The position numbers and the translations under genes are program-made. 44,843 bases of DNA. Origin: Bacteroidales bacterium. GTDB lineage: Bacteria > Bacteroidota > Bacteroidia > Bacteroidales > VadinHA17. Of the stretch, positions 1-44,843 are shown one piece after another; positions within the stretch are counted from its first letter, which is position 1; each line of letters begins with the position of its first letter. The DNA lies in assembly GCA_003141895.1 (NCBI GenBank), contig PLNT01000011.1:1-44843 (forward strand), written 5' to 3'. The notes under the pieces were generated by a model. It saw nothing but the letters and a program-made list of their open reading frames with translations. It did no database searches and was not told the origin of the DNA.

Positions 1-737
1 TATGCCGAACCGGGATTTGTTTTACTTAAGTAAAATCCAATTGCGGTTTTTCCAAGTATAAAAAGAAATGCAGTAAGAATTGAACCCCACCATAAATGTT
101 TCCATTGAATTTTTACGTCAGGTAATATTTTGAACAAAAGTGTAAACAGGAGCATGACGACTCCAAAAGAAATAATAAAATTAAGCACATAAAATATTAT
201 GAGCACAATGTTTGGCCAATGATTCATCACCCAATCGCCCATGACTGCAATGATAGTAGTGATTGTAAGCGAGATTAGCAGCAAAAAACCAACAGATAAA
301 ATCAGTCCGAATGAAAATAGCCGAGTACGAATTACCGTAAAAACGGCTCTCCGTGGTTTGGCTTTTACTTCCCAGATAACGTTTAACGCCTTCTGCAATT
401 CGACAAACACGCCTGTTGCACCAAGAAGTACCGTGATTAAGCCTATGATGGTTGCAAGCACTGATTTATTTGTATGGCTAACGGTGATGATCATATCCCT
501 GACCTGCTTCGCTGTTTCTACACCCATTATTGAAGAAATCTGTGTATATAATTGCCCTGTTATGACATCTTTCTTAAAAAAAAGAGAACCAACAGAAATT
601 ACTATTACCAGTAATCCAGGCATACTGAAAATAGCATAGTAAGCAATAACAGCACTTTGCATAAAGGGATCCTTTTCCCACCAACGCCTGGAAGCAGAAC
701 CTGCAATTTTAAAAAACGCTTTTATTGTTTTTTTCAC
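1..737 (-). CDS. YihY/BrkB (UPF0761) family inner-membrane protein, C-terminal part outside the window
   Basis: I translated the minus strand from 737 to the window edge without meeting a stop. The N-terminus has the family's typical opening: a basic stretch containing RRWWEKDP, then a hydrophobic helix beginning AVIAYYAIFSMPGLLVI. A conserved TGVFVELQKALNVIWEVK segment follows, then at least three more membrane helices, including TTIIAVMGDWVMNHWPN. Family members are integral inner-membrane proteins of about 280-400 residues. Their biochemical role is unsettled, and the old ribonuclease BN label is wrong. The only usable start is GTG at 737-735. It overlaps the TAG stop of the upstream remnant as TAGTG, which suggests former translational coupling. 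About 245 codons are visible. The family call is firm; the function is unknown. Confidence 0.85.
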   Translation of the reverse strand, partial: MKKTIKAFFKIAGSASRRWWEKDPFMQSAVIAYYAIFSMPGLLVIVISVGSLFFKKDVITGQLYTQISSIMGVETAKQVRDMIITVSHTNKSVLATIIGLITVLLGATGVFVELQKALNVIWEVKAKPRRAVFTVIRTRLFSFGLILSVGFLLLISLTITTIIAVMGDWVMNHWPNIVLIIFYVLNFIISFGVVMLLFTLLFKILPDVKIQWKHLWWGSILTAFLFILGKTAIGFYLSKTNPGSA

Positions 738-854
738 TAGATAACATTTTGATAAGCAGCAATTACATTTAATTCTTTTGGCATGATTTCAACTCTTACC
801 CGGAACCATACCTAATATTTCGCCATCAAACTGAATCTGGTAAAGATAAGTCAC
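737..854 (-). pseudogene. Frameshifted C-terminal remnant of a diacylglycerol/sphingosine-kinase-like (YegS/DgkB type) gene
   Basis: On the minus strand, one frame from 854 reads VTYLYQIQFDGEILGMVPG and then hits a stop. A second frame resumes as FRVRVEIMPKELNVIAAYQ and ends in TAG at 739-737. The two pieces in this order resemble the end of lipid-kinase catalytic-domain proteins, where a DGE motif is followed by a short beta-strand and P-x-x-L-x-V. A stop lies immediately upstream of the first piece, so only about the last 40 codons survive. The remnant sits right before the BrkB gene and overlaps its start codon, as an operon partner would. The family assignment is from memory of the motif layout and is tentative. 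Confidence 0.4.
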
Positions 855-1042
855 TTAGTGCCGGGAACCTTTATACAATTCCTTATCAGATTTATATAAT
901 TAACATATTTTATGATTTGTGGAGGCTGGGATAATTGAAATGCTAAACTTTAATAAAATATTGTAACTTTCTGAGAATATAATAATGAGGTTACTTATGG
1001 AACCCTTGTAATCGGGCATACGTAAAATTTTATTTACAGAAT

Positions 1043-3517
1043 ATGTTATATCTTAAAAACAGGTTGCCAGTTTCTTTTCTTTTCCTGATTATTTTATCAA
1101 ACCATTCATTCGTCTTCTGTCAGCAACTTTCACTAAAAGTTGCAGGCGATGATAAGGCAGGTTATCATGTTGATATATACAATGGCAATCAATTAGTGGT
1201 TACCAATAAGGAAGAATTCTCACTGCAAATGTTTAATCTTGATTTCAGTACCGTTGCAAACGTGCAACAATGGAAAGGCCAGGAATGGACAGGTAACGAA
1301 AAGAGCATCACTTTAAAAAGAGATTCTTACGTAAAAGAGTTCGATGCAAATCTGTCTGTTAATGTGACTTACCAGGTGGTTAGTTCTAATATCATAAAAA
1401 AGACGGTTGAGTTGTTTCAGCCATCCATGCCGGGAATGTATTATATACTTCAACAAACTGCCAGGCCTGCAGAAAAACCCAAACGATACGTAACATTTGA
1501 ATACGATAGTTTTCCCGGTGGCTTTGTACATGAAATGTTCCCTTCAGCAGGCTTTATTACCCAGGACAATAATGTAGTTGGTTTTTTAACAGAAGCAGGT
1601 TATAAAAATCAATATACAAGAAATACACGGCGCCGGTTTAGCGGACGTGGAGGTGGTTTTGTTGGTTGGCGAAAGTTGCCTGATCCTAATTTATTTTCTG
1701 TTGCCGGTTTATCAGACAGAGCACAAGATAATAATTACATTAAACAAACATTTGGTGAAATGTACAACCTTGATGCCGGTGCAGAAATCATATTAAAAAC
1801 ACCTGCTGCCTATCAAAAACAAGGCAATGCGGAAGTGGAGTTTGAGAAAGGGCTTATTTCAATAACCGGCCATCAGGGAGACAGGGCCGGGATTGAATTT
1901 ATTGCACCATTTAAAGGTCAGAGCGTGTACACCATTTCATTTTTATGTAAAGGGAACACACCTTTGGCATTAAAATTATTTAGAGTCAGGGAAGGCCAAA
2001 AAACCGTTGAACTGGAAGATGGGATAAAGTACATTGATAACTTTCCTACAGAAGAAAACGAATGGACGCTTTTTAAAGGAAGCATATTAGTGCCTTATAT
2101 TGAAAATGATAGTGTATCCATGTTTATTGGTACTCAATCAGGAAAGGAATGTAAGCTACAAATAAAAGATCTGCAATTTATAGAACACCAACCACAACGC
2201 GAGCCTTACAACATACTTCCGCTAGGTGACAAAGTGGAGAAAACTACCTGGGTTTTTGTTGAACCATGGAAATCGCATCAACAATTTATGATCTCTTCAC
2301 AGTCACGGTTAGCCGAAGGGAAAGGCTTTAAAGGATCGCTGATAGAAAAAATGTTATATGCCAACTTCAATATGCTTACCTGGATTACTGATATTAAGGA
2401 CTTTACGCCGTTTAATGTGCCAAATATGAATTATGCACCGGACATGTATAACAGGGATTCTTTTTTTTCTGCCATAGCAACTTACAATAAAGAGTTGAAT
2501 CTTTCCATCTGGGAAAAATGGGGTAAAACACAAACTCCCAAAGGCTGTATTGGTACCATTATAACTCCGCTTATGGGATCGGTAGAAGCAAAAGACAACG
2601 AAGCCACCATCGAATGGCTGATCTGGGCAATGATGAACAAACGTCGTTTTGGCATTACACTTCCACAGGAAAAAATTAAAAAATCGGTTGATTATGTGCT
2701 GAATGAATTTGATTCCGACAGAGACGGAAAATGCAAATCACATTTTTCTTTGAGACAGATAGATATTGTTGATTTTAATCCTAAAACAGACAGGCTTGGT
2801 GTTAACCAGGGAATGCTGGCAATCGCATTAAGAACAATAAAAGAACTGGGTTTTGATATTCCCGAAGAGTATATCCAAAAGGCTGAAAAAGAATATCGGA
2901 ATTTTTACGATACAAAAAGGAAACATTTACTGTTCGACCGGAACTTCCCCGACATCATTTCTCTTACCGACCTGGAACCGGAATTCTTTTCTTTATGGTT
3001 ATTCAACAGGCCAATGCTAACAGATGAAATGGTAATAAATCATTTGGATCAAATTCCCATTCTGAATAAAGTACCCGACTCCCCTCACCCGGAATATGGT
3101 ACGACTGCCCCCATTTTAATAAGGTTAACAAGTGATGCGAAAGGATTTGCCTATCTAAGTGGTGATTATCAGCCTTTTGATAAATTTGGTGAAGAAAACT
3201 ATAGCAACGGGAAAAGTGATGGATTTTATTATAATGGCGGCAGTTGGTTCAGAGCGGAGTATTGCGCTTATGTGGTAGGATTAAGACACGGTTGGAAGAA
3301 AGCAACCATTTTGATGGAAAACAGGGTGTGGGCAGAAATTTACCTTAATCCCAAATGGCCATTTAGTAAAGAATTTATACCTACAAAATGGACCACAACA
3401 GATAGCTGGTGGCCATCTACCAAAGAATTATGCTGGAATGTTTTTGTACTAATGGCAGATGAAGTGGCAGGATTGAGAACTCCTGATATGGATCCTGATT
3501 ATAAAAAAAACAACTAA
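1043..3517 (+). CDS. Large secreted protein with a six-hairpin glycosidase-like C-terminal region
   Basis: The protein has 824 residues. A signal peptide ends near residue 26 (LSNHSFVFCQQ). Residues of about 30-400 look beta-rich, like the N-terminal sandwich domains of large glycosidases. From about 430 the sequence becomes helical and aromatic: a DMYNRDSFFSAIATYNKEL segment, then EATIEWLIWAMMNKRRFG, GVNQGMLAIALRTIKELG, and a glycine- and aromatic-rich YYNGGSWFRAEYCAYVVGLRHGW near the end. Repeating helices with acidic residues after aromatic turns are typical of (alpha/alpha)6-barrel enzymes. I cannot assign a GH family or catalytic residues. It is a stand-alone plus-strand gene, convergent with the glycosyltransferase pair downstream. 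Polysaccharide breakdown in the periplasm or at the cell surface is an inference. Confidence 0.6.
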   Translation: MLYLKNRLPVSFLFLIILSNHSFVFCQQLSLKVAGDDKAGYHVDIYNGNQLVVTNKEEFSLQMFNLDFSTVANVQQWKGQEWTGNEKSITLKRDSYVKEFDANLSVNVTYQVVSSNIIKKTVELFQPSMPGMYYILQQTARPAEKPKRYVTFEYDSFPGGFVHEMFPSAGFITQDNNVVGFLTEAGYKNQYTRNTRRRFSGRGGGFVGWRKLPDPNLFSVAGLSDRAQDNNYIKQTFGEMYNLDAGAEIILKTPAAYQKQGNAEVEFEKGLISITGHQGDRAGIEFIAPFKGQSVYTISFLCKGNTPLALKLFRVREGQKTVELEDGIKYIDNFPTEENEWTLFKGSILVPYIENDSVSMFIGTQSGKECKLQIKDLQFIEHQPQREPYNILPLGDKVEKTTWVFVEPWKSHQQFMISSQSRLAEGKGFKGSLIEKMLYANFNMLTWITDIKDFTPFNVPNMNYAPDMYNRDSFFSAIATYNKELNLSIWEKWGKTQTPKGCIGTIITPLMGSVEAKDNEATIEWLIWAMMNKRRFGITLPQEKIKKSVDYVLNEFDSDRDGKCKSHFSLRQIDIVDFNPKTDRLGVNQGMLAIALRTIKELGFDIPEEYIQKAEKEYRNFYDTKRKHLLFDRNFPDIISLTDLEPEFFSLWLFNRPMLTDEMVINHLDQIPILNKVPDSPHPEYGTTAPILIRLTSDAKGFAYLSGDYQPFDKFGEENYSNGKSDGFYYNGGSWFRAEYCAYVVGLRHGWKKATILMENRVWAEIYLNPKWPFSKEFIPTKWTTTDSWWPSTKELCWNVFVLMADEVAGLRTPDMDPDYKKNN

Positions 3518-3565
3518 CTTAAATGCTATAAATTCACACCATGTTAAGTTATGTTGGACAGCTCT

Positions 3566-5209
3566 TTACTTTTGCGAACGAGGTAACCGGTAATAGAAGA
3601 GGAATCCACCCTCTTGTTTTAAGAATCTGCAATCAGGATGCTTATCGAACAGGTTTTTCTTAATGGATTGGGTAACTAAATAGACGGGTTTATCAATTTC
3701 ACCATTGAATAACCAATCTTTGTTACTGCTTTCAATGTTGCCGCCAGGCATCTTTTGGAAATAGAAATAAGGTGCGTAACTATAAAAACCGACTGTTGTA
3801 ACATAAACATCCTGACCTGAAATACTTTTATAGAAGTTAATCGCCGGAGCCTGCGAATATCCTTCAATTTTAGGAACTACTACCCTAAGATAGAAAAAAA
3901 TACAGAAGGCTGTTGAGAAGAACAATGTAATGATTCCCGTGAAAAACTTTCTCTGTTTAATTATTATCACTGAAACAAAAAGAAATATGAGATAAACAGC
4001 ACCTATCAGGAATTCATATCCATTCCATTTCACAGGTGAATTCAGACAGGCAATGACAAAATCGTCCTTAATATAGGGTATTATAAGATCTTTATGGCTT
4101 GCCAGAAGAGGAAGTCCTATAAGTACAACTGAAATTATTGTTCCGGTTACCATAAGAATCCACAATATGGATCTCTTAAATGTGTTCTTGTCATTAATAA
4201 GTTCATAAACAAAGTAAGCAGCAAAATATGAAAGCGGGAAATATGAAAGTGATGAATAGTGTACAATTTTTGTTTTAACAATTGAAAATAGAATCATTAC
4301 AACCCAAAACAGGATCAACATCCATTTTAAAAAATATTTGCCTTCGTCAGATGACCTTGTCTCTTTCCTGAAAAGAATCGGGAGTGCCAGGCAGGAAATA
4401 GGGAAACATCCTAAGAATACGACTATGAAATGATAATAAATTGGTCCTGAATGTCCGGCTCCGGGTTTCAGGAAGAGTTCTGCCTGATACTTAAGAAACT
4501 CCCTTATAAACCAGAAACCATTATTTATCATCTCAGGGACAAACCATAAGGAAGTAATTACTAAACAAGATATTGAGAAAGCAAGAATGTTTTTCCAGTT
4601 AAATCTATTCTTGAATTTCACACTAGCCCAATAGACAAGTACAGAAATACCTGCAATCAATAATCCGACTGGTCCTTTTGTAAGTGTTGCGAGTCCAACA
4701 GAAATTCCGGCAAAAAAGGCAAACTTAAATCCTTTATCATTATCGTTTCCCTCGATGCTTTTTGCAAGGAAGAGGACCGTCAGAAAAATAAAGAAGTTAA
4801 AGAGAGGATCAATGATCCCCGATTTAAAATATATATGAGGCAAAAACGATCCGAGGTAGGCAAGAGACCATATTAAACCGAATTTTTCGTCATAGAGCCT
4901 TTTCCCGATAAGATATAATGTAATAAGTGTAATGATCCCTATTATTGCATTCGGGAAACGGGCTGCGAACTCGTTAATCCCGAATATTTTCATGCTTAAA
5001 GCCTGCATCCAGAAAAATAATGGTGGCTTTTCCCAGAAAGGGTGAAAATCAATCTGGACGCGACTGAAGTTTCCGGTTACAATCATTTCACGGGCAGACT
5101 CTGCAAAATTTATTTCATCCCAATCAAAAAGATGAACAGAACCAAGAAATGGAATAAAAAAAAGAATAGCTGATATAACTACTATGTATGGGTATAATTT
5201 TTTATTCAT
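3566..5209 (-). CDS. ArnT/PMT-like GT-C glycosyltransferase, membrane bound
   Basis: The protein has 547 residues with roughly a dozen hydrophobic helices. After the first helix comes the acidic loop motif DWDEINFAESAREM, the metal/donor-binding aspartate-glutamate region of GT-C enzymes such as ArnT (CAZy GT83, Pfam PMT_2). Segments HPFWEKPPLFFWMQALSMKIFG and FAARFPNAIIGIITLI match the conserved N-terminal part of this family. The last 120 residues form a non-membrane domain that should face the periplasm. Such enzymes move a sugar from a polyprenyl-phosphate carrier to a lipid, protein or glycan outside the inner membrane. The gene lies 6 nt downstream of the GT2 gene on the same strand, so the GT2 enzyme probably makes its donor. 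The acceptor is unknown. Confidence 0.85.
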   Translation of the reverse strand: MNKKLYPYIVVISAILFFIPFLGSVHLFDWDEINFAESAREMIVTGNFSRVQIDFHPFWEKPPLFFWMQALSMKIFGINEFAARFPNAIIGIITLITLYLIGKRLYDEKFGLIWSLAYLGSFLPHIYFKSGIIDPLFNFFIFLTVLFLAKSIEGNDNDKGFKFAFFAGISVGLATLTKGPVGLLIAGISVLVYWASVKFKNRFNWKNILAFSISCLVITSLWFVPEMINNGFWFIREFLKYQAELFLKPGAGHSGPIYYHFIVVFLGCFPISCLALPILFRKETRSSDEGKYFLKWMLILFWVVMILFSIVKTKIVHYSSLSYFPLSYFAAYFVYELINDKNTFKRSILWILMVTGTIISVVLIGLPLLASHKDLIIPYIKDDFVIACLNSPVKWNGYEFLIGAVYLIFLFVSVIIIKQRKFFTGIITLFFSTAFCIFFYLRVVVPKIEGYSQAPAINFYKSISGQDVYVTTVGFYSYAPYFYFQKMPGGNIESSNKDWLFNGEIDKPVYLVTQSIKKNLFDKHPDCRFLKQEGGFLFYYRLPRSQK

Positions 5210-5215
5210 TTCTCA

Positions 5216-5959
5216 CTATTTTTCGAGAAGCTTCCATCTGTAAATACCAGTTTTAGTGAGAAAGTACAAGAATGAAACACGCAATACTCCAAGCCCATAG
5301 CAAAAACTTCTTCTGAAATTAATACTCGATGCTCCCTCAAAATACTTAGTTGGACATGTTACCTCGGCTATAGTGAATCCTTTATAGAATATTAAGGCAA
5401 TCATCTCATTATCAAAGATGAAATCATCAGAATTTAAATCAAAATTTACTGCTTTCAGTACCTCCGCCGAATATGCCCTGAAACCTGTATGATACTCAGT
5501 TAATTTCTGGTTCATTAAAATGTTTTGGATCAATGTCAGTAACCTGTTCGAGATATATTTATATATTGGCATCCCCCCGGCTAAGGCACTCTTGCCTAAT
5601 ATCCTTGATCCAAATACAACCGGGTATAAACCACTTCCTATGATACTGACCATTGCCGGAATTAACAGAGGTGTATACTGATAATCGGGATGTAACATAA
5701 CTACAATATCAGCACCTAATTCTAAGGCCTTTATATAGCAGGTCTTTTGATTCCCTCCATACCCCTTGTTTTTATCATGATGAATAATATGTTTTATTCC
5801 CAGTTTTCTCCCTAATTCAATAGTGTTGTCTTTACTGAAATCATCGACAAGGATTACTTCATCAACAATATCAAAAGGGATCTCGAGATAGGTCTTCTCA
5901 AGTGTTAAGGCTGCGTTGTATGCAGGTAAAACAACAACTATTTTCTTTTTGTTATACAC
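5216..5959 (-). CDS. GT2 family glycosyltransferase, polyprenyl-phosphate sugar synthase (Dpm1-like)
   Basis: The protein has 247 residues and a GT-A fold. It opens with IVVVLPAYNAALTLEKTY, followed by the nucleotide-binding VDDFSKDNT and the metal-site stretch MLHPDYQYTP near residue 90. The region YHTGFRAYSAEVLKAVNF matches the acceptor loop of dolichol/polyprenyl-phosphate mannosyl- or glucosyltransferases. There are no strong C-terminal membrane helices, so the enzyme is probably cytoplasmic and membrane-associated. The start is a GTG at 5959-5957; no in-frame ATG precedes the conserved first strand. It is the first gene of a two-gene unit with the ArnT-like transferase, giving a donor-maker plus donor-user pair. 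The sugar cannot be told from sequence. Confidence 0.85.
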   Translation of the reverse strand: MYNKKKIVVVLPAYNAALTLEKTYLEIPFDIVDEVILVDDFSKDNTIELGRKLGIKHIIHHDKNKGYGGNQKTCYIKALELGADIVVMLHPDYQYTPLLIPAMVSIIGSGLYPVVFGSRILGKSALAGGMPIYKYISNRLLTLIQNILMNQKLTEYHTGFRAYSAEVLKAVNFDLNSDDFIFDNEMIALIFYKGFTIAEVTCPTKYFEGASSINFRRSFCYGLGVLRVSFLYFLTKTGIYRWKLLEK

Positions 5960-6217
5960 GTATTTTTTTTAAATCGACAATACTATAGCTAGCTTATATG
6001 GACAAGATCTGTTGATTGGGATGTCTATTTATTGAGCAAAATGAATAATGATGAATCAAAATCAAAGTTAAATAAAATGTATAAGGTTTACCCTAAGTAA
6101 GATTGAGTTAAAGACAGAATCAGACAATTATTGATAGAATAAGCAGCAACCTGCAATAATGTAAGTCATTAAAACAGGAATGAAAAAATTAATTAATCGT
6201 ATGAAACCTTAATTGTC

Positions 6218-6738
6218 ATGAGAAATTCAAAAATGAAAAATACCAGATTAGCTAAAAGATTAATAAATACCATACAATGTGCCTGTGTGTTCATAAGTGG
6301 TTTTAAGGCAATGGCCCAGGAGGCTGACTCCATAGGTAAGTCGGGGCAAGTAAATAAATTGTTTGAGTGCACAACTAATAAATCGTTTCCGGGAGAATCA
6401 GTGCAACGAAAGAGCATGTTGCTATCAGTCTTGATCCAAAAATTCTCGATAGTTATACAGGTGAATATAAATGGATAAATGCATCAAAAGGCTGGATAGA
6501 AGCCAGCGGTGAAGTATTAACTATTTACAGGAAGGATAATCAGCTTTATGGTAAGAGCAAAGTGGGAGATATTGAATTTAACGCTGAAGGGGAAAATCAA
6601 TTCTTTATGAAAGACAATTCAACCATCAGATTCACGTTAGAAAAGGACAAAGTAAACGGTATGGTATTTGATGCAATGGGTCTTGGAGTTGCCGTTATGA
6701 ATGCAAAAAAACAGACTAAGGGAAATTTCACCATTTAG
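6218..6738 (+). pseudogene. Internally deleted serine hydrolase (beta-lactamase superfamily) with DUF3471-like tail
   Basis: Frame 2 from 6218 (or the ATG at 6233) encodes a signal-peptide-like N-terminus ending near FKAMAQ. It continues with VNKLFE....KSFPGESV, the usual opening of beta-lactamase/penicillin-binding-like hydrolases, where S-P-G-x-x-V precedes the first strand of the catalytic domain. Around 6400 the homology jumps. In another frame the DNA encodes LDPKILDSYTGEYKW and onward to FTLEKDKVNGMVFD, ending in TAG at 6736-6738. This is the pattern of a DUF3471 C-terminal domain. The whole catalytic core, with its SxxK and YxN motifs, is missing and the frames do not join. I read this as a deletion remnant. 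An assembly collapse is also possible. Confidence 0.6.
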
Positions 6739-6761
6739 TGGGAAGGTAGCTCCTCCCACTA
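6736..6761. terminator. Hairpin between convergent genes
   Basis: TAGTGGGA at 6736-6743 pairs with TCCCACTA at 6754-6761, with an inner GG/CC pairing and a short loop. It starts in the stop codon of the serine-hydrolase remnant and lies just downstream of the convergent gene that ends at 6773. There is no T-tract on either side, so it may be a weak bidirectional terminator or only an mRNA-stabilising stem. Confidence 0.4.
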
Positions 6762-6772
6762 AAATTAGTTAG

Positions 6773-7273
6773 TTATAATGTTGGTTTATCCTTCGGTTTT
6801 GAGTACTGTTGTTTCATGCTCTTGAGTTTTGATTCAATTATTGGAATTAATATCTTGAATTTCTCAGCGTTTTTCGTGGTTACTTCAACAGCAGCATCGT
6901 CAATTAATCTCCATTTACCAGCCCTCTCCAGGCTATCTGCTCTCATTCTGAACAAATTTGCCATCTGCTCCTCCGGAGTATAGAGTGGTTTCATTTTTTC
7001 ATTTAAAGCCTTTTCGTCCTCTGCCAGTTTATGATATAACTTTTGCATTTCGAAAGAAGATGGTACCTGGGGTATAAGACATTTACTATACATATCATTT
7101 GCCAGTTTTAACTGAAGCTCCCAGAATTTGTCTCCCTGAAGTAATGCTCTTCCATTATTTAAAAGACCTTCGACTTTGCCCTTTTCATTAATAACGACCT
7201 TATCAGGCCTGGAGAAAAATATATAGCCAAAGAGAATAATAATAACTATTATAACTACTGTTATTTTGTACAT
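6773..7273 (-). CDS. Hypothetical membrane-anchored protein
   Basis: The protein has 166 residues. One N-terminal hydrophobic helix (residues 4-20, rich in V and I) ends at FFSRPDK, so it is probably anchored in the inner membrane with the rest outside or in the periplasm. The remainder is mostly charged and helical, with heptad-like leucine spacing (QLKLANDMYSKCL, LYHKLAEDEKALNEKM) and a lysine-rich end. A single cysteine lies near residue 68. I do not recognise a family. Its downstream side faces the serine-hydrolase remnant across a hairpin, and upstream lies a same-strand coiled-coil protein about 140 nt away. Codon use looks like that of its neighbours, so I take it as a real gene of unknown function. 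Confidence 0.65.
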   Translation of the reverse strand: MYKITVVIIVIIILFGYIFFSRPDKVVINEKGKVEGLLNNGRALLQGDKFWELQLKLANDMYSKCLIPQVPSSFEMQKLYHKLAEDEKALNEKMKPLYTPEEQMANLFRMRADSLERAGKWRLIDDAAVEVTTKNAEKFKILIPIIESKLKSMKQQYSKPKDKPTL

Positions 7274-7415
7274 ATCCTGATTTTACCCGATGTTGAGTTT
7301 TGTGCAAAAATACAAAAGTTTTAATCGGTTTTGGATCGGTTCTATGATTCTCAGCCGGTTTAATATTTAAGAATAACCTTCATATCTCAGGTAATCAGAT
7401 ATTGAAGACCACTGG

Positions 7416-8000
7416 TTATTTCTTTTTCTTGTCTTTTGAAGCAGTATTTTCTCCTGAAGCATTTGCGTTATCATATTTCTCCTGGGCAGCTTCAAGTGCT
7501 TTCCGGGAGATTTTGAGTGCATCCTGCGCATTTTTTTTGCCTGCTTTCCCTTTAGTTAAGTCTGCATTTCCTGTTGACATCTTTTTTGTTGCATCCTTCT
7601 GGCGGGTGCCAAGTGCTTTGGAATCCGATTTATATTGCAGATCAAGAGCTTTCAGATCAGCTTTGGCCTTCGTGGATTCTTCCTTATCCTTCGAGGTTGA
7701 AAGCTTAATAAGGGATTTTTGCCTGGTAACATTGTCTTTATCAAGTTTCTTACGTTCTGCTTCAATGGCCTTAGTTTCTGTTTTTGATTCGGCTATCATC
7801 TGAGTTCCCAGAGTAATCAGAGAATCTGACTTAGTTAACTGTTGTTCATTCAGAGCCACTTTAGCTTTGGCTGCAGCAAGGCTGGTTTCAAGTTTCTTCA
7901 ATTCTGCCTGTTTTTTATCCGCTTGTGCGTTGGTCAGAACCGGAGTTAAAAGAAGAAAGGGTAACAAAATTAAAATTCGAAAACTCTTTACAGTGCTCAT
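7416..8000 (-). CDS. Secreted coiled-coil protein, lysine- and alanine-rich
   Basis: I start this at the ATG at 8000-7998 because the product then begins MSTVKSFRILILLPFLLLTP with a clean signal peptide ending near TNAQA; the extra 15 codons upstream would bury it. The mature part, about 170 residues, is almost entirely predicted coiled coil: repeated K/E/A-rich heptads such as LKKLETSLAAAKAKVALNEQQL and a lysine-rich tail (KDKKKK). Proteins like this are common in the Bacteroidota periplasm and are often annotated only as hypothetical. No enzymatic motif is visible. The protein may act as a periplasmic spacer or scaffold, but that is a guess. Confidence 0.7.
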   Translation of the reverse strand: MSTVKSFRILILLPFLLLTPVLTNAQADKKQAELKKLETSLAAAKAKVALNEQQLTKSDSLITLGTQMIAESKTETKAIEAERKKLDKDNVTRQKSLIKLSTSKDKEESTKAKADLKALDLQYKSDSKALGTRQKDATKKMSTGNADLTKGKAGKKNAQDALKISRKALEAAQEKYDNANASGENTASKDKKKK

Positions 8001-8177
8001 TATATTATTTTTAGTTTTATAAAGCGAAGTTAGATGAAAATTCATTTATATGAATATTCTATGTGTAAATTTAATTTTTGTAGCGGTTTTGTTAAGCAGA
8101 TTTGAAAATCCTATAATTTTTCCGGCTGGCTGCCATATTAACTTAAATAAAAACCAATATTCCCATTTGTATGCTGG

Positions 8178-8978
8178 CTATTGCTTCAGGCAACGGACTG
8201 ATTCACCACGTTGCTTTGGACTGCTGCTCTCATCTAAACTACCGCCCTGAGTCAGGTAATGGTCAAAGGCAGTGAGCGTCTTGCTTTCGGTCGAACTCCA
8301 CCATATTCCAATATTGCCCAGGTTTTGAAATAATCCATTCTCAATACGATAACCACCCGGTAGACCGGCGAAGCCGCATTCATTGCTTCCATTATTACCA
8401 TCAATCCATCCTGTCAGACTTTTCATCTTTCTTCCGGCAGAAGACTGACCTCCTAAAAAACTAACCACCTTAGCCCAGTCAACATCACTGGATAAGGCCC
8501 AGCCTGCAGGAGCTAACCCTCTGGGATCGTTCAATGCATACCAATTGTATAATCTACCGTATTTTGGACCATTTGAAGGGTCGTTATTATAGTAACACCA
8601 TGCAGGTTTTCCTGATTCACCTGCTGCAACCCATTCTTTGTTGGTTTTTGCCTCAGGTATTGAATCACCATTGCGAAAGGTGCCTGCATTAAGGTTTGCT
8701 AAAGCCCATTTTTGTGTTCCTATTGTGACAGTTCCATCGTCTTTGCTCTTACCAGCTGGCTTTGTTACTGGACTCTTTTGGACAGTTTTTGATTTTGTCT
8801 GTGTTGAATTTGATACGGTTTTTGCTGACTTTGTTTTCGCCTGTACAGATTTTGTCGTTGTCGGGGTCCGGTCAGAATTTGAGCCACCCGGATAATCTAT
8901 ATTTCCCGAAATGTGTCCGGAGGAAAATAAAAGTAAAAAGCCCCCGGTTATTACGATAATTCTTTTTGCATTGTCCAT
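8178..8978 (-). CDS. FISUMP-domain surface protein (Fibrobacter major paralogous domain)
   Basis: The protein has 266 residues. It opens with a hydrophobic export signal (residues 6-20), then a Thr/Ser/Lys-rich linker of about 50 residues (repeated KSxxxT) that is probably flexible or glycosylated. From about residue 80 it has the FISUMP signature: VTIGTQKWALANLN, AWCYYNNDPSN, YGRLYNWYAL, GLAPAGWALSSDVDW, GFAGLPGGYR, WWSSTES and the terminal GESVRCLK. Proteins with this domain are exported and often occur in large paralogous families in Fibrobacterota and Bacteroidota. The domain's ligand is not established. It is transcribed alone, with the coiled-coil gene downstream on the same strand. Confidence 0.85.
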   Translation of the reverse strand: MDNAKRIIVITGGFLLLFSSGHISGNIDYPGGSNSDRTPTTTKSVQAKTKSAKTVSNSTQTKSKTVQKSPVTKPAGKSKDDGTVTIGTQKWALANLNAGTFRNGDSIPEAKTNKEWVAAGESGKPAWCYYNNDPSNGPKYGRLYNWYALNDPRGLAPAGWALSSDVDWAKVVSFLGGQSSAGRKMKSLTGWIDGNNGSNECGFAGLPGGYRIENGLFQNLGNIGIWWSSTESKTLTAFDHYLTQGGSLDESSSPKQRGESVRCLKQ

Positions 8979-9106
8979 ATCTTCCTGTATTTACTGAGGG
9001 TCAGATATTAAACGTGCTGATAAAGACTTTATTATGCAACTTTATGAAGAAACATTTGGTGCAGATAACCTGTAAATGGCACAACTCTTAAATATAATTA
9101 TGTAAT

Positions 9107-9135
9107 ATTGCCGGAATTTTAAAAATTTACCTTTG
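9107..9135 (+). promoter_or_regulatory. Putative Bacteroidota-type promoter for the barrel gene
   Basis: TACCTTTG at 9128-9135 matches the -7 consensus TAnnTTTG. ATTG at 9107-9110 could be the -33 element, with a 17-nt spacer that is slightly short. The ATG of the next gene lies 37 nt downstream. Confidence 0.4.
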
Positions 9136-9172
9136 TAAACATTTTCTCATAATTTAAACTAACTTAATAAAA

Positions 9173-9676
9173 ATGAAAAAGTCAATTACAATCGTTTTAT
9201 TATCATTAATCACTGTTTTTGCAGTACAATCTCAAAGTCCGCTTGGAAAGGGAAGCCATCAGTTAAATGCAGGTATTGGTTTCTCAGGATGGGGTGTTCC
9301 TTTGTATGTCGGATTGGACTTTGGAGTAAGCAGAGACGTTTCCTTAGGTATCGAAGGTTCGTTCAGATCTTATGGCCAAAACTACACCGGATCAAAATAT
9401 AATAGTACTATAATCGGGTTCTCAGGCAATGGAAACTATCATTTTAACAGAATCCTGGACATTCCATCCAATTGGGATTTTTATGCAGGTTTGAATATTG
9501 GGTATTACGTCTGGTCCAGCCCTTCAAATTACCCGGGTTACGGTTCTTCGTCTCTTGGTTTTGGTGGTCAGATCGGAGGAAGATATTTTTTCAAGGAAAA
9601 TTTTGGGTTGAATCTTGAATTTGGTGGAGGTGATGCCTTCTCTGAGGGTAAGTTTGGAATCACTTACATCTTTTAA
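9173..9676 (+). CDS. Small outer-membrane beta-barrel protein
   Basis: The protein has 167 residues. The signal peptide ends at VQSQ (about residue 21). The rest alternates short amphipathic beta-strands rich in Gly, Tyr, Phe and Ser (LNAGIGFSGWGVPLYVGLDFG, FYAGLNIGYYVW, LGFGGQIGGRYFF) with turns. It ends on a phenylalanine (FGITYIF), the classical recognition residue for insertion by the Bam machinery. The size fits an eight-stranded barrel of the OmpW/Omp_b-brl class. Role unknown; such barrels are usually small porins or stability factors. A candidate promoter lies upstream and a weak hairpin downstream, so it is probably transcribed alone and apart from the acylation cassette. Confidence 0.8.
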   Translation: MKKSITIVLLSLITVFAVQSQSPLGKGSHQLNAGIGFSGWGVPLYVGLDFGVSRDVSLGIEGSFRSYGQNYTGSKYNSTIIGFSGNGNYHFNRILDIPSNWDFYAGLNIGYYVWSSPSNYPGYGSSSLGFGGQIGGRYFFKENFGLNLEFGGGDAFSEGKFGITYIF

Positions 9677-9712
9677 GGACTCTTAAAATATGGGATATAA
9701 AAAATCGGGACA

Positions 9713-9728
9713 ACCAGGCTACCCTGGT
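9713..9728 (+). terminator. Small hairpin after the barrel gene
   Basis: ACCAGG and CCTGGT form a six-base stem with loop CTAC, 36 nt after the stop of the barrel gene. The following sequence is T-rich (ATACTTTCTCT) but not a clean T-run. It may separate the barrel gene from the acylation cassette. Confidence 0.35.
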
Positions 9729-9809
9729 ATACTTTCTCTAAAACAAAATCCGTAAGACAATTGTTATATAATTAAATCAGTATTACTATAGATATTCCCT
9801 ATTTTAGAG

Positions 9810-11522
9810 ATGAGGCTATTACCGGATATAGTTTCCTATGAAGAACGGCTAAAAAGTTTTGACTGGTCCCTGGCAGTAACAGAATTAGGGTACGTCAAGG
9901 AAGACATAATCAATATCGGATGGTACTGTTCCGACAGGATTTGTCTAAAAGGGAATGCCGATAAAATCGCACTCTATTATGAAAGCTTCGGCGGTACTGA
10001 AAAAAGTTTTACTTTCAACGATGTACGGCTGACAAGTAATACTATAGGAAATTTTCTTATTAATCTCGGGTTGAAAAATGAAGACAGGATTTGTCTTTTT
10101 ATGGACAGGATACCTGAATTATATTTTTCTTTCCTCGGAATCCTGAAGATTGGAGCTATTGTCCAGCCATTGTTCTCCGCATTTGGAGATGAATCACTTT
10201 ATATCAGGCTGGAAAATGCACAAACCCGTGCCATTATAACTCAAAGGAAGCATCTACCAAAAGTCAGAAAAATCAGTCACAAGTTACCTTTTCTCGAATA
10301 TGTCATTGTAGTTGATCCGGTCAAGGGAAAGAGTTTGGAGAAAAATGAGGTTGCTTTCATCCTTCATGAGACTCCTTCCGTTGAAGATTTTAAAATTTTC
10401 CCGACAAGGGCTGAATCACCATCAGTTTTGCATTATACTTCCGGAACTACCGGTCAGCCTAAAGGTGTAGAACATGTTCATTATTCACTTATTTCACAAT
10501 ATCTCACTGCCAAATGGGTACTTGACCTTCACGACAATGATATTTACTGGTGCACAGCTGATCCGGGTTGGGTAACAGGCACCTCCTACGGAATTATCGG
10601 TCCGTGGAGTCTGGGGATCACCCAGTGTGTTCTGGATGCGGGATTTTCGGCGCAGGCATGGTATAAATTTATTGAGAAATATAAAGTCTCGGTGTGGTAT
10701 ACAGCACCTACCGCTATCAGATCACTGATGAAAGCTGGTAAGGAGGTTGTCGAAAGTTTTGACCTTTCAAGTTTACGTCACCTTTCAAGCGTTGGAGAAC
10801 CTCTGAATTCAGAAGCAGTTGTCTGGTCCGGAAAAGTATTTGGCAAACAATTCCATGACACATTCTGGCAAACAGAAACAGGTTCTATAATGATATCCAA
10901 TTACATCGGTATGAAAATAAAACCAGGATCTATGGGAAAACCATTTCCAGGTATAGTTGGGGTTGTGCTTGATCCAAAAACATTTGAACCTGTCCCGGAA
11001 CCTGGTAAAGTTGGATTGATAGCTTTTAAACCCGGCTGGCCCGCTATGATGAGAGGCTATTGGAATAATCATGAAAAATACAGGGAGAAGTTTGTTAATG
11101 GATGGTATCTTACAGGTGATAAAGCAAGTATCGATAATGAAGGCTACTTCTGGTTTATCGGAAGGGATGATGATGTTATCAATACAGCCGGCCACCTTGT
11201 TAGTCCTTTTGAAGTTGAATCAGCACTCCTTGAACATCCCGCGGTTGCAGAATCTGCGGTAGTGGCAAAACCCGATGAAATAAATATGGAAGTGGTGAAA
11301 GCCTTTGTAACTCTGAAACCCGGAATTATACCTGACAAGGAACTTGAACTCGATATAATGAACTTCATCAGGAGAAAATTATCTCCTATGGCCATGCCTC
11401 AGGAAATCGAATACATGGATAAACTTCCAAAAACCAGAAGTGGTAAGATAATGAGGAGAGTGCTTCGTGCTAAGGAGTGGGGCGAAGAAATTGGGGATGT
11501 TTCAACACTTGAAGATGATTAA
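9810..11522 (+). CDS. Acetyl-CoA-synthetase-like AMP-forming acyl ligase of a Dlt-like cassette
   Basis: The protein has 570 residues in the ANL adenylation superfamily. It carries the P-loop YTSGTTGQPKGVEH from residue 209, the ACS-type YWCTADPGWVTGTSYGI, DTFWQTETG with Trp353, GWYLTGDKASID, GRDDDVINTAGHLVSP, and the C-terminal catalytic lysine K546 in KTRSGKIMRR. The TADPGW and WQTETG blocks point to an acetyl-CoA synthetase type enzyme. The pocket tryptophan suggests a short acyl substrate such as acetate or propionate. It is cytoplasmic. The next gene is a stand-alone carrier protein, 49 nt downstream, so the acyl group may be passed to the carrier's phosphopantetheine rather than only to CoA. 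An ordinary short-form acetate-CoA ligase is the alternative. First gene of the four-gene unit. Confidence 0.85.
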   Translation: MRLLPDIVSYEERLKSFDWSLAVTELGYVKEDIINIGWYCSDRICLKGNADKIALYYESFGGTEKSFTFNDVRLTSNTIGNFLINLGLKNEDRICLFMDRIPELYFSFLGILKIGAIVQPLFSAFGDESLYIRLENAQTRAIITQRKHLPKVRKISHKLPFLEYVIVVDPVKGKSLEKNEVAFILHETPSVEDFKIFPTRAESPSVLHYTSGTTGQPKGVEHVHYSLISQYLTAKWVLDLHDNDIYWCTADPGWVTGTSYGIIGPWSLGITQCVLDAGFSAQAWYKFIEKYKVSVWYTAPTAIRSLMKAGKEVVESFDLSSLRHLSSVGEPLNSEAVVWSGKVFGKQFHDTFWQTETGSIMISNYIGMKIKPGSMGKPFPGIVGVVLDPKTFEPVPEPGKVGLIAFKPGWPAMMRGYWNNHEKYREKFVNGWYLTGDKASIDNEGYFWFIGRDDDVINTAGHLVSPFEVESALLEHPAVAESAVVAKPDEINMEVVKAFVTLKPGIIPDKELELDIMNFIRRKLSPMAMPQEIEYMDKLPKTRSGKIMRRVLRAKEWGEEIGDVSTLEDD

Positions 11523-11571
11523 GAATAAATAACCGCAATCCACAGAATAAATACTTATTAAAATAAGAATT

Positions 11572-11832
11572 ATGGAAAAGATGAATCAGGATGAAATGAA
11601 AAATCTTGTATTGAACTATTTGACAAAAGAATACCTTGAAGATGTTGATGAAGAAATAACCTTTGATACCCCATTAATATCCTCAGGTTATGTAGATTCC
11701 TTTTCAATGATTTCATTACTTGTATTTCTTGAAAACACATTCAAAATAAAGATTCCGGGCAGTAAGGCCACGCCTGAGGCGTTCGATACGATTAACAGAA
11801 TAATTGCTCTTGTAAATCAATACTATGTATAA
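11572..11832 (+). CDS. Acyl carrier protein of the acylation cassette
   Basis: The protein has 86 residues, the usual length of a free carrier protein. The phosphopantetheine attachment serine is Ser43 in the motif GYVDSFSMISLLVFLENTF, preceded by Asp42 as in ACP and DltC. Acidic helices (EDVDEEITFD) surround it. The motif is DSFS rather than the DSLD/DSLT usual in fatty-acid AcpP, which suggests a specialised carrier. It lies between the AMP ligase and the MBOAT gene, 111 nt before the latter. The likely role is to carry the activated acyl group to the membrane acyltransferase, as DltC does. A phosphopantetheinyl transferase would be needed from elsewhere in the genome. Confidence 0.88.
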   Translation: MEKMNQDEMKNLVLNYLTKEYLEDVDEEITFDTPLISSGYVDSFSMISLLVFLENTFKIKIPGSKATPEAFDTINRIIALVNQYYV

Positions 11833-11943
11833 TTATTAATGGTTGCTAAACTATATTTAGTTTTCCCCGATCCTTTGAAAACACTTCGGGTTTGCATTAT
11901 TGGTATCAATTAAAACCCAAAAAAAAAATATTATAAAATAGTA

Positions 11944-13425
11944 ATGTCATTTAATTCAATCGAATTTGCAATATTCTTACCAATAGTATTTATCGCTTAT
12001 TGGCTGTTAAAAAACAAGAACCTCAGATATCAGAATATCCTGTTATTGATTGCCAGCTATGTTTTTTATGGCTGGTGGGATCTGAGATTATTATCTCTGT
12101 TAATAATACTGTCTGTTTCAAATTACTTAATTGGTATCTATATAAATAAAAATGAAATTGACAGGAAACGGAAAAATTGGATGATAGCTGGCCTGGTTAT
12201 CAATCTTGGAGTTCTTGTTATTTTCAAATACTTTAACTTTTTTATTGACAGTTTCATTGATTTACTGTCACTTGCCGGTTATAATCTGCCAAGATCCACT
12301 ACAAAAATTATACTCCCGGTAGGCATCAGCTTTTACGTATTCTTATCGTTAAGCTACATACTTGATATTTATAAAAGAACTTTGAATGCGGATAAAAATA
12401 TCATAGAAGTTCTGTTATCCCTGGGGTTTTTCCCAATAATTCTTGCTGGTCCTATTCAAAGACCTTCAACACTGATCCCCCAGATATCCCAAAAGAGAGA
12501 ATTTAATTATGATCAGACATTTGATGGTTTAGGACAGATCCTTTGGGGTCTGTTTGTTAAGGTTGTTATAGCTGATAATCTTGCACTTTATGCTGATGAT
12601 TTTTTTCACAATTATTCAAATTATTCCGGCAGTACATTACTTCTTGGAGCAGTATTTTATACTATTCAGATTTATGCAGATTTTTCAGGGTATTCAAATA
12701 TGGCAATCGGTGTCGCAAAGCTATTTGGGTTCAGCCTGATGAGAAATTTTGCGTATCCTTATTTCTCACGTGATATAACCGAATTCTGGAAACGCTGGCA
12801 CATATCTCTGACAACATGGTTTCGTGATTATTTATTCTTACCCCTCTCTTTTGCTGTTTCATGGAAGATCAAAGGCAGTAAAGTTTTTTATATCAAGACG
12901 GATCTTTTCATTTATATTGTAGCAAGTACGGTAACCTGGTTCCTTACCGGTCTCTGGCATGGCGCTAATTATACATATATTCTCTGGGGGATGATTCATG
13001 GTTTATTGTTGATTGTTTATCATATACAAAGGAATCCCAGAAAGAAACTTTTTAAAAAAATAGGAATTACAAATGATCATTTGGTCATTAGAATTTTTGA
13101 AACCATAATTACCCTGTTTGTGGTTATTATTGCATGGATTTTTTTCAGGGCCGATAATATTTCAATTGCGATAAAATATCTGTCGAATATGTTCTCATCT
13201 TCTCTTTTCACTTATCCGACAATTTTCCCTGTTGATTTAATTGTCATAATTCTATTGTTCATTATGACGGAGTGGATATCAAGAGAAAAACTACATCCAT
13301 TTCAGTTTGACAGCAATAAGAAACTAAATATTGTTTTACGTCCGGTTTTAATTTCAATAGTAATCTGGGCTATAATTTTATGGGGTGCTTTTAAAAATAA
13401 AGAATTTATCTATTTCCATTTTTAA
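11944..13425 (+). CDS. MBOAT-family membrane O-acyltransferase (AlgI/DltB-like)
   Basis: The protein has 493 residues and about a dozen membrane helices. Hallmarks are the N-terminal FNSIEFAIFLPIVFIAYWLL, ILPVGISFYVFLSLSYILDIY, the FPIILAGPIQRP loop, DFSGYSNMAIGVAKLFGF, FWKRWHISLTTWFRDYLF, and the catalytic core LWHGANYTYILWGMIHG, with His339 and His352. These match AlgI-type alginate acetyltransferases and DltB. MBOATs of this type carry an acyl group through the inner membrane and pass it to an extracytoplasmic partner or glycan. The SGNH-like gene starts 14 nt downstream, the usual partner arrangement. With ACP and ligase genes upstream, the donor is probably acyl-ACP. Confidence 0.92.
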   Translation: MSFNSIEFAIFLPIVFIAYWLLKNKNLRYQNILLLIASYVFYGWWDLRLLSLLIILSVSNYLIGIYINKNEIDRKRKNWMIAGLVINLGVLVIFKYFNFFIDSFIDLLSLAGYNLPRSTTKIILPVGISFYVFLSLSYILDIYKRTLNADKNIIEVLLSLGFFPIILAGPIQRPSTLIPQISQKREFNYDQTFDGLGQILWGLFVKVVIADNLALYADDFFHNYSNYSGSTLLLGAVFYTIQIYADFSGYSNMAIGVAKLFGFSLMRNFAYPYFSRDITEFWKRWHISLTTWFRDYLFLPLSFAVSWKIKGSKVFYIKTDLFIYIVASTVTWFLTGLWHGANYTYILWGMIHGLLLIVYHIQRNPRKKLFKKIGITNDHLVIRIFETIITLFVVIIAWIFFRADNISIAIKYLSNMFSSSLFTYPTIFPVDLIVIILLFIMTEWISREKLHPFQFDSNKKLNIVLRPVLISIVIWAIILWGAFKNKEFIYFHF

Positions 13426-13439
13426 GTAAAAACGGAACA

Positions 13440-14435
13440 GTGATTAAGAAGGTAATACTATATGTAATAGCATTTATTGTTGTTGGTGAGCTAATGATTC
13501 GTTTTGACAAGTCTTTCTTAATCATGGGAGATAAACGAGTTGTTAAAATACCTACAAACATTGAGTTAACCCCTGAATATGAATTAATCCAGAATAATTC
13601 ATTTAACCCTCTTCAGAATGATTTCAAAATAATGGTAATTGGTGATTCCTATATTTTCGGAGGAGGTATTGAATTTAAAGATAATTTTTCTCAAAACTTA
13701 AAAAGAATGATCAATTCTCAAAAGGGGAATTTTGAGAATTGTTGGGTATTAGATGTTTCCAAGCCAAGCTCTAATACCTTAGATAATAATATTACATATT
13801 TTGAATTTGTAAATCGTTTTAAACCTGATGTTGTTATTATTGGATATAACCTTAATGATATCGAGGGTAATTTGCAAAAGGTTAACAACGAAGTATCGGT
13901 GTCAGATTTTATTAAAGAACAAAAAACATCCACCGCGGAAGAAAAAAGATTAATCAGCAAAATATATGATATCATTTATACATCTGAATTAATACATTTT
14001 GTATTACATGAGACTCATAAACAATTAAAAGCAGTTGGCATCATTGTACCCGGAAGTGAATTTGATCTAATGTTAAAAAGTTATTGGCAAAATGGTGATA
14101 ATTGGCAACAATCTAAAATTTTGCTGAAAGAAATAATCGATCATTCAAAAGAAAACAATATACAGCTGATCGTTTATCAGTTTCCGGAAATGGACCTGAT
14201 AGAACATCAGAAGCTCTTCACAAAAAGCAGCGCATCAATAAAATCATTTTTCGATGGTTTCCCTTCAGTATATTTTATTAACGGTAATGACCAGTTCAAA
14301 AATGAAAAATCTAAAGATTATGTTCTTTCAAAGTATGATGGACATCCAAATGAAAAAGCGCATAAAAAAATAGCAGAAAGAGTTTTTGACCTGATTAAGG
14401 AAACAAACAAAGCTTACAAACCCGGGGATAAATAA
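13440..14435 (+). CDS. Membrane-anchored SGNH hydrolase-like acyltransferase partner (DltD/AlgJ-like position)
   Basis: The protein has 331 residues with a GTG start at 13440, 14 nt after the MBOAT stop. An N-terminal hydrophobic helix (residues 4-17) anchors the domain outside the inner membrane. The SGNH pattern is complete: Ser70 in VIGDSYIFGGGI (block I), Asn in GYNLNDIEGN (block III region), and Asp300/His302 in KYDGHPNEKAHKK (block V). In alginate and Dlt systems, SGNH-like partners receive the acyl group from the MBOAT and place it on the polymer. This protein probably does the same here. The intact triad means it could also be an esterase. The target glycan cannot be inferred. Confidence 0.82.
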   Translation: MIKKVILYVIAFIVVGELMIRFDKSFLIMGDKRVVKIPTNIELTPEYELIQNNSFNPLQNDFKIMVIGDSYIFGGGIEFKDNFSQNLKRMINSQKGNFENCWVLDVSKPSSNTLDNNITYFEFVNRFKPDVVIIGYNLNDIEGNLQKVNNEVSVSDFIKEQKTSTAEEKRLISKIYDIIYTSELIHFVLHETHKQLKAVGIIVPGSEFDLMLKSYWQNGDNWQQSKILLKEIIDHSKENNIQLIVYQFPEMDLIEHQKLFTKSSASIKSFFDGFPSVYFINGNDQFKNEKSKDYVLSKYDGHPNEKAHKKIAERVFDLIKETNKAYKPGDK

Positions 14436-14544
14436 TTTTCAATTCACGTGTTGTTGTGTATTAGTATTCGTGGTGGATTAAGGCCAGTAGTATTTCCCAT
14501 ATTTTATTTATAATCATTATCTTTCCGGTAAAAATAAAATAATA

Positions 14545-15063
14545 ATGGAATATTCAGATCTGATTCTCTCACGGGAAAGTATCCGCAATTATGATCCGGA
14601 CCGACCTGTTTCAAAAGAAATTCTGGAAAAAATTCTCAATGCAGGAAGGATTGCGCCTTCTGCATGCAACTTACAGCCATATAGATTTCTTGTAATCTCT
14701 TCCTCTCAGGTTCTTGAAAAGGTCAGGGCTAGTTATAACAAGGTATGGTTTAAAGAGGCACCACATATTCTGGTAATCCTTGGACTGAAGGACCAGGCAT
14801 GGAAACGAAGTTATGATGGTTATAATTCAATTGAAACCGATGTTGCAATCGCGATGACACATATTATCCTGGCTGCTGAAAATGAGGGAGTTTGCACATG
14901 CTGGATCGAAGCTTATAACCCGGCAATTCTCAGGGAAGCTCTTAATATTAAAGATAACCAGGTGATTTTTGGAATCACACCGCTGGGATATTCAAAACCA
15001 GGTTTCAGAAAGGCACTGAATAAACAAAGAAAATCGCTGGGAGATATAGTTGAGTTTCTTTAG
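14545..15063 (+). CDS. Nitroreductase-family flavoprotein
   Basis: The protein has 172 residues. It opens with the family signature SRESIRNYDPDRPVSKEILEKIL, then GRIAPSACNLQPYRFLVI, which binds the FMN phosphate and ring. Also visible are VAIAMTHIILAAENEGVCTCWIEAYNP and the closing FGITPLGYSKP. It is at the short end for the family, as in many Bacteroidota paralogues. These enzymes form FMN-bound dimers and reduce nitro compounds, quinones or other acceptors with NAD(P)H; the substrate cannot be told. It lies 109 nt after the SGNH gene on the same strand, and a terminator-like hairpin follows it. It may be the last gene of the acylation transcript or an independent gene. The stop is TAG. Confidence 0.88.
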   Translation: MEYSDLILSRESIRNYDPDRPVSKEILEKILNAGRIAPSACNLQPYRFLVISSSQVLEKVRASYNKVWFKEAPHILVILGLKDQAWKRSYDGYNSIETDVAIAMTHIILAAENEGVCTCWIEAYNPAILREALNIKDNQVIFGITPLGYSKPGFRKALNKQRKSLGDIVEFL

Positions 15064-15098
15064 AAATTTAAAAGGTATTAAACAAATTTCTTATCCTT

Positions 15099-15128
15099 AA
15101 AACCTGCCAGGAATCTAGGCAGGGTTTT
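15099..15128 (+). terminator. Rho-independent terminator after the nitroreductase gene
   Basis: AAAACCTGCC at 15099-15108 pairs, with one bulge, with GGCAGGGTTTT at 15118-15128. The right arm ends in a T-run. The hairpin lies 36 nt after the nitroreductase stop and before the GH3 gene, and probably ends the transcript started upstream. Confidence 0.6.
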
Positions 15129-15169
15129 GTGTGTGTAATATCTGTCGAATGATATTTATGTGTAATTCA

Positions 15170-15177
15170 TAAATTTG
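15170..15177 (+). promoter_or_regulatory. Putative -7 promoter element of the GH3 gene
   Basis: TAAATTTG matches the Bacteroidota -7 consensus TAnnTTTG exactly and lies 30 nt before the GH3 ATG. No convincing TTTG element is found 19-21 nt upstream, so this is only half a promoter. Confidence 0.3.
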
Positions 15178-15207
15178 ATTATATTTTACACTGATATACA
15201 AAAAAAT

Positions 15208-17442
15208 ATGAGAAAATTTGTCGTCATTTTATCGATGCTGGCATTGGCAGTTGAAGCTCAAAGCCAGGATAAAAAAATGGATGCATTTATTAAAGATCTC
15301 ATGAAAAAGATGTCGGTTGAGGAGAAAATCGGACAACTGAATCTTACTATTCCGGGAAGATCATCCTCGGATTCGACAGTTAGTGAAATAAATCAGAAGA
15401 AAATAAAAGCGGGTCAGATTGGTGCAATGATGAACCTCTACTCGCTTCCATCAATAAAAGCGTATCAGAACTTTGCAGTAAATCAATCTCCCAACCATAT
15501 TCCTCTTTTATTCGGGATGGATTTAATACACGGCTATAAGACAATATTTCCTATGCCATTAGCTATGAGCTGTTCATGGGATTTGTCTCTTATTGAGAAA
15601 AGTGCACGGATCGCAGCTGAGGAGGCCACTGCAAATGGAATTGTCTGGACTTTCTCCCCAATGGTTGACATATCACATGACCCCCGTTGGGGAAGGTTTC
15701 CAGAGGGATCTGGTGAAGATCCATGGTTGGGCTCACAAATTGCCAGTGCCATGGTAAAGGGATATCAGGGCGAGGACCTTTCGCTGAACAATACCCTTAT
15801 GGCTACCATCAAACACTTTGCGCTATATGGTGCTGCAACCCAGTACGACAATACAGTAGATTTGAGCAGACTTACAATGTACAATGATTACTTCCCTCCA
15901 TATAAAGTTGCAATAGAAGCAGGTGCAGGAAGTCTAATGACTGCTTTTAATCTGGTCGATGGAATTCCTTCTTCCGGAAATCACTGGCTTCTTACTGAAT
16001 TGCTTAGGGAACATTGGAATTTCAAAGGTTTTGTTGTAGCGGATTATTCTGCTATTAATGAAATGACAAGTCATGGAATAGGTGACCTCCAAACCGTATC
16101 GGCAATGGCACTTAAAGCCGGAACCGATATGGACATGGTTGGAGAAGGATTCATTAAAACACTTAAAAAATCGTTGGAAGAAGGCAAGGTAAATATGGAG
16201 AACATTGACCTTGCCTGCAGAAGAATCCTGGAGGCAAAATATAAACTTGGACTATTTGATGATCCTTTCAGTTATATAAATGAAGAAAGAGCTAAATCAG
16301 ATTCAGTAACGCAGGAGAATCTTAAAGCTGCCAGAGAAATCTCGGCAAGATCAATGGTTCTTCTGAAAAACGACAAACAGATTCTTCCTCTTAGAAAAAC
16401 AGGAACAATTGCTGTTATCGGATCACTCGCTAATAGTAAGGCAGATATGATTGGCAAATGGGCAACATGCGCAGACATTAATAAAGTTTCAACCATATTG
16501 GATGGTATTAAAAATATTGGGGGACCCACAGTAAACGTTCAATATGGTCCATTCAAAGCATCTTCCGGCAGGACAGAACAACAAAATGCAAATGCGGCTG
16601 AAGCAGATTCTGAACAATTATCAGATGAAACCATGCAGACTGTAAAAAATGCTGATGTGATAATAGCTGTACTTGGCAAAACTAATATTCAATCAGGCAA
16701 ATCATATTTACCAACAGACATTGGACTACCAAAAAACCAGCAGAACCTTCTTAAATCTCTTCGGGCGACTGGTAAACCTGTTGTACTGGTACTTGTAAAT
16801 AGTCATCCATTGCTGTTATCGTGGGAGTACAAAAATGTAAGCGCCATTTTGGAGGCATGGACAGGTGGTACAGAAGCAGGCAATGCAGTGGCAACAGTAC
16901 TATTCGGAGATTACAATCCCTCAGGTAAATTAACCTTTACTGTTCCCTTAAATATAGATCAGATTCCAGTTAATTACAATCAAAAGAAAGCAAGCAGACT
17001 TATGGATCCGAATAATAAGGTTGGCTCGAAATATCCTGATAGCTCGAGCGAACCATTATTCCCTTTTGGGTACGGCCTGAGTTATACCACTTTTGGCTAC
17101 AGTGATATCAGCTTAAGTAAGACACAGCTCACTGGGGATGAAAAACTTATTGCTTCAGTTACACTCACAAACACCGGAAAATATGAAGGAGAAGAAGTTG
17201 TTCAGCAATATATCCAGGATCCTGTTGCATCTATTTCTCGTCCAGAAAAAGAGCTAAAGAACTTTAAGAAAGTATTGTTGAAGCCTGGTGAAAAAAAGGA
17301 AGTAAGCTTCGAGATAACAAAAAACGATCTGATGTTTTACAATAGCGATCTGAAATATGACTGGGAACCTGGAGATTTTATTATTTACATAGGCACAAAT
17401 TCAAGAAATGTCAAATCTGCCAGAGTAACCTGGGAGAAGTGA
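15208..17442 (+). CDS. GH3 beta-glucosidase, secreted (BglX-like)
   Basis: I chose the ATG at 15208, which gives 744 residues and a signal peptide ending near VEAQSQ; the upstream TTG would add 11 residues before it. The GH3 layout is complete. An N-terminal TIM barrel has FGMDLIHGYKTIFPMPLA, the substrate loops RWGRFPEGSGEDP and KHFALYGA, and the nucleophile Asp279 in GFVVADYSAI. A second domain (RSMVLLKNDKQILPL onward, GTEAGNAVATVLFGDYNPSGKL) and a C-terminal fibronectin-like domain (EVVQQYIQDPVASISRPEKEL) follow. It probably removes terminal beta-linked glucose or related sugars from oligosaccharides in the periplasm. It is convergent with the next gene, with only 36 nt between stops. Confidence 0.93.
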   Translation: MRKFVVILSMLALAVEAQSQDKKMDAFIKDLMKKMSVEEKIGQLNLTIPGRSSSDSTVSEINQKKIKAGQIGAMMNLYSLPSIKAYQNFAVNQSPNHIPLLFGMDLIHGYKTIFPMPLAMSCSWDLSLIEKSARIAAEEATANGIVWTFSPMVDISHDPRWGRFPEGSGEDPWLGSQIASAMVKGYQGEDLSLNNTLMATIKHFALYGAATQYDNTVDLSRLTMYNDYFPPYKVAIEAGAGSLMTAFNLVDGIPSSGNHWLLTELLREHWNFKGFVVADYSAINEMTSHGIGDLQTVSAMALKAGTDMDMVGEGFIKTLKKSLEEGKVNMENIDLACRRILEAKYKLGLFDDPFSYINEERAKSDSVTQENLKAAREISARSMVLLKNDKQILPLRKTGTIAVIGSLANSKADMIGKWATCADINKVSTILDGIKNIGGPTVNVQYGPFKASSGRTEQQNANAAEADSEQLSDETMQTVKNADVIIAVLGKTNIQSGKSYLPTDIGLPKNQQNLLKSLRATGKPVVLVLVNSHPLLLSWEYKNVSAILEAWTGGTEAGNAVATVLFGDYNPSGKLTFTVPLNIDQIPVNYNQKKASRLMDPNNKVGSKYPDSSSEPLFPFGYGLSYTTFGYSDISLSKTQLTGDEKLIASVTLTNTGKYEGEEVVQQYIQDPVASISRPEKELKNFKKVLLKPGEKKEVSFEITKNDLMFYNSDLKYDWEPGDFIIYIGTNSRNVKSARVTWEK

Positions 17443-17478
17443 ATCCTGTAGTTGATTCCTGATTGGGAAGAATTAAAG

Positions 17479-18681
17479 TCAGAAAGCCCGTATTGGACGC
17501 ACGAGTGCCGTCCCGTTTGATTTACTGGGACCTTCTAATGTATAATACTGCTGTCCATCAGAAAAATCCTGGTACCATGCGTCTTGGTCATTATATTCTG
17601 TGGAGCTCCAATAATAATCCTCGGGAGATAAATTCAAAGTTGCAACTTTCTCCTGACTCAGGTACAATAGATTTAACTCATATTTTGAAGGTAAATACCA
17701 GTTGCCATAAGTAATCTCATTCGCATCTATAGCCGAATAAACAACACAAGCTTTTGCGGCAAAATCTTGTACCGGGAAAGTACTAGTATAATCATAATAA
17801 GTACCAAAGGTAATGTCAGAGATTGATTGTGAGGCTACAATTAAGGATGTATTCATTTTACCAGCTCCCAGACCATCACCCAAGGCGCCTGTGGACACAT
17901 AAATATAATAACAACCCTCGGGACAATATTCAAAAACATTAAACCAATAAAAGTACGGATCATCGCTATATTGACCACCTAAAAGATCTGCTTTTGCAGC
18001 AATTAATCCATGCTGACCTCCATCATAAACATAAAATACAATGCCCCCTTCATATTCTTCACCCAGTGTATGTGTTGTGGTATTTATTACATAAGGATTC
18101 CCCGATGTACCTGTCCCTGTCACGGTTACATTTGTTCCGGAGTTTACTTTGGTTTCTGAACCATCCAAAGTAGGTATAGTTGGCTTATTTAATATTTGGG
18201 CATCGCCACTTAATGCATTCCAGTCAGCATTAACATTGACCTCTGCCCCAGGTGCAATTCCTGCTAGCTTTGCAGAATCAGCCTTTGATATCCCGTTAGC
18301 TGCTCTGTTTGCATATTGAGCAAACGGTACACTCAGCAACTGGTCGGTACCCATATCTACCCCATCTACAGTCGTTTTTACGAAAAATGTACCAGTGCTC
18401 CAATCAATAGCAGACATTGTTCCGGTTGTTGCAGTGCCATTCCCTATTTCAAGATTAACAAGACCATAACCGTCAGTTTTAACACTATGCGTTTCGGAAT
18501 AAACAGTGGTTCCGGTTGCACTTCCACTTAAGATGGAAATAATAATATTGGTTGAAGTATTGGCCCGGACATTTCCACGGGCATCACGAAGAACTGCCTG
18601 ATACTTAAAGCTTGCAGGTGCCTGCCCAAATGCCGATGCTGTTATGTACAACGCAGCGATAAATACAAATATTTTTTTCAT
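17479..18681 (-). CDS. Secreted protein with DUF1566/Lcl-like C-terminal domain
   Basis: The protein has 400 residues. A signal peptide ends at ASAFGQ. Residues of about 25-130 form a domain common at the N-terminus of Bacteroidota surface proteins (FKYQAVLRDARGNVRANT, LLSVPFAQYANRA). A tail-fibre-like linker follows (ADWNALSGDAQILNKPTIPTLDG). The C-terminal 190 residues match the DUF1566/Lcl layout: GGIVFYVYDGGQHGLIAA, GNWYLPSKYELNLLYL, YYWSSTEYNDQDAWYQDF and the final VRPIRAF. This domain is related in style to the FISUMP domain at 8178-8978. Its role is probably cell-surface display or adhesion, but no function is established. It is the last gene of a minus-strand group that also holds the T9SS protein and a lipoprotein. 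Confidence 0.8.
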   Translation of the reverse strand: MKKIFVFIAALYITASAFGQAPASFKYQAVLRDARGNVRANTSTNIIISILSGSATGTTVYSETHSVKTDGYGLVNLEIGNGTATTGTMSAIDWSTGTFFVKTTVDGVDMGTDQLLSVPFAQYANRAANGISKADSAKLAGIAPGAEVNVNADWNALSGDAQILNKPTIPTLDGSETKVNSGTNVTVTGTGTSGNPYVINTTTHTLGEEYEGGIVFYVYDGGQHGLIAAKADLLGGQYSDDPYFYWFNVFEYCPEGCYYIYVSTGALGDGLGAGKMNTSLIVASQSISDITFGTYYDYTSTFPVQDFAAKACVVYSAIDANEITYGNWYLPSKYELNLLYLSQEKVATLNLSPEDYYWSSTEYNDQDAWYQDFSDGQQYYTLEGPSKSNGTALVRPIRAF

Positions 18682-18760
18682 GTGGCTCTTATTATTATAC
18701 TTATTGAATCAAATTATATCTGGATTGTGTAACTGATTTATTCTTTATATCCAATCCTGT

Positions 18761-19228
18761 TTACTCCTTCACAATTTTAAATGTCCTTAATTCTCTTGTA
18801 CCGGCCTGTATCTTAATAAAATATATGCCTGATTGCATCTGACTCAGAGACACTTCTGTCAGGTAACTTTCAACTTTCTTTTGCGATAGCAGTTTTCCGT
18901 TACCGTCAAATAACAGATACTGCAATCCTGGCATTGTAAAATCATTTATATTTAGTTTTAGGTTTCCGCGGGTAGGATTCGGATAGATGATAACAGACAG
19001 ACCGGCATCTTTCAGCTCACTTACCAGCGAAATAAAAATGTTGGTTTGCTGAAATCCCTGTGTGAGGGTAATATCTCCTGCTGAAAGTGTCTGTGCAATC
19101 CCTTCACCTATTGTGTAGGAGATACCACCGCTGGAATTTTCCAGGGTGCTTCCTGCAGTAGTTACCACTTGTTGAGACAACAAGCCCGAGCAAGAAGTGA
19201 TTGCAAGAATGAAAAATATTGTCTTCAT
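18761..19228 (-). CDS. Short secreted protein with T9SS type A sorting domain
   Basis: I start this at the ATG at 19228-19226, giving 155 residues with a signal peptide MKTIFFILAITSCSGLLSQQ. The extra 11 codons upstream would overlap the previous gene and bury the signal. The middle carries SYTIGEGIAQTLSAGDITLTQGFQQ, a pattern common just before sorting domains in Bacteroidota. Residues of about 80-155 are a type 9 secretion sorting domain: SVIIYPNPTRGNLKLNI, LLFDGNGKLLSQKKV, SLSQMQSGIYFIKI and a lysine-rich end. It should cross the outer membrane by T9SS and may be anchored there. There is almost no cargo domain, which is unusual. One nucleotide separates its start from the upstream gene's stop. 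Confidence 0.82.
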   Translation of the reverse strand: MKTIFFILAITSCSGLLSQQVVTTAGSTLENSSGGISYTIGEGIAQTLSAGDITLTQGFQQTNIFISLVSELKDAGLSVIIYPNPTRGNLKLNINDFTMPGLQYLLFDGNGKLLSQKKVESYLTEVSLSQMQSGIYFIKIQAGTRELRTFKIVKE

Positions 19229-19229
19229 A

Positions 19230-19643
19230 TCAGATCTTTGTTGCAGTGGCACTAACAACAATCGAGTTCCCGTTTATAACCTCGGTGTAAGTGATTTTCA
19301 GAGTCGGAATTATCAATGTCCCGCTTCCTGATACTGTAATCGAGTTGGAAAGTGTTTGCTGGGCTATTGTTAATGTATTACCACTTATAGTCCCCTCGAC
19401 AGTAATGCCTGCTCCGTAGTTGGCAAAATTATTGAGAAGCAAAACATCATCGTGTTGAGTTGATGGTACAATAGTCATTGTAAAAGCAGGTTTGCTCATA
19501 GTTGTGCCATTTTCTGTCCATGTTTCTGTTACACTATAAGTTGCCACAAATTGACTGACAACCTCAGGATCGGGTATTTTATTACAACCCGCCAGAGCGG
19601 TTGTCACAAACAACACCAATGTAATAAATGTTGTATTTTTCAT
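19230..19643 (-). CDS. Hypothetical lipoprotein
   Basis: The protein has 137 residues. It begins with a lipoprotein signal and lipobox LAGC, the lipidated cysteine being Cys20, so it is membrane-anchored. The mature part is rich in Thr, Ser and Val and looks all-beta, with repeats of T-V/I-T-V segments (TVEGTISGNTLTIAQQTL, GSGTLIIPTLKITYTEV). This resembles short lipocalin-like or Ig-like lipoproteins of Bacteroidota, but I do not recognise a named family. It is the first gene of the minus-strand group, adjacent by one nucleotide to the T9SS protein, with a candidate promoter 65 nt upstream. The two may form a surface pair. Confidence 0.7.
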   Translation of the reverse strand: MKNTTFITLVLFVTTALAGCNKIPDPEVVSQFVATYSVTETWTENGTTMSKPAFTMTIVPSTQHDDVLLLNNFANYGAGITVEGTISGNTLTIAQQTLSNSITVSGSGTLIIPTLKITYTEVINGNSIVVSATATKI

Positions 19644-19707
19644 TTTATTCCATATTAAGAGTTAAATACTATCAAAATCTAAAAACCCAGATCAGGTGGT
19701 ACCCTAC

Positions 19708-19739
19708 CAAAAATACAGTATGATTAATAAAAATGCAAA
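19708..19739 (-). promoter_or_regulatory. Putative Bacteroidota-type promoter of the lipoprotein/T9SS group
   Basis: On the minus strand TTTG (19739-19736) is followed after 20 nt by TATTTTTG (19715-19708). This fits the TTTG-N19/20-TAnnTTTG pattern well. The lipoprotein ATG is 65 nt downstream. Confidence 0.5.
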
Positions 19740-19887
19740 TTTAATTTAACCATTCTTTTCCGCGGTCCGGCAAAATTATTTTACATACAGGTCGAATTCT
19801 TTACATTCTACACATATTGTTGTTAATTTTGAGTGCCAATTGTTTAGGTAGTCAAAACTGTTTAAATATCGCTTCAAAAATCGACAA

Positions 19888-20410
19888 ATGAAAAATTCTC
19901 CCAATAAATTTATTCGTTTCTGGAAAATTCTGGGGCCTGGTCTTGTTACCGGAGCAAGCGATGATGATCCTTCAGGTATAGCAACCTACTCACAGGCAGG
20001 TGCAGCATATGGACTCTCAACTCTTTGGACTGCACTTATCACATTTCCCCTTATGGCTTCAATTCAGGAAATGTGTGCAAGAATCGGGCTGGTTACATCA
20101 CAAGGTCTGGCAGGAACACTAAAATCGAGTTATCCAAAACCTGTTTTATATTTAATGTTGTTGTTTAGCTTTCCGGCTATCGTGTTGAACATAGGAGCTG
20201 ACATTGCAGGAATGGGAGCTGTTGGTAATATGTTGTTTCCATCAGTAAAGGCAACCTGTTTTGATTGCGATTATCCTCCACATTTCAAACAATAAAAAAT
20301 TAATGGGCAAATATACAAATGGAAAAGTTTCTAACATTCTCGGGTTCCTGGCTTTAATACTCATGAGCCTTGCAGCAGTCATTTTAATATACATGCTCAT
20401 CAAAAAATAG
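19888..20410 (+). pseudogene. Internally deleted Nramp/MntH-type metal transporter
   Basis: From 19888 the DNA encodes a good Nramp N-terminus: WKILGPGLVTGASDDDPSGIATYSQAG, with the metal-site D-P-S-G of helix 1, then two or three more helices up to GNMLFPSVKA. At about 20250 the homology jumps to another frame, which encodes PVLIAIILHISNNKKLMGKYTNG and a last helix (GFLALILMSLAAVILIYMLI) ending in TAG at 20408-20410. That is the C-terminal end of the same family. About 250 residues covering the middle helices are absent and the two parts are out of frame. The gene cannot make a working transporter. Read as an internal deletion, or possibly an assembly join. Confidence 0.75.
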
Positions 20411-20429
20411 TTTAAGCACGACACATCAT

Positions 20430-20469
20430 AAAAAAAACCATCCACCTGAGACCCGGCTCAGATGGATGG
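20430..20469 (-). terminator. Rho-independent terminator of the PepSY-like gene
   Basis: On the minus strand, CCATCCATCTGAG (20469-20457) pairs with CTCAGGTGGATGG (20450-20438) through 12 Watson-Crick pairs and one T-G wobble. Loop CCGGGT; an uninterrupted run of eight T follows (20437-20430). It lies 41 nt after the PepSY-like stop. The asymmetry of the wobble shows it acts for the minus strand. Confidence 0.85.
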
Positions 20470-20510
20470 AATATCTATTTAGTTGACTAAATTGAAGACT
20501 GATTGAACGG

Positions 20511-20846
20511 TTATTTTTTCTCAGTCTCAATAGCAGGAAGAAGTTTTTTAACAAAACTTCCGTCTTTATCATAAACAAGTGTCTCTGTAGCGGTTCCTTT
20601 AACAACAACTACCTCATAGGTAACAGTTGCATTTTCTGTAACGCATGTTGCTCCTTTAATTGTATAACCGACGAAATCTTTAGCAATATTGTCTGTTATA
20701 GGTTTTTGAAGATCAGCTACCACGACAGCAGCACGAACAGGGGTTTCTTTGCTAACGGGTGTTTTGCTATCGGGTGTTTTGATAACCTGGGCATTGACTG
20801 CCAAAACTGCCATAAATAATACAAGTACAAACACTAATTTTTTCAT
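20511..20846 (-). CDS. Small periplasmic PepSY-like protein
   Basis: I start this at the ATG at 20846-20844, giving 111 residues with a signal peptide ending near AVNAQ. After a Thr/Pro/Lys linker, the region LQKPITDNIAKDFVGYTIKGA followed by TYEVVVVKGTATETLVYDKDGSFVKK fits the PepSY-like/BLIP-like fold (a helix followed by antiparallel strands), a common small exported module in Bacteroidota with no settled function. It is 60 nt downstream of the CsbD-like gene on the same strand and is followed by a strong terminator, so the two are probably cotranscribed and may respond to the same stress. Confidence 0.8.
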   Translation of the reverse strand: MKKLVFVLVLFMAVLAVNAQVIKTPDSKTPVSKETPVRAAVVVADLQKPITDNIAKDFVGYTIKGATCVTENATVTYEVVVVKGTATETLVYDKDGSFVKKLLPAIETEKK

Positions 20847-20906
20847 AAACAATAATTACTTGGTTTAAAAACTAAAATTCTAAAAGACTTTTTGTTGAGC
20901 AGATTA

Positions 20907-21095
20907 TTATAACGCTGCAATGATCTTGTGCAATTCTTCTTTTGTTTTGCCCAGTTTGATCTGAAGTTTTCCAAACATTTCCTCTTTCTTCCCTTCTGCG
21001 AACATCAGGTCATTGTCAGTTAAGATTGCAAATTTCTGTTTGAGCAAGGCTTTCTGTTCATTCCAGTTACCTTTTAATTCAGTTGTATTCATCAT
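20907..21095 (-). CDS. CsbD-like stress protein
   Basis: The protein has 62 residues and is hydrophilic. Its layout is that of the CsbD family: ELKGNWNEQKALLKQKFAILTDNDLMFAEGKKEE, then a short amphipathic helix with GKTKEELHKII. CsbD proteins are abundant small cytoplasmic proteins induced by general stress in many bacteria, with unknown molecular function. Two adjacent ATG codons (21095 and 21092) are possible starts. It is the first gene of a probable two-gene unit with the PepSY-like gene. Confidence 0.85.
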   Translation of the reverse strand: MMNTTELKGNWNEQKALLKQKFAILTDNDLMFAEGKKEEMFGKLQIKLGKTKEELHKIIAAL

Positions 21096-21298
21096 ATTGA
21101 GTTTTAAATTGTGAAGGAATTTTTAAGATACAATGATACAGATTGTGACACCTCAATTCGTTACAAAATTTAGGAAATAAGTTATATTATTCACGTGTAT
21201 TCAAGAGGACACCAGAGAGATATAGTTACGTGAATTGACCTCAGGTTTTAGATAATCAACATTGCAGATGTAATTTAATTTCATGCATCATTCTGTAC

Positions 21299-23923
21299 TC
21301 AGAATTTGATTCCAACCTTAGCAAAATAAAATGCACCGCTGAAGCCCATTTGTACAGCATCCCATATACCTCCAGATTCCGTTAAGCCTGGATCCTGCTT
21401 TGTCGGATATGTATTCAGAATATTAAGGCCTCCAAGGGTAAATGTAAAATTCTTCAGATTATAACCAACAGACAGATCAGCAGTAATTTTAGCTTTATAT
21501 GTGTCTAATTCTCCCGGATCCACAATATTATCACCGTTGTCATTCCAGTTTATGAGTTTTACAGTACCGAATCGTGTAAATTTCAGGTTTGCAAAGAAAT
21601 TTTCTTTTGAATAATCAATCCCGATATTAAATTTGCTCTTTGGTGCTGAAGCGAGCAGAAAGTATTGTTCGCGCAATCCGAAATAAGTATTTTCTTTCCC
21701 CTGTAATTTCTGGTTTGTATATATTTTATCAATAACCATATCATTAAAATTAGTCGCGGCCGAAAGTTTAAGGCTCTGCTGACCCGAAAAGGATGTTGCA
21801 TAAGTGAGAATTACGTCAGCCCCTTTTGATGTTGTATTTACAGCATTCGTAAAGAACTGGGCAGCACCGATATTCAGTTTTTTAAGCTCATCTCCAATGA
21901 CGGGATCATCGCTTGAAAATGCTCCGGTAAGTACAATTCTTCCTTTAATCTGAACATAATAAGCATCGACTGTTAATGTAAGAGCTTTCACTTTAGCTGT
22001 AAATCCAAGGCCGGCGTTTGTCGAAACTTCCTGCTTTAATGCGGGAATGCCCAGTTCACGTGTGATGGGACTGTTATTTTTTGCGATGATTTTATCAATT
22101 GCCTGTCCTGCAACAATATCTGTAAAGGTACTGTTGAAATACAACTGGGCAAGAGAGGGTGCCCTGAACCCTGAGCTGAGAGAACCACGCAGAGAAAAAT
22201 TATCAGAGATTTTATACCTTGAAGCCAGTTTGCCGTTTATAGTATTTCCAAAATCGCTGTAATGTTCAACTCTACCTGCAGCACTTATGGTAAACTTCTT
22301 TGTGGCGTCCAATTCAAGATCAACATAAGAACCAAAGTTGCTGCGTGATTCTTTCACTTCGTTTGCCGGCTGAAAACCTGGAAACCCCTGTGAACCTCCT
22401 GGTCTGAAAATAGTATCACCGTCGTTTATTGAAAATATCTGTCGTCCATAGGTTTTATAGGAGGCCTCCTCCCCGGCAAAAATCTGATATGTCTCAATCC
22501 TATGTTCCGACCCGAATGCTACATTTAATCCTTCTGCTACTGTCGGGAAAAGCCTCGATAGATCAAGTACTGTTGTATTCTGAGCTAAAGAAAATCCGCC
22601 TGCATCAAAACGCGTGGGTGAATTGGCAAGGAGTGAAGAATTAAGTGTATGGTCAACATAATAATGGAAATTATTGATCCCGAAAGTATTATTAAAATCC
22701 ACTTTCCACCCGCTTATCATTGTTTTCATACCCGTAGAAAGCGATTTATCAGTTATTATTGATTGAATCTGAGGATCGAAGCCGTTTGGATATATATCCA
22801 CTACATTTCGTTCTACGTCTGCTGCCCGACTGAAAGCAAATGCGTCGGTAAACCGGTAATTATATCCTCCAAACATATAAAATTCCGTATTTTCCCCTTT
22901 GTTGACTGATGAATTAAAATATGTAGCAAAATTTTCCGAAGCGGCATCACCGAATTCATTTCTGTAAACTCCATTTTCAAATTTTTCAGGGTCTGCCCTC
23001 CGGAAGGTATGGTCAAGTTTTGAATAATCTACTGTCACATTAACAAAACCCTTATCACCAAGGTTTGTCCCATAATTTCCGCTTAGTTGTGAAAGCATTC
23101 CGTCGTATTTCTTAGGTTCTTTAAGAACATCATACGTACTTGAGGGAGTAGAATTTCTGACCCCGGTCGTATAGTCACCGGTGAATTCGTTTACATTTGA
23201 TTTCAGAACAATATTAATTACACCGGCAATAGCATCTGAACCGTACTGAGCAGCTGCACCATCGCGCAATATTTCTATATGATCAATAGCTGATATTGGA
23301 ATTGCATTTAAGTCAGTTCCGGTATTTCCTCTTCCGCGGGAACCAAAGAGATTTATCAATGATGACTGGTGCCTGCGTTTTCCATTAATAAGTACCAGGG
23401 TTTGATCGGGACCAAGTCCTCTTAAGGTAGCCGGATCGATATGATCGGCACCGTCAGATCCCGATTGTTTATTCGAATTGAAGGATGGTGCAACATATTG
23501 AAGCATCTGGTTAACATCCGGCTGACCCAGGGTGGACATTAGTCGTGAGACCTCTATAATATCAACCGGAACAACACTTTCAACGGCAGTTCTGTCAGGA
23601 CGGCGGGATCCTACAATCTCCACCATTCCTAATACGTTATTGCTAACCAATGTTATGTTAACCTCTTTTTGTTTGCCAACAGTGATTTCCTGACTGTTTG
23701 ATCCAACGAAGCTAAAAGCTATAATGGAGTTTTCATCCTTAAATTTAATTGTAAAATTTCCGGCTTCATCAGTAAATACACCATTATTTGTTCCTTTTTC
23801 GATCACACTCACTCCATGCAGGGGCTGGTTTTGCGCATCATTAACTTTGCCCTTAAGCACATTCTGTGAGAATGCGGTATTTACATAAAGAACCAGGGCA
23901 AGCAGAAATAGAGCCTTTTTCAT
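21299..23923 (-). CDS. TonB-dependent outer-membrane receptor
   Basis: The protein has 874 residues. The signal peptide ends at NTAFSQ. Residues of about 22-95 form a CarboxypepD_reg-like domain (VLKGKVNDAQNQPLHGVSV, DEAGNFTIKF). The plug domain follows, with LRGLGPDQTLVLINGKRRH and IEILRDGAAAQYGSDAIAGVINIVLK. The remainder is a 22-stranded barrel with DLELDATKKFTISAAGRVEHYSDF and SLSSGFRAPSLAQLYF, ending KVGIKF. It imports a ligand using TonB energy. There is no SusD-like gene next to it, so it is not a SusC/SusD pair. The plug and barrel resemble Fe-siderophore/vitamin-type or general receptors more than SusC. Neighbouring genes give no clear substrate. It is probably transcribed alone. Confidence 0.93.
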   Translation of the reverse strand: MKKALFLLALVLYVNTAFSQNVLKGKVNDAQNQPLHGVSVIEKGTNNGVFTDEAGNFTIKFKDENSIIAFSFVGSNSQEITVGKQKEVNITLVSNNVLGMVEIVGSRRPDRTAVESVVPVDIIEVSRLMSTLGQPDVNQMLQYVAPSFNSNKQSGSDGADHIDPATLRGLGPDQTLVLINGKRRHQSSLINLFGSRGRGNTGTDLNAIPISAIDHIEILRDGAAAQYGSDAIAGVINIVLKSNVNEFTGDYTTGVRNSTPSSTYDVLKEPKKYDGMLSQLSGNYGTNLGDKGFVNVTVDYSKLDHTFRRADPEKFENGVYRNEFGDAASENFATYFNSSVNKGENTEFYMFGGYNYRFTDAFAFSRAADVERNVVDIYPNGFDPQIQSIITDKSLSTGMKTMISGWKVDFNNTFGINNFHYYVDHTLNSSLLANSPTRFDAGGFSLAQNTTVLDLSRLFPTVAEGLNVAFGSEHRIETYQIFAGEEASYKTYGRQIFSINDGDTIFRPGGSQGFPGFQPANEVKESRSNFGSYVDLELDATKKFTISAAGRVEHYSDFGNTINGKLASRYKISDNFSLRGSLSSGFRAPSLAQLYFNSTFTDIVAGQAIDKIIAKNNSPITRELGIPALKQEVSTNAGLGFTAKVKALTLTVDAYYVQIKGRIVLTGAFSSDDPVIGDELKKLNIGAAQFFTNAVNTTSKGADVILTYATSFSGQQSLKLSAATNFNDMVIDKIYTNQKLQGKENTYFGLREQYFLLASAPKSKFNIGIDYSKENFFANLKFTRFGTVKLINWNDNGDNIVDPGELDTYKAKITADLSVGYNLKNFTFTLGGLNILNTYPTKQDPGLTESGGIWDAVQMGFSGAFYFAKVGIKF

Positions 23924-23962
23924 AAATTCATTAATTAGGTTTCAGGTAAGTTTAGGTCTAAT

Positions 23963-23993
23963 CAAATGTATATATAAGTTTTCAACTATGAAA
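23963..23993 (-). promoter_or_regulatory. Putative promoter of the TonB receptor gene
   Basis: On the minus strand TACATTTG (23970-23963) matches the -7 consensus. TTTC (23993-23990) lies 19 nt upstream in the -33 position, with one mismatch. The receptor ATG is 40 nt downstream. Confidence 0.4.
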
Positions 23994-24102
23994 TAGGTTT
24001 TGCGTCAAATATTCAATATTTATTGATATTTTGAATCAATTTATAAGGCAATCTCCTTATTTACTTAATAAATAGTTTATGCTTGAAGTTTTTATGCAAG
24101 TC

Positions 24103-24122
24103 CGGATCTGTCTCCCGATCCG
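24103..24122. other. Hairpin downstream of the SulP-carbonic anhydrase gene
   Basis: CGGATC at 24103-24108 pairs with GATCCG at 24117-24122 around an eight-base loop. A perfect palindrome, GCTTTTAAAAGC, lies at 24132-24143. Both sit after the stop of the minus-strand SulP fusion gene. There is no T-run, so a terminator role is uncertain. Confidence 0.3.
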
Positions 24123-24175
24123 CATTTCGTAGCTTTTAAAAGCCCGATAGCATTATCATAGAGTTATTTGAATTA

Positions 24176-26590
24176 TTAAACTCCGGAATTAAGCAATCTT
24201 CCAATATGCAATTCTTTTTGTGCTTTTGAAAGATACTCAAATACAGGCAGATTGCGAATCTCACTGACATTTTTCTGTTTGTTTACGTTTACAATAACAA
24301 TATCGCCCTGACCTTTACCATATTCTCCTCTGAAATCATAAAATCCCCCCATAATTGTAAGCTCTCCTGTTTGTACCAGTTCTTTATACTTTTTGCATGC
24401 TATATTTACCTGGTAATCGATGTTCTTTTCAATTACATGGCACTGAAGATTTTCAAAATCCTTGCATTCAGTATTTTCTTTTATAATAGGCTGCAAAAAG
24501 TCAAGTTCGTGCTTAATGCCATATGATTCCTTGTCAAACCCTTCAAGGTATGCTTTGATAGCTCCGCAGTCAGAATGTCCCAGGAATAACAATAACGGCG
24601 TTTTCAGGTGATAAATACCGTAATCGACAGAGCCTTCGGTCGACAATATCTGGTTACCGATGTTCTGGATAGAAAAAACTCTGTTGGAAGTATCCGGCAT
24701 CAATGCATTAAGAGGTACCCGCGAATCGGAGCATGTAACAAGGGTAATATAAGGTTTCTGTTCAAAACTAAAACTTTCGAAATACTCGCGTGGATGTGTT
24801 TGCGTAAAATAGTTATTACCGAATATAATATGTGAGACTATTTCAGAGGTAAGTAATTTAAGAGGCTTGACGGGTGCTTTTTTAATGTCCGGCTCTATAT
24901 CACTTACTGAAGTTACAACAACATCATGAAGTGTGTCACGCCGGCTAACATGACCAAGCAAATGTTCAATATCCTCAAGTCTTAAAATATCGCGAACTTC
25001 TGAATGGGCTTCAACAACCTTTAACGCAATTCCCTTGCATTGAAGATTATCATAAAGACGCTTAATAAGCCTGGCTCCGCTTGAATCGATCGTCGCTGAG
25101 GTGCTAAGGTCAAAAATTACAGTTTTTAGTGATACATCGGAGCACATCACTTTGGCCCAGACAACACGATAAATATATGCCACATTAAAATATACAAGTG
25201 GCGATTCGACCCTGAAGAGAATGACACCCGGAAGAAGTTCATTATCGGGGTGCCTTTTAATATCGGTATATCTGTTTGTTCCGGGAATCCTACCGAGAAA
25301 TGCTACATGAGGACTCGATACACTCCTTATAATAAGAGTCAGTGAAAATAATGCCCCAATCAATACTCCATTCAATATTCCAAATACGAGTACGCTTATC
25401 AGAGCTGTCATTGCAACGACGAAATCAAAACGGTTTACTTTAAACAGCCGTTTCATTTCCTTTATATCGAACAGACCGGTAATTGCGACCAGAACTATAG
25501 ATGCAAGAATCACAGTTGGAAGATTACGGAGTAACCCTGTCAGAAATAAAAGACACACTCCTATGCAAACCGATGCAATAATGAGGGAAACCGGGGTTTT
25601 TGCTCCGGCTTTTTCATTGACGGCTGATTGAGACAAGCCTCCGCTTACCGGATATCCCTGGCCCAATGAGGTTGCCAGATTGGCTATTCCAAGAGCCAGT
25701 AATTCCTGTCTTGCATCTATTTCGTAACCATTCTTCTGAGCAAGAGTTTTTGCTGCAGATACAGTTTCAATGTAAGCTAACAGGAAACATGCAAATGCCA
25801 ATGGCAGAATAGTCTGTATATCCTTCAGATTCAATGATGGTAACCTTAATTTGGGTAATCCGCTAGGTATTATACCAACAGTTTTAAAACCCATTGAACC
25901 TAATGGTGTGAATGTTATAATAAGTACTGAAATTATAACAATAGCCATAGCAACAGGCTTTCCGGGAAATAATTTTTCGCCGGTAATCATGAGAGCAATT
26001 GCCAGAATTCCAAATAGGAATACGGCGGTATTTGTCATTGGCAACTGATTGAAAAGAGTCGTCACCCGGCTGAAAAAACTCTCCCCCCCACCAGGAACCC
26101 CAAAAAGTTTCGGAAACTGGGTCAACCCTATTGCAATTGCTGCTCCTGCTTTGAAGCCAACAAGTACCGTTTCACTTATAAAATTTATAATACTGCTCAG
26201 ACGGATAATATATGCTACAATACTCATTACCGCCAATAAGAGAGCAGATAATGAGGCAAGGTCGAGCCACCGCTGAACATCTCCCTTTGCAAAATTAGCA
26301 AGAGTTACACCAATAAGCATCGATATTGCTGAAGTCGGACCAATAGCGATTTGTTTTCCTGTTCCCAGCAAAGCATAAAAAATCCCACCTAAAAGATAGC
26401 CATAGATTCCATACTGTGGTGGTAACCCCGCCAACGTTGCATAAGCAAGAGAAACCGGAATTGCATAAGCTGTTAATGTTAGCCCTGAAACTGTGTCACT
26501 GCCTAAAAATCCCAAAGAATATTCAGGAAGCCACTTCATGCCTGGAATATGTTTTTGCAATTTCCCTTTTAAATAATTTTTAACGCTCAT
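24176..26590 (-). CDS. SulP anion transporter fused to STAS and beta-carbonic anhydrase domains
   Basis: The protein has 804 residues in three parts. Residues of about 10-410 are the SulP membrane domain (TLTAYAIPVSLAYATLAGLPPQYGIYG, GKQIAIGPTSAISMLIG, GYPVSGGLSQSAVNEKAGAKTP). Residues of about 430-560 are a STAS domain (VIFDLSTSATIDSSGARLIKRLY). Residues of about 580-800 are a beta-class carbonic anhydrase with the zinc ligands Cys620, His672 and Cys675 and the Asp622-Arg624 dyad (TCSDSRVP, GHSDCGAI). All catalytic residues are present. The fusion suggests a bicarbonate transporter coupled to CO2/bicarbonate interconversion on the cytoplasmic side; SulP-carbonic anhydrase fusions have been described before. 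Sulfate transport is the alternative. No sulfate-assimilation gene is nearby. Confidence 0.92.
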   Translation of the reverse strand: MSVKNYLKGKLQKHIPGMKWLPEYSLGFLGSDTVSGLTLTAYAIPVSLAYATLAGLPPQYGIYGYLLGGIFYALLGTGKQIAIGPTSAISMLIGVTLANFAKGDVQRWLDLASLSALLLAVMSIVAYIIRLSSIINFISETVLVGFKAGAAIAIGLTQFPKLFGVPGGGESFFSRVTTLFNQLPMTNTAVFLFGILAIALMITGEKLFPGKPVAMAIVIISVLIITFTPLGSMGFKTVGIIPSGLPKLRLPSLNLKDIQTILPLAFACFLLAYIETVSAAKTLAQKNGYEIDARQELLALGIANLATSLGQGYPVSGGLSQSAVNEKAGAKTPVSLIIASVCIGVCLLFLTGLLRNLPTVILASIVLVAITGLFDIKEMKRLFKVNRFDFVVAMTALISVLVFGILNGVLIGALFSLTLIIRSVSSPHVAFLGRIPGTNRYTDIKRHPDNELLPGVILFRVESPLVYFNVAYIYRVVWAKVMCSDVSLKTVIFDLSTSATIDSSGARLIKRLYDNLQCKGIALKVVEAHSEVRDILRLEDIEHLLGHVSRRDTLHDVVVTSVSDIEPDIKKAPVKPLKLLTSEIVSHIIFGNNYFTQTHPREYFESFSFEQKPYITLVTCSDSRVPLNALMPDTSNRVFSIQNIGNQILSTEGSVDYGIYHLKTPLLLFLGHSDCGAIKAYLEGFDKESYGIKHELDFLQPIIKENTECKDFENLQCHVIEKNIDYQVNIACKKYKELVQTGELTIMGGFYDFRGEYGKGQGDIVIVNVNKQKNVSEIRNLPVFEYLSKAQKELHIGRLLNSGV

Positions 26591-26804
26591 GTCTGTCAGA
26601 AAGGAGCTTTGTTATTCTCCACATTGCTAAAATAATAAATCTAACCAATTAAATATCAAAGTCTCACAAATAAAAAAAATGAGTAAATATTGAAATTAAA
26701 ACCGTTAATAGAAGGAATTCACTTATTTATAGTCGCAGAGCGGAAGGGATAATAAATATAAGATCTTAAATACTATCAGAAAGAAAAGTAACCAGGTCAT
26801 CTGT

Positions 26805-28343
26805 TTAATATAGAATTGCCCCTACCTGCCAGCTACCATTTTGATTTGCAACTGCCGGTGTAGATCCTGCTGACCAGGAGGCATTTGTCGATAATCCTGC
26901 CTGCCAGGCGGCACCTAGGTCAGTACCATAATCAAGTCGAGATGAAGGAACAAAGTCATTGAGATTATTGAAGTTCGGATTTACTACTACTGAATGAGTA
27001 TCATATCCTAATGCCTGCCACTCAGCGAATGTCTTTTTTTTGCCCAAATAATTGAAGACCGGAGTACCCGCCTCACACCAGAAAATATTATAATCAGATT
27101 CAAATCCATCCATATCCTGTGAATCTTCGATTGTAATATTAAAAATCTGGTTCACGGTATAGAAAATATTATTTTTAATTTTAGCACCCTTGGAATAAGC
27201 TTTGGGTGATAACCCGTCATTGGCAAATACATCAACGATACCATAGCCTGTCCCGGGCTTTGAATTACTGGTAAACTTTACCTCATCGGAATAAAAGGTA
27301 TTATTATAAACCAGAACACCATTCATACCTTTTATAGCCACAGCTATATCGCCGGTGTGGTTTATAATGTTGTAAGCAATCCCACCGGTCGTATAAGTCA
27401 TCCCATTTGATTTAATGACCATTCCGGTTGGAACCCGCAATAAATAATTGTATACGATAATACAATTAATATTATAGCCTGTAAATATACCATGAGTGAT
27501 TGTACTTGCTATATTAGTACCATTCCACGTAAATTTATTACCGGTTATTATTTCTCCATCAAGTTTATTATTATTTTTCCCCGGAGATTCGTCACCACCC
27601 TGTAATAAATACCCTTCAGAATTAACCGATGTAATAGAATTATTACGGAATATCAAATTTATTGCAGTTGAACGAGGGATATTTACCCCACTCCAGTTTG
27701 AGGATGAATTTACATAGGTTTGCCCTTCAATAATAACGGCCCCCGAATTATTACCACTTCCGATTCCACTAATAGCCCCACCGGTAACGGGAGGGGTGGT
27801 AACACTGGTAACGGGAGGGGTGGTAACACCGGTAACGGGAGTTGTTGCACCACCAGTAACGGGGGTGGTAGTACCACTAGTAACGGGAGGGGTGGTAACA
27901 CTAGTACCTGGAGTGGTGGTACTACTAGTACTGGCAGTGCTGGTACTATCAATACTGCCGGTGCTTACAAGTGTAGTAAACTGAAGATCGGAACCATAAG
28001 AGGTACCGGCACTATTTGTTGCATAAGCCCTGGTGTAATAGACTGTCCCCGGATTCAATCCTATAATTATTGTTGTAAATGAACCTGTTCCGGAACCATC
28101 GATGGAACTGCCATTTGCAATTGTCGGATCAAGGGTTGTTGCCCAACAGACTCCCCTTGATGTAACATCAGCATTACCGTCATTTGTAATTTCTCCTCCC
28201 GTTGCTGCAGTTGTCTGGGCTATATCTATTACATCACTTGTTGTAATAGTCGGAGTAGTTGGTTTCTTTTTACAGGAAACAACGAATAGCGATAAGCAGA
28301 ATAATGCAGTAACTATAAACAGAATTTTGAAAGTATTAAACAT
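26805..28343 (-). CDS. Surface lipoprotein: FN3-like domain, repeat linker, parallel beta-helix
   Basis: Starting at the ATG at 28343-28341 gives 512 residues with lipobox VVSC (lipidated Cys24). Residues of about 30-130 resemble a fibronectin-type-III-like module often found repeated in Bacteroidota lipoproteins (GGEITNDGNADVTSRGVCWAT, GLNPGTVYYTRAYATNSAGTSYG). A linker of tandem 8-residue V-T-T-P-P-V-T-S-like units spans about 132-187. The C-terminal 300 residues look like a right-handed beta-helix, with stacked N-rich turns (GIAYNIINHTGDIAVAIKG, VLVYNNTFYS, AKIKNNIFYTVNQIFNI), a fold used by polysaccharide lyases and adhesins. No catalytic motif is clear. It probably binds or cleaves a glycan at the cell surface. 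Confidence 0.75.
   Translation of the reverse strand: MFNTFKILFIVTALFCLSLFVVSCKKKPTTPTITTSDVIDIAQTTAATGGEITNDGNADVTSRGVCWATTLDPTIANGSSIDGSGTGSFTTIIIGLNPGTVYYTRAYATNSAGTSYGSDLQFTTLVSTGSIDSTSTASTSSTTTPGTSVTTPPVTSGTTTPVTGGATTPVTGVTTPPVTSVTTPPVTGGAISGIGSGNNSGAVIIEGQTYVNSSSNWSGVNIPRSTAINLIFRNNSITSVNSEGYLLQGGDESPGKNNNKLDGEIITGNKFTWNGTNIASTITHGIFTGYNINCIIVYNYLLRVPTGMVIKSNGMTYTTGGIAYNIINHTGDIAVAIKGMNGVLVYNNTFYSDEVKFTSNSKPGTGYGIVDVFANDGLSPKAYSKGAKIKNNIFYTVNQIFNITIEDSQDMDGFESDYNIFWCEAGTPVFNYLGKKKTFAEWQALGYDTHSVVVNPNFNNLNDFVPSSRLDYGTDLGAAWQAGLSTNASWSAGSTPAVANQNGSWQVGAILY
27783..27950. repeat. Seven tandem 24-bp repeats coding a Thr/Pro/Val linker
   Basis: I can align seven adjoining 24-bp units from 27783. 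The first two differ at one base (GGTAACGGGAGGGGTGGTAA plus four); later ones diverge. Twenty-four is a multiple of three, so changes in copy number keep the frame and only alter the length of the lipoprotein's linker. Confidence 0.85.
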
Positions 28344-28636
28344 GTTCAAATCGTTCTTTCAGTCAAGGTACTTTTTTAACATACTCATGAGTTATAATTA
28401 TGAGCTTATTAGTCTAATAACAAACTTTTCTTAGATAAGTTGTAATTTTGAATATACTGATGCAGTTTGGTTATTTGCTTACAAATGAATGAAGTAAAGT
28501 GCTGTATTCTATTCCTGAAACAGTTAAGACTTATGTTCAGGCAGGGTATTATCCTCAAAATCCTTGTGTTAGTCGATAAGTGCTGGAACCAAATAATCGA
28601 TCCGGATGTTTTGATTATATTTGAATACATAATCTC

Positions 28637-28915
28637 ATGGAGGAAAAACTTCTTTATAAAATTAGCGTATCGGGATGTGTCCAGGGGGTGGGATTCAGAT
28701 GGAATGCTGCAAATGAGGCACGTGACAAGGGTATTAAAGGCTTCGTTAAAAACCTCTCTGACGGAAGAGTTTATATTGAAGCTGAAGGATCAATGAGCCA
28801 GTTAAACACATTTGTGGAATGGTGTAAAAAAGGTCCTGCTCATGGCTCAGTAGAAACAGTTAATGTCGATAAATTACCGCCTGTAAATTATACGGAATTT
28901 CGCATTGAATCTTAA
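28637..28915 (+). CDS. acyP: Acylphosphatase
   Basis: The protein has 92 residues, the family's standard size, with no export signal, so it is cytoplasmic. The phosphate cradle is VSGCVQGVGFRWNA, with the essential Arg21, and the catalytic Asn39 lies in GFVKNLSDGRV. The later VYIEAEG and VEWCKKGPAHGSVETV also fit. It hydrolyses the carboxyl-phosphate bond of acyl phosphates such as acetyl phosphate or 1,3-bisphosphoglycerate. It is a lone plus-strand gene between two minus-strand genes. A TATATTTG box at 28616-28623, only 14 nt before the ATG, would give a very short leader or leaderless mRNA. The short 5' region has no Shine-Dalgarno. Confidence 0.93.
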   Translation: MEEKLLYKISVSGCVQGVGFRWNAANEARDKGIKGFVKNLSDGRVYIEAEGSMSQLNTFVEWCKKGPAHGSVETVNVDKLPPVNYTEFRIES

Positions 28916-28989
28916 TCCCCTGCACATTTACCATTTTATACGGATTTCAATCTGATTTACATTCTGAATAAATACAGCCTTGATGTCTT

Positions 28990-30003
28990 TTACCATTTTA
29001 AAACAAGTCCGATCTGGTTTCCGTACTGGGTCAAAGCAAGTTCGGGTTTTATCTTTGCTTTTGATGTAAAATAACTATCACTACGTTCATTCATTTTATT
29101 ATAATGAGCAACCACCTGTCTGCCGCATAAATATCCCATAATACCACCGACAAAAACATCTGAGGCCCAATGTTGATGTTCAATTAATCTGGAAATTCCG
29201 ACAAGAGAAGCTGCTGAATAGCAAATTACCGGAACTGCTTTTATATCCTTATATTGTTCTGCAATTACTGTAGCAATTGAAAAAACCGTTGCTGTGTGAC
29301 CCGAAGGAAATGCATCATATGCTGAAACTGGTTTTTTTACTGCATCCTGATCGAACTTTGACAATGGTCCATACCACATACCTCCTTCTACTTTACTGTA
29401 AGCATAAGTAGCTATGGGTCTTTCCCTACCGGTAAATATCTTTATAATGTTTACCCATACTCCTGATGTAATCATTGCCTGTGTAGCGAGTAAACTTGTC
29501 TGAACTCCTTTTTCATTTCTCAGGGTTGCACTTATTAATCCTGATGCAATAACAGAATAAACACCCCAGTCACCGCCAAAACGTGTTATCACAGGCGAAG
29601 TTCTGCTTATCCAATAATGTTTTTGTTTCTGAACCCGTGCCCAATCGTCTATTTTGGGATCAAAATGGATTAAGATTGCAGTTATGCCAATTCCGGCTCC
29701 GGTCATCAGCAGTTGCTTTGTATTCATTTTGAATGGCGCTGTGATCTGTTCTCCAAAGTCATCGAGCAATAAAGGGAAATATCCCTTTTCTGAGCGGAAA
29801 GAAAAAACACTATCAGCTTTATAAAAATTGGTTGACAAAACAGGATCGATGCTGACATTATGTTTAACTGATTGTAAATCGATTTTAGCAATTTCTGAAG
29901 AATCCGGATCCTGAGAAAAACCAGTAATACTATGTGCAACAAATATTACACAAATTATTAAAGAATCAATTGAAAAACATGAATGAAATTTCGAAGTTGA
30001 CAT
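28990..30003 (-). CDS. PAP2-family phosphatase, membrane-bound
   Basis: The protein has 337 residues. It begins with a signal-like hydrophobic segment ending near SITGFSQ. The phosphatidic-acid-phosphatase type 2 signature is complete: motif 1 KIFTGRERP near residue 190, motif 2 FPSGHTATVFS near 230, and motif 3 SRLIEHQHWASDVFVGG near 270. The histidines of motifs 2 and 3 and the arginine of motif 1 form the active site. These enzymes remove phosphate from lipid phosphates such as undecaprenyl pyrophosphate, phosphatidate or phosphatidylglycerol phosphate on the outer face of the inner membrane. An N-terminal extension of about 90 residues precedes the core, as in many outer-membrane-associated Bacteroidota versions. 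Single gene. Confidence 0.9.
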   Translation of the reverse strand: MSTSKFHSCFSIDSLIICVIFVAHSITGFSQDPDSSEIAKIDLQSVKHNVSIDPVLSTNFYKADSVFSFRSEKGYFPLLLDDFGEQITAPFKMNTKQLLMTGAGIGITAILIHFDPKIDDWARVQKQKHYWISRTSPVITRFGGDWGVYSVIASGLISATLRNEKGVQTSLLATQAMITSGVWVNIIKIFTGRERPIATYAYSKVEGGMWYGPLSKFDQDAVKKPVSAYDAFPSGHTATVFSIATVIAEQYKDIKAVPVICYSAASLVGISRLIEHQHWASDVFVGGIMGYLCGRQVVAHYNKMNERSDSYFTSKAKIKPELALTQYGNQIGLVLKW

Positions 30004-30115
30004 AGTAATTCCACAATCAAAAATGAGAACACTGAAGTTTTTATCGGATCTTTAACAAAATTAATAATATTTTCACCTTATCAGGAAAGAAGTTTCAAAA
30101 CTGCCGAAATGCGGT

Positions 30116-30898
30116 TCATTTGTATATTTCGTGGCCTGTTTGCAGATATCCGATGGTTTTTACCTCTTTTTCGTCCAACCCGGGTCTGATAAATTTCCTT
30201 GCATCAGGAAATGTCAGTTCGGTCCTTTTTCTGACTTCGGTCAGGCTGATCAGAATTTCCAGAACTTCATCTTCGATCTGAGTACTTTCAGTTAAGATGT
30301 AAGACTAGGCAACAATTAGCCTGTCAATGGAAACAAGCGCGATTTTAGCTGATCCATTCATATCATAGTGGCTATACTCCCTGTTTTCCAAAAGGCCGGC
30401 CACAGCCCTGGTTATCTTAGCTGCGATCAAAAAATTATACCGGTAGATCACTTCGACAGATTCCTTGTATCTTGAAAATTTTTCACTTAACTGGACACCA
30501 AGATCAAGCAGATTGTTTAACCTGGAAAAAAGGTCATTTTTTTTCAGCCAGTTATGAATTTTGAATGCTGTTTCCTTTACATAAATACTTAATGGATAAC
30601 TTTCCGGATCCTGCGATGGTGTCAGAATAATATTTTCAATCTGGGTAACATCATATCCATTCAACTCTGTAAGATCATCGAGCATCATGCAGGTTGCATC
30701 GACAACATTTTTTAAATATTTCCACCCTTCTTTATCATCAAGAGGAGGATCTCCCACAGACAGAGCGAAATTGAGACATTTTGAAGTAAACGGGCACTTT
30801 TCACACCATCTGTCGCAGTAATTGAAGATAGTGTCATTATAACTATCCTGAAGGCTTATTTCCTTCATCCTGTTTTTGATTTCTTCGGGTGTTCTCAT
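30116..30898 (-). pseudogene. Cysteine-motif protein interrupted by an in-frame TAG codon
   Basis: The first 197 codons (30898-30308) encode a protein with a cysteine cluster Cys28-x3-Cys32-x2-Cys35-x5-Cys41 in YCDRWCEKCPFTSKC, likely metal- or Fe-S-binding. The TAG at 30307-30305 is followed in the same frame by 62 more open codons (SYILTESTQIEDEVLEILIS, then FPDARKFIRPGLDEKE) to TGA at 30118-30116. The tail has normal coding texture, and FPDARKFIRPG looks like a conserved ending I associate with full-length relatives of about 260 residues. So the TAG looks like a recent nonsense mutation, sequencing error or, less likely, readthrough. Intact neighbours use TAG as an ordinary stop. Function unknown. 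Confidence 0.65.
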
Positions 30899-31077
30899 AA
30901 ATATATTTTTTTAGCTTTTAGGTCATTTAATAATGCAACCTATTGCTTTTGTACCGGTAACTGCAACATTCACAAGATTCTATTAACTTAAACAGATTGG
31001 AATTGTAAATGTTATTTGATATCGCCATCTTAATGTGTTCTTAATCTATTTTTAATTAATTTTTTATAAAAAAAGCC

Positions 31078-31115
31078 AAAAAAGAGGCTGCCTTAACATT
31101 GGCAGCCTCTTTTTT
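31078..31115. terminator. Strong bidirectional terminator
   Basis: GAGGCTGCC (31084-31092) and GGCAGCCTC (31101-31109) form a perfect nine-base stem with loop TTAACATT, flanked by six A on the left and six T on the right. It can end transcription in both directions. On the minus strand it closes the Gfo/Idh/MocA gene that stops at 31143. Confidence 0.9.
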
Positions 31116-31142
31116 GTCAATCTATAGTTAAAAAGTAACGGT

Positions 31143-32495
31143 CTAGCTTTTAATTGAGTGAGTAGCTTCATCCCAATATATTGTCTTCTGACTGAAATAG
31201 GATTCATTTGCCATATGACAGGCAATTGCTGCATGATTACCGAAAACAGCGTCCTCAACAACCGGTTTACGCGACTTTACAGATTCGAAGAAATTCCACA
31301 TGTGCGGATTCATGTCGTCCCAATCGTGACCCCTGTAATTCACCTCGTCATATATAGGTTCTTTCCCCAGTTTTGGTGCATGCTCGCTGTACCATTTGCT
31401 TTCATATGCGGCGCGCATCTCACGAGGGAATCCACTGTCGTAGTAACTTGGCGAAAGATCAATCCCCGGTTGCGCTGAATACTTTAGGTTAAACTCACCT
31501 GCATCAAGAATACCTTTTGGTCCCATGAATCGAGCCAGTTCCGGGGTCTCAGTTCCCAGTCCCAGCCTGCAATAAACTGGAATACCATGATAATCAAAAA
31601 GTACCACATGAAGGTCGGGCATATCTCTTCCGTCTTTCCAGCGGAAGATACCTCCCAGCGCAGTGGCGGAACGTGGAACCTCATTCCATCCAAGTGTAAA
31701 CATCATACCGCTTACCAGGTGAACCATAAGATCGCCACCTACTCCTGTGCCATATTCTTTCCAGCAGCGCCAGCGTGCGAATCGCTCTGCGTTAAATGGA
31801 ATCTTCGGGGCATCATTAAGCCATGTATCCCAGTCAAGGTTTTTTGGTGACAAGTCTGTTGGTGGTGGATATTCCCATGCGCCTTGAGGGTCATTACGTC
31901 CTAGTGTTATCTCAATCTGTTCAACATCGCCAATTGCACTGCTGCTATACATTTCCCTGGCTTTCTCACAAAGCATAGAGCTTACCCTCTGAGAACCAAT
32001 TTCCACAATGCGTTTGTTTTTTGTTGCAGCTTCAACCATTGCAAAACCATCAGCCACCGTATGCGACATAGGTTTTTCGCAATAGATATCTTTCCCTGCA
32101 TTGCAGGCATCAACAACAACTCGTTTATGCCAGTGATCAGGTACTGCAGCAATTATGCAATCTATATCCTTACGATCGAGCAATTCCTGGTATTTGCGTG
32201 TGGTGAACAAATTGGGATTACCTGTAATTTCTTTTGCCAGTGTATGTCTGCCATCATAAAGATCAGCAGCTCCTACACATTCAATTCCGGGAAGCGACAT
32301 GGTGCCGGATAATAATCCTGAACCTTCCATACCTATACCTATTATTCCAAATCTCAGCTTATCGCTTGGAGCAACAGGTTTTGATGAGGAACGATAAGGC
32401 TGGGCATTAAGCTGAATAGCCTTTGATGCCAGCAGACCACCTGTTGCCATAGTTCCTGCCTGGATGAATTTACGTCTGGTTAAATTGTTTTTCAT
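31143..32495 (-). CDS. Tat-exported Gfo/Idh/MocA-family oxidoreductase (copy 1)
   Basis: The protein has 450 residues. It begins with a twin-arginine signal, TRRKFIQAGTMATGGLLASKA, so it should fold with its cofactor in the cytoplasm and be exported by Tat. The NAD(P)-binding Rossmann motif follows (RFGIIGIGMEGSGLLSG), then the DCIIAAVPDHWHKRVVVDA and CEKPMSHTV loop, with the lysine typical of the family, and a substrate domain with GVGGDLMVHLVSGMMFTLG. Such exported dehydrogenases oxidise sugar hydroxyls, often at C3 of glycosides. It lies 80 nt downstream of a second, related gene (32576-33970) with the same orientation and layout. The stop is TAG, followed by a strong terminator. Confidence 0.9.
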   Translation of the reverse strand: MKNNLTRRKFIQAGTMATGGLLASKAIQLNAQPYRSSSKPVAPSDKLRFGIIGIGMEGSGLLSGTMSLPGIECVGAADLYDGRHTLAKEITGNPNLFTTRKYQELLDRKDIDCIIAAVPDHWHKRVVVDACNAGKDIYCEKPMSHTVADGFAMVEAATKNKRIVEIGSQRVSSMLCEKAREMYSSSAIGDVEQIEITLGRNDPQGAWEYPPPTDLSPKNLDWDTWLNDAPKIPFNAERFARWRCWKEYGTGVGGDLMVHLVSGMMFTLGWNEVPRSATALGGIFRWKDGRDMPDLHVVLFDYHGIPVYCRLGLGTETPELARFMGPKGILDAGEFNLKYSAQPGIDLSPSYYDSGFPREMRAAYESKWYSEHAPKLGKEPIYDEVNYRGHDWDDMNPHMWNFFESVKSRKPVVEDAVFGNHAAIACHMANESYFSQKTIYWDEATHSIKS

Positions 32496-32502
32496 AAGTT
32501 GT

Positions 32503-32510
32503 ACCTCCTT
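32503..32510 (-). promoter_or_regulatory. Consensus Shine-Dalgarno before Gfo/Idh/MocA copy 1
   Basis: On the minus strand AAGGAGGT (32510-32503) stands 7 nt before the ATG at 32495. Near-perfect Shine-Dalgarno sequences are uncommon in Bacteroidota and in this window, so this start is well supported and translation is probably strong. Confidence 0.7.
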
Positions 32511-32575
32511 TTCTTATTGAAGATGAAATTTATAATGATTCAGGTTTATTTTCGAAAAAGCTTTGGTATAAGTAA

Positions 32576-33970
32576 TCAGATCACTTTCATATTCACCGGA
32601 TCCCAGTTAATAATCTTTTTCTGGAAATGACTGTCATTACATGCAAGACACGGAGCACAGGCTCTGAAACCGAATACCGGATCTTCAACAACTGGTTTGC
32701 CGTTTCTTACTCCTTCAAAGAAGTTTGCAAGGTGCTCGATATGTTCATTATATCCTTCCGGAGCTGTGTATTTTGTTTCAGGTTTTACAGGTCTTGTCTG
32801 ATCTGCTTTGGAATACTTCTGGTTGTAACGTTTCAGGAGTTCTTCCTGCATAGCTTTTGGATAGGTGTCAAGTGCATCCCATCCACCAATACCCGGTGCT
32901 TTTGACATTAAACTGTTGGTGACAACAAATCCGTTATCAACCATCTCCATTACGCCTTCACTACCAATAAATCTGGTCATTCCTTTTTCACCGTTACCGC
33001 TTACAAAATTTACACGTAGCATAATCTGGAATGAAGGATGTTCTTTTGTTTCAGGATAATGCATGATAGCTACCATAACATCAGGAACATCTCTTTCATC
33101 TTTCCAGTAGGTGATCTGTCCTGAAGCAAATATCTTTTCAGGACCTTTTGAATCTGTCAGCAAATGAATACCTGATAGCAGATGAACAAAAAGATCACCT
33201 GCAACACCAGTTCCAAAATCACGGTAATTTCTCCACCAGAAAAATTTCTTTGCATCATATGGTACTTTAGGCGTTCCGGCAATGTACCTGTCCCAGTCAA
33301 CAGTCTGTGGTGATCCGTCAGTCGGCATTGTATATTCCCATGCACCCAGAGCGTCCTGTCTGTCAAAAGAAGCTTCAATACAATTCAATTGCCCGATAAT
33401 ACCGGTTTTATAGAGCTCTTTTGCTTTGCGGTAAACAATACTGCTGACACGCTGACTGCCGATCTGCATTGTCTTTTTAGTTTTATCATGAGTTGCTATA
33501 ACCTCAAGTCCCTGGCTCAGCTTATGCACCATGGGTTTTTCGCAATAAACAGATTTACCCGCATTCATTGCATCAATTGATATCCTTGAATGCCAGTTAT
33601 CACTCGTTGCAATAACGACTGCATCAATATCTTTACGGTTCAGAATTTCACGGTAATCTTTGGTTGTAAATATTTCCTTCCCGTACTTCTCTTTAACCCG
33701 GTCAAGTCTACCTGAGTAAAGATCGCAGGCAGCTACCAATTCGACTCCCGGTACTTTTATTGCGTCGTCAATATCCTGGTTACCCATAATGCCCATTCCT
33801 ATTCCGGCAATCCTTATCTTATCATTGGGAGAGAATTCCTTGTCAAATGATGAAATATGCTCTTCCATTACTTTACCTGATGCGAGACCTGTAAATGGTG
33901 CGGCTGACAGAAGCACTGCTGTGCCTCCAATACTCTGGAGAAATTTTCTCCTTGATGTCTTAGATTTCAT
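32576..33970 (-). CDS. Tat-exported Gfo/Idh/MocA-family oxidoreductase (copy 2)
   Basis: The protein has 464 residues. A twin-arginine signal (SRRKFLQSIGGTAVLLSAAPFTG) leads to a Rossmann fold (RIAGIGMGIMGNQDIDDA), the DAVVIATSDNWHSRISIDAM stretch, CEKPMVHKL and GVAGDLFVHLLSGIHLL. The layout is the same as copy 1, and both share the ending in which a KPVVEDPVFGFRA-type segment precedes the last strands. The pair is probably an old duplication with divergent substrate loops; copy 2 has an insertion around KEHPSFQIMLRVNFVSGNGEK. It is the upstream gene of the pair. Exported sugar dehydrogenases like this act on glycosides in the periplasm. No dedicated electron acceptor gene is adjacent. Confidence 0.9.
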   Translation of the reverse strand: MKSKTSRRKFLQSIGGTAVLLSAAPFTGLASGKVMEEHISSFDKEFSPNDKIRIAGIGMGIMGNQDIDDAIKVPGVELVAACDLYSGRLDRVKEKYGKEIFTTKDYREILNRKDIDAVVIATSDNWHSRISIDAMNAGKSVYCEKPMVHKLSQGLEVIATHDKTKKTMQIGSQRVSSIVYRKAKELYKTGIIGQLNCIEASFDRQDALGAWEYTMPTDGSPQTVDWDRYIAGTPKVPYDAKKFFWWRNYRDFGTGVAGDLFVHLLSGIHLLTDSKGPEKIFASGQITYWKDERDVPDVMVAIMHYPETKEHPSFQIMLRVNFVSGNGEKGMTRFIGSEGVMEMVDNGFVVTNSLMSKAPGIGGWDALDTYPKAMQEELLKRYNQKYSKADQTRPVKPETKYTAPEGYNEHIEHLANFFEGVRNGKPVVEDPVFGFRACAPCLACNDSHFQKKIINWDPVNMKVI

Positions 33971-34115
33971 GATAACTGGTTTAAATTTATAATGGTTGTT
34001 TTATTTCCCCTTTGAAAATATGAAGATAAAATATTAATCTCAATCCTGTGCCTGAAAACTAAATGAATTTCTTTTGAAGGAGTATTTCAATCCGGTGTTT
34101 CATTAATTTTTATTA

Positions 34116-34691
34116 TTAGCTGTTATTCTCTATCTCAATATCATACTTATACAGAAGACCGGCTATTCCGTTGAGAGAAAATTTTGCCTTTTTAATCCTG
34201 TTCCTTTCAGGGTCAAGTGAGTAGTTGAAGGATGATCTGAAATCAGCTTTTTCTATTACTGTGCCATCAAAGGTTGCCAGGGTAAGATCGCAGTTGTCAA
34301 ATACCGAGCCGGTTAAATCGCACCCGGTAAAATCAACTTCCTGGAGATTAAGATTCCTAAAAGTTGTCTTTTTAAGCTTCACTTTGAAAAAAGAAGATTG
34401 AGAAAGATTACAATTTTCAAAAGAAAGTATCATTCCGAACTCATTACAGTCCTCAATGTGGAGTCCCAGCATTTTGCAATTTTTGAACCTGACGTCAAGC
34501 AACGCAGTGTTTGTCAGTTTTGCCATACTGAGGTTACAGTTTTCAAATTCACATTCCATAAACTTTATTCCTGAAAGATCTGAATCGGAAAAATCACAGC
34601 TATTGAATGCACAATGTTCATATTCTCCTTTTATCAATACTTCTTTTGTGAAATCCAGCCTACTAAAGGTTTTCCCTTCGGTATAATTCAT
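34116..34691 (-). CDS. Pentapeptide-repeat protein
   Basis: The protein has 191 residues without an export signal. Most of it is built from five-residue A/C-(D/N)-(L/F)-x-x units: CAFNSCDFSDSDLSG, MECEFENCNLSMAKLTNT, FENCNLSQSSFFKVKLKKTTF, DFTGCDLTGSVFDNCDLTLATF. Such proteins fold as a right-handed quadrilateral beta-helix. Qnr and McbG relatives, of similar length (about 190-220 residues), mimic DNA and protect gyrase, and a similar role is possible here but not shown. The alternative is a general protein-interaction scaffold. The ATG at 34691 lies 6 nt after the stop of an upstream peptidase-like remnant, as if once in one operon. Confidence 0.9.
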   Translation of the reverse strand: MNYTEGKTFSRLDFTKEVLIKGEYEHCAFNSCDFSDSDLSGIKFMECEFENCNLSMAKLTNTALLDVRFKNCKMLGLHIEDCNEFGMILSFENCNLSQSSFFKVKLKKTTFRNLNLQEVDFTGCDLTGSVFDNCDLTLATFDGTVIEKADFRSSFNYSLDPERNRIKKAKFSLNGIAGLLYKYDIEIENNS

Positions 34692-34697
34692 AAGTCA

Positions 34698-34901
34698 TCA
34701 AATTAATTCAATATAATTCCTACATCTTTCTACCAATTCTTGTTCAGTTAAGCCCAGGAATTGAAGTAATTTACTTTTATCACTGAACTTCAAGAGTTCA
34801 TTTAATTTATTTCTTCCAAATTTAACATCAATATATTTAACCATCGAACCTGAGAGGCTATATTTCAGACTTCCGGAAGGAGATATTGCTACTCTGGAAG
34901 A
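34698..34901 (-). pseudogene. C-terminal remnant of a possible metallopeptidase (peptidase MA-like) gene
   Basis: The minus strand is open for 67 codons before TGA at 34700-34698, with no start at its beginning. It reads SLKYSLSGSMVKYIDVKFG, then KLNELLKFSDKSKLLQFLGL and TEQELVERCRNYIELI. A helix with S-G-S-x-V-x-Y-I followed by a K/R-x-K-L-x-E-L-L-K helix is the usual end of peptidase-MA/gluzincin-like domains, after the zinc-binding part. The stop upstream (TAA at 34904-34902) cuts it off from any catalytic region. It lies 6 nt upstream of the pentapeptide gene. The coding texture is convincing; the family is a tentative reading. Confidence 0.4.
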
Positions 34902-34960
34902 TTAAACATCGGAAAGTTGAGCTGATTCTTTATATTTGGGTATAATTTATCCTATATAAT

Positions 34961-35683
34961 ATGAGAAAAAGAATCCTGCCCCGGCTTTCTGTATTCTGTC
35001 TGATTTTTGCTGTGAATAGCAGTCTGATTGCTGCAGAATTCGATCATGATTCGGTTATAGTAAAAAGATGCCAGGATTTTAAAATTACCGGGGATGGTCT
35101 CACAGATCAATGGAAGAATGCTGAATGGATAAACCTGCTTCAACCCGATCCTGATAATTCGGCTTACAATACAAAAGTTAAAGTTCTGTATTCCAAATCA
35201 GGAATTTACTTTTTATTTCACTGTGGTGATAAAAAGTTAACCTCAACAATGAAGGCAGATAATCTGAATCTATGGGAGGAGGATGTTGCAGAAGTTTTCC
35301 TCTGGACTGATGAGAATTTCCCTGTTTATTTTGAATATGAGCTATCTCCTTTTAATTTCGAGTTACCAATTATGGTACCCAATAATAACGGGAATTTCTT
35401 AGGCTGGCTGCCATGGCATTATGAAGGTGAAAGAAGAACACAACATGCCACTAGTATCAGCCGGGAAAACGGGAAAGATATTTCTGCCTGGGAAGCTGAA
35501 TTTTTCATTCCGTACAAATTACTTGCTCCTCTGAGTAATGTACCGCCTCAATCAGGTACTAAATGGAGAGCAAATATGTACAGGATTGATTATGACAAGG
35601 GTAGCGAAGTGCCATTCGCATGGCAAAAGACAGCCACGACCTTCCATGAATATAAGAAATTTGGAACGTTTATATTTCAATAG
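34961..35683 (+). CDS. Secreted CBM9-like carbohydrate-binding protein
   Basis: The protein has 240 residues. A signal peptide ends at SLIAAEF. The rest is one domain of the carbohydrate-binding family 9 type: FKITGDGLTDQWKNAEWINL, LYSKSGIYFLFHCGDKKL, NLWEEDVAEVFLWTD (the acidic metal and sugar-site region), YFEYELSPFNFELPIMVPNNNGN and the final EYKKFGTFIFQ. CBM9-like domains in Bacteroidota occur alone as exported proteins whose ligands are mostly unknown. It has no enzyme domain. It is a lone plus-strand gene upstream of the DUF4342/DUF2934 pair, which has its own promoter. The stop is TAG. Confidence 0.85.
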   Translation: MRKRILPRLSVFCLIFAVNSSLIAAEFDHDSVIVKRCQDFKITGDGLTDQWKNAEWINLLQPDPDNSAYNTKVKVLYSKSGIYFLFHCGDKKLTSTMKADNLNLWEEDVAEVFLWTDENFPVYFEYELSPFNFELPIMVPNNNGNFLGWLPWHYEGERRTQHATSISRENGKDISAWEAEFFIPYKLLAPLSNVPPQSGTKWRANMYRIDYDKGSEVPFAWQKTATTFHEYKKFGTFIFQ

Positions 35684-35741
35684 CATTTTTGCCTAAATGG
35701 TCCACTGACCGTTACGTGTTCGTCATTACAACTAAAATAAA

Positions 35742-35773
35742 ATTGTTTTAAGGGAAAGTAAAGCTTAAATTTG
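35742..35773 (+). promoter_or_regulatory. Putative Bacteroidota-type promoter of the DUF4342 gene
   Basis: ATTG (35742-35745) and TAAATTTG (35766-35773) are separated by 20 nt, matching the -33/-7 pattern with one mismatch. The DUF4342 ATG lies 17 nt downstream, giving a very short leader. Confidence 0.5.
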
Positions 35774-35790
35774 ATAATAAATTGCTCTAA

Positions 35791-36060
35791 ATGACACAAA
35801 AAGATAATTCATATCAGGAATCGTTCAAAGTATCCGGCGATGAAATTCTGACAAAAATTAAGGAGATCATCAAGGAAGGAAATGCAAGAAGGATTATAAT
35901 TAAAAATGAGAAAGACGAAATTATAATGGAATTTCCACTGACCGTAGGTGCTATTGGAATTGTTCTAGCTCCTATTTTTGCTGCTGTTGGTACCTTAACC
36001 GCTCTGGCAACAAAATGCACTATTATAGTCGAAAAGAAAGTCGACGAAACAAAAAAATGA
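35791..36060 (+). CDS. DUF4342-domain protein
   Basis: The protein has 89 residues. It has the DUF4342 layout: FKVSGDEILTKIKEIIKEGNARRIIIKNEKDE, a short basic and helical first half, then EFPLTVGAIGIVLAPIFAAVGTLTALATKCTIIVE, with one hydrophobic hairpin that probably lies in the membrane. The family is small and has no assigned function; many members occur in Bacteroidota and Firmicutes. It is the first gene of a pair with the DUF2934 gene, 31 nt apart, behind its own promoter-like sequence. Confidence 0.88.
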   Translation: MTQKDNSYQESFKVSGDEILTKIKEIIKEGNARRIIIKNEKDEIIMEFPLTVGAIGIVLAPIFAAVGTLTALATKCTIIVEKKVDETKK

Positions 36061-36091
36061 TTCGTAAGTTTTTTAATCCAAAAAACTGAGA

Positions 36092-36316
36092 ATGATGAAA
36101 ACTGCCAAGACAAAAATAGTCCGTCAACCAAAGAAAACAACTGCTAACGGTAAAACAGCTAAAACCAGGAAAGCTTCACCCGGTAAATATATACCCAGTG
36201 AAGAAGAGATTCGTGAAAAAGCAAGGGAAATATATTTTGAACGCATAGCCCGGGGTGAACACGGAACTCCTGAAGATGACTGGGGGGAAGCTGAAGAACT
36301 GTTGAGGGGTTACTAA
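36092..36316 (+). CDS. DUF2934-domain protein with basic N-terminus
   Basis: The protein has 74 residues. The first 35 are very basic and Thr/Lys-rich (KTAKTKIVRQPKKTTANGK), like a nucleic-acid-binding tail. The second half, EEEIREKAREIYFERIARG and PEDDWGEAEELLRG, is the DUF2934 pattern: a short helical domain with a D-W-x-x-A-E motif. DUF2934 proteins are small, widespread, often stress-related and of unknown function. Two adjacent ATGs are possible starts. It follows the DUF4342 gene on the same strand and ends close to the convergent lysozyme-fold gene. Confidence 0.85.
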   Translation: MMKTAKTKIVRQPKKTTANGKTAKTRKASPGKYIPSEEEIREKAREIYFERIARGEHGTPEDDWGEAEELLRGY

Positions 36317-36420
36317 ACCTGCTGCTGATCTGTTAAAATTTTGATCTGATTTTTCCTCTGTTTCTGAAGGGATTGTGTTTTTACTATCAATTCTTTTACA
36401 GAAACATTTAACTCCACATT

Positions 36421-36987
36421 TTACCTCAGATCATAATAACTGAATTTCTTAAGGTAATCTGATATTGAAGTGCCCAGAACATCCTTTCGGTCTATCAACC
36501 CTTTTGAGTCGAGAAACTTCTGTAATGAACCGGCCCCTCCAAGATGCGATGCTGCGATCATTCCTGATTTAGTAATCCTGACACCATGAATTGAATCTCC
36601 TATCATATGTTCATAATCCATTAACAATGAAAGATTTACCTTAATTAAGGTCTTCAGTGCCTTTAATTGCAGTTCAGGTGGGAAAATATTGGGATTTTCC
36701 TGAAACTCCTTCAGAGTTATTTTTCTATAGCCAAGATATTTTAATGTCGCCTCATGAAACTGCCATTCACCAAAACATCCTATCTGATTAACAGATAACC
36801 AATTATTTCTCGATTCTCTGAAACCAAGGTCATTAATAAACCGTGTCAGTTCAGCTTCATGATATTTCTCAGTGATTACTTCCGATAATGATCTGATCGT
36901 TAGAAGTCTTAATCTAAAGTCAATATTCGGAGCACTGCAGATACGTGAAAATATTATTAAAAGAAGTGTCAGAAATATTTTTCTCAT
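36421..36987 (-). CDS. Exported lysozyme-fold (lytic transglycosylase-like) protein
   Basis: I start this at the ATG at 36987-36985 because a signal peptide follows directly (MRKIFLTLLLIIFSRICSA), giving 188 residues. The domain has the order of family-1-like transglycosylases: a catalytic-glutamate candidate in LGFRESRNNWLSVN, then IGCFGEWQFHEATLKYLGY in place of the G-x-x-Q-x-x-x-x-T motif, and GVRITKSGMIAASHLGGAGSLQKFLDSKG near the end. It probably cleaves peptidoglycan in the periplasm, or it may be a phage-like or T6SS-style lysozyme relative. Activity is inferred. Nothing else in the window is clearly linked to it; the neighbour across a 370-nt gap is divergent. Confidence 0.7.
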   Translation of the reverse strand: MRKIFLTLLLIIFSRICSAPNIDFRLRLLTIRSLSEVITEKYHEAELTRFINDLGFRESRNNWLSVNQIGCFGEWQFHEATLKYLGYRKITLKEFQENPNIFPPELQLKALKTLIKVNLSLLMDYEHMIGDSIHGVRITKSGMIAASHLGGAGSLQKFLDSKGLIDRKDVLGTSISDYLKKFSYYDLR

Positions 36988-37357
36988 TGTTAAGAATTTT
37001 TTAAATAAGTGTACCTTTCGGTTCATCGATTAATAACATAACAAAATAGACCCGCGGATATCCGGTCATAATCGTCAGATTTTGACTAAATGGGGGATTA
37101 TGTAGATTAGACACAGGTAATTAATGGCTGGAATGAAGATATTTTTACGATTTTACACTTCAATCTGAATACTTCCAGATCAATGGGTCGATTTTGCGCT
37201 GGTCAGTTAGGTCTGTTTAATTCGGTCAATGTTGAACGGACGATATCCAATCCCTAAAGTTAAAGTTCATGCTAAAAATAAGTGACAAATCTAAAAAAAC
37301 ATATCTTTAGGCTGAAAACCGATCGGACCTCTCTAGTATTATCTTATATCATTCAAA
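36988..37357. other. Intergenic region between divergent genes
   Basis: This 370-nt stretch separates the lysozyme-fold gene (minus) from the GH26 gene (plus). I find no ORF with coding texture. A palindrome CGGATATCCG lies at 37055-37064. TATCTTTA upstream of the GH26 gene resembles a -7 box with one mismatch but lacks a partner. Promoters for both genes should be here. Confidence 0.4.
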
Positions 37358-38491
37358 ATGAAAGTATTAAATCTAACTCTGGTTTTGATAACTTTATCTG
37401 CCGGCTGTTTTGGACAGAAGCTTCCGGTTCCGGCCGATAAAAAAGCGACAAAAGAAACGGTAATCCTTTTCCAGTCGTTGTATGACCTTAAGAACAAAGG
37501 TATTATGTATGGTCACCAGGACGATCTGATGTACGGTTATACCTGGTGGTATGAAAAAGATCATTCCGATACCAGGGAAATAACCGGTGATTATCCGGCT
37601 GTTGCCGGATTTGAACTGGGTCATATTGAACTTAGTGATGACCGGAGTCTGGATTCTGTCAGTTTTGCCCAGATTGCTGAACAGATTAAGATACATTATA
37701 AGCGGGGAGGTGTGGTAACTCTCAGCTGGCATCTGAACAATCCTGTTACAATGCAAATTAAAGACTCAAAAGGCTGGCCGCATGGGACCGCATGGGATGT
37801 GAGTTCAAAAGAAGTAGTTTCATCTATTCTGCCCGGTGGTAAGAATAACGAATTATTTAATACCTGGCTTAACAGGCTGGCCACATTTTTCATTAGTCTG
37901 AAAGATGATAAAGGTATTCCAATTCCATTTATATTCAGACCATTCCATGAACATTCAGGTTCCTTTTTCTGGTGGGGTACCGACATTTGTACCGATAAGG
38001 AGTATTCTGCTTTATGGCGTTATACAGTTAATTTTCTGCGTGATAAGAAGAATATTCATAATATACTCTATGCGTATAATACTGATAGGGTAACAAGTCT
38101 CGAACAATATATGAAAGGTTACCCGGGAGATGATATCATTGATATGCTCTCACTTGATATGTATGACCGCGGGGAACAATTTGGAGGGGAATTGGATAAC
38201 GCCCTCGGTTTCGTTACGAAGGAAGCTATCTCCAGGAACAAACTGACCGCATTGAGTGAAACAGGAGAAAGAAGAGGAATGAATAACTGGTGGACCTCAT
38301 TGCTATTACCTGTTGTGAGTAAATATCCTGTCGGTTACGTATTAACATGGAGAGATGCATTCAATACAAAGTCTACAGTATCGGGCAGCCCATTTCAATC
38401 TTATCAAGAAGATTTCAAGAAATTTTATGACTCTCCGCATACCTTGTTCCTGAAGGAAATCATAGGGGCAAATATTTACAAACGGAAATAA
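37358..38491 (+). CDS. GH26 beta-mannanase-like glycoside hydrolase
   Basis: The protein has 377 residues. It is exported; LSAGC near residue 17 could be a weak lipobox, or signal peptidase I cuts after CFGQ. The TIM barrel carries GIMYGHQDDLMYGYTWWY, then FRPFHEHSGSFFWWG with the acid/base Glu198, and TALSETGERRG with the nucleophile Glu301; DMLSLDMYD lies between. Those positions match GH26. Family members cut beta-1,4-mannan, or in some cases beta-1,3-xylan or mixed-linkage glucan. The signal suggests periplasm or cell surface. It is a single gene, transcribed away from the lysozyme-fold gene and towards the protease. Confidence 0.93.
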   Translation: MKVLNLTLVLITLSAGCFGQKLPVPADKKATKETVILFQSLYDLKNKGIMYGHQDDLMYGYTWWYEKDHSDTREITGDYPAVAGFELGHIELSDDRSLDSVSFAQIAEQIKIHYKRGGVVTLSWHLNNPVTMQIKDSKGWPHGTAWDVSSKEVVSSILPGGKNNELFNTWLNRLATFFISLKDDKGIPIPFIFRPFHEHSGSFFWWGTDICTDKEYSALWRYTVNFLRDKKNIHNILYAYNTDRVTSLEQYMKGYPGDDIIDMLSLDMYDRGEQFGGELDNALGFVTKEAISRNKLTALSETGERRGMNNWWTSLLLPVVSKYPVGYVLTWRDAFNTKSTVSGSPFQSYQEDFKKFYDSPHTLFLKEIIGANIYKRK

Positions 38492-38554
38492 CATTGTAGA
38501 AATAACAATGCTCAACACTCTCTGATTGCTTATTCCATCTCTCTGGGGTGTAAA

Positions 38555-40651
38555 TCAGACTTTAATTACTTTAACAGATTTTCTGAAATCCTTATTATAT
38601 ACCTCAATAAGATAAACTCCGGCCCCCAGGGTACTGATATTTACCGTTGTCTGATAGCGGCAACTCAGTTGTTCTCTGATTTTAATACCTGAACTGTTAA
38701 AAATTTGTATGTTATAAAATGCATCATTATTTAATGCAACATTGAATTCAGTGGTGGTTATTGATGGCCAGACAAATACCTGGGGATCAGCAGTGTAATT
38801 TGATCTTTTCACATACAGATAGATGCTATCACTGGTCTGAACACCACAAGTCCCTGTAACTGTTACCTTGTAAATACCAATATCTGACGCGTTCAGGTTC
38901 TGAAGAAACAATCCGGAGATATTGCTATTACTAATGGCATCACCATCTTTCTGCCATTGATACGTCAAATCGTGTCCTTCCGAAGTTACACTCAAAGTAA
39001 GATCATTCCCAAAAGGAGCTTCCGTATTTGGTGAAACGTTCGTAATTTTGGTAAGAGGATAAATTGTGAGGGTTATCGGATTTGAGGTAACAGTTCCACA
39101 AGAACCGGTAACCTGACATATGTAGGTTCCCGATTCACCAACTGATGAGGTTGGAAAAATCAGTTTGTTTGAGGTACCTGACTGGATAACCTGATTAGCC
39201 TTCAACCATGTGTATCTAAGATTATACCCCTCAACATTTACGAACATAGTTGCCTGAAGTCCGGTGCATAATGCCGTATCAGCCGACTGGGTTAACAACC
39301 TGGTATTAAAGGCAATATTTGCATCGAGTCGTGACCAGTTAGATACTTTATCACTAACTGTTACCCTGAGGATGACATTTACTGAACCAGTGTAAGCAGG
39401 ATTCCAGATTACTGATGCATCTTTTGAATTTCCTGTAATAGCGCCTGCAGAAGCAGGATAAAGAGCCCACTCGTAAACAGTTGCACCTGTAACCACAGGT
39501 ACAGAATATTGACTTGACTCAGTCCCCTGGCAAATTATTGAATCGCCTCTTGGTATAGGTGGTCTGAAATCTATAGATAGTCCTGTATTAGTTTTAATCC
39601 AGTCTATAAAATCAGAAACTCTGGTATAGGCACCATATGTATCGCAGTTTTGACTGCCCCAACTAACAATTCCTGCTAATTTGTATTCCCCAAGGACCGG
39701 AACAACAAGAGGGCCTCCGCTATCACCATTACAGGCATCTTTATTCCCATTGAGAAATCCTGCCATCAGATCAGTTGCAGGAATCGTTGTACCCCATACT
39801 GTTTCAGCCTGCGCAAGCGATATAATAGGAAGCTGGACTTTCTGAAGGGAGGTAGGGAGAACATTCAGATTGACATGGATATATCCCCAACCTGTTACCC
39901 ATGACATAACTCCCGGTATTATTGCTCCCTCTGCAACGTCATTGGCATCAACCAGTTTAATTGGTTTTGCATTTGCAAAATTGATTGTGTCAACTAGTTT
40001 TAAAAGCGCGATGTCATTCAGGAGTGTCTGATCATTATACCCGGAATTTACTATTGCCTGACTTACCTTATAAGTTTCCCCTTCAAGCGGATTCTGGGGA
40101 TTATTTACACCGACAACAACAGACATTTCAGAAGCAGGGATAGTTGCACCTGAATCGTCTTTTGTGCAATGAGCTGCAGTAACTATCCACTTGTTTCCAA
40201 TAATTGAACCTCCGCAGCGGAAATTACCTGAAATAAAATATACCTGCCAGGGAAAATCCGATATAACAGTGCCCGCACCTCCGGTAATTTTTGCATTGAT
40301 GGTTCGTATGCCTGTAAAAAAGGGATATAAATGGTCTCCCTGTCCTATATCTGATTTAATATAAAGGATCGGCTCGTCATTGAGAATTAGTGAAAGAAAA
40401 TTTGTACCTGGATCTATTTTGTCTGAAGCAGAAACTTTCAGATAATAAAATCTGTTTGCTTCAAGACTGAAATTTACAGAATCAAACATCAGATATTCCG
40501 TGCCTGAAAATACTGGTTGATTATGATTATCCAGGATCTGCCACCCGGTTAAGCCAGGATTTTTTGACTGAAGTACTTCAATTATTACCTTTTGGCCAAG
40601 TACTGAAATTGAAAACAGGAATAGCAGGAAAATGAATAAGTATCTTTTCAT
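38555..40651 (-). CDS. Secreted trypsin-like serine protease with Ig-like domains and T9SS tail
   Basis: Starting at the ATG at 40651-40649 gives 698 residues with a signal peptide ending at SVLGQ. An N-terminal domain of about 100 residues precedes the protease and could be a propeptide. The S1 chymotrypsin domain has the full triad: His161 in IVTAAHC, Asp213 in NDIALLKL and Ser311 in CNGDSGGPL. Three beta-sandwich Ig/PKD-like domains follow. The last 80 residues are a T9SS sorting domain (VFVWPSITTTEFNVAL, GVYLIEVYNKDFRKSVKVIKV). It should be secreted across the outer membrane, cleaving proteins outside the cell. Secreted trypsin-like enzymes like this are known in gliding and polymer-degrading Bacteroidota. 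Confidence 0.93.
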   Translation of the reverse strand: MKRYLFIFLLFLFSISVLGQKVIIEVLQSKNPGLTGWQILDNHNQPVFSGTEYLMFDSVNFSLEANRFYYLKVSASDKIDPGTNFLSLILNDEPILYIKSDIGQGDHLYPFFTGIRTINAKITGGAGTVISDFPWQVYFISGNFRCGGSIIGNKWIVTAAHCTKDDSGATIPASEMSVVVGVNNPQNPLEGETYKVSQAIVNSGYNDQTLLNDIALLKLVDTINFANAKPIKLVDANDVAEGAIIPGVMSWVTGWGYIHVNLNVLPTSLQKVQLPIISLAQAETVWGTTIPATDLMAGFLNGNKDACNGDSGGPLVVPVLGEYKLAGIVSWGSQNCDTYGAYTRVSDFIDWIKTNTGLSIDFRPPIPRGDSIICQGTESSQYSVPVVTGATVYEWALYPASAGAITGNSKDASVIWNPAYTGSVNVILRVTVSDKVSNWSRLDANIAFNTRLLTQSADTALCTGLQATMFVNVEGYNLRYTWLKANQVIQSGTSNKLIFPTSSVGESGTYICQVTGSCGTVTSNPITLTIYPLTKITNVSPNTEAPFGNDLTLSVTSEGHDLTYQWQKDGDAISNSNISGLFLQNLNASDIGIYKVTVTGTCGVQTSDSIYLYVKRSNYTADPQVFVWPSITTTEFNVALNNDAFYNIQIFNSSGIKIREQLSCRYQTTVNISTLGAGVYLIEVYNKDFRKSVKVIKV

Positions 40652-40930
40652 GTACAATAAACTATTGCAGAGAGAAAATCTGAAACATACTTTAGCAGGT
40701 TAGTATTCCAATTTTTTGTAAAACTATAATAAATAAAACTTATACAAATAACAGAAAATTCCGGAAGATGTTTTATCCGTCAGAAAATTTCTATGGTAAA
40801 AGATTATAAATTAGTCCAAATGACAAAAATTACCTGATTCCTGTATCTCTATTAATATCAGGTAAAGTCTTCTCTTGCGAAATTATTGAAATAGTTTCAG
40901 CAGTAGGCAAAAATGCCGCAAGAAATGAGG

Positions 40931-41383
40931 CTATTTTGCATTTTTCAATGCATCATTTACTGATGCTTTAAAAATGTTATAAGACCATGTTGCTCCTGAC
41001 ACAGCATCGACATTGTTAATATCCTGTTTCTCGGAATATTTTTTAGGATAGGATTGAACACCTTTCCAGTCATTCCTGCTTTGTTGAATATACACAGCAT
41101 TCCCTTCAAAGTGCTTTTCATAGTTCCCGTCGAATGTTTCGTGGAGATTGGAGTCCCTGATAACAAATCTGATGTCAGTGATCAAACCGTTTTTAAGGGT
41201 TAAATGAACATTGCCCCAGAATGGTTCGTAAATGTACATTGCCCGGGACTGTCCGTAATAGGTGCCATCTTTATATATTACAGTTGAATCCTTTTGCGCT
41301 TTATCTGTTTTAATATCCTGGGAAAATACAGAATTTGATAGCAAGACGGCTATTAAAAAGAGGAAGAATGAAGGTTTTTTCAT
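40931..41383 (-). CDS. Exported FMN-binding domain protein
   Basis: The protein has 150 residues with a signal peptide ending at NSVFSQ. One FMN_bind domain follows, as in NqrC, RnfG and UrpA-like proteins: DGTYYGQSRAMYIYEPFWGN, LTLKNGLITDIRFVIRD and the attachment motif SGAT, with Thr132 as the likely covalent flavin site. ApbE is needed for the attachment and is not in the window. Small stand-alone FMN_bind proteins pass electrons at the periplasmic side of the inner membrane. A link to the nearby sugar enzymes is unproven but possible, since exported dehydrogenases need electron acceptors. Upstream it is separated from the sugar-isomerase pair by about 150 nt with a terminator. Confidence 0.85.
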   Translation of the reverse strand: MKKPSFFLFLIAVLLSNSVFSQDIKTDKAQKDSTVIYKDGTYYGQSRAMYIYEPFWGNVHLTLKNGLITDIRFVIRDSNLHETFDGNYEKHFEGNAVYIQQSRNDWKGVQSYPKKYSEKQDINNVDAVSGATWSYNIFKASVNDALKNAK

Positions 41384-41502
41384 TATTTAAGAATTATTAA
41401 TAACAGGTTGGTTTTAATCAAATATAATCAATTAGTCAACGAATTCCATTATAAGACCCGTTCGAGATCTAATCCCCTATCCTGTATTACTCTGAAGAAA
41501 AT

Positions 41503-41527
41503 AAAAAAACCGGCAATCATGCCGGTT
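41503..41527 (-). terminator. Rho-independent terminator of the sugar isomerase-like pair
   Basis: On the minus strand AACCGGCA (41527-41520) pairs with TGCCGGTT (41515-41508), loop TGAT. A T-rich run follows at 41509-41503. It lies just after the stop of the gene at 41541. Confidence 0.85.
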
Positions 41528-41540
41528 AAATGAGGATAAA

Positions 41541-42455
41541 TTAAAACCCCCATTTCTTCATTATATCAAGGTCTTCTCTCGCAGATTCCATCGGTGTCTT
41601 ATTCTGATATGATTCCTGTTCAATAATATAGCACTTCGTGCCACCTTTATTTTTGCCCAGATCCACTACTTTTTCAGTATTTACTATTCCCTTGCCAAGA
41701 ATTGTACTTTCATATTTTTCAGTGCCCTTTGTGGCGGGAATTTCATCTTTAACATGCATAATCTCAAATCTGCCCGGGTATTGATTCATGACATCAAGAG
41801 CGATGGCGCCACCATTATAAAGATTTCCCATATCAAGTTGCAATGCAACAAGCTTTGGATCGATGCTTTTCATGATGATATCGAACAGTTTTTGGCCATT
41901 AAGTGTCTCGCTGAATTCAAAATCATGATTATGATAACCAAATTTCATTCCCGATTTATTGCACAATTCACCGCACTTATTAAATATGTCCATATATCTC
42001 TTGAAGTCATCATAGGTCTTTCTCATAGTCTCATCCATGGATGGGCTAATTACCCATTTCTGTCCAAGGACTGCTGCATCTTCGACCGTTTTTTTCCAGC
42101 TGTCGCTGAAATCTTTCTTCGCTTCATCCCAATGTTGTTTGCCCATTACTGTGTGGCCACTTATCATATTCAGACCGAGTCCATCCAGTATCTTTCTGAA
42201 TTCAGGAGCCGGAAAACCATAAAACTTCTGGTTTACATAATTAGCATGTTCAACATAAACATAACCCATTTTGGCAAGTTGGGCCAGAGATCCTTTTGGA
42301 TCCTTCATCATGTCATCGCGCACAGAATATAACTGTAATCCGACAATACCCGTTTCTTTACGTTTTCCTCCAGCAAAAACCGATCCTGGAAAAATAGCTG
42401 CACCGAGTGCAATCAAACCCCCCGATTTTACGAATGTTCTTCTTGAAGTATGCAT
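41541..42455 (-). CDS. Tat-exported TIM-barrel sugar isomerase/epimerase-like protein (copy A)
   Basis: The protein has 304 residues. A twin-arginine signal (SRRTFVKSGGLIALGAAIFPG) is followed by a xylose-isomerase-like TIM barrel: GLQLYSVRDDMMKDPKGSLAQLAKMGY, ISGHTVMG, GQKWVISPSMDE, FGYHNHDFEF, LQLDMGNLYNGG, FEIMHVKDE and YIIEQESYQNKTPMESAREDL. The metal-binding acidic and histidine residues are in the usual places (H-N-H-D, Q-L-D, H-V-K-D, E-Q-E). Members of this family isomerise, epimerise or, in 3-keto-glycoside pathways, cleave sugars. It is the second of two tandem copies, 86 nt after copy B, and is followed by a terminator. Confidence 0.9.
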   Translation of the reverse strand: MHTSRRTFVKSGGLIALGAAIFPGSVFAGGKRKETGIVGLQLYSVRDDMMKDPKGSLAQLAKMGYVYVEHANYVNQKFYGFPAPEFRKILDGLGLNMISGHTVMGKQHWDEAKKDFSDSWKKTVEDAAVLGQKWVISPSMDETMRKTYDDFKRYMDIFNKCGELCNKSGMKFGYHNHDFEFSETLNGQKLFDIIMKSIDPKLVALQLDMGNLYNGGAIALDVMNQYPGRFEIMHVKDEIPATKGTEKYESTILGKGIVNTEKVVDLGKNKGGTKCYIIEQESYQNKTPMESAREDLDIMKKWGF

Positions 42456-42541
42456 ATCCTGAAAGTTTTAATTATGGTTAAATTTATAATATATGAAGTT
42501 AAAACCAGATATCCTCTGAGGGATATTTACATTTCCTGAGT

Positions 42542-43450
42542 TCAATATCCCCAATTTTTCATAGCGGCAAGGTCATCCTTAACGCAATCCATGGGACTTT
42601 CATTTTGGTAGGCTTCCTGTTCAATGATCATTAACCATGCCCCATTTTTTATAGCCAGTGCAACGACATCTTTAACATTCAGAACGCCTTTCCCGAGAAC
42701 TGTACTGTCGTGACTGTTTTCCTTGTTCCTCTCTTTCAGTACATCCTTAACATGCAGAGTTGGGAATCTTCCGGGATACTGTTTTATAATATCCTTAGGG
42801 TCAGTGCCCGCCGCATTGTATAAATTGGCAATATCATACTGCTGAACTGTTAATTTCGGATCTGAATTCTTCATTATTATATCGTATATTTTCATCCCCT
42901 TCAGGACAGTATCACCGTTGAAATCGTCGTGGTAACCGAATTTCATTCCATGTTTCTGGCAAAGTTCCCCGCATTTATTCCAGAGTTCAATCACTTTTAA
43001 CAGAGTATCATAATCCTTCTGGGCATCATCGGCCAGTTCGGGTGTAAGCACAAATTTCTGCCCCATAAAAGCGGCATCATCGACGGTACGTTTCCATTTA
43101 TCGGTAAAATCTTTTTTTGAAGCATCCCATGCCTGCATCCCGAAATCGACATGACCACTGTACATCGTCAGACCCAGGTCTCCAAGTATTTTTTTAAATT
43201 CTTCTGGCGTAAAACCGTAAAATTTCCCATCGGAGTAACCAGCATGCTCAACCACCTTATAGCCCATGTCAGCTAGTTTTTTAAGTGAGCCCTTTGGATC
43301 ACTTTTCATATCATCCCGTACAGAATAAAGTTGCAATCCAACTACAGCTTTCTCTGCACTGGCAGCAGCAAACACAGAACGTGGAAGAATCGCTGCACCA
43401 AGAGCGATCACTGCACCGGATTTTACGAATGTTCTTCTTGAAGTTTTCAT
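42542..43450 (-). CDS. Tat-exported TIM-barrel sugar isomerase/epimerase-like protein (copy B)
   Basis: Starting at the ATG at 43450-43448 gives 302 residues. A GTG two codons upstream is possible. It is a clear paralogue of copy A: same twin-arginine signal (SRRTFVKSGAVIALGAAILPR), then GLQLYSVRDDMKSDPKGSLKKLADMGY, YSGHVDFGMQAWD, FGYHDDFNG, VQQYDIANLYNAAG, FPTLHVKDVLKERNKENSH and MIIEQEAYQNESPMDCVKDDL. Copy B has an N/Q change where copy A has Q-L-D, and a longer H-V-K-D loop, so substrate preference probably differs. The first gene of the pair. Upstream lie a perfect palindrome and the heptamer array. Confidence 0.9.
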   Translation of the reverse strand: MKTSRRTFVKSGAVIALGAAILPRSVFAAASAEKAVVGLQLYSVRDDMKSDPKGSLKKLADMGYKVVEHAGYSDGKFYGFTPEEFKKILGDLGLTMYSGHVDFGMQAWDASKKDFTDKWKRTVDDAAFMGQKFVLTPELADDAQKDYDTLLKVIELWNKCGELCQKHGMKFGYHDDFNGDTVLKGMKIYDIIMKNSDPKLTVQQYDIANLYNAAGTDPKDIIKQYPGRFPTLHVKDVLKERNKENSHDSTVLGKGVLNVKDVVALAIKNGAWLMIIEQEAYQNESPMDCVKDDLAAMKNWGY

Positions 43451-43524
43451 CGACACTTATATTAGTTAATTAGTTCAATTAAAAGTACTGCCATAAAGTT
43501 ATTAAATCTTTTTGTTTCCCGATG

Positions 43525-43542
43525 TTCCGATAGCTATCGGAA
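43525..43542. repeat. Perfect 18-bp palindrome upstream of isomerase-like copy B
   Basis: TTCCGATAGCTATCGGAA is a perfect inverted repeat without a loop, 75 nt before the start of copy B. Palindromes with the core CGATAGCTATCG recur in many Bacteroidota genomes in my memory; in this window I see only this full copy. It could bind a regulator, or be a dispersed repeat. Confidence 0.55.
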
Positions 43543-43636
43543 TCGCAGATTTTTGCAGATTATAATTTTGCATCCTTCGGTTTTAATCCTTTGTAATCTA
43601 CACCGTTCTTGTCGAGAGGTATGGTTAAGTATTCTG

Positions 43637-43754
<118 letters not shown>

Positions 43755-43758
43755 TTGA

Positions 43759-44520
43759 TTATTCGTACATATCGTTAATATCTGTCTGACACAGGCTAAT
43801 CATAAGATCTCCGACTTTATTAATAACCTCATTAAAACATTTCTCTCCTTTTTGGGGAGATGATTTCCCGGGATTACCAATACCGGTATCAGTTGTGACT
43901 TTTGACCATTTTCGTTCTGCCCATGCCCAGTTTTCATTTAAACCTTTAATCCGGAATTTTTTACCGGCACCAATTCCTGCTTCATCCAGTGGCAAAACCA
44001 AATCAGGAGAAATGTGCTGCATAATACTGGTTTCCATTTCATCGGCATGCCCTCCTCCATTTTCAAAAAAATCGGTGTTTGCAAATGACTGATACCAGTT
44101 GCAACTGCAAATGAACATATCCGGATATTTAGATCCAAGTTCCCTGATCATTTGCTTAAAGTCGTTACCACCATGACCATTTAAGATCAAAAACTTATTA
44201 ATTCTATGCCTGCTCAGAACATCAGTAATATCATTAAGAATATCAAACTGGGTGCTCGGATTCAGGTTAATATCAAGTTTAATATCGAGCTGACCTGTAT
44301 TTACACCAAAAGGGATTAATGGAAGAACGATAACTTTCAGACCCTTGTTCCAGGTTCTTTGAGCTGATTCTGCTGCTACTTTTTCAACCATTATATTATC
44401 GGTTGAATATGGTAAATGATAATTATGAGCTTCAGTTGCCCCCCAGGGCAGAACAGCCAACTCAAATTTTTGATCTTTTATAGCTTTCCAGTTTGTCTCA
44501 GACAAAATAAATGGTCTCAT
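43759..44520 (-). CDS. Creatininase-family amidohydrolase
   Basis: The protein has 253 residues with no export signal, so it is cytoplasmic. The metal site of the creatininase family is complete: [19 protein letters not shown], supplying Glu30, His32, His35 and Asp41, then [13 protein letters not shown] and [13 protein letters not shown] with the later glutamate. The family includes creatinine amidohydrolase, MftE-type peptidases and formamidase-type enzymes acting on small amides. Substrate cannot be told. It lies upstream of the heptamer array and the sugar isomerase-like pair on the same strand, so it may be cotranscribed across the array. Its stop is TAA at 43761-43759. Confidence 0.88.
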
Positions 44521-44760
44521 TTTTTCAGATTTGCAAGGTTAAGAATAAACAAATTCATTGTGTACAATGTTTTCATATATGAAGATAATATATTCTCTGA
44601 GCCTGAATAAATCTTTTTAATTAATAATATTTATCTTGTCCCCGATTCTGGTATCTCCAATTTGGATATTATCAATGTTGCTCCGCGTGCATGGTGAAAT
44701 TGAATTATCATGCCCCAAAACGATTGCCTTTTGAAATTAACCCTTAAAATTATCTGATTA

Positions 44761-44843
44761 ATGCAGAATAATACTGACAAACCTGACACAAAAACACCGT
44801 ATGAAACGGCAAGAAATTGCCGTCATTATGCGATGTGCAAAAT
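44761..44843 (+). CDS. Start of a protein with an early Cys-x5-Cys motif, cut by the window end
   Basis: From the ATG at 44761 the frame stays open to the window edge for 27 codons. The N-terminus is polar (NNTDKPDTKTPYETARN) and then reads CRHYAMCK, with two cysteines six apart and a histidine between. This recalls the first Fe-S or metal motif of some Bacteroidota oxidoreductases, but too little is visible to name a family. No clear Shine-Dalgarno is seen. The 240 nt between it and the divergent creatininase gene hold no other coding sequence that I can see. Confidence 0.45.
   Translation, partial: MQNNTDKPDTKTPYETARNCRHYAMCK

Follow-up and report, generated by a model that had tools for sequence, protein, structure and literature searches.

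A candidate carrier-fed surface acylation locus in a Bacteroidales genome, with a ligase-carrier pair that elsewhere precedes a Kbl-type enzyme

RESULTS

Four collinear genes on the plus strand, at positions 9810 to 14435 of the window (the whole 44,843-nucleotide stretch of Bacteroidales contig PLNT01000011.1 that was analyzed), appear, with somewhat better than even confidence, to form a carrier-fed surface acylation system, the ligase-carrier half of which would come from a widespread Kbl-associated module. As originally predicted, all four open reading frames were open and in order. They encode a ligase of the acetate--CoA-ligase family (9810..11522, 570 amino acids), a PP-binding carrier (11572..11832, 86 amino acids), an MBOAT protein (11944..13425, 493 amino acids), and an SGNH candidate with a GTG start (13440..14435, 331 amino acids). 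The intergenic gaps were 49, 111, and 14 bases, and no terminator-like site was reported in the 111-base gap between the carrier and MBOAT genes (11833..11943, plus strand). The GC content was 41.1% in the ligase gene versus 32.7% and 30.0% in the MBOAT and SGNH candidate genes, and thus the two halves need not share a history. Every residue named in advance was found in its place: TADPGW (249) and WQTETG (353) in the ligase, Ser43 (in DSFS) in the carrier, His339 and His352 in the MBOAT, and Ser70, Asp300, and His302 in the SGNH candidate.

The ligase and its carrier

The ligase matched Pfam AMP-binding and AMP-binding_C and passed the short acetate--CoA ligase equivalog model NF003313 (PRK04319) with 760.2 bits against a cutoff of 729. 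Its closest protein in the PDB was the acetyl-CoA synthetase 9g79 (E = 6.7e-169), and the DltA model (TIGR01734/PRK04813) was absent from the best 25 of 103 NCBIfam families. Mapping on 2p2f placed ACS-type residues at V255, T256, V328, and W353, which we take to be the acetate pocket. The expectation of an ACS-type ligase coupled to a dedicated carrier was borne out, and we propose from these residues that the ligase would load acetate or propionate onto the carrier.

The carrier exceeded the cutoff for PP-binding PF00550 (24.8 versus 20.8 bits), with Ser43 as the phosphopantetheine site. The best NCBIfam match, ACP_for_OlsHI, stayed below its cutoff (52 versus 130 bits), as did the DltC models (41.9 versus 68 bits; TIGR01688, 27.7 versus 52.35 bits). 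The best PDB match was 6cxt (E = 1.9e-10), followed by DltC in 6bug (E = 3.2e-6). The HMM search for the carrier covered 18 loci, with L052 left out, and the L051 row was left out of the carrier comparison.

The ligase-carrier pair in relatives

Of 48 ligase loci, 44 (the window, L118, L119, and 41 of the other 45) had a carrier gene no more than 600 bases downstream, which makes the carrier the most constant neighbor. L013, L014, L017, and L018 were the same DNA as L050, L053, L042, and L101, and each was counted once. The carrier was followed in 39 of the 48 loci, spread over at least four phyla, by a gene for a 415-residue Kbl-type PLP enzyme (Kbl415), and many of these Kbl-type clusters included a holo-ACP synthase gene. 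The ligase-carrier pair is thus the conserved unit in relatives, and the typical module is ligase-carrier-Kbl415.

MBOAT genes directly followed the carrier in five of the 48 loci, which belong to two families and two MBOAT lineages, with gaps of 8 to 111 bases; an SGNH candidate stood next to the MBOAT in four of the five. The predicted order thus recurs, and its ligase-carrier-MBOAT part, found in four genomes besides that of the window, speaks for a grouping beyond chance. Rare adjacency of the four genes in relatives had been named beforehand as grounds for refutation, and in number it is rare, at four of 48 loci. Since the conserved unit is ligase-carrier-Kbl415, we rejected the description of a conserved four-gene cassette. 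In one of the recurrences (G019), the MBOAT frame was broken at an ambiguous base.

Kbl415 was absent from all seven genomes in which the pair lies beside an MBOAT gene or in a glycan locus (best match, 53 to 55%), versus present in all nine other genomes tested (as a contig-end fragment in G078 and with an internal stop in G082); absence was judged from draft genomes that were 85 to 99% complete. The genome of the window, 96% complete, had a canonical Kbl as its best match, at 53% identity. Ligase and carrier motifs were intact in all seven Kbl415-less genomes, and the next gene after the carrier encoded an MBOAT in five of them. In the remaining two, the pair is upstream of an LPG_synthase_TM-type gene (G023) or a glycosyltransferase gene (G066), with no MBOAT gene immediately downstream of the carrier.

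No ligase signature separating Kbl from non-Kbl use was found under a rule of identity in at least 95% of Kbl rows and difference in at least three of five other rows. Ligase trees were built without L053 and L112, in which the ligase is split in two pieces. The AU test neither rejected nor demonstrated one common origin for the non-Kbl ligases (P = 0.224 with 5 of 44 rows; P = 0.152 with 7 of 30 rows in a smaller tree hand-picked from the 46 ligases then gathered); the fewest changes were two in either tree.

The MBOAT protein

The MBOAT passed its Pfam model (PF03062, 43.3 bits; cutoff, 27). The protein is homologous to DltB in 6bug (E = 6.5e-23) and failed the DltB model TIGR04091 (160.6 bits versus a cutoff of 375). 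Besides His339, it has a C-terminal FIYFHF at residues 488 to 493, including Tyr490, a motif that the original prediction had not listed. A C-terminal FXYXXF is the acyl-tyrosine shuttle motif in PatA-type MBOATs (PMC12148441). Judged by sequence, His339 is the catalytic histidine of a DltB/PatA-type MBOAT and FIYFHF, through Tyr490, its predicted acyl shuttle motif. The 20 full-length MBOATs in the tree all ended in F-x-Y-x-x-(F/Y). Among the 594 window open reading frames of at least 20 amino acids, only the MBOAT had an FXYXX(F/Y) end, and no DltX-like frame was found.

The sister group of the window MBOAT (support, 100/99) consisted of two proteins adjoining a DltA-like ligase and carrier. 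Window-clade MBOATs in G019, G021, and G025 had no ligase or carrier directly upstream. The pair-adjoining MBOAT of G019 belongs to another lineage, and its nearest relative, at C39 of the window's own genome, lacks the pair. Standalone MBOATs of the genus filled 22 rows, with surroundings read for 19 (all except G015, G030, and G002); 12 of these 19 had no ligase and carrier directly upstream.

The SGNH candidate

The product of 13440..14435 is probably an SGNH acyltransferase on the strength of its motifs and is the weakest of the four gene calls. It scored 24.0 bits against Lipase_GDSL_2 PF13472 (cutoff, 32.9; E = 6e-5), and hydropathy suggested an N-terminal membrane anchor at residues 1 to 23. 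A profile of ten other MBOAT-linked SGNH candidates matched it weakly (E = 0.001; probability, 21%). It had no match to DltD PF04914 at an E of 0.001; its counterpart in the G019 cassette passed that model (26.3 versus 22.7). The only homolog found in 384 genomes of the order was the window's own protein (search at an E of 1e-8, at most five candidates scored per genome). Of the full triad originally claimed, the residues are present as motifs; the SGNH assignment stays at motif level because no PDB sequence relative was found at an E of 1 and the single-sequence fold was too poor to use (pLDDT, 37.9).

DISCUSSION

The locus resembles the Gram-positive Dlt system (DltA, DltC, DltB, DltX, and DltD) in clustering a ligase, a free carrier, an MBOAT, and, as a candidate, an SGNH-type protein and in the proposed use of a carrier thioester as the MBOAT donor; in the Dlt system, the carrier DltC feeds the MBOAT DltB (PMC12148441). 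It differs in that the ligase belongs to the acetate--CoA-ligase family rather than to DltA, the DltB and DltC models stayed below cutoff, and the tyrosine motif is fused to the MBOAT, with no DltX-like frame in the window. The Dlt-like layout proposed originally is retained, but the MBOAT is of PatA build, and strict Dlt membership was rejected because the defining models were not passed. Since the host is Gram-negative, the target would not be a Gram-positive teichoic acid. Within the genus, four sets (L059, L122, L126, and L127) share the layout and, in two of the four, a sister-group MBOAT, but their ligases resemble amino-acid adenylation and DltA models and their carriers are of another type (DVDGWDSL or DVDGWNSL).

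With PatA/PatB, AlgI/AlgJ/AlgX, and WssH/WssI, the locus shares the MBOAT histidine and the C-terminal FXYXXF, and it has a candidate SGNH partner. Unlike those systems, which are described as carrier-less, it has a ligase and a carrier directly upstream of the MBOAT. PatA uses acetyl-CoA, and its authors infer the same for other MBOAT-SGNH routes (PMC12148441); for the AT3 family, a review favors acyl-CoA over ACP as the donor (PMC9558356). The front half resembles the AasR-AcpR-serine palmitoyltransferase module, in which a dedicated ligase and carrier have a genetic link to a PLP enzyme from the Kbl/BioF superfamily; AasR, despite its first annotation as an acyl-CoA synthetase, charges AcpR, its partner carrier, rather than CoA (PMC9386255). 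That module handles a long-chain acid with serine palmitoyltransferase, whereas the ligase loci here combine an ACS-type pocket with a Kbl-type enzyme, and the window has MBOAT-SGNH genes in the PLP enzyme's place. With the ligase-carrier-Kbl415 module, the window shares the ligase-carrier adjacency, in a genome without Kbl415.

We infer that the carrier is charged and used by the MBOAT, and the acid and glycan are likewise assigned conditionally. The ligase would activate acetate (or propionate) with ATP and load it onto its own carrier, on the phosphopantetheine arm attached to Ser43. At the cytoplasmic face, the MBOAT would accept the acyl group, with transfer through His339 to Tyr490, and the membrane-anchored SGNH protein would take it on Ser70 and acylate a surface glycan at a hydroxyl group. 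The widespread module that precedes a Kbl-type PLP enzyme elsewhere may be the source of the ligase-carrier half.

The same genes might instead be two independent units, a displaced Kbl-pathway pair serving a PLP enzyme in trans, such as the canonical Kbl encoded at C18:54245, and a PatA-type acetylator using acetyl-CoA. The pair's usual place before Kbl415, the 12 genus MBOATs standing apart from it, and a C-terminal motif shared with PatA, which uses acyl-CoA, all fit this reading, but adjacency in five genomes of two families, with gaps as small as 8 bases, and the absence of Kbl415 from all seven genomes with an MBOAT or glycan setting make it rather unlikely. The ligase could also be an ordinary acetyl-CoA synthetase that supplies the MBOAT, with the carrier part of another process. 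This accords with the acetate--CoA ligase model and the nearest solved protein; we regard it as improbable given the constancy of the carrier, the holo-ACP synthase genes of Kbl-type clusters, and the AasR precedent (PMC9386255).

Still less probable is an acetyl- or propionyl-carrier made for a cytoplasmic user (sugar N-acylation or fatty-acid priming) next to an unrelated MBOAT. G023 and G066 would suit such a user, but the MBOAT follows the carrier in the other five Kbl415-less genomes. Chance neighborhood is disfavored by the four further genomes with the same order.

A carrier-fed system is favored by the constant pairing, the MBOAT genes after the carrier, the distribution of Kbl415, the sister MBOATs beside a DltA-like ligase and carrier, and the AasR-AcpR and DltC-DltB precedents. 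It is weakened by the acetyl-CoA use of PatA, the acetate--CoA ligase match, the SGNH call, the pair-less MBOATs of the window clade and at C39, the GC mismatch, and the incompleteness of the drafts behind the absence of Kbl415. The best reading is an acetyl-carrier supply module re-plugged from a PLP enzyme to MBOAT-SGNH export, with a Dlt-like front and a PatA-like back. The front half seems to be borrowed from an amino-acid pathway, and we found no description of such a front joined to a surface-acylation cassette.

More broadly, and with a little less than even confidence, an ACS-type ligase with a dedicated carrier may be a portable acetyl-ACP supply module whose client changed over evolution, from a PLP alpha-oxoamine synthase to membrane acylation; some Gram-negative MBOAT-SGNH acetylators may then draw on free acetate, with acetyl-ACP instead of acetyl-CoA as the donor, and the complete cassette may move between families. 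The cassette bears on the view, set out in PMC12148441, that these Gram-negative acetylators use acetyl-CoA and no carrier. Combining a carrier front of Dlt type with a transfer back of PatA type, the cassette brings the question of the donor within reach of a direct test on a handful of purified proteins. It suggests that an acyl-activation module moved from serving amino-acid chemistry to serving surface decoration.

A Dlt-like cassette with an acetyl-CoA synthetase-type ligase

The four collinear plus-strand genes of the original prediction were borne out when their ORFs and named residues were re-read. They encode a ligase (9810 to 11522), a carrier protein (11572 to 11832), an MBOAT protein (11944 to 13425), and an SGNH candidate (13440 to 14435), separated by intergenic gaps of 49, 111, and 14 bases. 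The top NCBIfam match of the 570-aa ligase is acetate--CoA ligase PRK04319 (760.2 bits; cutoff, 729), and the closest solved chain is an acetyl-CoA synthetase (9g79; E = 6.7e-169). We take the acetate pocket of the Salmonella enzyme to comprise Val310, Thr311, Val386, and Trp414; in an alignment with 2p2f, these positions are matched by V255, T256, V328, and W353 of the window ligase. Since all four residues are identical, the sequence points to a C2-C3 acid as the substrate.

The 86-aa carrier, with Ser43, has only sub-threshold top NCBIfam matches, namely, to an ornithine-lipid ACP (52 bits; cutoff, 130) and to DltC (41.9 bits; cutoff, 68). The 493-aa MBOAT protein is homologous to DltB (6bug; E = 6.5e-23), has His339 within WHG, and terminates in FIYFHF. 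According to PMC12148441, PatA carries the acyl group on the Tyr of its FXYXXF motif, and the Dlt system obtains this motif from DltX. No ORF other than the MBOAT gene encodes such a C-terminal motif among the 594 window ORFs of at least 20 aa. The SGNH candidate, whose Pfam score is below the cutoff, has a single N-terminal membrane stretch (residues 1 to 23) and the residues Ser70, Asp300, and His302.

By Pfam, the cassette is flanked by an outer-membrane barrel gene upstream and by nitroreductase and GH3 genes downstream and thus lies outside any polysaccharide locus. Elsewhere, the window encodes an 804-aa sulfate permease-STAS-carbonic anhydrase fusion (24176 to 26590) and a trypsin-like protease (38555 to 40657) that carries Ig-like domains as well as a type IX secretion tail. 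Two long ORFs (1043 to 3517, 824 aa; 26805 to 28349, 514 aa) had no Pfam matches at an E value of 0.001.

The ligase-carrier pair in relatives

A genome scan with the carrier as the query returned 11 loci from Bacteroidota, Zixiibacteriota, Aminicenantes, Acidobacteriota, and Anaerolineales. In all 11, a ligase 71 to 78% identical to that of the window was found upstream, at a distance of 5 kb in one locus. The gene following the carrier was in each case not an MBOAT gene but one for a 415-aa protein, which is truncated by contig ends in two loci. This protein (Kbl415) passes glycine C-acetyltransferase (Kbl) models in both loci scanned, and a holo-ACP synthase gene is frequent upstream. The same ensemble of a 415-aa Kbl/BioF-type PLP enzyme, ligase, carrier and, often, holo-ACP synthase occurs in several phyla (L013:8252-9499, L022:8350-9597, and other loci). 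Kbl415 appears to be a relative of glycine C-acetyltransferase that depends on a carrier.

The ligase was found in 11 of 62 genomes of the genus, 25 of 393 of the order, 6 of 395 of the phylum, and 3 of 23 of a second family, these draws overlapping. The 48 distinct loci comprise 45 from the main census, the window, L118, and L119. A carrier gene lies within 600 bases downstream in 44 of them and at 1.3 and 5.3 kb in a further two; it was absent from the stretch read in the remaining two, whose genomes both have Kbl415 elsewhere. The carrier is followed by an MBOAT gene in 5 of the 48 loci and by Kbl415 in 39 (38 by a 70%-identity rule, plus L062 at 70%). Other glycan-locus genes follow the carrier in two.

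Possible replacement of Kbl by MBOAT

The five MBOAT cases are the window (genome G000) and genomes G019 (locus L037), G698 (L110), G855 (L118), and G856 (L119). An SGNH candidate comes next in all except G856, and the gaps in G698 are 18, 8, and 10 bases. G698, G855, and G856 belong to a different family from the window's genus, and their ligases group with those of that genus (13 of 30 rows; 100/100), the G698 ligase being a long branch of unsure precise placement. Carriers of the window's genus, G698, and G855 share SLLVF soon after DSFS, and G856 has SLLIF; outside these two groups, 28 of 33 rows (including a misread row, L051) have SLKR at this position and none has SLLV. The simple reading of these data is transfer between families.

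Two more genomes place the pair among glycan genes. In G023, the gene after the pair is of the LPG_synthase_TM type, polysaccharide export genes are nearby, and the contig also has an MBOAT gene at a distance of about 30 kb. A polysaccharide export locus of G023 includes a second carrier protein gene before an asparagine-synthase-type gene (L036:14610-14861). The order in G066 is MBOAT (cut by the contig end), a 318-aa gene without a Pfam match, O-antigen ligase, ligase, carrier, and glycosyltransferases.

Kbl415 was not found in the drafts of these seven genomes, where the best match (53 to 55%) was canonical Kbl. It was found in 9 of 9 other genomes tested, as a contig-end fragment in G078 and with an internal stop in G082; the genomes compared are drafts, 85 to 99% complete. 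In congeners, the module is flanked by genes for a Zn-dehydrogenase and a canonical Kbl; in G000, G019, G023, and G066, these two genes directly adjoin, with no module between them. The module may have been lost from between these flanks or may never have been present there.

Neighborhoods and phylogeny of MBOAT proteins

Standalone MBOAT matches numbered 22 in the 62 genus genomes, and the neighborhoods of 19 were read. An ACS-type ligase and carrier lie directly upstream of 2, a DltA-like ligase and a different carrier lie within the cluster of 4, and 1 sits two genes upstream of the ligase. Directly upstream of the other 12, there is neither ligase nor carrier. In a tree of 21 rows, the window MBOAT belongs to a group of seven (100/99), of which the G855, G698, and G856 members adjoin the pair and those of G019, G021, and G025 do not. 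The sister of this group (nine together, 100/99) consists of two MBOATs that have a DltA-like ligase and a carrier as neighbors; the remaining two of that kind are placed elsewhere. The pair-adjacent MBOAT of G019 belongs to another lineage, near one on contig C39 of G000 that stands without the pair. Tree and neighborhoods together indicate that association with a carrier is a recurring, though not strict, feature in this part of the family.

The DltA-like clusters form a second Dlt-like layout in the genus (L059:1807-6489, L122:4229-7482, L126:2231-7845, and L127:5452-9176), with a DltA/amino-acid-adenylation-like ligase, a carrier with DVDGW(D/N)SL, and an MBOAT, followed in L059 and L126 by an SGNH-like gene. 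Contig C25 of G000 encodes a 997-aa protein that is SGNH-like in its N-terminal half and an MBOAT in its C-terminal half (L066:6862-9855). MBOAT matches in open frames of >700 aa occur in 46 of the 62 genomes, the domains having been read in the G000 protein only.

A predicted route of glycan acylation

As predicted from the genes, the acyl group probably passes from free acid to carrier, MBOAT, SGNH protein, and glycan. The ligase would convert acid and ATP to acyl-AMP and then load Ser43 of the carrier, a step suggested by the constant ligase-carrier pairing and by AasR, an annotated acyl-CoA synthetase that charges only its paired carrier (PMC9386255). Likewise, SulA, a PLP enzyme of a Bacteroidetes, prefers acyl-ACP over acyl-CoA (PMC9304779). 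By analogy with DltC-DltB, and given the recurrent linkage, MBOAT would draw the acyl group from the carrier onto Tyr490 via His339. Transfer to Ser70 of the SGNH protein and then to a glycan hydroxyl would complete the route.

Among the papers listed in our search of the open-access literature, with few subscription papers or preprints included, we found no account of an acetyl-carrier-fed MBOAT-SGNH system or a carrier-linked Kbl. PMC12148441 states that no similar carrier is present in other MBOAT/SGNH pathways. The front end of the cassette resembles Dlt and its back end PatA, and its ligase belongs to a third family.
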